Below, one piece after another: positions 1 through 44,583 of a DNA stretch of 44,583 nucleotides. This stretch comes from Chitinivibrio alkaliphilus ACht1 (GTDB taxonomy: Bacteria > Fibrobacterota > Chitinivibrionia > Chitinivibrionales > Chitinivibrionaceae): positions 1-44,583 of the forward strand of contig NZ_ASJR01000018.1 of the NCBI RefSeq assembly GCF_000474745.1. The letters run 5' to 3'. The position numbers and the translations under genes are program-made. The notes under the pieces were generated by a model that saw nothing but the letters and a program-made list of their open reading frames with translations, made no database searches and was not told the origin of the DNA. Each line of letters starts with the position of its first letter. Within the stretch, counting starts at the first letter, position 1.

Positions 1-1178
1 CCTGATAGTATGCCGTCAGAGGATTTGACCCTTACCGCTCAGTGGACGGTAAATCAATATTCCCTTACCCTCACCGCAGAAAACGGGAGAATTATAGCCG
101 ATCGCGAAGGACCTGAATATGAACACGGTACAAATGTGACCCTGACCGCAGAGCCGGAAGAGGGGTATGAGTTTGTGGAATGGAAAGTAGATGATGAATA
201 TGATACTGTATACCCTCTCACAATTACCATCACAGATGACATGGCAATAGAAGCGTTTTTTTCTAAAAAGACATATTCCCTTACCCTCAATGCAGAAAAC
301 GGGACCATCACCGCCGATCCTGATCAGGAAAAGTATGAACACGGTACAGATGTGATCCTGACTGCTGAGGGGTATCAGTTTGTGAAATGGAGTGGCGATA
401 CTTCGGGCAGTGACAATCCCCTTACCATTACAGTGAAAAGAGATATGGAGATTACAGCGTTGATATATAAAGAGATTACTCCTGAAATGATATCCATCTC
501 CGGCGGTACATTTATGTATCAGGATAGTATATCAAAAATTGTGGGAGAATTTCAGATATCAAAATATCCCATCACACAGGCTGAATACCTTGATGTTATG
601 GGCGCAAATCCATCTGAATTTACAGGCATAAAAACCGTCCCGTGGAACGAGTTACCTGGTTTGATGCGGTGCTCTATTGCAATGCCCTTTCAAGAAATGA
701 TGGCCTGGATACGGTGTATAGCTACAGCAGTATCGTTGGCCCTCCCGGAAGTGGAGTGACAAATCTTAAAGATCTTGAAATAGACCATACTGCAAACGGG
801 TATTATCTCCCAACCAGTGTTCAGTGGGAATATGCCGTGCGTGGTGGAACGACCGACACCTGGTTCTGGGGTAATGACTCCACCGATGCAGATGCCTATG
901 CCTGGTACTGGGATAACAGCGATATCGTGGACGGTCGTACAACCCATCCCGTAGGTCAAAAAAAGTCCAATGAATTTGGGCTCTATGATATGGCGGGGAA
1001 TGTGTGGGAGTGGTGTGAGGCTGGCTCGAGGCAGAGCCTACGGATCATTCGGGGCGGTAGCTTTGACTTCAGTGTCGGAAACATGAAGTCTTCCTACCTC
1101 AACGAGGTCCTCCCAGTTAGTTGCAAAAACCGTTTCGGTTTTCGCGTTGTTAAGGGTGGCCGCCCTGAATCCCAGTGA
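1..1178 (+). CDS. Divergent InlB B-repeat plus SUMF1 (FGE-sulfatase-like) domain protein, 5' partial, frameshifted
   Basis: The reading frame is open from the window edge, so the true start and any signal peptide lie outside. About 392 residues are visible. Two tandem repeats of roughly 70 residues (about nt 55-270 and 275-470) share the pattern YSLTL-AENG, Y-HGT-V-LTA, GY-FV-W and PLTIT, typical of divergent InlB B-repeats found in surface and secreted proteins. From about nt 480 a SUMF1 domain begins (ISGGTFMYQ, ISKYPITQAEYLDVMG) and ends with GLYDMAGNVWEWC, RIIRGGSF and FGFRVV. The SUMF1 domain is split between two frames: the first runs to 759, while homology resumes at GTG 642 (VERVTWFDAVLYCN). 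One base missing from the CCC at 639-641 explains this. The family includes formylglycine-generating enzymes, but many SUMF1 proteins of this type are non-catalytic. The substrate is unknown. Confidence 0.75.
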
Positions 1179-1339
1179 AAACATTGGTCTTAGGGATTAT
1201 TTTCCGGGCGAGTAAGGTTTTCGGAGATGGTGGCAGTGTGGGTGGAGTGAGTGAACCTTGATTGGAAGGATTATTTTGATTTCCTGATTACTATATTCAA
1301 GGTAATCAAGCGAATCATGGACCAAAACAAGGGAGTCAC

Positions 1340-1471
1340 ATGAAACACGAAAAGCTCACATACAACATAATCGGTGCATCCATGAAGGTTCACACGCATT
1401 TGGATACCGGTTTTCAGGAAGTTGTCTTTACCCCAACCACGCAGGATCAAAGGTCTCATCGGGGGGCGTAA
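1340..1471 (+). pseudogene. 5' stump of a GxxExxY-family gene
   Basis: A 43-codon reading frame starts with MKHEKLTYNIIGASMKVHTH and continues LDTGFQEVVF. This matches the N-terminal signature of GxxExxY proteins (MKHEELT-KIIG-AM-VH--LG-GF-E-VY), which are normally about 120-130 residues. Similarity stops abruptly at about nt 1430. The remaining codons are antisense to the 3' end of the dihydrouridine synthase gene. A GGGAG ribosome-binding-like sequence lies 4 nt upstream. I read it as a remnant cut by a deletion or rearrangement; a functional short peptide is unlikely. The function of the intact family is not well established. Confidence 0.6.
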
Positions 1472-2405
1472 AGGTATAGGCTGAAAAAAGAGCATCCACG
1501 CGCATGCGGTACGATTGTATATCCTGAGATTTCAGAATTTTCTTTATCCCGGACCGTCCATGGGGAAAGCTCCATTGCAGGTATGTCCATATCTCCTTCA
1601 TTCGTCCCAGTACGGGGCGTGGGCCGTATAGTAGTTCCTCATAGGCCGTGCAGAGATGAGACAAAAAGGCGTGGAGCTGCTCCTGCGCATCGGGGGGCAG
1701 ACAAGCCCCCGTAATTTGTGCCGGCAGAAAGGGATTTGTCAAAAGCCCTCGACCGATCATTATTCCCACTGGTGGGGGCGTGGCAGCACCTATGTTTTCT
1801 GCTTGTTTTGGGGAGAAAATATCACCATTATACACAACGGGAATGGAGGTGTTTTTTGCTAGGTCATGGACGACATCCCGCCGGGCATGGCCCGAATACA
1901 TCTGTGTCCCCGTGCGTCCGTGAATGATAAGCTCCCGACAGCCGTATTTTTCAAAAAGAGGAAGCAGGTCTTTGGTTTCACCGGGGCTACTCCAGCCGGT
2001 TCGTGTTTTTACGGTGTAGGATATATCCTGCTGAGAAAGGAAGTGCAGCACCGGTTCAATTATTTCCGGGTGGGTGATAAGACCGCTTCCCTTTTTCTTT
2101 TTGGTCACCGTGGGAAAGGGACAGCCCAGATTCCAGTTCAGCTCTGTGTATCCTTCTCGGCATATCTCCTTGATAAAAACGGGAAATGCTTCGGGGGTGT
2201 TTGCAAGAATCTGGGGGGTGAGAGGATAGGCGTCACAATTATTTTCCCGCAAAATATCCGCAAAGACACTCCGTCTTATTTTACGATCTGTTCCCGGTGC
2301 TATAAAGGGGGACATTGCCGCATCTATTCCGTGGAAATAGTGCCGGTATATTTTTCGAAAGGTGTGGGTTGTTATACCCCGTAGAGGGGCCATGATACAC
2401 TTCAC
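1428..2405 (-). CDS. dus: tRNA-dihydrouridine synthase family protein
   Basis: This 325-residue FMN-dependent oxidoreductase would reduce uridines to dihydrouridine in tRNA D-loops. Visible signatures are the N-terminal MAPLRGIT, the catalytic-cysteine motif LNWNLGCPFPTVTKKKKGSG (Cys near residue 95), the IHGRTGTQMYSG phosphate/FMN segment, VVYNGDIF, and GIMIGRGLLTNPF. Length and motif order match the Dus family; the subclass (A, B or C) cannot be assigned by eye. Translation probably starts at GTG 2405, preceded by AGAGGA. A hairpin at 2452-2482 separates it from the secreted-protein gene upstream on the same strand. Its last codons meet the truncated GxxExxY fragment, so the extreme C-terminus could be junction-derived. 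Confidence 0.9.
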   Translation of the reverse strand: MKCIMAPLRGITTHTFRKIYRHYFHGIDAAMSPFIAPGTDRKIRRSVFADILRENNCDAYPLTPQILANTPEAFPVFIKEICREGYTELNWNLGCPFPTVTKKKKGSGLITHPEIIEPVLHFLSQQDISYTVKTRTGWSSPGETKDLLPLFEKYGCRELIIHGRTGTQMYSGHARRDVVHDLAKNTSIPVVYNGDIFSPKQAENIGAATPPPVGIMIGRGLLTNPFLPAQITGACLPPDAQEQLHAFLSHLCTAYEELLYGPRPVLGRMKEIWTYLQWSFPHGRSGIKKILKSQDIQSYRMRVDALFSAYTFTPPDETFDPAWLG

Positions 2406-2451
2406 AAAATCCTCTTTTTGTATGTAATATACAATGGTGAATGGATGATAT

Positions 2452-2482
2452 AAAAAAAGGAAGCCTGGTATGCTTCCTTTTA
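2452..2482 (-). terminator. Rho-independent terminator
   Basis: GGAAGC (2459-2464) and GCTTCC (2472-2477) pair around a 7-nt loop, flanked by A7 on one side and TTTT on the other. On the minus strand it follows the stop of the SH3-like gene at 2503 and precedes dus. Confidence 0.85.
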
Positions 2483-2502
2483 TGACAACTCCGAAAAATA
2501 TT

Positions 2503-2937
2503 TCATTGTCGATGAAGCAGAATCGACTCTTTATCCGTTCCGGTTTTCAACGCTTTTTCAAATGATCTTTCAATGTTAACAGGGCGGGTGAGTTCAGCTT
2601 GCTGATCTGCAATATGAAGAGCCGTGACAGTGTTGTCATATCCATCTATGATTACCTTGTTAAAGGTATAGGTCCGTCCTTCCGTACGAGCAACCTTCGA
2701 CTGCTCAATCCACCCTTCAATTCCCTGATGTTCTATAAAATAGTACCGTCCTTGGCTTTTTCGTACCAAAAGTCGATCGCTCTCATCAACTTGTTCAAGG
2801 GATCTTTCATTTCGCTCACGGACACTATTCTCATAGACCCCAGTACGTTGTATGGGACGAACGTAGAACAGTTCTGATGCAGAGGAAACTGTCACAATAA
2901 TAAGCAGTCCCAAAATAACTTGTATGGAATTTTTCAT
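2503..2937 (-). CDS. Small secreted SH3-like protein (paralog A)
   Basis: This is a 144-residue protein of unknown function. The ATG at 2937 is favoured over the GTG at 2943 because AAGG sits at the right distance upstream. The N-terminus MKNSIQVILGLLIIVTVSSA is a classic signal peptide. The next segment (FYVRPIQRTGVYEN, then LEQVDESDRLLVRKSQGRYY and IEGWIEQSKV) resembles a bacterial SH3 fold: a run of short strands with a GxxGW-type element. The C-terminal half (TVTALHIADQQAEL, PVNIERSFEKAL) is shared with the neighbouring paralog. Such domains often bind peptidoglycan or peptides in the envelope; that role is inference here. Confidence 0.8.
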   Translation of the reverse strand: MKNSIQVILGLLIIVTVSSASELFYVRPIQRTGVYENSVRERNERSLEQVDESDRLLVRKSQGRYYFIEHQGIEGWIEQSKVARTEGRTYTFNKVIIDGYDNTVTALHIADQQAELTRPVNIERSFEKALKTGTDKESILLHRQ

Positions 2938-3243
2938 ATTCACACCTTTTTAAATGGATATAGTATTAGTATACACAGATGGATACGGTTTGCTCTGTAT
3001 ATTTTGTAATCAGCCCATGATATGAGTTCCCTCTTCGTGTTTCATGGAGTGTTGAATCTCTTGTAACAAGATGATATGTAGATTACTATACGAATTGTTG
3101 CCGTAGCGTTGGAATGAAGACCTTGGGATGGTCAGGAAAAGAGTGGTAGTACCTGCTTTTTTCCGCGGAGGGTAAGAACGGGGTGCGTCGGGTGTTTTTG
3201 GAAGTAAGTTGGTTCTATCGGACACGGAGCGGAAATAAGGCAA
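2938..3243. other. Intergenic stretch between the two SH3-like paralogs
   Basis: About 300 bases contain no convincing gene. On the minus strand a TATACT hexamer (about 2971-2976) about 35 nt before the paralog A start could be a -10 element, but I see no good -35. An 83-codon frame on the minus strand (3010-3261) has no ribosome-binding site, no recognisable domain, and begins inside a terminator. It is not called. Confidence 0.5.
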
Positions 3244-3278
3244 GCAAAAAAGAAAGCACATCGTGCTTTCTTTTTTGC
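3244..3278 (-). terminator. Perfect 16-bp-stem terminator
   Basis: GCAAAAAAGAAAGCAC (3244-3259) is the exact inverted complement of 3263-3278, with loop ATC. The stem ends in A/T runs on both sides, so it could terminate in either direction. It lies 18 nt after the stop of SH3-like paralog B. Confidence 0.85.
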
Positions 3279-3296
3279 TAGGATTGGAACCGTGTT

Positions 3297-3731
3297 TTAG
3301 TATCTTTGCCGCAAGACAGACTCTTTGTCAGTACCCTTTTTCAAAGCTTCTTCGAAGGATCTGTCAATGTCAACGGGGCTGGTTAAGTCTGCCCGTTGAT
3401 CTGCAATATGCAAGGCCGTCGGGTTGTCCATGTACCCCTGCACGGTAATATTATCAAAGGTAAAGGCGCGACCCTCAGTACGGGCGACATTTGATTGCTC
3501 AACCCATCCTTCAATTCCTTGATATTCTACAAAGTAGTACCGTCCTTGGGTTTGCCGCACGAGGAGTCGATCGCTTTCATCAACCTGCTCAAGGGCTCTC
3601 TCGTTTACTTCACGCACTCTGTTTTCATAAATCCCGGTACTCCGCACGGGGCGTACATAAAAAACTTGCGATGCAGAAAGGGCAGTTGCTACAATGAGCA
3701 TACCTGCAATGATTTTTATGGAGATACGCAT
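3297..3731 (-). CDS. Small secreted SH3-like protein (paralog B)
   Basis: This 144-residue protein closely matches the gene at 2503-2937: FYVRPVRSTGIYEN, LEQVDESDRLLVRQTQGRYY, IEGWVEQSNVARTEGR, TALHIADQRADLTSPVDIDRSFEEALKKGTDKES. The start at ATG 3731 is preceded by AAGGAG at good spacing; an upstream in-frame ATG at 3761 has none. A signal peptide (MRISIKIIAGMLIVATALSA) predicts export. Conservation covers the full mature protein while the signal peptides differ more, as expected for a tandem duplication under selection. Each copy has its own terminator, so the two are probably expressed separately. The function is not recognised; an envelope binding role is inferred from the SH3-like fold. 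Confidence 0.8.
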   Translation of the reverse strand: MRISIKIIAGMLIVATALSASQVFYVRPVRSTGIYENRVREVNERALEQVDESDRLLVRQTQGRYYFVEYQGIEGWVEQSNVARTEGRAFTFDNITVQGYMDNPTALHIADQRADLTSPVDIDRSFEEALKKGTDKESVLRQRY

Positions 3732-3944
3732 ACTCACACTCCTTATTTGAATGGGTATCATCTATAATATAATAGATATTACGGTTTTTGCCATGAATTT
3801 ATTTCACCGTGTCTATTTCCTGAAGTAATGGATATGAGCAGCATAGGGGAATAGTGCTTTGATATTTTTTTGCTGGAAAAGTTCCATGGATATCTCTTTT
3901 GACGTGCACAGAGAAAATACTTCTGGATATAGAGGGCAGCCTTG

Positions 3945-4571
3945 TTATAGAAACGAGAGCTGTTGAGGATTTTTTTTGGGGATATCCATGGCGAAACTTT
4001 TGCGGTGAATCTGTACGGGGCCATACTGTCTCAAGAGCTCCTTATGACGTCGAGTGGGGTATCCCTTATGCGATGCAAATTCATATTGGGGCCATCGAGT
4101 ATGGTATCCCCGCATAATTCTGTCTCGAATGACCTTGGCAACGATGGATGCTGCTGCAATACAGGCACTCCTGTCATCTCCCTTTACGAGCGGGTGTTGT
4201 TGTTCTGCACAGAGATCTGGTATGGGATGGATTCCATCGATAAGTACAATCTTGGGAGTCGGTGTTATTTTTGAAACAGCGCGCGCCATGGCTTGTAAAG
4301 ATGCTTGCAGAATATTGATACGATCTATTTCAGCGGCACATACCGTTGCTATTCCAAAGGCGGTGGCTCGGGAACAGATTTGCGTGAACAAGACTTCACG
4401 TTTTTTTTCACGTAGCTTTTTTGAATCTCTCAGCTCATCTATGGGATCGTTCATATTCAGTTGCACAGCCGCAGCTACCACCGGCCCGGCAAGAGGGCCA
4501 CGTCCTGCCTCGTCGGTACCAATGGGGGCTCCTCCGTGTTCATATGCGGCATCAAATTCGTATCTATTCAT
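3945..4571 (-). CDS. rnhB: Ribonuclease HII
   Basis: RNase HII cleaves RNA in RNA-DNA hybrids and starts ribonucleotide excision. The 208-residue frame has the family signature GTDEAGRGPLAGPVVAAAVQ with the first catalytic Asp-Glu pair, VLIDGIHPIP with a catalytic Asp, KGDDRSACIAAASIVAKV with the next Asp, and YEFASHKGYPTRRHKELL near the C-terminus. Length is normal. The ATG at 4571 overlaps the purN stop as ATGAATAG, consistent with translational coupling; an ATG six codons upstream (4589) is possible but leaves an unusually long leader. It is the last gene of the glycosyltransferase-purN-rnhB operon. Confidence 0.95.
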   Translation of the reverse strand: MNRYEFDAAYEHGGAPIGTDEAGRGPLAGPVVAAAVQLNMNDPIDELRDSKKLREKKREVLFTQICSRATAFGIATVCAAEIDRINILQASLQAMARAVSKITPTPKIVLIDGIHPIPDLCAEQQHPLVKGDDRSACIAAASIVAKVIRDRIMRGYHTRWPQYEFASHKGYPTRRHKELLRQYGPVQIHRKSFAMDIPKKNPQQLSFL

Positions 4572-5181
4572 GGCGGTATACCCGTCCATTTTCTACCACA
4601 AGTTGCTCTTGAGCTACATCTTCAACGGCCTTCCAATATATGGCATGCTCCTTTGCGAGCACTCGTTGAGCCAAGCTCTGCACTGTATCCGTGTCTTCCA
4701 CGAAAACAGGTTCTTGTCGTATTATGGGGCCTTCGTCGTAGTCGGAGGTGACAAAATGTATGGTGATGCCTGTAATCTTTACCCCGCGGGAAATAACCGC
4801 TTCATGAATTCTGCCTCCGTACATACCTTTGCCCCCAAATGAGGGCAGGAGCGAAGGATGTATGTTAAGGATACGCTGGGGATATGCTGCTATTACAGGC
4901 TCAGGAATGCGTTTCATGTAGCCGGCAAGGACAATGCACTCTATGCCGGTGTTTTCTAATTCCCGTAGTAAAGCGTGGGCGTAGGCTTCGGGGGTTGAAT
5001 AATGGGATGGTGCTATGTGCAAGGTGGGAATCGCCTGATTTCGGGCAATCTCCATGGCACCGCATTGGCTGTTGTTTGACACAAGGAGTCTGGGAGTATA
5101 GGTGAGGTCTCTCCGCAGTTTTTCGGTTATGAGTGCGGCGAAATTAGATCCACCGCCAGAGGCAAACACAGCAATATTCAT
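4564..5181 (-). CDS. purN: Phosphoribosylglycinamide formyltransferase
   Basis: PurN uses 10-formyltetrahydrofolate to formylate GAR, the third step of purine synthesis. The 205-residue protein has the N-terminal ASGGGSNFAAL phosphate-binding loop, VSNNSQCGAMEIAR, VLAGYMKRI, and the active-site segment ILNIHPSLLPSFGGKGMYGG (Asn-His pair), followed by GITIHFVTSDYDEGPII with the catalytic Asp. Length is typical. Its ATG overlaps the glycosyltransferase stop by 4 nt (ATGA) and its own stop overlaps rnhB, so the three genes are one transcription and translation unit. No other pur genes are present in the window. Confidence 0.95.
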   Translation of the reverse strand: MNIAVFASGGGSNFAALITEKLRRDLTYTPRLLVSNNSQCGAMEIARNQAIPTLHIAPSHYSTPEAYAHALLRELENTGIECIVLAGYMKRIPEPVIAAYPQRILNIHPSLLPSFGGKGMYGGRIHEAVISRGVKITGITIHFVTSDYDEGPIIRQEPVFVEDTDTVQSLAQRVLAKEHAIYWKAVEDVAQEQLVVENGRVYRHE

Positions 5182-6353
5182 GAGGAAGCACCTTTCACGT
5201 CGGTTATTTTTTGTACAGTCCCTTTGCTATCCATCTGGTAGGCATAGCCACTCCAGCGAATGGTGTTAGAGGTACAGCTGTATAAGAGTGCCCACGTTAC
5301 AGAAAAAAATGAGATTGGAGCGGTGGCAATAAAAAACCACGGGGAGCCTGATTTTCCGAGCGTAAAGAAGGGGAGTGCCACGATCATGGGGCCACCTGTA
5401 AGAAGCAGGGCAACTATGCCGGCCCAGCCATGGAATAGGTGGGGAGCAATAAGGAGGGTAGATACAGAGAGAATGATGCTCGCCTGATGGATCACTGCCA
5501 TGGCAATAGCGCCGTACCAATCTCGTCGTTGATAGAATTTAAGATATTGCACTTGACGGATATACCAGGAAATACTTTTGGTATATGATCGTATTGTCTT
5601 GTCAGTTTCCGTCAGACAGGAGTAGGCAAGCACGCTTTTGCGCTTATGGCGACGTATGTGTTGGGACAAACTGAGATCATCAACACCGGTATGTGACCAA
5701 AGATCGTCTACTCCAAGCTCGTCGTAGTCCTGGCGGGAGATAGCTGTTGATCCTCCCCAGAGTCCTCCATTCCATAGGCGGGAGCTGAGAGAAAAGGCAA
5801 TGAAAATACAGTAGTTCTGAAATGCATGGGCGCTGCTTCCCAAGGTGTTGGTCCGTGAGTACAGCCATCGAAATCCTGTAACAGCAGTTACGTCAGTAGT
5901 TGAGAGCGGGGCAATCATCGATTCTAACCAATGGGGAGATGGTTGGATATCAGCGTCAGCAAAGAGAAGTATATCCACGTCTTTTGCATGGGCAACACCT
6001 GCGCGGAGGTTATGATTCTTCTGACAGGATGTTTTTGTTCTTCCTGCCACAATCAAAGTTCCCTTTTGCGTGGTTGCACAGACCGTTCTTATTACTTCTG
6101 CTGCAGGATCATGGGCATCTTCTACTACAAAAAGAAGGGTGTAGTTAGGGTGGGAAAGATGGCAAAAGGCAGAGAGGTTTCTTTCTAAATCTTCGCTGAA
6201 TCCTTTGCAGGGAATAATGACCGCACACGATGGGAGCGGGGTTTGTACAGGTGGGGCTGTGTAGTTTTTTTGAAATAGACGAGTAGAGAGAGCTGCCAGA
6301 AGCAGCAGTATATATATAAGGAAGAGAAGCAGGGCTGATATGGTGTAGATCAT
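5178..6353 (-). CDS. Membrane glycosyltransferase family 2 protein
   Basis: This 391-residue protein starts with a transmembrane helix (ALLLFLIYILLLLAAL) followed by a cytoplasmic GT-A domain: CAVIIPCKGF, KNHNLRAGV, LLFADADIQPSPHWL (DxD-like metal site), GGSTAISR and GVDDLSLSQHIRR. Two or three hydrophobic helices follow (about residues 285-365). The arrangement resembles ceramide glucosyltransferase/HpnI-like GT2 enzymes that glycosylate lipid acceptors, but the usual QxxRW motif is not clear (WYIRQVQYLKFY stands in its place). Donor and acceptor are unknown. It heads the operon with purN and rnhB. The start at 6353 has AAAGG upstream. The glycosyltransferase assignment is firm; the lipid-acceptor role is inference. 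Confidence 0.85.
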   Translation of the reverse strand: MIYTISALLLFLIYILLLLAALSTRLFQKNYTAPPVQTPLPSCAVIIPCKGFSEDLERNLSAFCHLSHPNYTLLFVVEDAHDPAAEVIRTVCATTQKGTLIVAGRTKTSCQKNHNLRAGVAHAKDVDILLFADADIQPSPHWLESMIAPLSTTDVTAVTGFRWLYSRTNTLGSSAHAFQNYCIFIAFSLSSRLWNGGLWGGSTAISRQDYDELGVDDLWSHTGVDDLSLSQHIRRHKRKSVLAYSCLTETDKTIRSYTKSISWYIRQVQYLKFYQRRDWYGAIAMAVIHQASIILSVSTLLIAPHLFHGWAGIVALLLTGGPMIVALPFFTLGKSGSPWFFIATAPISFFSVTWALLYSCTSNTIRWSGYAYQMDSKGTVQKITDVKGASS

Positions 6354-6438
6354 TCAATACCTTTCATGGGAGAGAGGGTAAAAATAAATTCAGCAGTTTT
6401 CTACAGGGTGTGAGAAAAAAATAAAAAACACTTTGTTC

Positions 6439-6468
6439 TTGCTATTTCATCCTATCCCTTTCTATATT
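6439..6468 (+). promoter_or_regulatory. Candidate sigma70 promoter for the HU gene
   Basis: TTGCTA (6439-6444), an 18-bp spacer and TATATT (6463-6468) lie about 43 nt upstream of the HU start, in an AT-rich stretch. Confidence 0.5.
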
Positions 6469-6511
6469 GAAACTACGAGAAACTTTCAAGGATTTTTTTG
6501 GAGGAAGTTGT

Positions 6512-6793
6512 ATGAACAAAACTCAGTTTATTGATGCCGTTGCAGATGATTGCGGTATTGCAAAGCGTGACGTTGAGAAGGTGATAAAATCATTCATGGA
6601 TACGATCCAGGATACCCTTGCTAAAGATTCCAGCGAATCAATTCAGTTTATTGGTTTCGGAAGCTTTACTGTGGCAGAGCGAAAAGCACGCAAAGGGTTT
6701 AATCCTCAAACAAAAGAGGAAATTGAAATTCCTGCTTCAAAAACGGTTAAATTCAAACCGGGTGCGGCGCTCAAAGATGCTGTAAACAGCTAA
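6512..6793 (+). CDS. hup: HU/IHF-family DNA-binding protein
   Basis: This 93-residue nucleoid protein binds and bends DNA as a dimer. It shows the family layout: helical N-terminus (MNKTQFIDAVADDCGIAKRD), the core IQFIGFGSFTVAERKARKG with the GFGSF hallmark, then the DNA-contacting arm FNPQTKEEIEIPASKTVKFKPG. The start at ATG 6512 is set by GGAGGAAG a few bases upstream; an in-frame extension upstream has no homology. It cannot be split into HU or IHF by eye. It is followed by a strong terminator at 6818-6853. Confidence 0.95.
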   Translation: MNKTQFIDAVADDCGIAKRDVEKVIKSFMDTIQDTLAKDSSESIQFIGFGSFTVAERKARKGFNPQTKEEIEIPASKTVKFKPGAALKDAVNS

Positions 6794-6817
6794 GCCTTGC
6801 ACTCCTAACTTTTGAGA

Positions 6818-6853
6818 GCGGCTTACCTTATGAAAAGGTAAGCTGTTTTTGTT
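6818..6853 (+). terminator. Terminator of the HU gene, abutting uvrC
   Basis: GCTTACCTT (6821-6829) pairs with AAGGTAAGC (6835-6843) around a 5-nt loop, followed by TGTTTTTGTT. The uvrC ATG is the very next base after this element, and the only AAGG upstream of uvrC is inside the 3' arm of the stem. Confidence 0.8.
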
Positions 6854-8650
6854 ATGATAGATTACGAATCATGTAAGCCAGACCTACCCCGTCTTCCCGG
6901 AGCGTATCTTTTTACACAAGGGGAGACAATTCTCTACATTGGTAAAGCCAATAGTATCGCTCAACGGGTGGCGTCATATTTTTCTGGTCGGCAGGAGCGA
7001 CGGCATATTCCGGTGATGCTGCGTCGGGCAGATTCCATACGTTGGATTGTTACGGAAAACGAAACGGAGGCCTTGGTTCTTGAAGCGAACCTGGTAAAAA
7101 AACATTGTCCTCCCTATAATATTGAACTCAAAGATGATAAGCATTTTCCCTATATTAAAATAACCACGTATGAGCCCTTTCCCCGTATTTGTATTGTGCG
7201 ATCTGTTACCAAAGATGGTGCAGTCTATTTTGGTCCCTTTACAGAGGTAACAAAATTACGACGTATTGTTTCATTGTTGCGTAAGAGCCTTCGTATCCGC
7301 ACATGCAGGAGGACCATTTCGTATCATGATAATCAGCGCCCATGTCTGAATTATAGCATGGGCATATGTAGTGGGCCGTGTAACTCACATATTTCCCATG
7401 AAGAATATGCCAAGAGCATTGATCTGGTGCAGAGTTTTTTCTCTGGACGGCGGCGCGAAGTTATTGCCCGGTTAACGTCTCAGATGAAGGAGTGTTCGGA
7501 ACGGCGGGACTATGAGAAAGCAGCGCTCTTACGTGATCGTCTGCAAGATATTCGGTCTCTCACACTTCGACAAGGGGTTGATTTAAAAAATCCCTCCCTC
7601 CATTGTGATGTCTTTGCCTCTTATGTTGGGGCCACCCATTCTGCTTTGACGGTGATGATGATCCGTGAAGGGGTGATTATTAACCAAAATAATCATATCT
7701 ATGGGCGTGACCGATGGGACGGGGCTGATCTTGCCATGATTGTGTTAGATTATTATCAACGAAGTATGAGTCGTATTCCCGACGAAGTGCTTCTTGCTCC
7801 TGAATTTGAGCAAGATCTCCATGCCCTATCCCAGTGGGTAGAGACATATCAGGGCGGAGTGACGGTAAAACTTCCGCGACGGGGAGAGAAGTATCGCTTG
7901 GTACAGCGCTGTGCCAAGGCGGCTCGATTATATTTAAGCCAAAAGTATCTGAATGAGTATCCCGCCATTCACGAGGAGCTTGCCCATGTATGTCAACTTC
8001 CACGTACCCCTAAACGCATTGAAGCCTTCGATATTTCGAATTTAGGGAGCAGTTTTGCCGTGGCGGGTATGGTTCATTTTTTCAATGGAGAACCTGATAA
8101 ACAGTATTATCGGCGGTATAAAATTAAGAGTATCTCCGGTCAAAATGATTTTGCCATGATGATGGAAGTGGTACATCGGCGCATGGCACGGCTGGCCAAG
8201 GCTCCCGCCGATGAGGTTCGACCTGATCTCTTCTTGATTGATGGAGGAAAGGGACAGTTACACTCTGCCATGGAGGCCCTTCGTGATGTTCCCGATCCCC
8301 CGATGATCATCTCTCTTGCAAAGAAAGAGGAGATTATTCATTCCCCCTATGCAGACAAGCCCATTGCCCTTTCCGACGGACATCCCGTACGACGTCTTGT
8401 TGAACGTATTCGTGATGAGGTGCATCGTTTTGCCATCACCTATCACCGTAAGTTGCGTGGTCGCAATGTGGGGCGGTCTTTGTTGGAAGAAGTGCGTGGT
8501 ATTGGCCCCCAAAAGGCGCGTCTTTTATTGCGACAGTATCAATCCGTACAGCGTATCGCTGCCTGTTCCCCGGAAGAGTTGGCACAACAGCCGGGAATTA
8601 CAGAAGCAAATGCCCGAGATATTCTTCAGGAGTTACGGGAATTTTTGTAA
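6854..8650 (+). CDS. uvrC: UvrABC excinuclease subunit C
   Basis: UvrC makes both incisions during nucleotide excision repair. The 598-residue protein has an N-terminal GIY-YIG nuclease (GAYLFTQGETILYIGKAN, about residues 13-90), CRRTISYHDNQRPCLNYSMG (cysteines), a UVR motif that contacts UvrB (RRDYEKAALLRDRLQDI), the RNase H-like 3' nuclease domain (FDISNLGSSFAVAGMVHF and DLFLIDGGKGQLHSAMEAL), and tandem HhH motifs at the C-terminus (VRGIGPQKARLLL, QQPGITEANARDI). Length is normal. The ATG at 6854 lacks a free ribosome-binding site because it abuts the HU terminator. The 3' end overlaps the convergent radical SAM gene by 25 nt. Confidence 0.97.
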   Translation: MIDYESCKPDLPRLPGAYLFTQGETILYIGKANSIAQRVASYFSGRQERRHIPVMLRRADSIRWIVTENETEALVLEANLVKKHCPPYNIELKDDKHFPYIKITTYEPFPRICIVRSVTKDGAVYFGPFTEVTKLRRIVSLLRKSLRIRTCRRTISYHDNQRPCLNYSMGICSGPCNSHISHEEYAKSIDLVQSFFSGRRREVIARLTSQMKECSERRDYEKAALLRDRLQDIRSLTLRQGVDLKNPSLHCDVFASYVGATHSALTVMMIREGVIINQNNHIYGRDRWDGADLAMIVLDYYQRSMSRIPDEVLLAPEFEQDLHALSQWVETYQGGVTVKLPRRGEKYRLVQRCAKAARLYLSQKYLNEYPAIHEELAHVCQLPRTPKRIEAFDISNLGSSFAVAGMVHFFNGEPDKQYYRRYKIKSISGQNDFAMMMEVVHRRMARLAKAPADEVRPDLFLIDGGKGQLHSAMEALRDVPDPPMIISLAKKEEIIHSPYADKPIALSDGHPVRRLVERIRDEVHRFAITYHRKLRGRNVGRSLLEEVRGIGPQKARLLLRQYQSVQRIAACSPEELAQQPGITEANARDILQELREFL

Positions 8651-10161
8651 ACCCCTGCAGGCACACCTCGTTTTCGCGCCCAGCGACGGATCTTCCAGGC
8701 GACGAAGGGAGATCCCATACGCATGGCTCCGCGTATGGTCTGGCGTATAGCCCACGGGGATGCATGACTGTAGAGATCCCAAATGACAGGGAGCCATCGT
8801 AAGTTATGCAGCCAGCATTTCTCAAGCAGCTCATAGTGGGATGGGGTGAGCTTATCCAGGGTCAGCGAGGTTGTTCCGGCAAGCTTCGATGTTTCCATTG
8901 AGGTGAATAAGAGAGGGACAATAATACTTCCATAGGGGGCTATTTTTTCAATAAGGTCAATGGTTGCCCGGATATCCTCTTCTTCTTCTCCGGGAAGACC
9001 GAGGATAAGAGTTGCGCTGGCAAATATAGAATGTTCATGAAGGATTTTCATTCCCTGCACAACAACCTCCGGCCACTCCTTGGGTGCATAGGGATAGACC
9101 TTCCCTTTCATATGTGTGCCGATAAGGCGGGGGCTTCCTGTTTCTATGCCAACTTGAAAATATCCCCCTGGGTGCTCTCGGGTACCCCACTTGAGGGCTT
9201 TCTGTATACCCGTAATAGTCTCTGGAGATTGTACCACTGACGAAAGAGAGGCGTGGCTCGCCCCACTCCAGGAGACCCCGGGAACCTTCATAATATTTTC
9301 AAAGAGGGAGACCACGGCAGGGCCATTTACCTTCAAGCCATCAGAGTTGTAGAGGAGTATATCCTCTCCGTGAAGCAGAACACCCGTATTCTCGCGAAGA
9401 TTTACCTGGGTTTCTCGAAGGATTGACTCCATGGGGCGGGAGCGGACTCGCCGCACCGTGGGTACACAAAAATCACAACTGCGAGCGCACCCGCGGGTTA
9501 CTTCAACTAACCCGGTGATTGCAGGATGTACAATATCTGGAATATCTTCATTCGGAACATATTCTCCTGCAACTACAGGCGGGGGTGACTGCGATGGTAC
9601 GGAACGCAGGGATGCGACAAGATTCACCACGGAGTGTTCTCCTTCTCCCGTAATTACCGTATCAATACCCAGACGCTTTTGTTCTTCTGGGTAGACAGAG
9701 AACTGCCACGCCCCAGGACCTCCAAGGATAACTTTCGGCCTCTGTTTTTGTATACTCTTGGCGGTAAGAAGATGACGCAGTTTTTGTGCCATTCGTCCCT
9801 CTCCGCCCCAGAGTTCCGTAAAGGTGCTTGTGGCAGGTCCCATCCCTAAGGGATCATTGGAACTTACCAGAAGAACCTCTGTTTCCTTAGAAACAACCCT
9901 ATTAATATGGGCCGGGTGAGCAACAATAATTTCCTCAGCGGGTATACCGGCTCGAATAAGGGCTGCTTCAATTTTACGGATGCCGTAGGGGGCACAAACG
10001 AGCCGTCCCTTTCTGTGTCGTGCTGAAGGACAAAAGAGGGGGTAGTAGAGTAGGTCAGGCAGCACCCCCGTTGGTAGACAGGCACTGAAGCCCAAAAAAA
10101 GAAGACCGTGGTATTCGCTTGCCATGGTTCTGTCACAGGTGATAACAATCGGATATCCCAT
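8626..10161 (-). CDS. Radical SAM protein
   Basis: This 511-residue protein carries the radical SAM cluster motif RGCARSCDFC (CxxxCxxC, near residue 230), followed by VLLHGEDILLYNSDG, QVGIETGSPRLIG and ASATLILGLPGEEEEDI, the usual TIM-barrel landmarks. The N-terminal ~190 residues (GFSACLPTGVLPDLL, VILGGPGAWQF, IDTVITGEGEHSVV) look like the Rossmann/B12-binding-type domain of the B12-binding radical SAM families, although the DxHxxG cobalamin motif is not seen. The substrate is unknown. GGGAGG lies 9 nt before the ATG. It follows the hybrid kinase gene by 34 nt and is probably co-transcribed. The radical SAM assignment is firm; a specific reaction cannot be named. Confidence 0.88.
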   Translation of the reverse strand: MGYPIVITCDRTMASEYHGLLFLGFSACLPTGVLPDLLYYPLFCPSARHRKGRLVCAPYGIRKIEAALIRAGIPAEEIIVAHPAHINRVVSKETEVLLVSSNDPLGMGPATSTFTELWGGEGRMAQKLRHLLTAKSIQKQRPKVILGGPGAWQFSVYPEEQKRLGIDTVITGEGEHSVVNLVASLRSVPSQSPPPVVAGEYVPNEDIPDIVHPAITGLVEVTRGCARSCDFCVPTVRRVRSRPMESILRETQVNLRENTGVLLHGEDILLYNSDGLKVNGPAVVSLFENIMKVPGVSWSGASHASLSSVVQSPETITGIQKALKWGTREHPGGYFQVGIETGSPRLIGTHMKGKVYPYAPKEWPEVVVQGMKILHEHSIFASATLILGLPGEEEEDIRATIDLIEKIAPYGSIIVPLLFTSMETSKLAGTTSLTLDKLTPSHYELLEKCWLHNLRWLPVIWDLYSHASPWAIRQTIRGAMRMGSPFVAWKIRRWARKRGVPAGVYKNSRNS

Positions 10162-10195
10162 AGGAAATGCCCTCCCGTTTTTATAGAAAGATATA

Positions 10196-12541
10196 CTATG
10201 AAAGGGGGGGCTGCTGAGTTATGTCATGATTCAGCCATTTTTCCAGTATTTTTTCTATGCGGGAGATTGTTACCGGCTTGGGAAGGTAGTCATTCATCCC
10301 CAGGGAGTAGTACCGTGCCTCATCTCCCGAAAGAATATTAGCTGTTAAGGCAATAATAATAATATTCCTGTTTTGGGAGATTTCTGGAGAGTGACGGATC
10401 TTTTTCGTAAGCTCTATGCCGTCAATTCTCGGCATTTGAATATCGGCAAAAAGGATATGGTAATACTTTTCCTGTAGGTATTCAAGGGCTTCTTGTCCGT
10501 CCTTAGCGATGGTAATGGAGATACCGAGACTTTGAAAAATTTTGTCTATTACAATACTGTTTACGGGGTTGTCTTCTGCAACGAGTATAGACAGGTGGGA
10601 AAAGGGTGATTTCTTTTTCTCCGTGCGTGCCTTTTTTTGCGGAGCATACGGGAGATTCTCATCTATATGTTGCGACAGAGCATCTAGGAGACGCCGTCTG
10701 CTTACGGGAAAGGGGATGAACTCCCGTGCAGAGTATTTCTCTGAATCATAGGTGATAATACTACTCATGGGGCCAATTGCAAGGGGAATAAATTGTCTTT
10801 CTTCTTGTAACGATTCTATTTCCTCTTGTTGGGTTTCTACGGATGTTGGGGTATACAACAGCACGTGCGGTCTTGTTGTATGAGAAACCTGTATATAAAT
10901 ATCTTCGAAAGAGTGAAGGTTTCTACAAATAATTCCTGCATTTCGCAGGATGTACGATACTTCCCGTTTCTGCGCGTATGAGTCTATGGAGAGAAGCGCA
11001 ATGGGCGTGCGCGAACCAAAGTCTCTTTTGGGCGGTGGTGCGACGGCTTTTACCGGAAGGGTGACACGGAATCGTGTTCCCTTTCCTTTACGGCTTCGCA
11101 GAGAAATCTCTCCATGAAGCAAGGAAATAATTCGTTTGGTAATGGCCAGCCCCAGGCCAGTACCACCGTATAGTCGTGTGGTTGACGTGTCTTCTTGAGT
11201 AAAGGCTGTGAAAATACGCTCTTTCTGTTGTGGGCTAATACCAATACCCGTATCACCTACAATAAAGACAAGGTTCTTTTCCTGTGGATACACGGAAAGC
11301 CATATTTTGCCCGAATGGGTGAATTTTAGAGCATTTCCCAAGAGGTTTATGAGGATCTGTTTGAGTTTTGTTGAATCTGTTTCTATGTACTCCGGAACCG
11401 CACGGTGAAGGTGGTATCCCATGGTAATACCTTTTTCTTCAGCACGTAAGGTAAAGAGATGTATGATTGAATCAAGAAGGGTGTCAAGGCAGACGCGCTG
11501 TATTTCTACTGTTGCTTTATCTGCTTCTATTTTTGTAAAATTGAGAATATTGTTGACAAGATCAAGGAGGGTCTGCCCGCTCTGTTTAATAATCGATATA
11601 TACTCACCTTGACTTGGCTTGGTAGAACTCTGGCGAAGGAGAAAATCTGCAATACCAATGATGCCGTTTAAGGGGGTTCTAATATCGTGGGTCATATTTG
11701 CAAGGAATATGGACTTTGCTCGGTTTGCCTGCTCTGCTTCATCCTTGGCTTGACGGTAGGCACGGGTTTTTTGCTGTACCTCAAAGTCAAGATTTTGATT
11801 CATACGGTAAAAGCGATTTTTTAAGATGATGTGGTCATAGGTATATTTGTTGGTAATAGCAAGGATAATAAAGAGATATGATACTTCGAGAAGATATACT
11901 CCCGGAATAATATGGGCTGCCACCAGCAGATCGTTGACTGCAATTAAGCAAAAGAGGTAGAAGCTGCTGATAATGATTCGCTCATGAATGGTACGGTTGT
12001 GTTTAAAAAGTTGTTGAAGTTTCACTAAGGAGAGCAGAATTGTCAATAGAACGAACACATAAAAGAGGGTAACCGGGAGGGTGCTACTGTATTCAATAAA
12101 GGAGGTACCGAAGAACGAGTGCTCCACGGCGGTACGAATATCAAACAGCATGGTCTCTGTACCGGTTGCTACATAGCGGATGGCATCGTATGAAATATAG
12201 AGCAAAAATAGAAAATAGATGAGGGAGAATCGTTTTAAAATCTCCTGTCTATCCGAGGGAAGCCAGTTGCGAATGTACTGCACCAAAAAAATAGCAATAA
12301 GAGATATGCCGATATGGTTGAGGTGCATAAAGAAAATGGAGTGCTCCTCTGTTTGTCCCAGGTGGTAGAGGCCGGCACAGGATAATTGATAGAAAGAGAC
12401 AGACAGGGACAGAAGAGAAATTGCTAAGCTATGTTTGTCTTTTACATCATAAAAGTAGAACAGAAGATGATATATGGCTACAAAGGCTGTGATTCCCGCA
12501 AGGATAAGTATGAGAAGAGTATATGGGGAAATTGAAATCAT
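10196..12541 (-). CDS. Membrane hybrid sensor histidine kinase
   Basis: This 781-residue protein has about seven N-terminal hydrophobic helices (residues 8-235) in a 7TM-sensor-like layout without a large periplasmic loop, then a short coiled linker. The kinase core shows the H box [15 protein letters not shown] (phospho-acceptor His285), N box [14 protein letters not shown]1 GDTGIGIS and G2 [14 protein letters not shown] degraded receiver-like stretch follows (about 520-640) with no acceptor Asp, then an intact receiver: [22 protein letters not shown] (Asp700), and IALTAN with Lys near PKPVT. No output domain is present, so signal should pass to an Hpt protein elsewhere. It lies 55 nt after the PHP gene and 34 nt before the radical SAM gene. 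The ligand is unknown. Confidence 0.9.
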
Positions 12542-12596
12542 AGAAAAACCGTTTTTTTATTTCTATTGTACGATATCTTTTCGTAATTGGCAAGAA

Positions 12597-14201
12597 CTAT
12601 TTGAGATACACCGGGCTGGTAGCAGCCATGGTTTCAGCTCCTGCGGCACCTTTTTCGGTGTAAAGTTCTACCCGTATATAGAAGGAATCTTCCAGGAGCG
12701 CCGGGGGAATGAGGTGGGTTGCCGTATAAGTCTGTTTGTGGAGGGGGATACGGTGAGAAATTTCTTTGCGGGTTGTTTTATCTCCGCAAAACAGTCGAAG
12801 AGATTGGAGCGGACCAAACTCTTGAGAACTTTCTGCCACGATGGAGAGAGAAGACGGTGTGACAGGGGTTTTGCTGATACAGGGAATACCAGTACGGTGG
12901 ATGGCAAGGTACGGCCCAGTGGTGACAAAGGTCTTTCCTGCACGAATTGCTGCACACATGTTTTGTGGATTATGCTCATATATGCCGGTTCGTGCAGATC
13001 CAAAATAGCGTGAATGATCTTCACCAACCCACAAAAAGGGCACACGAAGCATGCGGTACCGATTAAAATCACCGTGGGCGTCATTGCCTGCGATGACGGG
13101 GAGTTTTTTACCTTTCAGTAAGAGTCGGATCCAGAGTTTTCGTGCTCGCACCCATGATATGTCGGGGGGGCCATTGAGAAGTTGATAGGCATGAATATGC
13201 GGGGAGGAAAAGTCCTTCATTGTCCATGTCCCTCGGCGAAGAAACAGACGTTGCATATAGGGAACCGGTGCTCCGGGGTGTGCTGCATACAGCACGGCCG
13301 CATTGCCGTACTTCTTGAGTATTTGGGAAAGCGTAGGCTCTGCTTTTGCAGAATACCCCTTGCGTGCTCCATCACCACTTCCGGGAATAAAGGGTGTTGT
13401 ACCAAGCACACCCAGATGCACTACGCCGCCCCGTTTTTTACGGGCAGAGACTTCTTCCGAAATAAAGAGCTTTCTGTATATTTTGCGTTGTTGTTGTTGA
13501 TCCTTCCAATTGGACAGGGATGAATCCCGTAGGAGATAATTATCACGGTGACAAGCCAGGTCATAGGAGTGATCTACCACGGCGGCGGTAGAAAGCCCCG
13601 AAAGCTCGACGGCTCGATTGATACACCAGAGGGGAGCACCAAATTCAACGTGGCTACGTGAATGGACGGAGTGGCAGTGCAGGTCTGCGTACAGTGCCGG
13701 GCCGGGATAGGGTGCTTCTGCACCGTATGCCAGAAGGGGGGCTTTCCCCGTAGTACGGAAATTATCAACACTACAGGAGGCGTTTTTCCCCGTATTTGTA
13801 TAGTGCAGGGTGGGGTATATCCGTAGGGTTTCTCCCCGGGGAGCTTCTGTATACAGGGTGAAGCGATACAGGGCTGTTTTTTCACTGCATAGATGGGGTA
13901 TTTCATAGGAGGAGACGGGGGAAAACCGAATCTCTTCTTCATGGTTTTTTCTGCATATATGAACCGTAACTTCTCTGAGGGTAATCGGGAAACGGTCTGT
14001 ATCGTTAATAATTAAAAAAAGTTCAACCGGTTTGTTTGGGGCAATACGTCGAGGCATATCAAAGAGTATTTCCGGCTCCCGTCGAAATAGAAGGGAGGGG
14101 CTCACACCTTTAAACCGGAAATGTATCTCTGGATAGAGTAGTAAAAACTGCATAATCGTGCTTTTTTTTAATGAGTCCACTGAGGGAAATATATTTTCCA
14201 T
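12597..14201 (-). CDS. PHP-domain metallohydrolase (CehA/McbA-like)
   Basis: This 534-residue protein has an N-terminal beta-rich region of about 165 residues, then a PHP-type metal-binding domain: YADLHCHSVHSRSH (first His cluster), AAVVDHSYDLAC, YAAHPGAPVPYMQ and AGNDAHGDFN (late Asp-His pair). This order of metal ligands matches the PHP superfamily, whose members hydrolyse phosphoesters and related bonds. A C-terminal beta domain (PSSLSIVAESS, SFYIRVELY) resembles those of CehA/McbA-type hydrolases. The substrate is unknown. No signal peptide is evident. ATG 14201 gives 25 nt to divergent queA; ATG 14153 is an alternative, and neither has a clear ribosome-binding site. It probably heads an operon with the hybrid kinase and radical SAM genes. 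Confidence 0.75.
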   Translation of the reverse strand: MENIFPSVDSLKKSTIMQFLLLYPEIHFRFKGVSPSLLFRREPEILFDMPRRIAPNKPVELFLIINDTDRFPITLREVTVHICRKNHEEEIRFSPVSSYEIPHLCSEKTALYRFTLYTEAPRGETLRIYPTLHYTNTGKNASCSVDNFRTTGKAPLLAYGAEAPYPGPALYADLHCHSVHSRSHVEFGAPLWCINRAVELSGLSTAAVVDHSYDLACHRDNYLLRDSSLSNWKDQQQQRKIYRKLFISEEVSARKKRGGVVHLGVLGTTPFIPGSGDGARKGYSAKAEPTLSQILKKYGNAAVLYAAHPGAPVPYMQRLFLRRGTWTMKDFSSPHIHAYQLLNGPPDISWVRARKLWIRLLLKGKKLPVIAGNDAHGDFNRYRMLRVPFLWVGEDHSRYFGSARTGIYEHNPQNMCAAIRAGKTFVTTGPYLAIHRTGIPCISKTPVTPSSLSIVAESSQEFGPLQSLRLFCGDKTTRKEISHRIPLHKQTYTATHLIPPALLEDSFYIRVELYTEKGAAGAETMAATSPVYLK

Positions 14202-14226
14202 AAAATACGTAATACTGAGGTGTTCT

Positions 14227-15243
14227 ATGTTGAAAACAAGCGATTTTGACTATATCCTTCCCTCAACGCTTATTGCTACGCGGCCCTTGGAGGATCGTGC
14301 CTCGGCGCGTATGATGGTGTTGCCTCGAAGGAACAAGGAACAGATACATGCAACCTTTGCAGATCTTCCTCGATTTTTGCGTAAGGGGGATCGCCTTGTG
14401 TTTAACGATACCCGTGTTATTCCCGGTCGTGTTTTTGCTCATCGAAGCACCGGTGCTTCTGTGGAGATACTCTTTACAGAGCCCTGCGACAGCCATACCT
14501 GGAAAGCCCTTGTGCGGCCGGGCCGAAAGATGCGTGTAGGCGATGAGGTTTTGCTCGGTAATGCTCAGATTACTGTGCAGGAAATTCTGCCCGATGGGCT
14601 TCGTGTATTGAGAGCAACTCAGCCGATTAAGGAGCTAATGGATGTCCATGGAGAGATGCCTATTCCTCCCTACATGGAGCGTCATGCCGATGAAAAGGAT
14701 AAACAGACCTATCAAACCGTATATGCAAAAAATGCGGGAGCTGTGGCCGCTCCCACGGCGGGACTCCATTTTACTACAGAGCTTCTTCAAGAACTCACCG
14801 ATGCAGGCGTTGACAGTACTTATATCACGTTGCACGTGGGGGTGGGCACCTTTCGTCCCGTGAGTGAAGAAAACCCTCTCGATCATCCCATGCATTCAGA
14901 GTATTTCCATATTTCTCCCGAAGCAGTTGAGGAGATTGAGGAAACACGGCGTGCAGGGGGGCGTATTATTGCCGTGGGAACCACCGTTGTTCGTGCCTTG
15001 GAAGCAGCCTCACAGGGAGGGAGCTTAGAGAGCGGGGAGCGCTCCACCAACTTAATGATTATGCCCGGATATACCTATCAAATCGTGGATGGGTTGATTA
15101 CCAACTTTCATTTACCCCGTTCTACCCTCCTCATGTTGGTATCTGCGTTTTATTCCCGGGAGGCTCTTCTTTCTGCCTATGAAGAAGCAATCCGCCATTC
15201 CTACCGATTTTATAGTTATGGTGATGGGATGTTGCTAATTTAA
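14227..15243 (+). CDS. queA: S-adenosylmethionine:tRNA ribosyltransferase-isomerase
   Basis: QueA transfers and isomerises the ribose of AdoMet onto preQ1-tRNA to form epoxyqueuosine. The 338-residue protein starts MLKTSDFDYILPSTLIATRP, the family N-terminus, with GAGG a few bases upstream of ATG 14227. Further signatures are DRLVFNDTRVIPGRV, YQTVYAKNAGAVAAPTAGLHFT, LHVGVGTFRPV and NFHLPRSTLLMLVSAF. Length is normal. It is divergent from the PHP gene with only 25 nt between starts, so their promoters must overlap. No tgt or other queuosine gene is in the window. Confidence 0.97.
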   Translation: MLKTSDFDYILPSTLIATRPLEDRASARMMVLPRRNKEQIHATFADLPRFLRKGDRLVFNDTRVIPGRVFAHRSTGASVEILFTEPCDSHTWKALVRPGRKMRVGDEVLLGNAQITVQEILPDGLRVLRATQPIKELMDVHGEMPIPPYMERHADEKDKQTYQTVYAKNAGAVAAPTAGLHFTTELLQELTDAGVDSTYITLHVGVGTFRPVSEENPLDHPMHSEYFHISPEAVEEIEETRRAGGRIIAVGTTVVRALEAASQGGSLESGERSTNLMIMPGYTYQIVDGLITNFHLPRSTLLMLVSAFYSREALLSAYEEAIRHSYRFYSYGDGMLLI

Positions 15244-15252
15244 CAATCCATA

Positions 15253-15281
15253 TTGACAATCTCTTTGGGAAAAGGTATGTT
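15253..15281 (+). promoter_or_regulatory. Strong sigma70-like promoter
   Basis: A consensus -35 TTGACA (15253-15258), a 17-bp spacer and a -10 TATGTT (15276-15281) lie about 88 nt upstream of the start of the uncharacterised 208-residue gene. Confidence 0.7.
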
Positions 15282-15368
15282 ACGAGGGATCTACTTTTTC
15301 TATATTCTATTTCGAGTTCGGGGTTTCCGGGCTCGTTGTTTTTATATTGGATATTCTCTGGAGGATAT

Positions 15369-15995
15369 ATGATTACGGGACAGCTGCATAAAACAGTTGG
15401 CAGTGTACGTTGGCAGGATTATCGCTGTAATGATACAGGGGTTGTAGTATATTATGAAAGTGACAAAGACTCAGAACTTCCCATACGAAAAGTATCGGTA
15501 AAAAATCCTACCGATGCTGTGTTTGATCCCAATTACGAAACACGAACGTACGGATTTTACGGGTGCGACAGCTCTTCACTGAGAAATAGCTTTGTAAAAC
15601 AGCGCATGGGATATGTATTTTTTATGACCCGCTATAAGGGTACAATTCAGAAACTGAGTAATAAGCTCATGATTACCGGGTATTATAAAATTGGACAAAA
15701 TTATGAGGTCCAGAATTTACATTTACGCTGTTTGGAAAAATACACCTGCTTTAATGGAAAACAGTGCCAGGCCCTGCTAGCAAAAGAGGCGGTTTTCCTT
15801 TCTCCTGAAGAGGCGTATCAGCTAACAGCTGCGTCTTTAAAGTCCTTGGGGTATGAAAAGAAGGTTACCCGTATGACCAAAATAGAACTGTCTCAAGAGC
15901 AAGTAAAAAAGGTGCTGAAAAAATTTGAAGGGAAGCATAATTGTATTACCGAATATAGTGATACTACGCAGGAGCTTCTCCAGGAAGTGTATTAA
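15369..15995 (+). CDS. Uncharacterised 208-residue protein
   Basis: ATG 15369 is preceded by GGAGG. The gene has its own strong promoter and ends before a GC-rich hairpin, so it is probably a single-gene unit. The protein is soluble with no signal peptide, and has several cysteines. A central stretch (DPNYETRTYGFYGCDSSSLR, then GYVFFMTRYKG and NKLMITGYYKIG) has the feel of EVE/PUA-like or Nmad-type nucleic-acid modification-associated domains, where a YG---R element precedes a D-(L/V)FF segment and a (I/L)GYF strand. That is a weak pattern match only. The C-terminus is helical and charged (ELSQEQVKKVLKKFEGKH). I do not recognise a function. Confidence 0.75.
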   Translation: MITGQLHKTVGSVRWQDYRCNDTGVVVYYESDKDSELPIRKVSVKNPTDAVFDPNYETRTYGFYGCDSSSLRNSFVKQRMGYVFFMTRYKGTIQKLSNKLMITGYYKIGQNYEVQNLHLRCLEKYTCFNGKQCQALLAKEAVFLSPEEAYQLTAASLKSLGYEKKVTRMTKIELSQEQVKKVLKKFEGKHNCITEYSDTTQELLQEVY

Positions 15996-16017
15996 CCTTT
16001 TCTTTTCCAAGACAATA

Positions 16018-16043
16018 GGGGGGGCGTGCATACGCCCCCCCTC
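16018..16043. terminator. GC-rich hairpin between convergent genes
   Basis: GGGGGGGCGT (16018-16027) pairs perfectly with ACGCCCCCCC (16032-16041) around GCAT. It lies between the 15369 gene and convergent metE and probably serves both, although the T-tracts are short. Confidence 0.6.
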
Positions 16044-16053
16044 TGTTATGGGG

Positions 16054-18171
16054 TTATCTCTGGTGGGAGTTCTGGGCGTCCTTGCGGCACCGATCTGCCA
16101 AAGCTGTCAGCCGTTGGAGGGGGAGTTTAATCTCTTCCTGTTTCCGTGTTTTTAGACCGCAATCAGGGTTTATCCAAATTTGTTCTACGGGAATATTCTC
16201 CTCTATGGCCGTAAGATTTTTCTCGAGAGCTTCTGCTTCTGGGGCTTCCTTGGAGTGGATATCCCACAAGCCGATACCAACTTCCCGTGTATAACCATAG
16301 GCGCGGAAGGCGTCAAGGATTTGAAAACCTGCACGAGTGGCTTCAACACTGATAACATCAGCATCGAGCGCATCTATCCACGGCATAATACCCACAAAGT
16401 CAGAGTAACACATATGCGTATGGATCTGAATCGTATCGGATACATCTGTTGCTCGTCGAAAGGCTTCCGTTGCCCAGAGATAATAAGCCTCTTCCTTTTC
16501 TTTGCGAAGCGGGGCTCCTTCTTTAAAGGCTGGTTCATCCACTTGGACAATTTGTATCCCCGCCTTTTTATAATCCTCAATCTCATCCTTAAGGGCTTGT
16601 CCAATCTCCATGGCTGCCGTTGCAGAGGAAATATGGGGAGACACAAAACTCCATGCAAGGATTGTTGCCGGTCCGGTGAGCATTCCCTTTACGGGTTTTT
16701 CCGTACAGCCTTGAGCATAGGATACTTCCGCAACGGTCATGGGGGCGTTGTTTTTCCGCTGTATTTTTCCCGCAATAAGGGGAGGGCGGTATCCGCGACT
16801 CCCGTAGGAAATAATCCATCCCTGTTTTGTTTGGAGAATACCCTCCATGTTTTCTGCAAAAAACTCAACCATGTCACTTCGTTCAAACTCTCCGTGAACC
16901 AGCACATCAAGCCCGATCTCTTCTTGAAACTGAATTGTATTCTCAATTTTTTGTGCAATAAAGTTCTTGTATTCTGCAGGGGAGAGTGTTCCCTTTCTGT
17001 ACTGAGCTCGCATGCGACGTACTTCCCTGTCTTGGGGAAAACTGCCAATCGTCGTTGTGGGAAAGAGGGGGAGTTGTACCTGCTTCTTCTTTCGTTCGGT
17101 ATATGGAGATCGGTTGCGTGGAGAAGAATGGAGTTCTTCCACGGTGTTCAGGGAGGTGTTTTTATGCTGGCCGGCGGATGTTTCAGCCTTGTTCCACAGT
17201 GTGGAAAGCTCGTCCATTTTTTCGCAGGCAAAGGCACACTCCTGAAGGATCACCGGATTGTCTTCACCACTCAGGGAGTAGGGCAGATGGAACAGGGGGG
17301 CCGCATTAGACAGAAGTATGGTTCCCGTATAGGAAGCGCGAATTCTCTGCATAAGCGAACCCTCTCTGTGAGTGTCGCTTTTCCAGACATGTAGTGAATC
17401 GCTCACACCTGCAATAAGGGTTGTTTCCTCTGGTATCTTTGAAAGGTGGGCCACGGCTTCATGCCCCCGAATAAAATCAATCCCTAAGGCCTTAAAGGGA
17501 AAGGTGTATACAATCTTGTTTGGGCGTTCATAATAGGTAATAAGGTGTAGCCGAGACAGAAAGGGAGTGAGCCGGGTATAGATACGGGAAAAGGCAACTT
17601 CCTCCTTCGGTGACATGTCGGTGCATAGCCCCGGTTCTTCTATATGAAAGGTTGCGTGGGGATAGGCCGTAAATATTTCTGCATAGGCATCTGCCACGGC
17701 TTCTGCATATGTTTCTATGGAGGCCTCTGTTTCACACAGAGAGAGAAAGGTATATGGCCCGGGCAGTGAGATAAGTGGCGAATCTTCAGCCTTAAAAAAG
17801 CGAATCTTATCCCAGGAAAAGGCAAATTCAGCCTTTTTCAGAGTGGGCTGCAGATAATGATAGTTTGTATTAAAATATTTTTTGAGGGGAAGTGCGTTCT
17901 TTCCGCGGCAGTGTTCGTAATAGGAGCGACAATCTTGAAAAGAGTATACTCCCAGCATGTAGGCCATGTCAAGGATCGGGTCAAAGAGTGTCATCTCGCC
18001 GCGGGGGAAGTGATCTACTCGAGCATATTGTTTGCATCGGTCTGCATCAATATCGAGTAGCTGAGAATAAAATTCCTCTGCTGTAATGGTGTCGTTCCAA
18101 AACGACTCCAGGGTGGTTTTGTATTCGCGATGTTTTCCAATACGGGGAAATCCATAAGCGTAGGTTTGCAT
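16054..18171 (-). CDS. metE: Cobalamin-independent methionine synthase
   Basis: MetE moves the methyl group of 5-methyltetrahydropteroyltriglutamate to homocysteine. The 705-residue protein has the N-terminal GFPRIGKHREYKTTLESFW, the catalytic-domain start TTTIGSFPQDREVRRMR, VHGEFERSDMVEFFAENM, MLTGPATILAWSF, IVQVDEPAFKEG, and the zinc ligands in IHTHMCYSDF (His, Cys), SVEATRAG (Glu) and WINPDCGLKTR (Cys). It is about 50 residues shorter than the usual ~755, mostly in the N-terminal half, but all catalytic elements are present. GGAGG precedes the ATG. I see no B12 or SAM riboswitch in the 95 nt upstream. Confidence 0.95.
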   Translation of the reverse strand: MQTYAYGFPRIGKHREYKTTLESFWNDTITAEEFYSQLLDIDADRCKQYARVDHFPRGEMTLFDPILDMAYMLGVYSFQDCRSYYEHCRGKNALPLKKYFNTNYHYLQPTLKKAEFAFSWDKIRFFKAEDSPLISLPGPYTFLSLCETEASIETYAEAVADAYAEIFTAYPHATFHIEEPGLCTDMSPKEEVAFSRIYTRLTPFLSRLHLITYYERPNKIVYTFPFKALGIDFIRGHEAVAHLSKIPEETTLIAGVSDSLHVWKSDTHREGSLMQRIRASYTGTILLSNAAPLFHLPYSLSGEDNPVILQECAFACEKMDELSTLWNKAETSAGQHKNTSLNTVEELHSSPRNRSPYTERKKKQVQLPLFPTTTIGSFPQDREVRRMRAQYRKGTLSPAEYKNFIAQKIENTIQFQEEIGLDVLVHGEFERSDMVEFFAENMEGILQTKQGWIISYGSRGYRPPLIAGKIQRKNNAPMTVAEVSYAQGCTEKPVKGMLTGPATILAWSFVSPHISSATAAMEIGQALKDEIEDYKKAGIQIVQVDEPAFKEGAPLRKEKEEAYYLWATEAFRRATDVSDTIQIHTHMCYSDFVGIMPWIDALDADVISVEATRAGFQILDAFRAYGYTREVGIGLWDIHSKEAPEAEALEKNLTAIEENIPVEQIWINPDCGLKTRKQEEIKLPLQRLTALADRCRKDAQNSHQR

Positions 18172-18266
18172 ACTACCTCCAAGAAGTTAAAAGGTATTTG
18201 CAAAATAGATGGACCTAAGTAGGTATCCTATGACGGAACGGGTGAAAAAAACGACCTCTGGGAGAG

Positions 18267-18671
18267 TTAGTATATTCCGCGGTTGTTAAGAAACTCTTTA
18301 TACGCCATATCGGAAGACCGAATATGGTGATTCCACCACAATGTGAGGTAGGTACGAACTTCATTGGGGACACTTCCCTTGTGTACCATGGTTTTCATGC
18401 AAAACTGTACCGTCTTATGAATAAACTTTCGGTGCTCTTCTTTCTGCTCCTCAATTCCTGGGTAATTATTCTCCGCAAGTAGTCGTTCTTCATAGGAGAA
18501 ATGTTCTTCCGCATAGCGTGTCATGGTATCTAAGGTATCAGAAATCTCCTCTGAACTTACGTCTACTGAGGAAGTAAGAAGGGTGTTAATTACGTTGATA
18601 ATGCGTTGATGTTGTTGGTCCAGCACAGCTACCCCTACACTGTAAGTGCTATTCCACTCGATGGGATTCAT
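18267..18671 (-). CDS. Bacteriohemerythrin
   Basis: This 134-residue diiron oxygen-binding protein starts MNPIEWNSTYSVGVAVLDQQ and follows with the His/Glu ligand set: DQQHQRI, EEHFSYEERLL (HxxxE), EEHRKFIH, and WWNHHIRSSDMAYKEF (HxxxxD). It is a stand-alone single-domain hemerythrin likely used for oxygen scavenging, sensing or delivery. GGAG lies just upstream of ATG 18671. A 15-bp palindrome at 18714-18728 sits where a promoter would be. Rubrerythrin and rubredoxin lie just beyond on the other strand, which supports an oxygen-protection neighbourhood. Confidence 0.93.
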   Translation of the reverse strand: MNPIEWNSTYSVGVAVLDQQHQRIINVINTLLTSSVDVSSEEISDTLDTMTRYAEEHFSYEERLLAENNYPGIEEQKEEHRKFIHKTVQFCMKTMVHKGSVPNEVRTYLTLWWNHHIRSSDMAYKEFLNNRGIY

Positions 18672-18713
18672 GTAAACTCCTTTTTGGATAAAATACGTTC
18701 AAGAGTGGCGATG

Positions 18714-18728
18714 ATGAAATTATTTCAT
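18714..18728. promoter_or_regulatory. Perfect palindrome upstream of hemerythrin, possible operator
   Basis: ATGAAATTATTTCAT is a perfect 15-bp palindrome (7-bp arms around T), 43-57 nt upstream of the hemerythrin ATG. On the minus strand a TATTTT -10-like element follows it, so a protein bound here would overlap the -35 region. It does not match FNR, Fur or PerR consensus well. Confidence 0.4.
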
Positions 18729-19018
18729 AAAAAAGAAAGTCGACAAATTTCATGGTTGAAGTTCTACAGGTCTGGGGGCATTCTTGGGACTTCATGATAG
18801 AGGTGGCGGTGCCATGCAAGCTGTTTTTTTGGAGAGGGAAGAACCGTTTCCCCCTGGATACCAAAAGAAAGGGAGTGGTCTCCCCTGTGTGAGATATACC
18901 ATGCACAGGAGAATAACTAAGCTCCATAGTAAAAGAGATCTATTCTCAGCATTCTTTTCGTTTTTTCCTCTGAAAAACATATATTCCTAGGGGCATAGCC
19001 CTTTTGTATTATTCACTA
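18729..19018. other. Intergenic stretch between hemerythrin and rubrerythrin
   Basis: About 290 bases hold no supportable gene. Short frames on both strands lack ribosome-binding sites and domain similarity. The AT-rich part at 18940-19015 should carry the rubrerythrin promoter, but no hexamer pair stands out. Confidence 0.5.
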
Positions 19019-19030
19019 TAAGGAGTGTTT

Positions 19031-19606
19031 ATGGCTAGTTTGAAAGGTACACAAACAGAGAAGAATCTCTTGACCGCCTTTGCAGGCGAATCTCAGGCAC
19101 GTAACCGATACACCTATTTTGCCAGTCAAGCAAAAAAAGAGGGGTATGTTCAAATTGCCGATATCTTCTCTGAGACAGCGGATCAAGAAAAAGAGCATGC
19201 AAAGCGCTTTTTTAAATTCCTTGAAGGGGGAGAGCTGGAAGTGCAGGCCTCTTTTCCTGCTGGCGTTGTTGGTACCACCCTTGAAAATTTGAAAGCTGCT
19301 GCAGCGGGAGAAAATGAAGAGTGGACTCATATGTACCCAGAGTTTGCCCGTGTTGCACGGGAAGAAGGGTTTACGGGAGTTGCTGCGGTATTTGATGCAG
19401 TTGTTGTGGCTGAGCGGCAGCATGAGAAGCGTTACCTTGATCTTGCCAAAAATATCGAGGAAGGAACCGTTTTTAAAAAGGGCGAAACAGTCATATGGCG
19501 CTGTCGCAACTGCGGATACCTCCATGAAGGTACGGACGCAGTAAAGGTATGTCCTGCCTGTGCGCATCCACAAGCTCATTTTGAATTACTTGGTGAAAAT
19601 TATTAA
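19031..19606 (+). CDS. rbr: Rubrerythrin
   Basis: This 191-residue non-haem diiron peroxidase detoxifies H2O2 in anaerobes. The N-terminal ferritin-like four-helix domain has AFAGESQARNRYTYFASQA and ETADQEKEHAKRFFKFLE, then FARVAREEGFTGVAAVFDAV and AERQHEKRYLDL (two ExxH sites). The C-terminal rubredoxin-like Fe(Cys)4 domain has WRCRNCGYLHEG and VCPACAHPQAHFELL. ATG 19031 is chosen because AAGGAG precedes it. Only 24 nt separate it from the rubredoxin gene, its likely electron donor, and a terminator follows the pair. Confidence 0.97.
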   Translation: MASLKGTQTEKNLLTAFAGESQARNRYTYFASQAKKEGYVQIADIFSETADQEKEHAKRFFKFLEGGELEVQASFPAGVVGTTLENLKAAAAGENEEWTHMYPEFARVAREEGFTGVAAVFDAVVVAERQHEKRYLDLAKNIEEGTVFKKGETVIWRCRNCGYLHEGTDAVKVCPACAHPQAHFELLGENY

Positions 19607-19630
19607 ACCATACAACGAGGAGAGATGTGT

Positions 19631-19792
19631 ATGAGTAAGTATGAATGTACAGTATGCGGGTATATCTATGACCCCGCCGTGGGAGATCCCGACAGTGGTA
19701 TTGAGCCGGGAACACCCTTTTCCGATATCCCTGATGATTGGGTATGCCCCGAGTGTGGTGTCGGTAAAGAAGATTTCGAAGAAGTTGCATAA
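19631..19792 (+). CDS. Rubredoxin
   Basis: This 53-residue one-iron electron carrier has [12 protein letters not shown] (Cys6, Cys9) and [16 protein letters not shown] (Cys39, Cys42), with the conserved [17 protein letters not shown] between them. GAGGAGA upstream provides the ribosome-binding site. It probably reduces the rubrerythrin encoded immediately upstream. Length is exactly typical. Confidence 0.97.
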
Positions 19793-19798
19793 GATATG

Positions 19799-19824
19799 GG
19801 GGGAGTAAGTACTCCCCCTTTTTT
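19799..19824 (+). terminator. Terminator of the rubrerythrin-rubredoxin operon
   Basis: GGGGGAGT (19799-19806) pairs with ACTCCCCC (19811-19818) around AAGT, followed by a run of six T. Confidence 0.9.
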
Positions 19825-19937
19825 GTTCTGAAAACGACTACAAAGAACATTACAGTAGCACATTTATGGCACAGTCACGGTTCTGTTTTTCCTGTGAGTA
19901 TTCACTTCACCGCTAGTTTTCGCATAGCCCTCTTTTT

Positions 19938-20852
19938 TTACAGGGGCGTTTTTTTCCGTTTCTCCATGGGTGTCTCTTCAAGAGTACGTAGTATATCGAG
20001 ATAGTTTTCATACCTGATGGGAGCAATACCACCTTCTTCCAGGGCTTTCTTTACCGCGCAGTGCGGTTCATCCCGATGAAGACAGTTGCGAAATCGGCAG
20101 TGTTGAGATGCTTGAAATATCTCTGGAAAATGTCGTCCCACTTCTGCTGGGGGAATCCATGGTACTTGTGTATAGGAAAAACCTGGGGTATCAACCACAA
20201 AGCTTTCCGGGGTGAGTGCAAGAAGAGTGGTATGGGTTGTTGTGTTCTTACCACGTTGAATCCCCGTGGAGAGGGGACGTGTCTTAAAATGATGGTCCGG
20301 AAAAAGAAGCTGCATGAGGGTTGATTTTCCGACTCCTGAGGGGCCTGCAAAGGCTGTTGTCTTGTTTTTACAGAGATCATATAGTAGGTCTTGCGGCGAC
20401 TCTCTTGCGCTGAGGGAGTATGTCTCATAGCCAATGCGTCTATGATACGCCATAAACCCATCCAGGTCTTCTCGCTCCTCTGTCGAAAGAAGATCGTTCT
20501 TGTTAAACAGGAGTACCACCGAGAGCGAGAGGGTCGAGGCGGTAAAGAGAAACTTATCTATGAACCAGGGTTCAAAGGCCGGTTCTTTATAGGAGGTGAC
20601 CAAAAAGATTTGGTCGATATTTGCCACATTTGGTTTTTGTAACTTTGTTTTTCGCGGGAGAAGCTTTTTTATTACGCCTTCATGTTTATGGGAGTTTTCG
20701 AATATCTCAATGGTTACAAAGTCTCCAACCGAGAGACGGGAGAGGCTCTTTCGCAGGCGCCCCTTTAACACAGAAGGATAGGTTTTCCCATCCTTCGTGT
20801 GTACCAGGTAATAATTCTTTCGTTCTTCTATAATTCTTCCGGTCTGCTCCAT
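19938..20852 (-). CDS. rsgA: Ribosome small-subunit-dependent GTPase A
   Basis: RsgA is a circularly permuted GTPase that helps mature the 30S subunit. The 304-residue protein has an OB-fold N-terminus, then motifs in permuted order: VLLFNKNDLL (G4), FAGPSGVGKSTLMQLL (G1 Walker A), GKNTTTHTTL (G2) and FVVDTPGFS (G3). The C-terminal zinc knuckle is CRFRNCLHRDEPHC. ATG 20852 (MEQTGRIIEE) is preferred because it begins one base after the upstream gene's stop (TAAGATG), implying coupling. An in-frame extension to 20924 would overlap that gene by 71 nt without homology. Confidence 0.95.
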   Translation of the reverse strand: MEQTGRIIEERKNYYLVHTKDGKTYPSVLKGRLRKSLSRLSVGDFVTIEIFENSHKHEGVIKKLLPRKTKLQKPNVANIDQIFLVTSYKEPAFEPWFIDKFLFTASTLSLSVVLLFNKNDLLSTEEREDLDGFMAYHRRIGYETYSLSARESPQDLLYDLCKNKTTAFAGPSGVGKSTLMQLLFPDHHFKTRPLSTGIQRGKNTTTHTTLLALTPESFVVDTPGFSYTQVPWIPPAEVGRHFPEIFQASQHCRFRNCLHRDEPHCAVKKALEEGGIAPIRYENYLDILRTLEETPMEKRKKTPL

Positions 20853-20853
20853 C

Positions 20854-21465
20854 TTATTCCCCGGCTGCATCGAGGGCAGCTTGGTGTGCTTTTTGAGCTC
20901 CTTCACGACTGTAGGAAAACCCAATAACAGGGTTTAACGGTGGTTGTGGAACTAAGCGGTTATCGCTTTCATCCATTTTGAAGGTTCGTGCCTGCATGCC
21001 CTGTGGTTGGACAATATTGTCATCCGATTCGATGCGGAGAAATACTTCGTGCTGTGTACCATCCTGTAGTACAACCTGTGTTCCCCCCATGTATAGATAC
21101 TTAATATCTTCAAGTTCTATACGGTGATACTCCCCATGCTCATCTTCATACACAAAGTGTGGGCGTACCCGCATATCTCCGCGGTCGCCATAGCCGGGGC
21201 CGTCGATATATCCGCTTGAAACAAGGGCGATACTCGATTCTCCTGAAACAGGTACGTGTCCCTCCCCGGGAAACTCTCGTTCTACGGTATAGGTATATCT
21301 TCCAAAGCCAAGACTCCAGAAATCAGCGGGAGTAATGGTGCCATCGGGGGAGACAAAATAGGCACTTTCTTTTAAGAGCGATCGTCGGCGAAACTCGCTG
21401 GTTCGAGCAAAACCACTGCTCAGACACATTACAACAAGTACACTACTCAGAATAAGCTGTTTCAT
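20854..21465 (-). CDS. Secreted protein of unknown function
   Basis: This 203-residue protein begins with a signal peptide (MKQLILSSVLVVMCLSSGFA), so it is exported. The mature part is beta-rich and acidic with many Gly, Asp and Glu (SPDGTITPADFWSLGFGRY, GYIDGPGYGDRGDMRVRPHF, YLYMGGTQVVLQDGTQHEVF). No known domain is recognised. AAAGGATG lies before the ATG. It is immediately upstream of rsgA with coupled stop and start. A terminator at 21506-21531 isolates it from the operon upstream. Confidence 0.8.
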   Translation of the reverse strand: MKQLILSSVLVVMCLSSGFARTSEFRRRSLLKESAYFVSPDGTITPADFWSLGFGRYTYTVEREFPGEGHVPVSGESSIALVSSGYIDGPGYGDRGDMRVRPHFVYEDEHGEYHRIELEDIKYLYMGGTQVVLQDGTQHEVFLRIESDDNIVQPQGMQARTFKMDESDNRLVPQPPLNPVIGFSYSREGAQKAHQAALDAAGE

Positions 21466-21505
21466 TACACATCCTTTAGAAAAAAATTGTTTGTAGTAAT
21501 ATAAT

Positions 21506-21531
21506 ACAAAAAAACCGGTTTTACCTGTTTT
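21506..21531 (-). terminator. Terminator of the mlaE operon
   Basis: On the minus strand AAAAC-A-GGT pairs with ACC-G-GTTTT around AAA (one internal mismatch), followed by a T-run. It lies about 25 nt after the stop of the degenerate DnaQ/GIY-YIG gene. Confidence 0.65.
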
Positions 21532-21555
21532 CCCCGTAAGAAAATCTCTGCTACA

Positions 21556-22818
21556 TTATTGTGAGAAGGGGTAGCCATGGCGGCCATACTCTTTTTGGTG
21601 GATAGCCAGGTATATTCCGCAGTACATTCCCTCAAGAGCAGGAGGAGCGGCGGGAGGCATGGTAAGATAGTTTTCCATGGCTGCTTCAAGGCGAGACTGT
21701 TCTGCACAAGTAAGAGGTGCCTGTAGCTGTTTCAAGATAACCCGTGTATTCTGGGGGGCATACCAAATGGTATGGACAGCACTGTCCTGAGGGATGATGA
21801 TGAGGTGCGGGGTTGTTGTTTCTGACGGGTGGTCTGGCCGGCGAGAAAAGAGTTCTGGGAGAGCATATTTTCGTCGCAGTCGTATGGCCAGAAGTCGCGC
21901 TTCAAGCTCCGAGGAACAGGGGTGAATATGACAGCCCTGAGATCTCTGTTGCAGATCATGTTCTTGGGGAGTGAGAAGATGTTTGGCTTGAAAGAAGCGT
22001 GAAAGGCCATGTTTCAGCTGAGCCGCTGCTTCAATATGAATAGGGCGGTTCTGGGCATCTTGCAGGGCAAATACTCCCGGAGTGTCGGGGGTGGCGGTGT
22101 GTACATGCCACATTTCTTCCGGTATTGTTTCGCACCAGAGAGACTCCTGTGCTGTGCACGCAGTATTGATCTCTTTCAATGACTCATGTCCCTCTTCAAT
22201 CAGCCGTTGCAGAAGCGTGCGTACCGTTTCGGCCATGTCTTGATTTTCATGGGATGTTGGAATGCCCATAGTACTCTGGGACAGCATGGTTTCTGCTCTC
22301 TGGTGAGAAAGAGTGCTTATGGCGATCAGCTCGTCAAGGAGAATCACATGGTGTATGTCATGCAGCGCATATTGATAGATATGGGTCTTCAGCCAGTCAC
22401 GGGCAGCCGGGGTCGTGGCAATCAGCGGTCGTGTGCCAAGGCTGTCACGCAGGTGAGTAAGTTCAGAAAAAAGAGACGGGGGTGACTCCTTTGAAACCTC
22501 TTTGTGGAGAATAAGGACCGTTTCTATGGAGAATTCACGCAGGTCATAGGCCGCCATGGAGAGTTTGTTATCATAATTCTTGAGATGAAAAAGGAGACAT
22601 CCCTGCGTGAGGAGTGTGGTTCGTGTTTTTCCAGAGGTAAACCAGCGATTTTCTCGGTACACAAACCGAGGGTCTCCCCCTAAGAGGGTGTGTATTATGC
22701 GTTGGGCCGTTGTGGATCCCCGTGTTTGGAGAAATGTTATGGCCAGTTTTTCTTCTGAGATCCCTTGAGGCGTTTTTTCAAGCAGTGTATATATTTTATC
22801 GAGGGTGGTTTTCTGCAT
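21556..22818 (-). CDS. Winged-helix, DnaQ-like and GIY-YIG-like protein with eroded active sites
   Basis: The start is ATG 22818, overlapping the upstream stop as TAATG; the product is 420 residues. Residues 1-65 look like a winged helix (ALEE-type start, ending DPRFVYRENRWF). Residues about 70-225 follow the layout of a DnaQ/DEDDh exonuclease: LRDSLGTRPLIATTPAARDWL in the ExoII position and a late GIPTSHENQDMAETVRTLL in the ExoIII position. The first acidic motif (FDxET) is replaced by LLFHLKNYDN. Residues about 265-345 follow a UvrC-type GIY-YIG domain: TPGVFALQDAQNRPIHIEAA, LKHGLSRFF, SSELEARLLAIRLRRKYALP. Here YIG has become IEA. DnaQ::GIY-YIG fusions are known in other bacteria, normally with catalytic residues. 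I infer a non-nuclease role such as DNA binding. Confidence in the gene is high, in the domains moderate. Confidence 0.7.
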   Translation of the reverse strand: MQKTTLDKIYTLLEKTPQGISEEKLAITFLQTRGSTTAQRIIHTLLGGDPRFVYRENRWFTSGKTRTTLLTQGCLLFHLKNYDNKLSMAAYDLREFSIETVLILHKEVSKESPPSLFSELTHLRDSLGTRPLIATTPAARDWLKTHIYQYALHDIHHVILLDELIAISTLSHQRAETMLSQSTMGIPTSHENQDMAETVRTLLQRLIEEGHESLKEINTACTAQESLWCETIPEEMWHVHTATPDTPGVFALQDAQNRPIHIEAAAQLKHGLSRFFQAKHLLTPQEHDLQQRSQGCHIHPCSSELEARLLAIRLRRKYALPELFSRRPDHPSETTTPHLIIIPQDSAVHTIWYAPQNTRVILKQLQAPLTCAEQSRLEAAMENYLTMPPAAPPALEGMYCGIYLAIHQKEYGRHGYPFSQ

Positions 22819-23560
22819 TAGCGAATACCCTGTACAATGGACGTTACAAAAAAGAGGTAGTGGTAGAGATACAGAGTGCAGAATAGAAGAAACAGGGCAA
22901 GGCTTATGGTTCGTCGATTGCGAAGGTAGTAGTGCGGTAGATTGCGCCCCGTAAACAGGTGAATTGCCATGGCAATAAGAACGTAGAGATGGGTGTAGAG
23001 AAACCAATACATGCCATCTTGTCCAGACATTTGCCACAGAAAAATGTGAGCAGAGAGGGTGAAGAAAAGTGCCGCGTAGAGAAGGTACACAGCATGTTTG
23101 CAGGTTGTACAAAGCACACGGGTGATCTCAGCTTGTTCGGTGAGAAAGGTTTTCATGGTGTGGTGTTGTTTTTTCGGTAGACTGAGGTGCGTTGCCAGTT
23201 TCTGGGCTTCCGGGGTGATGGCTGCTACAGCATATGACGTATTTGGCCCGTAGATTCGAATGACCGGTAAAAAAAGAGTTTGTAGGTGAGGGTTAGGGAG
23301 ATATCTTCGAGGGGAATTGTTGTCTTGTGTATATATAAATTCGTTGCATCTGCCTCAATATTCTTATACAGCGTTCGTGAAAGGGTGTGTCGGAGTAGAA
23401 GTGCCACGAGAAAGGAGCCCCCGATAATAGACAAAAGAGGGACGGTGTGCGTATGGGAAAAAGGGGCTGAGTGGGTCAATAGCACCACCACAGCTATACA
23501 GAAGGTGGCAATGAGCCGATTTTGCAACCACATTTCCGGTATGTTTTGTGGGGTATACAT
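22818..23560 (-). CDS. Membrane protein with PH-like region, split by a frameshift
   Basis: Two adjacent frames read as one 247-residue protein. The first starts at ATG 23560 (MYTPQNIPEMWLQNRL), has two hydrophobic helices and NLYIHKTTIPLEDISLTL, then ends at 23225. The second frame takes over after the T7 tract (plus-strand A7, 23269-23275): LPVIRIYGPNTSYAVAAITP, EAQKLATHLSLPKKQHHT, then several helices to 22818. With eight T the frame is continuous. The part around the break (IPLEDI then VIRIYG) resembles membrane-linked PH-like (bPH2) domains. ATG 23156 could start a short independent product of 112 residues. It lies 10 nt after mlaE and overlaps the next gene, so it is in the mlaE operon. 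The role is unknown. Confidence 0.65.
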
Positions 23561-23570
23561 GGTGAACCTT

Positions 23571-24353
23571 TCAGTAAAAAAGTGAGAAAATCTGACTAAC
23601 AATTACGTTGGCAAAAAGGATCAGCACTGCTGCAGAGACAACGGCATTCCGCGTAGATCTTCCAACGCCCATTGCCCCGCCGCGCGTATAGTAGCCAAAA
23701 TAAGCTCCGGTTACTGTTGTAATGGTGCCAAAGACAAGGCTCTTAGTAAGTCCCATGTATAGATCTCCCATTTCAAACATTGGCTTCATGGAGTTGTAGA
23801 ACACCCCGGGATGAAGTCCTAAGGCGAGGGTTGCCAAAAGTTGAGAGCTCACAATGGCTGCAACAGAACCGTAGATAAAAAGAACGGGTGTCATAATAAT
23901 GCCTGAAATAATACGCGGGGTAACGATGTATTTAATTGGATTAAGGGAAAGGCAGATCATGGCATCAACCTGTTCGGTAATACGCATGGTACCCACCTCA
24001 GCAGCCACTTTTGCTCCGATACGGCCGGCAAGAACAAGGCCGATAAGGGTGGGCCCTAGTTCTGTGAGGACTGCCTTGAGAACAAGCATGCCTAAGTAGT
24101 TGAGCCCTGCAATATCTCCTGCAAGATATTGTACTTGCCACGTAGTGATAAAACCGGTAAATATTGATGCCAAAATAACGATAAAGAGTGAGTTAATGCC
24201 CATTTGAACCATGTGTGATATGACAAAGCTGTATTTCGGTTTTATGCGTAGCGCTGCAAAGAAAAAGAGGCTCATTCCACCAAGATGGGCGATGCCAGAG
24301 TGGAAAAAACGTCCCGTCTCACGGGCAAGATTGTCGATAAAAGAAATCGCCAT
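23571..24353 (-). CDS. mlaE: MlaE-family ABC transporter permease
   Basis: This 260-residue inner-membrane permease has five to six helices and the family's conserved core: AVLTELGPTLIGLVLAGRIG, AKVAAEVGTMRITEQVDAM, and LALGLHPGVFYNSM. MlaE works with an ATPase (MlaF) and an MCE-domain substrate-binding protein (MlaD) to move phospholipids between inner and outer membranes, which supports a Gram-negative cell plan. Neither mlaF nor mlaD is in the adjacent positions here; a PH-like membrane protein and a DnaQ/GIY-YIG-like protein follow instead. It probably has its own promoter at 24398-24426. Confidence 0.93.
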   Translation of the reverse strand: MAISFIDNLARETGRFFHSGIAHLGGMSLFFFAALRIKPKYSFVISHMVQMGINSLFIVILASIFTGFITTWQVQYLAGDIAGLNYLGMLVLKAVLTELGPTLIGLVLAGRIGAKVAAEVGTMRITEQVDAMICLSLNPIKYIVTPRIISGIIMTPVLFIYGSVAAIVSSQLLATLALGLHPGVFYNSMKPMFEMGDLYMGLTKSLVFGTITTVTGAYFGYYTRGGAMGVGRSTRNAVVSAAVLILFANVIVSQIFSLFY

Positions 24354-24397
24354 ATTGAACTGTCCAGGTCGTAGGTAGTAGCGCCAGAGCTTGTACG

Positions 24398-24426
24398 TGT
24401 ATAAATATACATTTCTTGTGATACAA
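24398..24426 (-). promoter_or_regulatory. Candidate promoter of the mlaE operon
   Basis: On the minus strand TTGTAT (24426-24421), a 17-bp spacer and TATACA (24403-24398) lie 45 nt before the mlaE ATG. Confidence 0.5.
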
Positions 24427-24440
24427 AAGGGGACTCTCCT

Positions 24441-24905
24441 TCAGAAGAGAAATGGACGGGAGCCCTGCATGGAATCTACCAGATTTTTGTCAATCACCTC
24501 TCCCATAACAGAGTATACGAAAGGGTAGGTTTCGGGGGATTCACTTTGTTGGGCTCCTGAGACATGGAGGTGTTCTATCTTGTGTTTTAGGATAAGGGTT
24601 CTAATTTCATTTACGGCAAACCGAAGATTTACCCGCCCGACAGGAAGAATCGTATGGGGGCGACCATGTATTTTACAGAGCTCTATGGGTCGTCTTGTTC
24701 GTTCAGAGAGGGGGAGATGTATAAAAAAAATGGTTCCGTCACTGTGGCGGATATGCAATTCTCGTTTCTTCTCGTAGGGGAGAGCGAGCTTTTCTGAGTC
24801 GTGGGGTGCTATGGTGGTACAGGGAAGGGTGCAATCACGTGCGGCATCGAGAGCAGCTTGTTCTGCTCCGCTTTTGCCTGCATTCATGATTAACTGTAAC
24901 ATCAT
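24441..24905 (-). CDS. YpsA/putative molybdenum carrier-like protein
   Basis: This 154-residue protein starts at ATG 24905 with GGGAG 8 nt upstream. LQLIMNAGKSGAEQAALDAARDCTLPC matches the pattern of the putative molybdenum carrier family (cpYpsA; I-SGGQTGVD-AALD-A---GIP), followed by LALPYEKKRELHIRHSDGTIFFI, which matches Y-L-ET---RT--NV-DSDGTLI. The family has a Rossmann nucleotide-binding fold. Here the GGQTGVD loop reads NAGKSGAE and several ligand-contact residues differ, so binding may have changed. The C-terminal half (NEIRTLILKHKIEHLHVSG) also fits the family's last helix and strand. Function is unknown. Confidence 0.65.
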   Translation of the reverse strand: MMLQLIMNAGKSGAEQAALDAARDCTLPCTTIAPHDSEKLALPYEKKRELHIRHSDGTIFFIHLPLSERTRRPIELCKIHGRPHTILPVGRVNLRFAVNEIRTLILKHKIEHLHVSGAQQSESPETYPFVYSVMGEVIDKNLVDSMQGSRPFLF

Positions 24906-24992
24906 GGAACACACTCCCGTTTCCCATGTCTCTGCGATATCTTATTCTATATCAGTAGTATGGCATACGAGGAGGGAAGATACAAGAAAAAG

Positions 24993-25556
24993 TTACCACG
25001 GGGAGATAAAATCTGCAAAGGCACGTCCGTGTGAATCCTTGGATGAAAGAATTGGGGGAAAGGAGCTTGGCCATGGTATGGCAAGATCGGGGTCGTTCCA
25101 TGCAAGGGTTATCTCCCTATCCGGTGCGTAATAATTGGAACACTTGTAGAGAACATGGGTCTGTTCTTTTAGTACTGAAAACCCGTGGGCAAAGCCCCGT
25201 GGCAGGTAGAGGATGTGGTGATTGGTATCACTGAGGATGCATGATTCCCATTGTCCGTAGGAAGGTGATTCTTTCCGTACATCTACAAAGACATCAAATA
25301 TTTTTCCCCGGGTTACTTGTACCAGCTTTGCTTGTCCCGCAGGGGGCGCTTGGAGATGGAGACCACGGATTACTCCTTTTTGAACAGAGAATGAACTGTT
25401 TTCCTGCACCCATTCTTCACAAATGCCCATATCGGTAAAGGTTGTTGCTCGGTACGATTCAAAGAAGTATCCCCGTGAATCCGTAAAAACTCGCGGACTA
25501 ATCAGGCAGGGGGACGGAGCGGGGGAGTGAGCAAAGAATTTTTTATGCAATTTCAT
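24993..25556 (-). CDS. rfbC: dTDP-4-dehydrorhamnose 3,5-epimerase-like protein
   Basis: RmlC-type cupins epimerise C3 and C5 of dTDP-4-keto-6-deoxyglucose. The 187-residue protein has SPRVFTDSRGYFFESYRATT, VQENSSFSVQKGVIRGLHLQ (catalytic His), QAKLVQVTRGKIFDVFVDVR, ILYLPRGFAHGFSVL and YKCSNYYAPDREITLAWNDP (catalytic Tyr region). The start at ATG 25556 lies inside the end of the upstream dehydratase gene, with GGTGGG upstream; a start at 25622 would overlap much further. A free RmlC next to an RmlB-like gene suggests synthesis of a deoxysugar for surface glycans. rmlA and rmlD are not in the window. Confidence 0.9.
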   Translation of the reverse strand: MKLHKKFFAHSPAPSPCLISPRVFTDSRGYFFESYRATTFTDMGICEEWVQENSSFSVQKGVIRGLHLQAPPAGQAKLVQVTRGKIFDVFVDVRKESPSYGQWESCILSDTNHHILYLPRGFAHGFSVLKEQTHVLYKCSNYYAPDREITLAWNDPDLAIPWPSSFPPILSSKDSHGRAFADFISPW

Positions 25557-26544
25557 AGGAGGAATCCCACCAGGATCTATGTGTTGTATACCATTGAATA
25601 CACCGGGAAAGACCGTGTTCAATAGATATCTGAGGAGACCAACCGAGATCCCTCAGCTTTGCCGTTGAAAGAGCTCGCCGTTGGTGATGCGCGAGGAGAT
25701 CCTCTTTGAGGGTGATGGCCTCTGAGAGCGGTTTGTTGAGTTGTTGACAAATCTCCCCTACAATGTCGTGGTGCGAGTACTCATGATGACCACCGATATT
25801 ATAGATTTCCCCTGATTTGCCATTGCGGCTTACGGTATAGACTCCACGACAAAAATCTTCTACCCAAAGCCATTGTCGTAGGGTCTCGGGGGCTTCATGC
25901 AGGGTAATTGGTGTGCTTTGTAGGCCATGTCGTATTACGCGGGGTATAAAATGTGCTCCTCCTTGGGCGGGGCCGTATACGGTGGAGGGGCGAACAATAC
26001 GGGTGGGGAAGCCAAATGCCCGGTGGTACGATTGTGCCATGAGCTCAGCCGACGCTTTACTCGCAGCATAGGGGCATGATGGAAGAAGGCGGTCTGTTTC
26101 AGAGAACGGTGGGGCTCCATGGTGAAGTTCACCATAGACCTGTTCTGTTGATACATATATAAATTGGGCATCTGCATATCTTCCAAACCACTGATTTGCA
26201 GCCACTTCAAGAATTGTTTGTGTGCCCTGGATATTCGTGTCAATAAAGCTCTCGGGGTTGTCCCCCACGGTGTGAATTCTTCGTTTGTTGGCAAAATGAA
26301 TTACCTGATCAAAGCAGTGTCGTGCAAAGAGAGCGTAGAGGAGAGACTTATCTCGTATATCCCCGCGAGTGATCGTGCAGCGGGGGAGGGATGCTATTTG
26401 TTCTGCACGTTGTTGCGAATCCCTCGTGGTAAGTGTATCAATAAGGAAAATATGCGCATCGGTCATGATATTCCTCAGAAATGCCGCATAGGCATTTCCG
26501 AGGAATCCACCCCCGCCGGTGATGAGAATTCTAGGGTGCGCCAC
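25543..26544 (-). CDS. dTDP-glucose 4,6-dehydratase-like NAD-dependent epimerase/dehydratase
   Basis: This 333-residue extended SDR has ILITGGGGFLGNAY (Rossmann GxxGxxG), the LIDTLT ribose-binding Asp, the active-site pair VSTEQVYGEL and YAASKASAEL (Tyr, Lys), VRPSTVYGPAQ, and WVEDFCRGV. The overall pattern is closest to RmlB. However, the RmlB catalytic TDEVYG is TEQVYG here (Asp to Glu, Glu to Gln), and the HLAAESHVDRS motif is HFANKRRIHTV. The Gln would remove the base that abstracts the C5 proton in RmlB, so the reaction may differ. GTG 26544 starts one base after the alaA stop, suggesting coupling. Confidence 0.85.
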   Translation of the reverse strand: MAHPRILITGGGGFLGNAYAAFLRNIMTDAHIFLIDTLTTRDSQQRAEQIASLPRCTITRGDIRDKSLLYALFARHCFDQVIHFANKRRIHTVGDNPESFIDTNIQGTQTILEVAANQWFGRYADAQFIYVSTEQVYGELHHGAPPFSETDRLLPSCPYAASKASAELMAQSYHRAFGFPTRIVRPSTVYGPAQGGAHFIPRVIRHGLQSTPITLHEAPETLRQWLWVEDFCRGVYTVSRNGKSGEIYNIGGHHEYSHHDIVGEICQQLNKPLSEAITLKEDLLAHHQRRALSTAKLRDLGWSPQISIEHGLSRCIQWYTTHRSWWDSSYEIA

Positions 26545-26545
26545 C

Positions 26546-27766
26546 TTAGACCTGTCGATAGGTTGAGAGGAAGCTTCGTAGTCGTTCTATGGCATCAAGG
26601 AGTTCTGATTCTTTTGGAAGAACCACGATTCTGAAATGATCGGGCTGGGGCCAGTTGAACCCAGTACCGTTTACAATAAGCACCTTTTTCTCACGAAGGA
26701 AATCAAGCACAAATTGTTCATCATCATGAATACCGAATTTTTCCGTATCAATTTTTGGAAAGAGGTAAAGAGCTCCTTCAGCTTTAACACAACTGATACC
26801 ATCAATGCTATTAAGTGCTTCCCATGCCTTTGTATGTTGGCGATGCAGGCGTCCCTCCGGGTGCACAAATTCTTTCATTTGGGTGTCAAATTCCAGGGCA
26901 GCTTTGCACGCATACTGTGCTGCAACATTGGAACAGAGGCGCATAGAGGCCAAGGTTGCAAGACCCTGTTTGTAGTTTTGTAGCTCATCCGTATTGCCAC
27001 TAAGCACAAGCCATCCCCCACGAAATCCGCAGGCAAGATGTGTTTTGGATATTCCATTAAAGGTGAGGCAGGGGTGGTCACCCGCCAGGGCAGCTAAGGG
27101 AATATGCCGTGCTCCGTCAAAGAGAATTCTGTCATATATCTCGTCAGCAAGTAAGAGCAGGTTGTGTTTTTTTGCCAGGGCAACAATGCCTTTCAGGGTT
27201 TCTTCAGAGTATACCCCCCCAGTAGGATTATTGGGGTTTATGATAACAATGGCACGGGTTTTGGAACTGATCTTTGATGCCATATCTGTAAGATCAGGGT
27301 TCCATCCATCAGATTCATTACAAAGATAATGTATGGGGGTACCGTCGGCTAAGTTCACCGAAGCGGTCCAAAGTGGATAGTCTGGAGCTGGAATAAGTAC
27401 TTCGTCACCGGGGTTTAAGAGTGCCTGCAAACTCATGGATATGAGCTCACTCGCTCCGTTACCGATAAAAACATCATCAATATCAATGCCAGAAACGCCC
27501 CGTTCTGTATGGTATGACACAATGGCTTCACGGGCTGAGGTAATGCCCTGTGAATGTGAATAGGATTGAGCCCCATCGCTTCCCAGCAGGTTTTCCTGCA
27601 TGGCCGAAAGCAAAGATGGATCTGCGTCAAACCCAAACACTCCGGGATTACCAATGTTGAGTTTGAGAATTTTTTCACCGCGTTTTTCCATTTCGTATGC
27701 CGCCTCGAGCACCGGGCCGCGAATGGCATATTTTACCTGTCGTAAGCGTTCAGACTGTTCTAACAT
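26546..27766 (-). CDS. alaA: Alanine/aspartate-type aminotransferase (AlaA-like)
   Basis: This 406-residue class I PLP enzyme probably makes alanine from pyruvate and glutamate. Signatures: YAIRGPVLEAAYEMEKRGEK, LNIGNPGVFGF, GNGASELISMSLQALL, PAPDYPLWTASVNLADG, INPNNPTGGVYS (PLP contact), LLADEIYDRI (Asp to pyridine N), NGISKTHLACGFRGGW (Schiff-base Lys) and FRIVVLP (substrate-carboxylate Arg). The AlaA/YfbQ subgroup fits the N-terminal wording, but substrate range is inferred. AGGATG precedes the ATG. It is first in a coupled operon with the two nucleotide-sugar genes, an odd functional pairing. Confidence 0.92.
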   Translation of the reverse strand: MLEQSERLRQVKYAIRGPVLEAAYEMEKRGEKILKLNIGNPGVFGFDADPSLLSAMQENLLGSDGAQSYSHSQGITSAREAIVSYHTERGVSGIDIDDVFIGNGASELISMSLQALLNPGDEVLIPAPDYPLWTASVNLADGTPIHYLCNESDGWNPDLTDMASKISSKTRAIVIINPNNPTGGVYSEETLKGIVALAKKHNLLLLADEIYDRILFDGARHIPLAALAGDHPCLTFNGISKTHLACGFRGGWLVLSGNTDELQNYKQGLATLASMRLCSNVAAQYACKAALEFDTQMKEFVHPEGRLHRQHTKAWEALNSIDGISCVKAEGALYLFPKIDTEKFGIHDDEQFVLDFLREKKVLIVNGTGFNWPQPDHFRIVVLPKESELLDAIERLRSFLSTYRQV

Positions 27767-27833
27767 CGTCCATCCTGTTCTGTGTTTTATTGATTAAAAT
27801 ACATTTTTGTTTCCCATACTGCAACGCAGGGGA

Positions 27834-28262
27834 TTACCGTACCTCAAAGAGCCCAGCAAGTTTCTCTTCCATACGCTGGATAAATCGAGATTCTTGTATA
27901 TTATATCCGTCAATGCGGGCCGTATTAAGAAATCCTTCGGCATTTTTCTCAAATATAATACGTACTTGCCAAAAGCCTTTTTCTTGAGCCTGTTCTATAT
28001 GGGTTACGGCTTCATCAAGATGCTCTTCGCTTGTCCATGAGTCGTAGGCTGGGTTGCGTAGAATGTCACGAATAATAGGGCCAATGGCACGGGCCATTTT
28101 TTCTTTCATATCAAACATATCAAAGAACCGCTGGCTTTTTGCCGCATAGTAGGGAGTTTGTGCAAACTCGCGGCGCGAAACTAATTTATCGGCCTTTGCG
28201 ACGCCCACATACAAATGGGCCTCAGCCGTAAGGATGTGGGTAAGATCTTCCTGTTTATTCAT
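27834..28262 (-). CDS. Uncharacterised helical protein, possibly TerB-like
   Basis: This 142-residue cytoplasmic protein has no signal peptide or membrane helix. The segment LYVGVAKADKLVSRREFAQT resembles the first helix-acidic loop of TerB-type domains (AVAKADG-VS--E), but the match is short. The rest is predicted helical, with AHLYVG, KEKMARAIGPIIRDIL, EEHLDEAVTHIEQAQE and RFIQRMEEKLAGLFEVR. GGAGG lies upstream of ATG 28262. It is 67 nt upstream of alaA on the same strand and divergent from thiE. No function is assigned. Confidence 0.75.
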   Translation of the reverse strand: MNKQEDLTHILTAEAHLYVGVAKADKLVSRREFAQTPYYAAKSQRFFDMFDMKEKMARAIGPIIRDILRNPAYDSWTSEEHLDEAVTHIEQAQEKGFWQVRIIFEKNAEGFLNTARIDGYNIQESRFIQRMEEKLAGLFEVR

Positions 28263-28369
28263 GGAGCCTCCTCATACGCTGTGATCATAATATATGGTAT
28301 GGATATTTTCTTAGGATATTTTTTGTACCAAAACTATATTGTAGTGTTTGGGCGTTTTGTGAGGGATAC

Positions 28370-29008
28370 ATGAAAAAAATATCCGATGGGTTTGGCCTCT
28401 ACCTTGTCTTAACCGAGCCGCATCGAGGCTATGAGTATCTCACAAGTCTTGCCGTGGAGCTGGACATTTCCTATGTGCAATTACGCGCTAAGGGCCGCTC
28501 TGCTTTTGAGACCTTAAAGATTGCCGAAGCGATGCGTCGGGAGACGGAACAGGGAGCAACTCGACTTATTATTAATGATGATGTGCGTATTGCCCGGGAC
28601 TGTGATGCCTTCGGGGTGCATGTGGGACAGGATGATACTCCCGTAGAGGAGCTTACACCTATTGTAGGAGAGCATATGGCCTGTGGACTTTCAACCCATA
28701 CCCTGGAGCAGCTGGAACAGGTCCCTGCATCAGTTTCGTATGTCGGGTTTGGTCCCGTTTTTCCAACGCAGACAAAGCAACTGGCGGATCCCTGTACCGG
28801 TAGTTCAATGGCCGGTGAGGCGGCTGTGCAATCGATGGTGCCCCTTGTTGCTATTGGCGGTATTACCGCAGAGACTCTTCCAGAGGTGCTCCGCTCGGGG
28901 GTGCGAAACTATGCGGTTTCGTCACCTGTATGTAACACAACTGCGCCCAAAGAGGCCATGGTGAAGCTTCTGCGTGTACAGCGGGAGCATTCTTTAGAAG
29001 AAAATTAG
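28370..29008 (+). CDS. thiE: Thiamine-phosphate synthase
   Basis: ThiE joins HMP-PP and thiazole phosphate to make thiamine monophosphate. The 212-residue TIM barrel has [20 protein letters not shown] (pyrophosphate-binding QLR-K), [37 protein letters not shown] (GPvFpTxTK signature), and [11 protein letters not shown]. Length is normal and all landmark residues are present. GAGGGA precedes the ATG. I see no TPP riboswitch upstream. It ends 7 nt before the large hybrid kinase gene, so the two are likely co-transcribed. Confidence 0.95.
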
Positions 29009-29015
29009 GTCTATC

Positions 29016-32000
29016 ATGTTGGAAAAAACAAAAGGGATGATCCGACGTTTTTTTCCACACTACTATGCTTTTTTTTCCGTCGGGCTTCTCTTTTGTGCCC
29101 TGTTTTATTTGCTCTATGTTGCCGCATTGTATCAAGCGGCCTTTGCAGGGGGAATCCTTCTTGTACTTCTTATGTTCTATGTACACATTCCCGATATCGA
29201 TTCTCAGCATGGAGTACAGCCTTTTTTGTTGAGTACCCCGGCTGTGGTAATTGGTTTGCTTGTCTATTCGTTCCTTGGAGTACAGCCGGGGCTTACCCCC
29301 TTCTTTCTCCTTCATACACCCCTGACCCTTCTTCTGGTTGTGATTTACTTTTTGTTTTACGAGAAGTATATCTGTGCTTTGGCCCTGTCTCTCTCGCCCC
29401 TTGTTATGCTCCCGATTCATATCGGGGCAGGAATAGATCTTTCCCTCTATGGCGGTCTTGGCCTGCTTATTATTGCCTGCAGCGGTATTGCCTTTGGGTT
29501 TAAAGAGCATTTGCAGGAACATTCCCGTAGTAGAGGCAAGGCGTTTATTCACTCCTTTTTCGACCACCTGTGGACGCGATACTCACACATTCCCTATCTT
29601 CAGGGAAGAAAAATACCGGGACTTGCTTTTTTTAGCCGTGATGGAGGGTTGTTATACTGTAATGAAGAATATGCGGCTGTGCTTCACGGTGGGCAGGATC
29701 GAAGCTCCTTGTACGGGAAATATAATCTCTTCGATGATCCCAATTTTACCGAGTATCCCATGGCTTCTTTCTTTTCCGGGGCCCCTCTTTCCATACGCGG
29801 TATGTACGATACTCGAAAAAGCACAGCCTCCGTCATGTCTCCACATCGTATCTACCTTGAGTCTGATTTTTCCAGTGTGGAGATTTCCGGATATGGGGAT
29901 TGCCTCATGCAAGTGGTGGTTACGGGGACGGAACTGGCGGACCCACTCTTTTTGGATGATCAGGAGGTTTCCCGACGAGTGCAGCTGCTGTTGCATAATA
30001 ATTTTAGCCAGCTCTGGTATTTGTCTGATCCGGGCACCATTGGGTTTGCCAATTATGCCTTTGCTGAGTTTTATAATCTTTCTCTCAGAGATGTGGTTGA
30101 TATGCCGGTTCGGCAGGTTTTCTCAGAGAAAGATAGTCCTGAAGAGCGTCGGGAGAATCAAGAGGTGTTTTCCCTGCGACGCCAGATTTTACGAGAGGTA
30201 CGGCGAAAAGATGCCTGTGGTAATGAGGTCGTCTTGCGGGTGATAAAAACGCCGAAACTGGATATTAATGGGGTGGTGGAGTCGGTTATGTGTGAAGCCA
30301 CAGATATTACCGATCTCTACGATGAAAAGTTGAATCTCAGCAGAGAAAATAGTTCCTTGGCACGAGAGACAGAACGCGCACGTGCCCTGAGTACCGCCAA
30401 GAGCCATTTTGTTGCGAATATGAGTCACGAACTTCGCACTCCTCTTAATGGGGTTATTGGAATGTCGGAGTTACTCCTTGATACCCCTCTTTCTCCCGAA
30501 CAGCAACAGTTTTCCCGTATAATTTATAAAAGTTCGAAGCATCTTCTCACCGTAATTAACGATGTCCTTGACTTTTCACGCATAGAAGAAGGGAAGATGA
30601 AAATTGTTCCGGTACATACCGACCCCTGTGAGTGTATATATGCTGCTCTTGAAGTGATTGAACATCGTCTGTATGAAAAGGGACTCTCTCTTTTTGTACA
30701 CGAATCATCTCTCTGGGGATGTCAGCTCATATTGGATGACCTTCGATGTAAGCAGGTAATAATTAATCTGCTTGATAATGCTATAAAATTCACACGGGAA
30801 GGTGCAGTGTGGCTCTCTGTTTCCGTGGAAACCTGTCAAACCGGTGGCACCGTCTTATCGGTGTCCGTGCGGGATACGGGGGTTGGAATTGCCCCTGAAC
30901 AACAGGAGAGTCTTCTTGATGCCTTTACGCAGGGTGATGATTCCGTGACGCGTAAATTTGGCGGCACCGGGTTGGGGTTGGCTATTTGTCGTCGCCTCAT
31001 AGAACTTATGGGGGGAGAGCTTCAGTTTTCCAGTGAAGAGCATGTCGGCACGGAGTTCTATTTTTCCATTCCTGTGAAAGTTGTCGATCCGCCGGTTGTC
31101 TTTCCTCAGATGAAAGGGGCTTTTGTGTATTTGGGTGACGATTCGTATCGCTCAGCCTTTTTTCAAGACTGCTGTGCCACCCTGCACCTCCCTTATCATA
31201 TGTGTCGATCTCTTGATGAGCTATACGATCTCCGAGAGAAACATACCGCGGTTTGTTTTTATGACCCTGGGAAAGCCTCTCTCATAGATAAGCTGAAACA
31301 GCGGTATGCCTGCGAGGCGGAAGAGTCTCTACCTTTTGTTCCCTGTACCTCCCTCATTACCTTCGATGCGGTTTATAGCTCAATACAGAAGCAAGTCTCT
31401 GGAACATTCTCTCCTGCCGAGAGTACCTCTTCTGTCACCGAGCCTGTACGCCCACCTTCTCTTTTATGGCGGGTGTTGCTTATTGAGGATAATGGGGTGA
31501 ATCAAAAAGTACTTGTTTCGCTTTTGGATAAGTGTGGTGTGCAGGATGTGACCAGCGCAGAGACAGGAGAGGCGGCGCGCACGCTTCTGTTTCAAGAGAG
31601 GTATGACCTAGTTTTTGTAGATTGGATCCTCCCCGATATTAGCGGTATTGCCGTGGTCCGCCATCTTCGCTCACAGCCGGGAGAAAATACAGATGTCCCT
31701 GTGGTCGCCTTAACAGCCCGGAGTGAAACAGCGCATAAAGAGACTGCCTTTGCTGCAGGGGTGGACCGCTATATTACCAAGCCGGTGCAGTATGCAGATA
31801 TTGTTGCGGTTATTGAATGGGCCATGACGGCCACGAAAAAGAACGCCCCTTCTCTGCAGGAGTGTTCCATATATAATGAGGCGCTTCTTCTTGAAAATTT
31901 ACAGGGAGATCGCGAAGTGTTGCATACCTTACTTACCGAATGTGTTCGTCGAATGCCTGCGGCGTGTCGGCGTATGCAAGAATGCCTTGCTGATACGGCA

Positions 32001-32567
32001 TACGAAACAATTGGCGAGATTGCGCATTCCCTGCGAGGTATGGCCATGAATATCTCAGCAGATCGCTTTGCTGCTCACGCAAAAGCTGTGGAAGAGAGTG
32101 TGAATCGTCAGCAGTACCCTGCTGTAAAAGACCTGTGTGAGCGTTTATTTGCTTCTGAAAAAGAATTACGCGCAGCCCTTACCTGCGCCATAGATTCCCC
32201 TTCACCCCCTTCTCAGGAGGATTTTATGCAGTCAGATATATTAAATGTGGATGATATTCTTGATAACCTTATGAATGATTATGATATCTTGCGTGATATC
32301 TTAGAAGAATTTCTAAACTCCATCCCGGGCTTGGTAACCGCCTTGGAAGAGGGGGTCCGTGCCGGTAATATGCAGGTTGTTGATGACATGGCACACTCAA
32401 TAAAGGGTGCAGCCAGAAATATCGGGGCGGAGCGCTTGGGCGATGTGTCTTATGAATTGGAAAAATGTGGTAAAAACGGGTGTGGTGCTAAGATAGAGGG
32501 GTTGTTTGCTACATTACGCGAGGAGTACGCCCTTCTTGAGAAAGAAATTCATAAAATCATCGGGTAG
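29016..32567 (+). CDS. Membrane hybrid histidine kinase with receiver and two Hpt domains
   Basis: This 1183-residue phosphorelay protein has about six N-terminal helices (residues 14-165), a PAS-like sensor (about 325-440), then HisKA ([20 protein letters not shown], His471) and HATPase ([37 protein letters not shown]). A degenerate receiver-like region (about 695-795) lacks an acceptor Asp. An intact receiver follows: [25 protein letters not shown] (Asp869), VVALTAR, ITKPVQ. Two Hpt domains end the protein: [14 protein letters not shown] (His1004) and [14 protein letters not shown] (His1127). It thus carries His-Asp-His-His and should phosphorylate a separate response regulator, none of which is in the window. 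The sensed signal is unknown. It shares architecture through the intact receiver with the kinase at 10196-12541. Confidence 0.93.
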
Positions 32568-32643
32568 TTTTGTATTGCCCGTGAAAAAAAATTATCTTTT
32601 AAGGAACTGCTCTGTTTAAACATCACCGGAAGGCAGGATTTGT

Positions 32644-33468
32644 ATGGGTTGGTTAGAAGGGTTTACCAAAGGTCATAAAATAGATGAAACGATATGGATG
32701 GAGTGCAAAGCCTGCAATAAGCATATCCTGCGAGAAGAGTGGGAAAAGGGCTATCATGTATGTCCGAAATGTACCCATCATGCGCGTATTGACTCTCGAT
32801 ATCGATTAGAAATAACTGTAGATCCCGATACCTTTGAAGAGATGGATGCCTCTATTCATCCGGCAGATCCGCTCTCGTTCCATGATAAAAAAGGAAGCTA
32901 TGCTGATAAGGCAGAGGCTGCACGGGAGAAGTCGGGCCTCAACGAATCCATTGTGACGGGGCGCGCGAAGATTATGGAGCATCCCGTAGTTGTGGGTGTC
33001 ATGGATTTTCGCTTTCTCGGCGGAAGCCTCTCATCGGGAACAGGGGAAAAAATCGTCCGTGCTGCCCATGTTGCACTGGATGAACGAAAACCCCTCATCC
33101 TCTTTTCTGCGTCAGGGGGAGCCCGCATGCATGAAGGGATTTTGTCCCTCATGCAGATGGCAAAAACCTGTGGCGCTATTGCTCAGCTTGATGAAGAGAA
33201 TATTTCCTATATTTCAGTTCTTACGGATCCCACCACCGGAGGGGTTTCTGCTTCTTATGCAATGGTGGGAGATATTAATATTGCTGAGCCGGGAGCGTTG
33301 ATCGGTTTTGCAGGCAAACGGGTCATCAAGGAAACCTTAAAACAGAAGCTTCCTGAGGACTTCCAAACGTCCGAATATTACCGTGACCACGGATTTCTTG
33401 ATCGTGTGGTGCATCGTAAGGATATGCGTACAACCCTGGGCGATATATTGTCGTTCTACAACCGATAA
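32644..33468 (+). CDS. accD: Acetyl-CoA carboxylase carboxyltransferase subunit beta
   Basis: AccD and AccA form the carboxyltransferase that moves CO2 from carboxybiotin to acetyl-CoA. The 274-residue protein has the N-terminal zinc ribbon (Cys21, Cys24, Cys40, Cys43 in ECKACNKH and HVCPKCTHH), then the crotonase fold: VVVGVMDFRFLGGSLSSGTG, FSASGGARMHEGILSLMQMA, VLTDPTTGGVSASYAMVGD and GFAGKRVIKETL. Length is typical. AGGAT upstream supports ATG 32644. It is first in a tight accD-accA-carboxyltransferase/BCCP operon, 12 nt before accA. Confidence 0.97.
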   Translation: MGWLEGFTKGHKIDETIWMECKACNKHILREEWEKGYHVCPKCTHHARIDSRYRLEITVDPDTFEEMDASIHPADPLSFHDKKGSYADKAEAAREKSGLNESIVTGRAKIMEHPVVVGVMDFRFLGGSLSSGTGEKIVRAAHVALDERKPLILFSASGGARMHEGILSLMQMAKTCGAIAQLDEENISYISVLTDPTTGGVSASYAMVGDINIAEPGALIGFAGKRVIKETLKQKLPEDFQTSEYYRDHGFLDRVVHRKDMRTTLGDILSFYNR

Positions 33469-33480
33469 CTGGGTGGACAC

Positions 33481-34434
33481 ATGACGAATAAAAAAGATTA
33501 TCAATCATCAATTGCAGATATGGAGAAAGCTTTGCAGGAAACACGCGAGATGGCCGAAAAGCATGGCGGTGTGTTTCATCAGCAAGCCGAAGATATTGCA
33601 GCGGAGCTCCAGCGTGAGAAGGAGGCGTGGGCGAATGAATTTACCGCGTGGGATATTGTGCAGGTATCTCGTAACCCCAAACGGCCCAATTTCCATGAGT
33701 ACGCAACGGAGGTCTTCACTGACTTCTTAGAGCTGAAAGGAGATCGGGTGTTCTCGGATGATCAGGCTATTGCTGGCGGGTTTGCTCGATTACAGGGAAA
33801 GCCGGTGATGCTTATTGGGCATAATAAGGGACGAACCATCACGGAGAATGTGGAGCGTAACTTTGGGAGTGCCTATCCAGACGGATATCGAAAGGCGCTT
33901 CGTCTTATGAAGCTGGCTGATAAGTTTAATGTCCCTATTATTACCTTGATTGACACAGCGGGAGCCTACCCCGGTGTAGAGGCGGAAGAGCGGGGGCAGG
34001 CAGAGGCAATTGCGCGCAATTTAGTAGAGATGATGGAGTTGCGTGTTCCTGTTATTTCTGTTGTGACCGGCGAGGGAGGAAGCGGTGGTGCACTTGGTAT
34101 TGGCGTGGGAAACCGTGTCCTCATGCTTTCGAAGGCAACATACTCTGTCATTTCTCCGGAAGGATGCGCCGGTATTTTATGGCGTGATGGTGCATATGCG
34201 GATACTGCTGCCGAGGCACTCTGTCTTACTGCGCCGCATCTTTTGAAATTTAAAGTGATTGATGCTATTATCGATGAACCCCTCATGGGTGCGCATACAG
34301 ATCCGCAACAAACAATGAAAAATGTCGGTGAAACCCTCGTGAGGGAATTGGATGCACTCTCGGGAAAAGATGGTGAGACTCTGAAAAAAGAGCGGATTGA
34401 ACGGTTTTCTCAGATAGGATTTTTTAAAGAATAA
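33481..34434 (+). CDS. accA: Acetyl-CoA carboxylase carboxyltransferase subunit alpha
   Basis: AccA is the partner of AccD. The 317-residue protein has a helical N-terminus, then WDIVQVSRNPKRPNFHEYA, GDRVFSDDQAIAGGFARLQG, LIGHNKGRTITENVERNFG, PIITLIDTAGAYPGVEAEER, VVTGEGGSGGALGIGVGNRV (oxyanion Gly-Gly pairs) and YSVISPEGCAGILWRD. All are standard. It lies 12 nt after accD and 11 nt before the fusion gene, so co-translation and complex formation with both neighbours are likely. Confidence 0.97.
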   Translation: MTNKKDYQSSIADMEKALQETREMAEKHGGVFHQQAEDIAAELQREKEAWANEFTAWDIVQVSRNPKRPNFHEYATEVFTDFLELKGDRVFSDDQAIAGGFARLQGKPVMLIGHNKGRTITENVERNFGSAYPDGYRKALRLMKLADKFNVPIITLIDTAGAYPGVEAEERGQAEAIARNLVEMMELRVPVISVVTGEGGSGGALGIGVGNRVLMLSKATYSVISPEGCAGILWRDGAYADTAAEALCLTAPHLLKFKVIDAIIDEPLMGAHTDPQQTMKNVGETLVRELDALSGKDGETLKKERIERFSQIGFFKE

Positions 34435-34445
34435 AGGTGTATACC

Positions 34446-36404
34446 ATGACAACTTTTAGTAACTTACAAGAAGATGCGTTGCATAAAATTCCCTTGCGTA
34501 TAACAGATACGACGCTTCGGGATGCGCATCAGTCTTTGTGGGCAACACGGATGAGAACAGAGGATATCCTCAATATAATTGATGTAATTGACAATGTCGG
34601 CTACTACTCCCTTGAAATGTGGGGAGGGGCAACCTTTGATGTCTGTATGCGCTTTCTCCGGGAAAACCCTTGGGAACGCCTCCGTGCGATAAAAAAACGG
34701 GCGCAAAATACCCCATTGCAGATGCTTCTGCGCGGGCAGAATCTTGTAGGGTATAAAAATTATTCCGATGATGTAGTAGACAAATTTGTTAATCTTGCCG
34801 TGAAAAACGGTATTGATATTTTTAGGTGTTTTGATGCGCTCAATGATACGCGAAATCTTGAAGCTTCTATAAAAGCAGTAAAAAAATATGGGGCGCATGC
34901 CCAAGGTACCCTCGCCTATACAATTTCACCGGCTCATACGGAAGAGCTCTATGTTGCTGCGGCAAAAGAGCAGGTTCAGTTGGGGGTGGATTCTCTGTGT
35001 ATCAAAGATATGGCGGGTATTCTTTCACCCTTACGTGCAGAGCGCCTTGTCTCTGCTCTTATTAAAGAAATTGATGTGCCAATTCAGATACACTCTCATG
35101 CCACAAGCGGCATGGCAACTCCGGCCTATGTAGAAGGGGTTCGTGCGGGGGCCGGCGCTATTGACTGCGCTATTTCTCCCATGGCTGGGTTTACGGCACA
35201 GCCGCCTGTGGAAACTCTCGTGGCTATCTTTTCTGAAACGAACTACTCCACTGGTCTCGATCTGGATGCCCTAGCAGAGGTTGCTGGATATTTTAATACA
35301 TTACGCGATCAGCGCGAGGTTGAAGCGGGGGCACGAAAATCAATTATTGATCCGAATATCCTAATTCATCAAATTCCTGGTGGGATGATTTCGAACTTTC
35401 GATCGCAGCTTTCGAAACAGGGCGCCTTGGATAAACTTGATGATGCCCTTGAGGAAGTAACCCGTGTTCGGAAAGATTTGGGGTATCCTCCCTTAGTAAC
35501 GCCCACAAGCCAGATTGTTGGAACCCAGGCTGTAATGAATGTCATTGCCGGAGAACGCTATGCCGTTGTCCCCAACGAAGTAAAAGAGTATGTCCGGGGC
35601 AAGTATGGACGTCCACCGGCGCCAATGAGCCCTGAGTTTATTGCACAAATTTTGGGTGATGGAACGCCCATCGATCATCGTCCAGCCGATGATATCGAGC
35701 CCATGCTTCCCACGGTGACGGATGAGCTAGATCCTTCGTATGTACGGGATGACGAAGATATCCTTTCGTACACAATTTTTCCGGAAGTTGCTCTGGAGTA
35801 CTTTTCGTGGCGAAGCCTACCTGAGGCAGAACGTCCGCCCATTCCTGCTGACTTGGAGTACGCTGAGGCCACTAAGGCAAATCAATCAGATGCAGCGCAG
35901 GAAACAGTCGCCCCGCAGGAAGGGGGTATCTCTCCTGCACAACAGGTTCATGAGAATGATTATCAGGGGATTGGGTATATCGTAAGTCAAAGCTCAGGGC
36001 TTCAACTGGATGAACTGACCATTACCAAGGGAGATTTCTCTCTTTCTCTACGAGCAAAGGGGGCACAGCCTGCAGCAGCAACGCCTCAGGTGGCTTCGGT
36101 TCAGCCAAAGCAGGCAGATGCACCTGCAGAACCATCTGCTCCTTCGCCAACATCCTCAGTAGAGGCCTATGAAGATCCTGTGCGGTCTCCTTTGACAGGC
36201 ACCTTTTATACTTCATCCGCTCCTGATAAACCTGATTTTGTACAGGTTGGTGATGTTGTACAGGAGGGAGATGTGGTATGTATTGTAGAAGCAATGAAGC
36301 TCTTTAATGAAATAACTGCTCCCAAATCCGGGACAGTTCAGGCAATTTTTGTCTCCAATGGTGATGCCGTTGAAAAAGATGCCCCCCTGTTGGCAATAGA
36401 GTAA
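34446..36404 (+). CDS. Oxaloacetate/pyruvate carboxyltransferase fused to an AccB-type biotin carrier
   Basis: This 652-residue protein starts at ATG 34446, with AAAGG upstream. Residues about 15-300 are a DRE-TIM carboxyltransferase as in OadA, PycB and transcarboxylase 5S: ITDTTLRDAHQSLWATRM, CFDALNDTRN, SLCIKDMAG with the carbamylated Lys187, and IHSHATSGMA with metal ligands His216 and His218. A PYC/OADA conserved domain runs to about 450. Residues about 505-535 (LQLDELTITKGDFSLSLRAK) match the N-terminal segment of AccB, a Pro/Ala linker follows, then an AccB-style biotinyl domain with the AccB thumb (VRSPLTGTFYTSSAPDKPDF) and CIVEAMKLFNEI (biotin on Lys618). The BCCP half is therefore AccB-like, not the short OadA type. 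Directly after accD-accA it is likely the biotin carrier of acetyl-CoA carboxylase and may also charge it from oxaloacetate. A classical oxaloacetate decarboxylase subunit is the alternative. Confidence 0.9.
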   Translation: MTTFSNLQEDALHKIPLRITDTTLRDAHQSLWATRMRTEDILNIIDVIDNVGYYSLEMWGGATFDVCMRFLRENPWERLRAIKKRAQNTPLQMLLRGQNLVGYKNYSDDVVDKFVNLAVKNGIDIFRCFDALNDTRNLEASIKAVKKYGAHAQGTLAYTISPAHTEELYVAAAKEQVQLGVDSLCIKDMAGILSPLRAERLVSALIKEIDVPIQIHSHATSGMATPAYVEGVRAGAGAIDCAISPMAGFTAQPPVETLVAIFSETNYSTGLDLDALAEVAGYFNTLRDQREVEAGARKSIIDPNILIHQIPGGMISNFRSQLSKQGALDKLDDALEEVTRVRKDLGYPPLVTPTSQIVGTQAVMNVIAGERYAVVPNEVKEYVRGKYGRPPAPMSPEFIAQILGDGTPIDHRPADDIEPMLPTVTDELDPSYVRDDEDILSYTIFPEVALEYFSWRSLPEAERPPIPADLEYAEATKANQSDAAQETVAPQEGGISPAQQVHENDYQGIGYIVSQSSGLQLDELTITKGDFSLSLRAKGAQPAAATPQVASVQPKQADAPAEPSAPSPTSSVEAYEDPVRSPLTGTFYTSSAPDKPDFVQVGDVVQEGDVVCIVEAMKLFNEITAPKSGTVQAIFVSNGDAVEKDAPLLAIE

Positions 36405-36466
36405 TAACAACGTGTCCTCTTATAGATTGTGGGGGGACATATTTTTTGAAAAATGAGGAGAGTAGT

Positions 36467-36784
36467 ATGGCACAAGAAATACGTGATTCTGAATTTACGG
36501 AGTTGGTAAAAAATGCAACAACTCCCGTACTGGTAGATTTCTGGGCTCCCTGGTGTGGGCCGTGCAGAATGTTAGGTCCCATTCTGGAGGAGATTGCGGA
36601 AGAGGTCGGTGAGGAAGCTGCCGTATATAAGATGAATGTTGACGAGAATCAGGAAACCGCTGGAACCTTTGGAATTACCAGTATTCCCACGGTGATTATT
36701 TTTGATAAGGGTGAAGTGAAAGAGAAACTGATTGGGGTACAGCCGAAAAAACAGTATCTCCATGCTTTGGGTCTTTCATCCTAA
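36467..36784 (+). CDS. trxA: Thioredoxin
   Basis: This 105-residue thiol-disulfide reductase has PVLVDFWAPWCGPCRMLGP (redox Cys30 and Cys33), KMNVDENQETAGTFGITSIP with the conserved cis-Pro, and TVIIFDKGEV. The start at ATG 36467 follows GAGGAG; an in-frame ATG seven codons upstream has poorer context. Length is canonical. It is 62 nt after the carboxyltransferase fusion and 14 nt before cysE, so it may share transcription with cysE. Confidence 0.97.
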   Translation: MAQEIRDSEFTELVKNATTPVLVDFWAPWCGPCRMLGPILEEIAEEVGEEAAVYKMNVDENQETAGTFGITSIPTVIIFDKGEVKEKLIGVQPKKQYLHALGLSS

Positions 36785-36798
36785 GGAGAGTCGCGCCC

Positions 36799-37716
36799 AT
36801 GATCCCCTGGATAAATAGTGATGTTCCTCAAATCAGTAAGGCTGTTCTCCATGAGATAGGCCGTGGCCAGCATATTGATGTGAGTGACGGCCTTAACATG
36901 GCGGGCCGGAAGGATATTTATGATATTCACGACGGCTTGCTGTCTATTTTTTTTCCCGGGGTCTGGAGCCGTGAGTGCATTGAGAAAGGAGATGTAGATT
37001 TCTATATCACATGCTCATTGCGCCGTATTTCTCATAAGTTGGTGCATATTGTTCGGGATATGCTATTGCACCATTCCCGATGTAATGAAGGGCAGGAAGA
37101 AGAGGCTGATAGATGTTATGAACGTGCCTCACAGCTGTGTCGCCAGTTTATTGCAGCTTTACCACAGATTCGTCGGGTCTTGGTCTCGGATATCGAAACA
37201 GCCTATAGCGGAGACCCGGCTGCGGTATCTCGTGACGAAATATTGCTGAGCTATCCCTTCGTTGAAGCCGTCGCGACCTATCGTCTTGCCCATGAGTTGT
37301 ATGAGCTTAAAATTCCCATTGTGCCACGAATATTAAGTGAACGTGCCCATAGTAATACGGGTATTGATATTCATCCCGGCGCGCAAATCGGGGATGGTTT
37401 CTTCATAGACCACGGAACCGGCGTTGTTATTGGAGAGACCTGTCGTATTGGAAAGAATGTTAAAATTTACCAGGGGGTAACCCTGGGAGCGACTTCTCCC
37501 TTTGATGAATCAGGCACACCACGGCGTGGTGTGAAGCGCCATCCTGATGTTGGAGACAATGTTATTATCTATGCCAATGCAGTTATCCTCGGGGGAGACA
37601 CGGTCATTGGGGAAAATTCAATCATCGGTGGTAATGCTTGGGTAACAGAACCGGTGCCGCCGAATTCAGTTGTTTTTGAACGTAATAAAACAGAGATGCG
37701 CCAGCGACGGTATTAA
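36799..37716 (+). CDS. cysE: Serine O-acetyltransferase
   Basis: CysE acetylates serine for cysteine synthesis. The 305-residue protein has a helical N-terminal domain (about 1-185), then the left-handed beta-helix: IDIHPGAQIGDGFFIDHGTG (catalytic Asp-His), VVIGETCRIGKNVKIYQGVT, LGATSP, KRHPDVGDNVIIYANAVILG and GNAWVTEPVPPNSVV. The N-terminus is longer than in E. coli CysE and resembles the EpsC-type group. AAGGAG lies upstream. Its stop codon shares TTAA with the convergent dnaA stop (4-nt overlap). No cysK is in the window. Confidence 0.95.
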   Translation: MIPWINSDVPQISKAVLHEIGRGQHIDVSDGLNMAGRKDIYDIHDGLLSIFFPGVWSRECIEKGDVDFYITCSLRRISHKLVHIVRDMLLHHSRCNEGQEEEADRCYERASQLCRQFIAALPQIRRVLVSDIETAYSGDPAAVSRDEILLSYPFVEAVATYRLAHELYELKIPIVPRILSERAHSNTGIDIHPGAQIGDGFFIDHGTGVVIGETCRIGKNVKIYQGVTLGATSPFDESGTPRRGVKRHPDVGDNVIIYANAVILGGDTVIGENSIIGGNAWVTEPVPPNSVVFERNKTEMRQRRY

Positions 37717-39101
37717 GCTTGTCGTGCTCGTCTAATAATGGTATCTACCCGCTGGGCAAAGGGTGTATCCTGTTCCATTTTTGCACCAACCGTTTTCACC
37801 GCGTGAACAACCGTGCTGTGATCACGTCCTCCGAATTCAGTTCCGATAGCTTTCAGGGATAAGTCCGTGTGTTCTTTGCAGAGAAACATTCCGATTTGTC
37901 GGGCCTGAGCAACTTCTTTACTCCGGCTTTTGCTGGTGAGAAGCTGTCGCGAAATACCAAATTCATCCGTAATTGCGGTAATAATATCAATGGCCCGTAT
38001 TTTTCCTGGAGTAATACCGTCATTATAGAGAATCTCCGCAGCGGTGGTGCTGTTAATGGGTTTGTTTCCTAGAGAGTAGTGTGCTGCAACCCGGACGGAA
38101 ATTCCTTCCAGATCGCCAATACTGCGGGGGCCTTTTTGCGCAAGATAGTGAATTGCTTCATGGGAAATTTGCACTGACTCATTTTCAAGCAGGGTTCGAA
38201 GAATTGCACTTCGAGTTTCCAATTGGGGTGCATCGATATGTACGGAAAGCCCCCACTGTAGCCGTGTAAGAAGGCGATCGGCGATTCCCGAAAGTGCTTC
38301 GGGAGGGCACGGTGCTGCAAAAACCATTTGCCGGTTTTGGGTGTGAAGATCATTGAAAATCTTAAATACCTCTGTTTGACTCGACTCTTTTCCCGACAGG
38401 GTGTGAATATCATCCATAAACAGAACATCACAGGTTGTATAATGCTTTTTGAACTCATCCATGGTTTTTTCGTTTAAGGAGGAGAAAAAATCATGATAAA
38501 ATTCCTTGGCTGAGGTAAATACAATGCGGAGATTTGGTCGTTCCTGTTGAATGGTATTTGCCATGGCATGCAACAGATGTGTCTTTCCCACCCCACATTC
38601 ACCATAAATAAAGAGCGGGTTGAACCGGCGTGCACCGGGATTTTCCGCAACGGCTTTTGCAGAGTGATAGGCGAGGTCCGTCTCCTCTGCCTCAATAAAG
38701 GAGGCAAAGGTTAATTTTGTATTGATAGGGAGGCCCTTTTTATTCCACTCTTTTTTCTTTCTATCTTTCTTGCTGTGCTTTTTCTGAGAATCGACTCTGT
38801 TTGTTGCAGCATGGTCCGGTTGAAGTTCTTCGGCACGTGGAGGGGCCGCGTTCTCTTCAATGGTAAAACCAAGGGCTTCAATATTCGGATCTATCTGTTG
38901 CGCATGGTGAAGGACTATCTTGCGGTATTGCGTGTTGAGTACTTCTAAACCAAAGGGGTTATCTGTCTTTAACAGGAGTACTCCCTGCGCATATGAAAGG
39001 GGGTGTAATGGCTCAAGCCAGTTCGTATAACTAATCTCCCGAACAGATAAATCTTCTTTTAGCCTTGCAAGTGTTTTTGTCCAGAGTATATTTTTGTCCA
39101 C
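37713..39101 (-). CDS. dnaA: Chromosomal replication initiator protein DnaA
   Basis: DnaA binds oriC and melts it in an ATP-dependent way. The 462-residue protein has domain I (about 1-85), a Lys-rich linker (SQKKHSKKDRKKKEWNKKG), an AAA+ core with FNPLFIYGECGVGKTHLLHA (Walker A), CDVLFMDDIHTL (Walker B) and ADRLLTRLQWGLSV (sensor/Arg-finger region), and the C-terminal DnaA-box reader ending in FGGRDHSTVVHAVKTV. Length is normal. It starts at GTG 39101. It is divergent from rpmH, as in many bacteria, but dnaN is not next to it here. No cluster of TTATCCACA boxes is seen in the 153-nt intergenic gap. Confidence 0.97.
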   Translation of the reverse strand: MDKNILWTKTLARLKEDLSVREISYTNWLEPLHPLSYAQGVLLLKTDNPFGLEVLNTQYRKIVLHHAQQIDPNIEALGFTIEENAAPPRAEELQPDHAATNRVDSQKKHSKKDRKKKEWNKKGLPINTKLTFASFIEAEETDLAYHSAKAVAENPGARRFNPLFIYGECGVGKTHLLHAMANTIQQERPNLRIVFTSAKEFYHDFFSSLNEKTMDEFKKHYTTCDVLFMDDIHTLSGKESSQTEVFKIFNDLHTQNRQMVFAAPCPPEALSGIADRLLTRLQWGLSVHIDAPQLETRSAILRTLLENESVQISHEAIHYLAQKGPRSIGDLEGISVRVAAHYSLGNKPINSTTAAEILYNDGITPGKIRAIDIITAITDEFGISRQLLTSKSRSKEVAQARQIGMFLCKEHTDLSLKAIGTEFGGRDHSTVVHAVKTVGAKMEQDTPFAQRVDTIIRRARQA

Positions 39102-39254
39102 CTTAAGGTACCATCCTTGCTGTCGTAAGTCGTACTCGTCTTCTTTAGAATATGTATTATTTGAAAGATGATTGACAAAGGGTTGGGGAAATAATCATTT
39201 TTAGGTGCCTTTGATGAACAGTGAAAATGTACTTGAATAGTTCAGGAGATAGAC
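39102..39254. promoter_or_regulatory. Divergent dnaA / rpmH promoter region
   Basis: This AT-rich 153-nt gap should hold promoters for both genes. TTGACA at 39172-39177 on the plus strand is a consensus -35 with a weak TCATTT at -10 spacing. No DnaA-box cluster is visible, so I do not call it oriC. Confidence 0.4.
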
Positions 39255-39392
39255 ATGAAAAGAACGTTTCAGCCTTCCAATCGGAAGAAGATTAATAAAC
39301 ACGGTTTTAGATCACGCATGGCTACTAAAAACGGGCGTAAAGTATTAAAACGGCGACGTGCCAAGGGGCGGAAGCGTTTATCCGTTTCTTAG
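39255..39392 (+). CDS. rpmH: 50S ribosomal protein L34
   Basis: This 45-residue protein begins [20 protein letters not shown] and ends [20 protein letters not shown] plus SVS, the invariant L34 pattern. AGGAGA lies 6 nt before the ATG. It heads the conserved rpmH-rnpA-yidD-yidC operon and is divergent from dnaA. Its stop codon overlaps a possible GTG start of rnpA (TAGTG). Confidence 0.98.
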
Positions 39393-39729
39393 TGGACGTG
39401 AATTCCCTTAAAAAAAATTTGTTCTTAAAAAGCAGAGAGATATCACAGCTATTTTGTCTCAGGGAGATAGATGGCGTTGTGATATCTTTGCGCTTATATA
39501 TCGGGAAAATAGAATTGGCGTAAATCGCCATGCCGTCCTGGTGTCACGTAAGAATGGCCCCGCTGTTGAACGGGTTCGTATTAAACGGATATATCGTGAA
39601 GTGTATAAAAATAGCTCCCTTATTCCATCTGCGGGAATTGATATATTGATTCGTCCATTCTACGGAGTACATCACGAGTATGCGCGTGCCCTTCGACGAT
39701 TTGAGGCATGGTGTGAGACAGTGGGGTAA
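39392..39729 (+). CDS. rnpA: Ribonuclease P protein component, frameshifted at a poly-A tract
   Basis: RnpA assists RNase P RNA in tRNA 5' maturation. Position between rpmH and yidD, and the sequence (KKQRDITAILSQGDRWRCD, NRHAVLVSRKNGPAVERVRI, KRIYREVYKN) identify it; the last part matches the RNR-like signature (NR-KR--RE). The homologous frame has no start codon of its own upstream except TTG 39454: it hits TAA just before the A tract. The GTG starts at 39392 and 39398 give VNSLKK and then leave frame at A8 (39410-39417). With nine A, GTG 39398 reads VNSLKKKFVLKKQRDITAIL continuously, giving 110 residues, a normal length. The gene is essential in most bacteria, so a true loss is unlikely. 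Confidence 0.85.
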
Positions 39730-39964
39730 AGATATTCTTGCGGCAGTGCTCTATGCAGTAATTCAAGCAGGAAAAACAATCTTCTTGCTTGATCGAGGGG
39801 TATGTCGATTTACTCCCAGCTGCAGTGTCTACGCGCGTGACGCCGTGAAAACCCTTCCCCTGCATCGTGCAATGCTACAGATTATACAACGGCTTATCCG
39901 GTGTCGTCCCGGCGGAGGATTCGGGTATGATCCGGTTCAAACGAATGAGGTTGAAAATGAATAG
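39680..39964 (+). CDS. yidD: Membrane protein insertion efficiency factor YidD
   Basis: YidD is a small amphipathic inner-membrane-associated protein linked to YidC. The C-terminal half shows the family signature CRFTPSCSVYARDAVKTLPL followed by RLIRCRPGGGFGYDPV. ATG 39680 overlaps rnpA by 50 nt. GTG 39713 (VRQWGKDILAAVLYAVIQAG) with GAGG 6 nt upstream gives a size closer to the family and is a good alternative. The stop overlaps the yidC start as ATGAATAG. Confidence 0.92.
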   Translation: MRVPFDDLRHGVRQWGKDILAAVLYAVIQAGKTIFLLDRGVCRFTPSCSVYARDAVKTLPLHRAMLQIIQRLIRCRPGGGFGYDPVQTNEVENE

Positions 39965-41678
39965 ACAGACTCTTTTTGGTGTTCTTTTAGTTGTGGGAGC
40001 ACTCTCCTTTCTCAATTCCCCCATGTGGTACAATCTGTTGGGATACAAGCATCCCAGCCAAGTGACGTCTGAAGAGAGTACTTCTTCGGTGGTGCAGGAA
40101 ATGCCTGTAGAATCTTCGGAGACAGTCGTGGAACAATCATCAGAAAAAGAGCCTGAAGAGGAAATCTCTTCCCTGGCCCAGGCTGAGGAAAAGATAGCCT
40201 CTCCCGAAGAGCGGGATCCGGACACAATTGCTATATCCAATGGGGTATTGGATCTTGCCTTCAGTGAGAAGGGCGCACGTATTATTTCTGCCCATGCTCT
40301 GGAGTATGAGTATCGTGATGATATGCCTTCTTCCGGTGTGGTCAGTCTTATAGACACAGCGCGAGGCGGCATTGGGGCTCTCCGCATCGGGGGGGCGGAT
40401 ACGGACAGCCTTCTGTTTTCCTATGATACTGCGGCCAGTACAGAAACGCACGCGGTGTTTCGTGCTCCCTATGAGGATTCAGAGTTGGTGAAAACGTACC
40501 ATATTCCCGAAAACTCCTATTATATAGAATTGTCCGTAGAGTCTCGGGCCCTTGCGGGCAATAATGTGGCTCTTCGCTTTGACTCCGGCATGAATGAGCC
40601 GGAAGATCCTGATAATATGAGTACTCGGTTGGTGCCACGGGAGTATTTTCTTTCGGATAGTCGCGGGAATATTTCTGTTGAAAAAGAGCGACGGGAGACA
40701 CAACAGGAATTTTCCGGTATGTATCGCTGGGTTGGAACAAAATCGAAGTATTTTGCGGCAGCGGTAATATATCCTGAAGAAAAAAATCTCATTGTTACGG
40801 CCCAGTCCTATGCGGTGGACCCTTCCTTGGCAGTTGATGGAAATAATATCAACTACTCCCTTACTGTTGAGTCGGGCATTGACGATATCTCCCATGAGTA
40901 CACACTCTTTTTAGGACCGGCTCAGGTTGATCTATTGCGCGAAGCCGGTGTTGGTTTGGATCGTATGGTCTTTCGTGGGTGGTCTTTCCTCTGGTTGGAT
41001 ACCATATTTCCGGCCCTGTGTAATTTTGTCTTAGCGGTGATGACAGCAGTATACTCAGTACTTGGTGATTATGGCTTGGGGATTCTTGCCATAACTATTT
41101 TGATGAAACTCATCACCTTTCCTCTCACGCAGAGCAGCTTAAAGTCTATGAAGCAAATGAAGGAGATTCAGCCGAAGATCCGGGAAATACAGAAAAAGTA
41201 CAAAAAGGATCCGCAGGTAATGCAGGCTAAAATGATGGAGTTTTATCAAAAAGAAGGGGTGAGTCCCCTGGCTGGTCTTGGGGGATGTCTTCCCATGTTT
41301 ATTCAGATGCCTATTATGCTCTCGTTGTTTGTGGTGCCCCGGAAGGCCATTGAGCTGCGGGGTGAGCAGACGCTTCTTGTTCCATGGGCAGCAGATTTAT
41401 CTCAGCCGGAAGTGCTCTTTTCTCTGCCCATGACGCTTCCGCTCTATGGCGGGCACGTTTCCCTCCTGCCTATTCTGGCAGCCTTGCTCATGTTTTTTCA
41501 AAACAAAGATACCATCACTGATCCACAGCAAAAGTCGATGATGTATATCATGCCTTTCTTTATGGCGGTGATGTTTAATAATTTTCCCGCCGGCTTAACC
41601 CTCTACTTCCTATTCTCAACCATATTTCAGCTTCTTCAGCAGAAACTTGTAAACAGAAGTGCTGCGCCGACAGCGTAG
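39957..41678 (+). CDS. yidC: Membrane protein insertase YidC
   Basis: YidC inserts and folds inner-membrane proteins, alone or with Sec. The 573-residue protein starts MNRQTLFGVLLVVGALSFLN (first helix) at ATG 39957, coupled to yidD. A Glu/Ser-rich linker and large periplasmic beta domain (about 75-350) are typical of Gram-negative YidC. The conserved C-terminal insertase core has LGILAITILMKLITFPLTQ, MKQMKEIQPKIREIQKKYKK, GVSPLAGLGGCLPMFIQMPI and MYIMPFFMAVMFNNFPAGLT. It is the last gene of the operon, followed by a strong terminator. Confidence 0.97.
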   Translation: MNRQTLFGVLLVVGALSFLNSPMWYNLLGYKHPSQVTSEESTSSVVQEMPVESSETVVEQSSEKEPEEEISSLAQAEEKIASPEERDPDTIAISNGVLDLAFSEKGARIISAHALEYEYRDDMPSSGVVSLIDTARGGIGALRIGGADTDSLLFSYDTAASTETHAVFRAPYEDSELVKTYHIPENSYYIELSVESRALAGNNVALRFDSGMNEPEDPDNMSTRLVPREYFLSDSRGNISVEKERRETQQEFSGMYRWVGTKSKYFAAAVIYPEEKNLIVTAQSYAVDPSLAVDGNNINYSLTVESGIDDISHEYTLFLGPAQVDLLREAGVGLDRMVFRGWSFLWLDTIFPALCNFVLAVMTAVYSVLGDYGLGILAITILMKLITFPLTQSSLKSMKQMKEIQPKIREIQKKYKKDPQVMQAKMMEFYQKEGVSPLAGLGGCLPMFIQMPIMLSLFVVPRKAIELRGEQTLLVPWAADLSQPEVLFSLPMTLPLYGGHVSLLPILAALLMFFQNKDTITDPQQKSMMYIMPFFMAVMFNNFPAGLTLYFLFSTIFQLLQQKLVNRSAAPTA

Positions 41679-41702
41679 GGGACACTGAAATATTTATACA
41701 GC

Positions 41703-41734
41703 GGGAGGTGCAGGAATGCACCTCCCTTTTTTTT
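41703..41734 (+). terminator. Terminator of the rpmH-yidC operon
   Basis: GGGAGGTGC (41703-41711) pairs with GCACCTCCC (41718-41726) around AGGAAT, followed by T8. Confidence 0.92.
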
Positions 41735-41805
41735 GAAATCCACCGTCTTGTTTCTATGCACCATAACATATCTTATACACAACTAACATAACAAAGGATT
41801 TCGTA

Positions 41806-43029
41806 ATGGTTCGTATTAACGAAAACTACAACAAACTACAGGCCTCCTATCTCTTTGCGGATATTGCCCGAAAAGTAGAGGAGTTTCAAAAGGCCAATCC
41901 CGATACGGATGTTATCAAACTTGGTATCGGCGATGTGACACGTCCCCTTCCAGCACGTATTGTCAAAGCCATGCATGATGCAGTGGATGATATGGCTTCC
42001 AGCGAAGGTTTTCATGGCTATGGCCCCGAGCAGGGGTATGCCTTTCTCCGTGAAGCCGTGGCAAAAAATGACTATCAGGACAAGGGCTGTGATATCTCTG
42101 CCGATGAGATCTTTATCTCCGATGGATCAAAATGTGACAGCGGAAATATTCAGGAGATTTTCTCTGCCGATGCAAAAATGGCAATCCCTGATCCCGTCTA
42201 CCCCGTCTATCTTGATACCAATGTTATGGCCGGTCGCACCGGTGAGGTTGTTGACGGTCGCTATGAGGGCATTGTCTATCTTGACGGAAACATGGAAAAC
42301 GGCTTTGTACCGGAACTTCCCACGGAAAAAGTGGATGTGATCTACCTCTGTTATCCCAACAATCCCACGGGGGCAACGGCCACAAAGGATCAGCTGAAAA
42401 CGTGGGTTGACTATGCCCGCGAAAATGACGCGGTGATACTCTTTGATGCAGCCTATGAGGCCTTTATTACGGATGATACCCTTCCCCGTTCAATCTATGA
42501 GATACCGGGCGCACGGGAAGTGGCCATTGAGTTTCGCAGCTTTTCAAAAACCGCCGGATTTACGGGGACACGCTGTGCCTTTACGGTGGTACCCAAGGAG
42601 TGCCGGGCCTTTAATGCAGCGGGAGAAAAGCAGATGCTTCATCCCCTGTGGAATCGCCGCCATAATACAAAGTTTAACGGGGTTTCCTATGTGATTCAAA
42701 AGGGCGCAGAGGCGGTCTATTCTCCCGAGGGAAAAAAGGAAGTTCAGGAGCTTATTGCCTATTATCTGCGCAATGCCCGCATGATTCGTGATACCATGAA
42801 TGAGATCGGTCTTGCCTGTGTGGGTGGAGAAAATTCTCCCTATATCTGGATAGAAACCGAAGGGAGTTCCTGGGATCTTTTCGACAAACTGCTGAATGAA
42901 GCCGGTGTGGTGACTACGCCCGGTGCGGGGTTTGGAAAATGCGGTGAAGGGTTTATCCGTATTTCCGCCTTTAATGATTATGAAAAGGTTGAAGAGGCTT
43001 TAAAACGGATTAAAAAAGCCTTTCAGTAA
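41806..43029 (+). CDS. dapL: LL-diaminopimelate aminotransferase
   Basis: DapL converts tetrahydrodipicolinate straight to LL-diaminopimelate for lysine and peptidoglycan, bypassing the DapD/C/E steps. The 407-residue class I PLP protein has [109 protein letters not shown] and [15 protein letters not shown] (Schiff-base Lys). These are the DapL-specific forms rather than general aspartate aminotransferase ones. AAAGGA precedes the ATG; a terminator follows. Confidence 0.97.
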
Positions 43030-43053
43030 GTAGAGTGTATCTGCTGTTGTATA

Positions 43054-43079
43054 GGGCCGGATCTTCCGGCCCTTTTTTT
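43054..43079 (+). terminator. Terminator of dapL
   Basis: GGGCCGGA (43054-43061) pairs with TCCGGCCC (43065-43072) around TCT, followed by T7. Confidence 0.93.
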
Positions 43080-43125
43080 GTGTTGTCATCACTATCCGCG
43101 AGTTAGTGTCATATTATGACAACAC
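43080..43125. promoter_or_regulatory. 10-bp inverted repeat with internal TGTCAT dyad
   Basis: GTGTTGTCAT (43080-43089) and ATGACAACAC (43116-43125) are perfect inverted repeats 26 nt apart. Inside, TGTCAT (43107-43112) forms a second dyad with the right arm (TGTCATATTATGACA). The element lies 42 nt upstream of the 46-aa ORF and could be an operator or a cis-RNA structure. Confidence 0.45.
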
Positions 43126-43167
43126 CATACTGTATCTTGAGGTTTTCTGGTAATCTGGAGTGTCAAA

Positions 43168-43308
43168 ATGTATTATGAACTGACGGTATTATGTGATGGC
43201 GTTGCTCTGGTTCGAACGATTTCAGAGATTCCGCCGTGGAATACGGAATTGGTCTTTACACGAATGCAGGATCTTTTGGATCATCTGCGGCAGTACGTAG
43301 AGCTGTAA
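43168..43308 (+). CDS. Uncharacterised 46-residue protein
   Basis: ATG 43168 has GGAG 7 nt upstream. The product (MYYELTVLCDGVALVRTISE, then IPPWNTELVFTRMQDLLDHL and RQYVEL) is soluble: two predicted strands, a Pro-Trp turn and a C-terminal helix. I recognise no family. It lies between a strong terminator and the PLD/helicase gene, behind an inverted-repeat element. Good translation signals support a real gene, but the small size leaves doubt. Confidence 0.5.
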   Translation: MYYELTVLCDGVALVRTISEIPPWNTELVFTRMQDLLDHLRQYVEL

Positions 43309-43358
43309 ACTTGTTTGGAGGAGATTGCTGAAATAATTTCCCGAACTGGAATGTATGA

Positions 43359-43387
43359 TTGCGTTGAGTTCAAGTGAGAATTATATA
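43359..43387 (+). promoter_or_regulatory. Candidate promoter for the PLD/helicase gene
   Basis: TTGCGT (43359-43364), a 17-bp spacer and TATATA (43382-43387) lie about 66 nt upstream of the helicase start. Confidence 0.45.
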
Positions 43388-43453
43388 TTTTGAATCAAAG
43401 GATACCGCATGTGATGTCCTCATGGGCTGGTATAGGATTGACAAGGGAGAACT

Positions 43454-44583
43454 ATGGCCACAACAGGCATCTATGAAGAGTTGATAACTCAGCTTATTGA
43501 ACAGAAACTTGAAGAGTATGAGACACAGGAATATTTCTTTGTGGATAGGGAACACCTTGAGCCAGCAGATGCAGCCCTGTATCTTTCACGATTTTTGCAA
43601 CATGTATTGCACATAGTTCTGGAATCATATCCAAAGGGAAAAGACAAGGTAGTCCAACAGGTGGAGCTCTCAAATGCTCTCATATATTGGCTTCGTGATT
43701 ATCTAAAAAACGAGGATATAACCGAGAATCTCCTTGAGGCAAAGGGTACTCTTCTCAAAGCGTTGTATGCCACCCAAAACCCCGTTGCTGCTGATCTTAA
43801 AGCGCATGTTTCAAAGATAACCCCCCTGACGGGATTGTCCCAGAGTGAACTCTTTACGGGATCAAATGTGGGTCTCTCCCTTGAATCAGAACTGAAGCGC
43901 GAAATACTCTCTTCAGATGAGATATGGTGGTTAGTCTCGTTTATTAAGTGGACGGGAATTCGTATTTTTGCAGATGAATTGAAGGCCTTTACTGAGCGTG
44001 GAGGAAAACTAAAGATTATTACCACATCCTATATGGGGGCGACGGACCAAAAAGCGGTGAATTTTCTTGGCTCACTTCCAAATACCGATGTTCGTTTGAG
44101 TTATAATACCTCGCAGGAACGGCTTCATGCAAAATCGTATATGTTTATTCGGTATTCTGGGTTTGATACCGGATATATTGGTTCTTCCAATATATCTCGT
44201 TCAGCACTTACCAATGGACTTGAATGGAATTTAAAAGTAACCACCCAAGAGATACCCCATATTCTCGAAAAATTCAAGTCAACCTTTGATACATATTGGG
44301 AGTCTCCAGAGTTTGAGCAGTATCATCCCAGGGATAAGACAGCACAAGCTCGTTTAAAAAAATCATTGGCCCACGCACGTGGGACACATATTTCTGAAGA
44401 CAGACTTTTTTTTGATCTTGAACCTCATGTATATCAAAAGGAGATCCTTGAACAGCTCCATGTTGAGCGTGTTGTACATAATCGATGGAGAAATATCGTA
44501 GTTGCCGCTACGGGTACCGGAAAAACAATTATTTCTGCATTTGATTACCGGCGCCTTAAAAAAGAACTGTACTGGTTCAGCGG
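43454..44583 (+). CDS. PLD-nuclease and DEAD/DEAH helicase protein (DUF3427-helicase-like), 3' partial
   Basis: The frame is open from ATG 43454 (GGGAGA upstream) to the window end, giving 376 residues of a larger protein. After a helical N-terminus, residues about 145-290 form a phospholipase-D-like nuclease half-site: EIWWLVSFIKWTGIRIF, LKIITTSYMGATD, and the HKD-type motif RLHAKSYMFIRY followed by GYIGSSNISRSALTNGLEWN. Residues from about 330 begin a superfamily 2 helicase: LEPHVYQKEILEQL (Q-motif-like) and NIVVAATGTGKTIISAFDY (Walker A). This order matches PLD-DEAD/DEAH proteins that carry a C-terminal DUF3427, roughly 1000 residues long. They are thought to act in DNA repair or phage/plasmid defence. 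The C-terminal part is outside the window, so DUF3427 itself is not seen. Confidence 0.85.
   Translation, partial: MATTGIYEELITQLIEQKLEEYETQEYFFVDREHLEPADAALYLSRFLQHVLHIVLESYPKGKDKVVQQVELSNALIYWLRDYLKNEDITENLLEAKGTLLKALYATQNPVAADLKAHVSKITPLTGLSQSELFTGSNVGLSLESELKREILSSDEIWWLVSFIKWTGIRIFADELKAFTERGGKLKIITTSYMGATDQKAVNFLGSLPNTDVRLSYNTSQERLHAKSYMFIRYSGFDTGYIGSSNISRSALTNGLEWNLKVTTQEIPHILEKFKSTFDTYWESPEFEQYHPRDKTAQARLKKSLAHARGTHISEDRLFFDLEPHVYQKEILEQLHVERVVHNRWRNIVVAATGTGKTIISAFDYRRLKKELYWFS

Follow-up and report, generated by a model that had tools for sequence, protein, structure and literature searches.

The accD–accA–CT::AccB operon of Chitinivibrio alkaliphilus ACht1 very likely encodes an oxaloacetate:acetyl-CoA transcarboxylase, which would be the organism's source of malonyl-CoA and in which AccDA would take the place of the 12S component of propionibacterial transcarboxylase. 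The operon, in which a carboxyltransferase (CT) is fused to the biotin carrier AccB, lies in the window analysed here, a stretch of 44,583 nt (NZ_ASJR01000018.1, positions 1 to 44,583), for which an initial annotation had put forward this hypothesis.

Organization of the operon

ORF and hairpin analysis of the window revealed a compact operon on the + strand, comprising accD (32644..33468; 274 aa), accA (33481..34434; 317 aa) and the fusion gene (34446..36404; 652 aa counted from the ATG), with a terminator-like hairpin followed by a T tail at its 3′ end (36412..36440, + strand; 13 pairs). The hairpin likely marks the end of the operon, although this evidence is indicative only, with 6 hairpins found in the region as against 4.5 expected by chance. 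The three ORFs lie where the initial annotation had placed them, and the intergenic distances that it gave, 12 and 11 nt, are correct if ATG 34446, preceded by AAGG, is taken as the start of the fusion; an in-frame GTG at 34437 is an alternative start that would add 3 aa. A scan of the window for DnaA boxes gave matches at chance level only.

AccD contains a Cys4 zinc ribbon, exceeds the cut-off of the equivalog model TIGR00515 (363 bits, cut-off 317) and matches the AccD chains of 8uxz and 2f9y in the PDB. AccA passes both TIGR00513 (385 bits, cut-off 319) and PRK05724 and matches 8uxz, 2f9i and 2f9y. The two proteins are the β and α subunits, respectively, of the acyl-CoA carboxyltransferase, and together they would represent the 12S equivalent of the proposed enzyme.

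The CT::AccB fusion protein

The fusion consists of a CT (HMGL-like and PYC_OADA domains) followed by a Biotin_lipoyl domain; its predicted structure has a mean pLDDT of 84, and it scores well above the cut-off of the PycB domain model PRK09282 (786 bits, cut-off 402). The DRE-TIM carboxyltransferase with PYC_OADA, of the 5S/OadA/PycB kind, spans 34494..35894 (+ strand; residues ~17–483) and matches the fold of 5S (1rqb/1rqh) with a TM score of 0.89 by target. Its metal ligands are D26, K187, H216 and H218, and all the OadA/5S/PycB catalytic residues that were checked are present. K187, H216 and H218 are invariant across the 44 sequences compared, along with the metal-binding Asp and the biotinyl Lys. 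The substrate residues R25, R96 and Y103 are invariant too. The initial annotation had thus correctly identified Lys187, His216 and His218, in a numbering that starts from the ATG (K190, H219 and H221 from the GTG).

The AccB-like BCCP (36003..36401, + strand; residues ~520–652) comprises the N-terminal AccB region, the thumb (~589–596) and the biotinyl Lys618 (EAMKLFN), in an invariant AMK motif. Residues 523–655 pass the AccB equivalog model TIGR00531 (120.8 bits, cut-off 115.2), and the best PDB match of this part is E. coli AccB (4hr7). In an alignment with E. coli AccB and 1.3S as biotin-domain controls, the thumb was observed in 39 of 39 members of the fusion family and was not seen in 1.3S, in the compared conventional PycB and OadA proteins, or in OadA2, the second biotin protein of the genome. 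The score and the alignment together bear out the earlier description of the carrier as AccB-like and thumb-bearing.

Biotin carboxylase and biotin carriers in the genome

The assembly is a 99-contig draft of 2.59 Mb, 96.65% complete, and the gene absences reported here rest on profile searches. No biotin carboxylase was detected in it: nothing exceeded the cut-off for Biotin_carb_C, and the TIGR00514 search returned solely CarB-type and other weak ATP-grasp matches. Of 14 control genomes, 13 gave a hit in the same search, and so did 8 genomes from the order to which C. alkaliphilus belongs. Nor did the genome yield a PycA, the partner biotin carboxylase of two-subunit pyruvate carboxylase, or a second AccB, its only two biotin carriers being the fusion and OadA2. 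A missed second AccB was rejected, the remaining weak biotin/lipoyl matches being a GcvH-like and an RnfC-like protein. As judged from this gene content, the transcarboxylase hypothesis survived its main test, in that neither a biotin carboxylase nor another AccB was detected in the genome.

A conventional oadG–oadB–oadA operon, encoding a Na+ pump with its own alpha subunit OadA2, is present on another contig (C25), and no OadB or OadG was found among the ORFs around the accD–accA–fusion operon. The fusion as alpha subunit of the Na+ pump was rejected on account of this separate operon, which leaves the fusion available for another role. Of the combination that the initial annotation had regarded as refuting its hypothesis, the separate accB–accC pair is absent, in favour of the hypothesis, whereas the conventional oadB/oadG setting does exist. 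FabD and PEP carboxylase are both encoded in the genome.

Distribution of the fusion

All 26 genomes of the order that are at least 90% complete carry the fusion, and biotin carboxylase is missing from 20 of them. In an order of Kiritimatiellae, the fusion occurs in 17 of 19 genomes and biotin carboxylase is missing from 16 of 19; the enzyme is likewise missing from 8 of 9 further fusion-bearing genomes. An assembly gap is an unlikely cause of the missing carboxylase, since 20 good genomes of the order also lack it (the product of their incompleteness is ~3e-29 if they are treated as independent, which they are not). The gene accA lies immediately upstream of the fusion at 26 of 30 loci of the order and at all 17 loci of the Kiritimatiellae order, while accDA does not adjoin the fusion in two genomes of one genus. 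The conservation that the initial annotation had suggested surveying is thus strong and extends over two bacterial groups. In the tree, the fusions form one clade with a support of 100 and a long stem.

FabD exceeded its cut-off in all 15 genomes tested, every one devoid of biotin carboxylase, implying that malonyl-CoA is needed there. PEP carboxylase was not found in several members of the order, and pyruvate carboxylase and PEP carboxykinase have been reported absent from Chitinispirillum (PMC4814513). Biotin carboxylase was found in 8 fusion-bearing genomes of the order, and the three that were scored reached 668–712 bits on TIGR00514; no AccB lay near it where the neighbourhood was read. 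The enzyme is evidently compatible with the fusion in these 8 genomes, where the role of the latter may be different.

Discussion

In the proposed mechanism, the CT half of the fusion would remove the carboxyl group of oxaloacetate, with release of pyruvate, and load it onto the biotin that its own AccB domain is expected to carry. The carboxylated AccB would then swing to AccDA, in a complex that the three proteins may form, and AccDA would pass the carboxyl group to acetyl-CoA. The net reaction, in the direction we favour, would be oxaloacetate + acetyl-CoA → pyruvate + malonyl-CoA, the enzyme itself requiring neither biotin carboxylase nor ATP. Oxaloacetate could be supplied by PEP carboxylase, and the cost of carboxylation is then PEP, so that no energy is saved overall. 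The earlier formula 'without AccC or ATP' consequently stands as regards AccC, which the genome lacks, but freedom from ATP does not extend beyond the step itself. Counting against the proposal are the draft state of the assembly, the 8 fusion-bearing relatives that have AccC, the members of the order without PEP carboxylase and the two genomes in which accDA lies apart from the fusion.

The fusion could instead belong to a two-subunit pyruvate carboxylase as its beta subunit, with a carrier that it shares with AccDA and that an ATP-dependent biotin carboxylase loads. CT::BCCP proteins adjoining AccC or PycA are indeed common elsewhere, thumb-bearing CT::AccB proteins lie beside AccC in Clostridia and Actinomycetota, and the explanation is perhaps correct for the 8 genomes of the order that possess a biotin carboxylase. 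It is nevertheless unlikely for C. alkaliphilus, because the enzyme is missing here as well as in 20 of the 26 good genomes of its order and 16 of the 19 of the Kiritimatiellae order. The milder reading of the initial annotation, a carrier shared with AccC, is disfavoured here by the lack of AccC and may hold in the 8 AccC-bearing relatives. Alternatively, an unrelated or very diverged enzyme might carboxylate biotin with ATP, the operon then encoding an ordinary ACC that bears one additional domain. Replacement by a non-orthologous enzyme is conceivable in any such case, and the genome encodes several ATP-grasp proteins; these, however, score like CarB or other ligases that are not biotin carboxylases and lack the Biotin_carb_C domain. 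This very improbable scenario would also leave unexplained why every member has AccB joined to an oxaloacetate CT that is complete and fully conserved.

The presence of OadB and OadG in the same genome, together with the description of related soda-lake genera as having sodium instead of proton pumps, raises the prospect of a reversed Na+ pump, in which OadB would use the Na+ gradient to carboxylate the biotin of the fusion and thus drive ACC. We give this hardly any credence, since OadB is located elsewhere with its own OadA2 carrier and there would be no need for the conserved oxaloacetate CT. Equally slight is the probability that the fusion is the alpha subunit of an oxaloacetate decarboxylase that adjoins accDA by chance. 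Its similarity to OadA is strong (49% identity to 2nx9, with a TM score of 0.94 by target), yet it falls below the cut-off of the OadA equivalog TIGR01108 (709.6 vs 756.5 bits), a dedicated oadGBA operon exists, the carrier is a thumb-bearing AccB in a genome with no other AccB, and adjacency to accA has been kept in two bacterial groups.

The proposed transcarboxylase resembles the propionibacterial enzyme (EC 2.1.3.1; 12S/5S/1.3S) in linking two carboxyltransferases by a biotin carrier without a biotin carboxylase, and the CT half of the fusion is structurally equivalent to 5S. It differs in that the acyl-CoA half is AccDA rather than 12S, the carrier is a thumb-bearing AccB, not 1.3S, and is fused to the 5S-like part, and the proposed acceptor is acetyl-CoA instead of methylmalonyl/propionyl-CoA. 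As in the heteromeric AccABCD of bacteria, AccD, AccA and a thumb-bearing AccB are recognised by equivalog models, but AccC is lacking and AccB forms one chain with an oxaloacetate carboxyltransferase. PycB, the beta subunit of two-subunit pyruvate carboxylase (e.g. 5ks8), has the same order of CT and BCCP and 39% identity over the chain; the fusion departs from it in the AccB thumb, the absence of PycA and the linkage to accDA. The CT::AccB loci of Clostridia and Actinomycetota (L085–L087, L089 and L094) carry a thumb-bearing AccB on the same kind of CT and form the sister clade of the fusions, with weak support (80), but there AccC adjoins and accDA does not; these systems are probably ATP-dependent. 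Giardia has a fused ACC-CT/BCCP/PC-CT protein (Jordan et al. 2003, as cited in PMC8700996 and PMC3199775), which likewise brings together an acyl-CoA CT, a biotin carrier and a pyruvate/oxaloacetate CT. It is a single eukaryotic chain of ~1338 aa, unlike the three bacterial proteins, of which only CT and AccB are fused; the bacterial trio, moreover, has AccD, AccA and AccB of the heteromeric type.

No bacterial precedent for such a transcarboxylase was found in the open-access literature searched. For the Giardia protein, Jordan and colleagues reportedly proposed transcarboxylation to malonyl-CoA in 2003. AccC is regarded as an antibiotic target that is essential to bacteria and almost universal among them. 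Both orders have probably abandoned the ATP-dependent carboxylation of biotin and draw practically all their malonyl-CoA from AccD–AccA–CT::AccB transcarboxylation with oxaloacetate, fatty-acid synthesis being tied directly to the PEP/oxaloacetate node. Genome annotation would silently label the trio as ACC and subunit B of pyruvate carboxylase. If our proposal is correct, inhibitors of biotin carboxylase should leave these bacteria unaffected, and the trio would give metabolic engineers a ready-made module for producing malonyl-CoA without ATP. Two bacterial groups would then obtain malonyl-CoA by another reaction, governed by oxaloacetate and not by ATP and bicarbonate, and whole lineages would perform in another way a step that textbooks treat as essential to bacterial metabolism.

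RESULTS

The three genes lie on the plus strand: accD (32644–33468) and accA (33481–34434), each recognized by its equivalog model and by a PDB match, are followed by the fusion gene (34446, or 34437, to 36404), with intergenic gaps of 12 and 11 nt, respectively. A terminator-like hairpin (36412–36440) lies 3′ of the fusion. A large hybrid histidine kinase ORF (29016–32567) ends 77 nt 5′ of accD, and a consensus scan found no plus-strand promoter-like site in between (32567–32644). About 1–5 kb from the operon (37713–41678), a minus-strand dnaA-like ORF stands opposite plus-strand rnpA/yidD/yidC-like ORFs, a layout typical of origin regions; no cluster of consensus DnaA boxes was found in the window.

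The N-terminal part of the fusion is a carboxyltransferase (CT) of the OadA/5S/PycB type (HMGL-like and PYC_OADA domains), and its C-terminal 133 residues score over the cut-off of the AccB equivalog TIGR00531, on which the biotin domain of the genome's second biotin protein reaches only 32 bits. Lys187, His216 and His218, singled out in the initial annotation, are correct in ATG numbering and invariant among aligned relatives, as are Arg25, Asp26, Arg96, Tyr103 and Lys618. The AccB thumb occurs in 39 of 39 fusion-family members and in none of the conventional PycB/OadA carriers compared. Structural matches of the fusion's predicted model, whose mean pLDDT is 84, are the two-subunit pyruvate carboxylase beta chain, OadA and 5S; low-confidence linkers precede the biotin domain, as would be expected of a swinging carrier.

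Profile searches of the source genome (2.59 Mb, 99 contigs, 96.65% complete) retrieved no Biotin_carb_C domain over the cut-off, and TIGR00514 hit nothing but ATP-grasp proteins, CarB-type ones and others that match weakly. There are only two biotin carriers, the fusion and OadA2; two weaker biotin/lipoyl matches were rejected as further carriers, being GcvH-like and RnfC-like by sequence. Since FabD is present, malonyl-CoA must be made. The initial annotation had envisaged its synthesis without AccC or, more mildly, a carrier shared between AccC-driven carboxylation and oxaloacetate decarboxylation. Neither accC nor a second accB was found, and oadB and oadG did turn up, in a separate oadG–oadB–oadA operon on contig 25, so that the Na+ pump has no need of the fusion. 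PEP carboxylase is present as a source of oxaloacetate. Among control genomes, only that of Thermotoga maritima lacks Biotin_carb_C; FabD is over the cut-off there.

Within the organism's order, 38 of 40 genomes (source genome counted) encode the full-length fusion; completeness reaches 90% or more in 26, all of which encode it, and 20 of these lack any biotin carboxylase. That the gene order is kept among relatives was borne out, accA lying directly 5′ of the fusion, usually with accD ahead of it, in 26 of the 30 loci read; in one genus accDA is located away from the fusion. Eight genomes of the order possess AccC. The f2/f6 type clusters in our tree with a Kiritimatiellae-order sequence and a second type, from two genera of f4, is placed elsewhere, so that they do not represent a single shared retention. 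At L056, L057 and L058 (G022, G025, G028), an AccC-like gene has no AccB nearby, and the gene after it is Sua5/YrdC-like (~313 aa, threonylcarbamoyl-AMP synthase family; domain checked in L056 only). No full-length fusion was found in three more distant, AccC-keeping families of the phylum (f9–f11), where AccB and AccC are separate adjoining genes at both loci whose surroundings were inspected.

Outside this order, scanning of public genomes turned up the accD–accA–fusion trio in records from Kiritimatiellae and related ones; other Kiritimatiellae, Lentisphaerae and Verrucomicrobia records contain the fusion with no accDA adjoining it. In a second order, the Kiritimatiellae order to which one fusion-bearing genome of the scan belongs, the fusion occurs in 17 of 19 genomes, biotin carboxylase is missing in 16 of 19, and accA lies directly 5′ of the fusion in all 17 loci. 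Eight of nine fusion-bearing genomes from the scan, one probably of the source organism's own order, lack biotin carboxylase, which is present in 4/4 AccC-bearing or oad control genomes of the same comparison. The only positive among the nine, a MAG labelled Bacteroidales (L080/G065), holds the trio and two biotin carboxylases, possibly through mis-binning or as a real exception.

DISCUSSION

We propose from these sequence data that the trio acts as an oxaloacetate:acetyl-CoA transcarboxylase; activity, complex and biotinylation are all predicted. The fused biotin would receive a carboxyl group from oxaloacetate via the CT, with release of pyruvate, and the AccB domain would then visit AccDA, where acetyl-CoA would be carboxylated. 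Propionibacterial transcarboxylase follows the same logic, with AccDA here in place of 12S and AccB of 1.3S. Transcarboxylation from oxaloacetate to malonyl-CoA should run near equilibrium. It would not be free, because PEP replaces ATP when, as the source genome would allow, PEP carboxylase forms oxaloacetate from PEP and bicarbonate. Some relatives lack PEP carboxylase; the paper on Chitinispirillum (PMC4814513) records no pyruvate carboxylase and no PEP carboxykinase in that genus.

We found no bacterial accD–accA–CT::AccB operon described in the open-access literature searched. In Giardia, a protein is described that combines CTs of the acetyl-CoA and pyruvate types with a biotin carrier (PMC8700996, citing Jordan et al. 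2003). Lombard and Moreira (2011; PMC3199775) noted groups that lack an ACC-type biotin carboxylase, no replacement being proposed in the sections concerned.

Family f8 of the same phylum lacks AccA equivalogs and the fusion, and most of its genomes lack any biotin carboxylase; FabD is present in both genomes tested. Its genomes (loci L065 in G057, L067/L068 in G048 and L075 in G045) encode a ~517-aa 12S/MmdA-like CT, adjoining a 1.3S-like biotin carrier and OadB in G057 and G045, and, separately, a ~534-aa 5S-like CT without biotin domain. This gene set may represent another transcarboxylase route to malonyl-CoA, distinct from that of the trio.

The fusions of both bacterial groups, the source order and Kiritimatiellae, form one fully supported clade with a long stem. 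Its weakly supported sister (80) comprises thumb-bearing CT::AccB proteins of Clostridia and Actinomycetota whose genes adjoin AccC; at L085, L086, L087, L089 and L094 they lie immediately 5′ of AccC, with no accDA nearby, and possibly provide one carrier for pyruvate carboxylase and ACC. A plausible path is that AccB joined an oxaloacetate/pyruvate CT at a time when AccC was still present, and that loading of AccB from oxaloacetate by the CT would later have made AccC dispensable.
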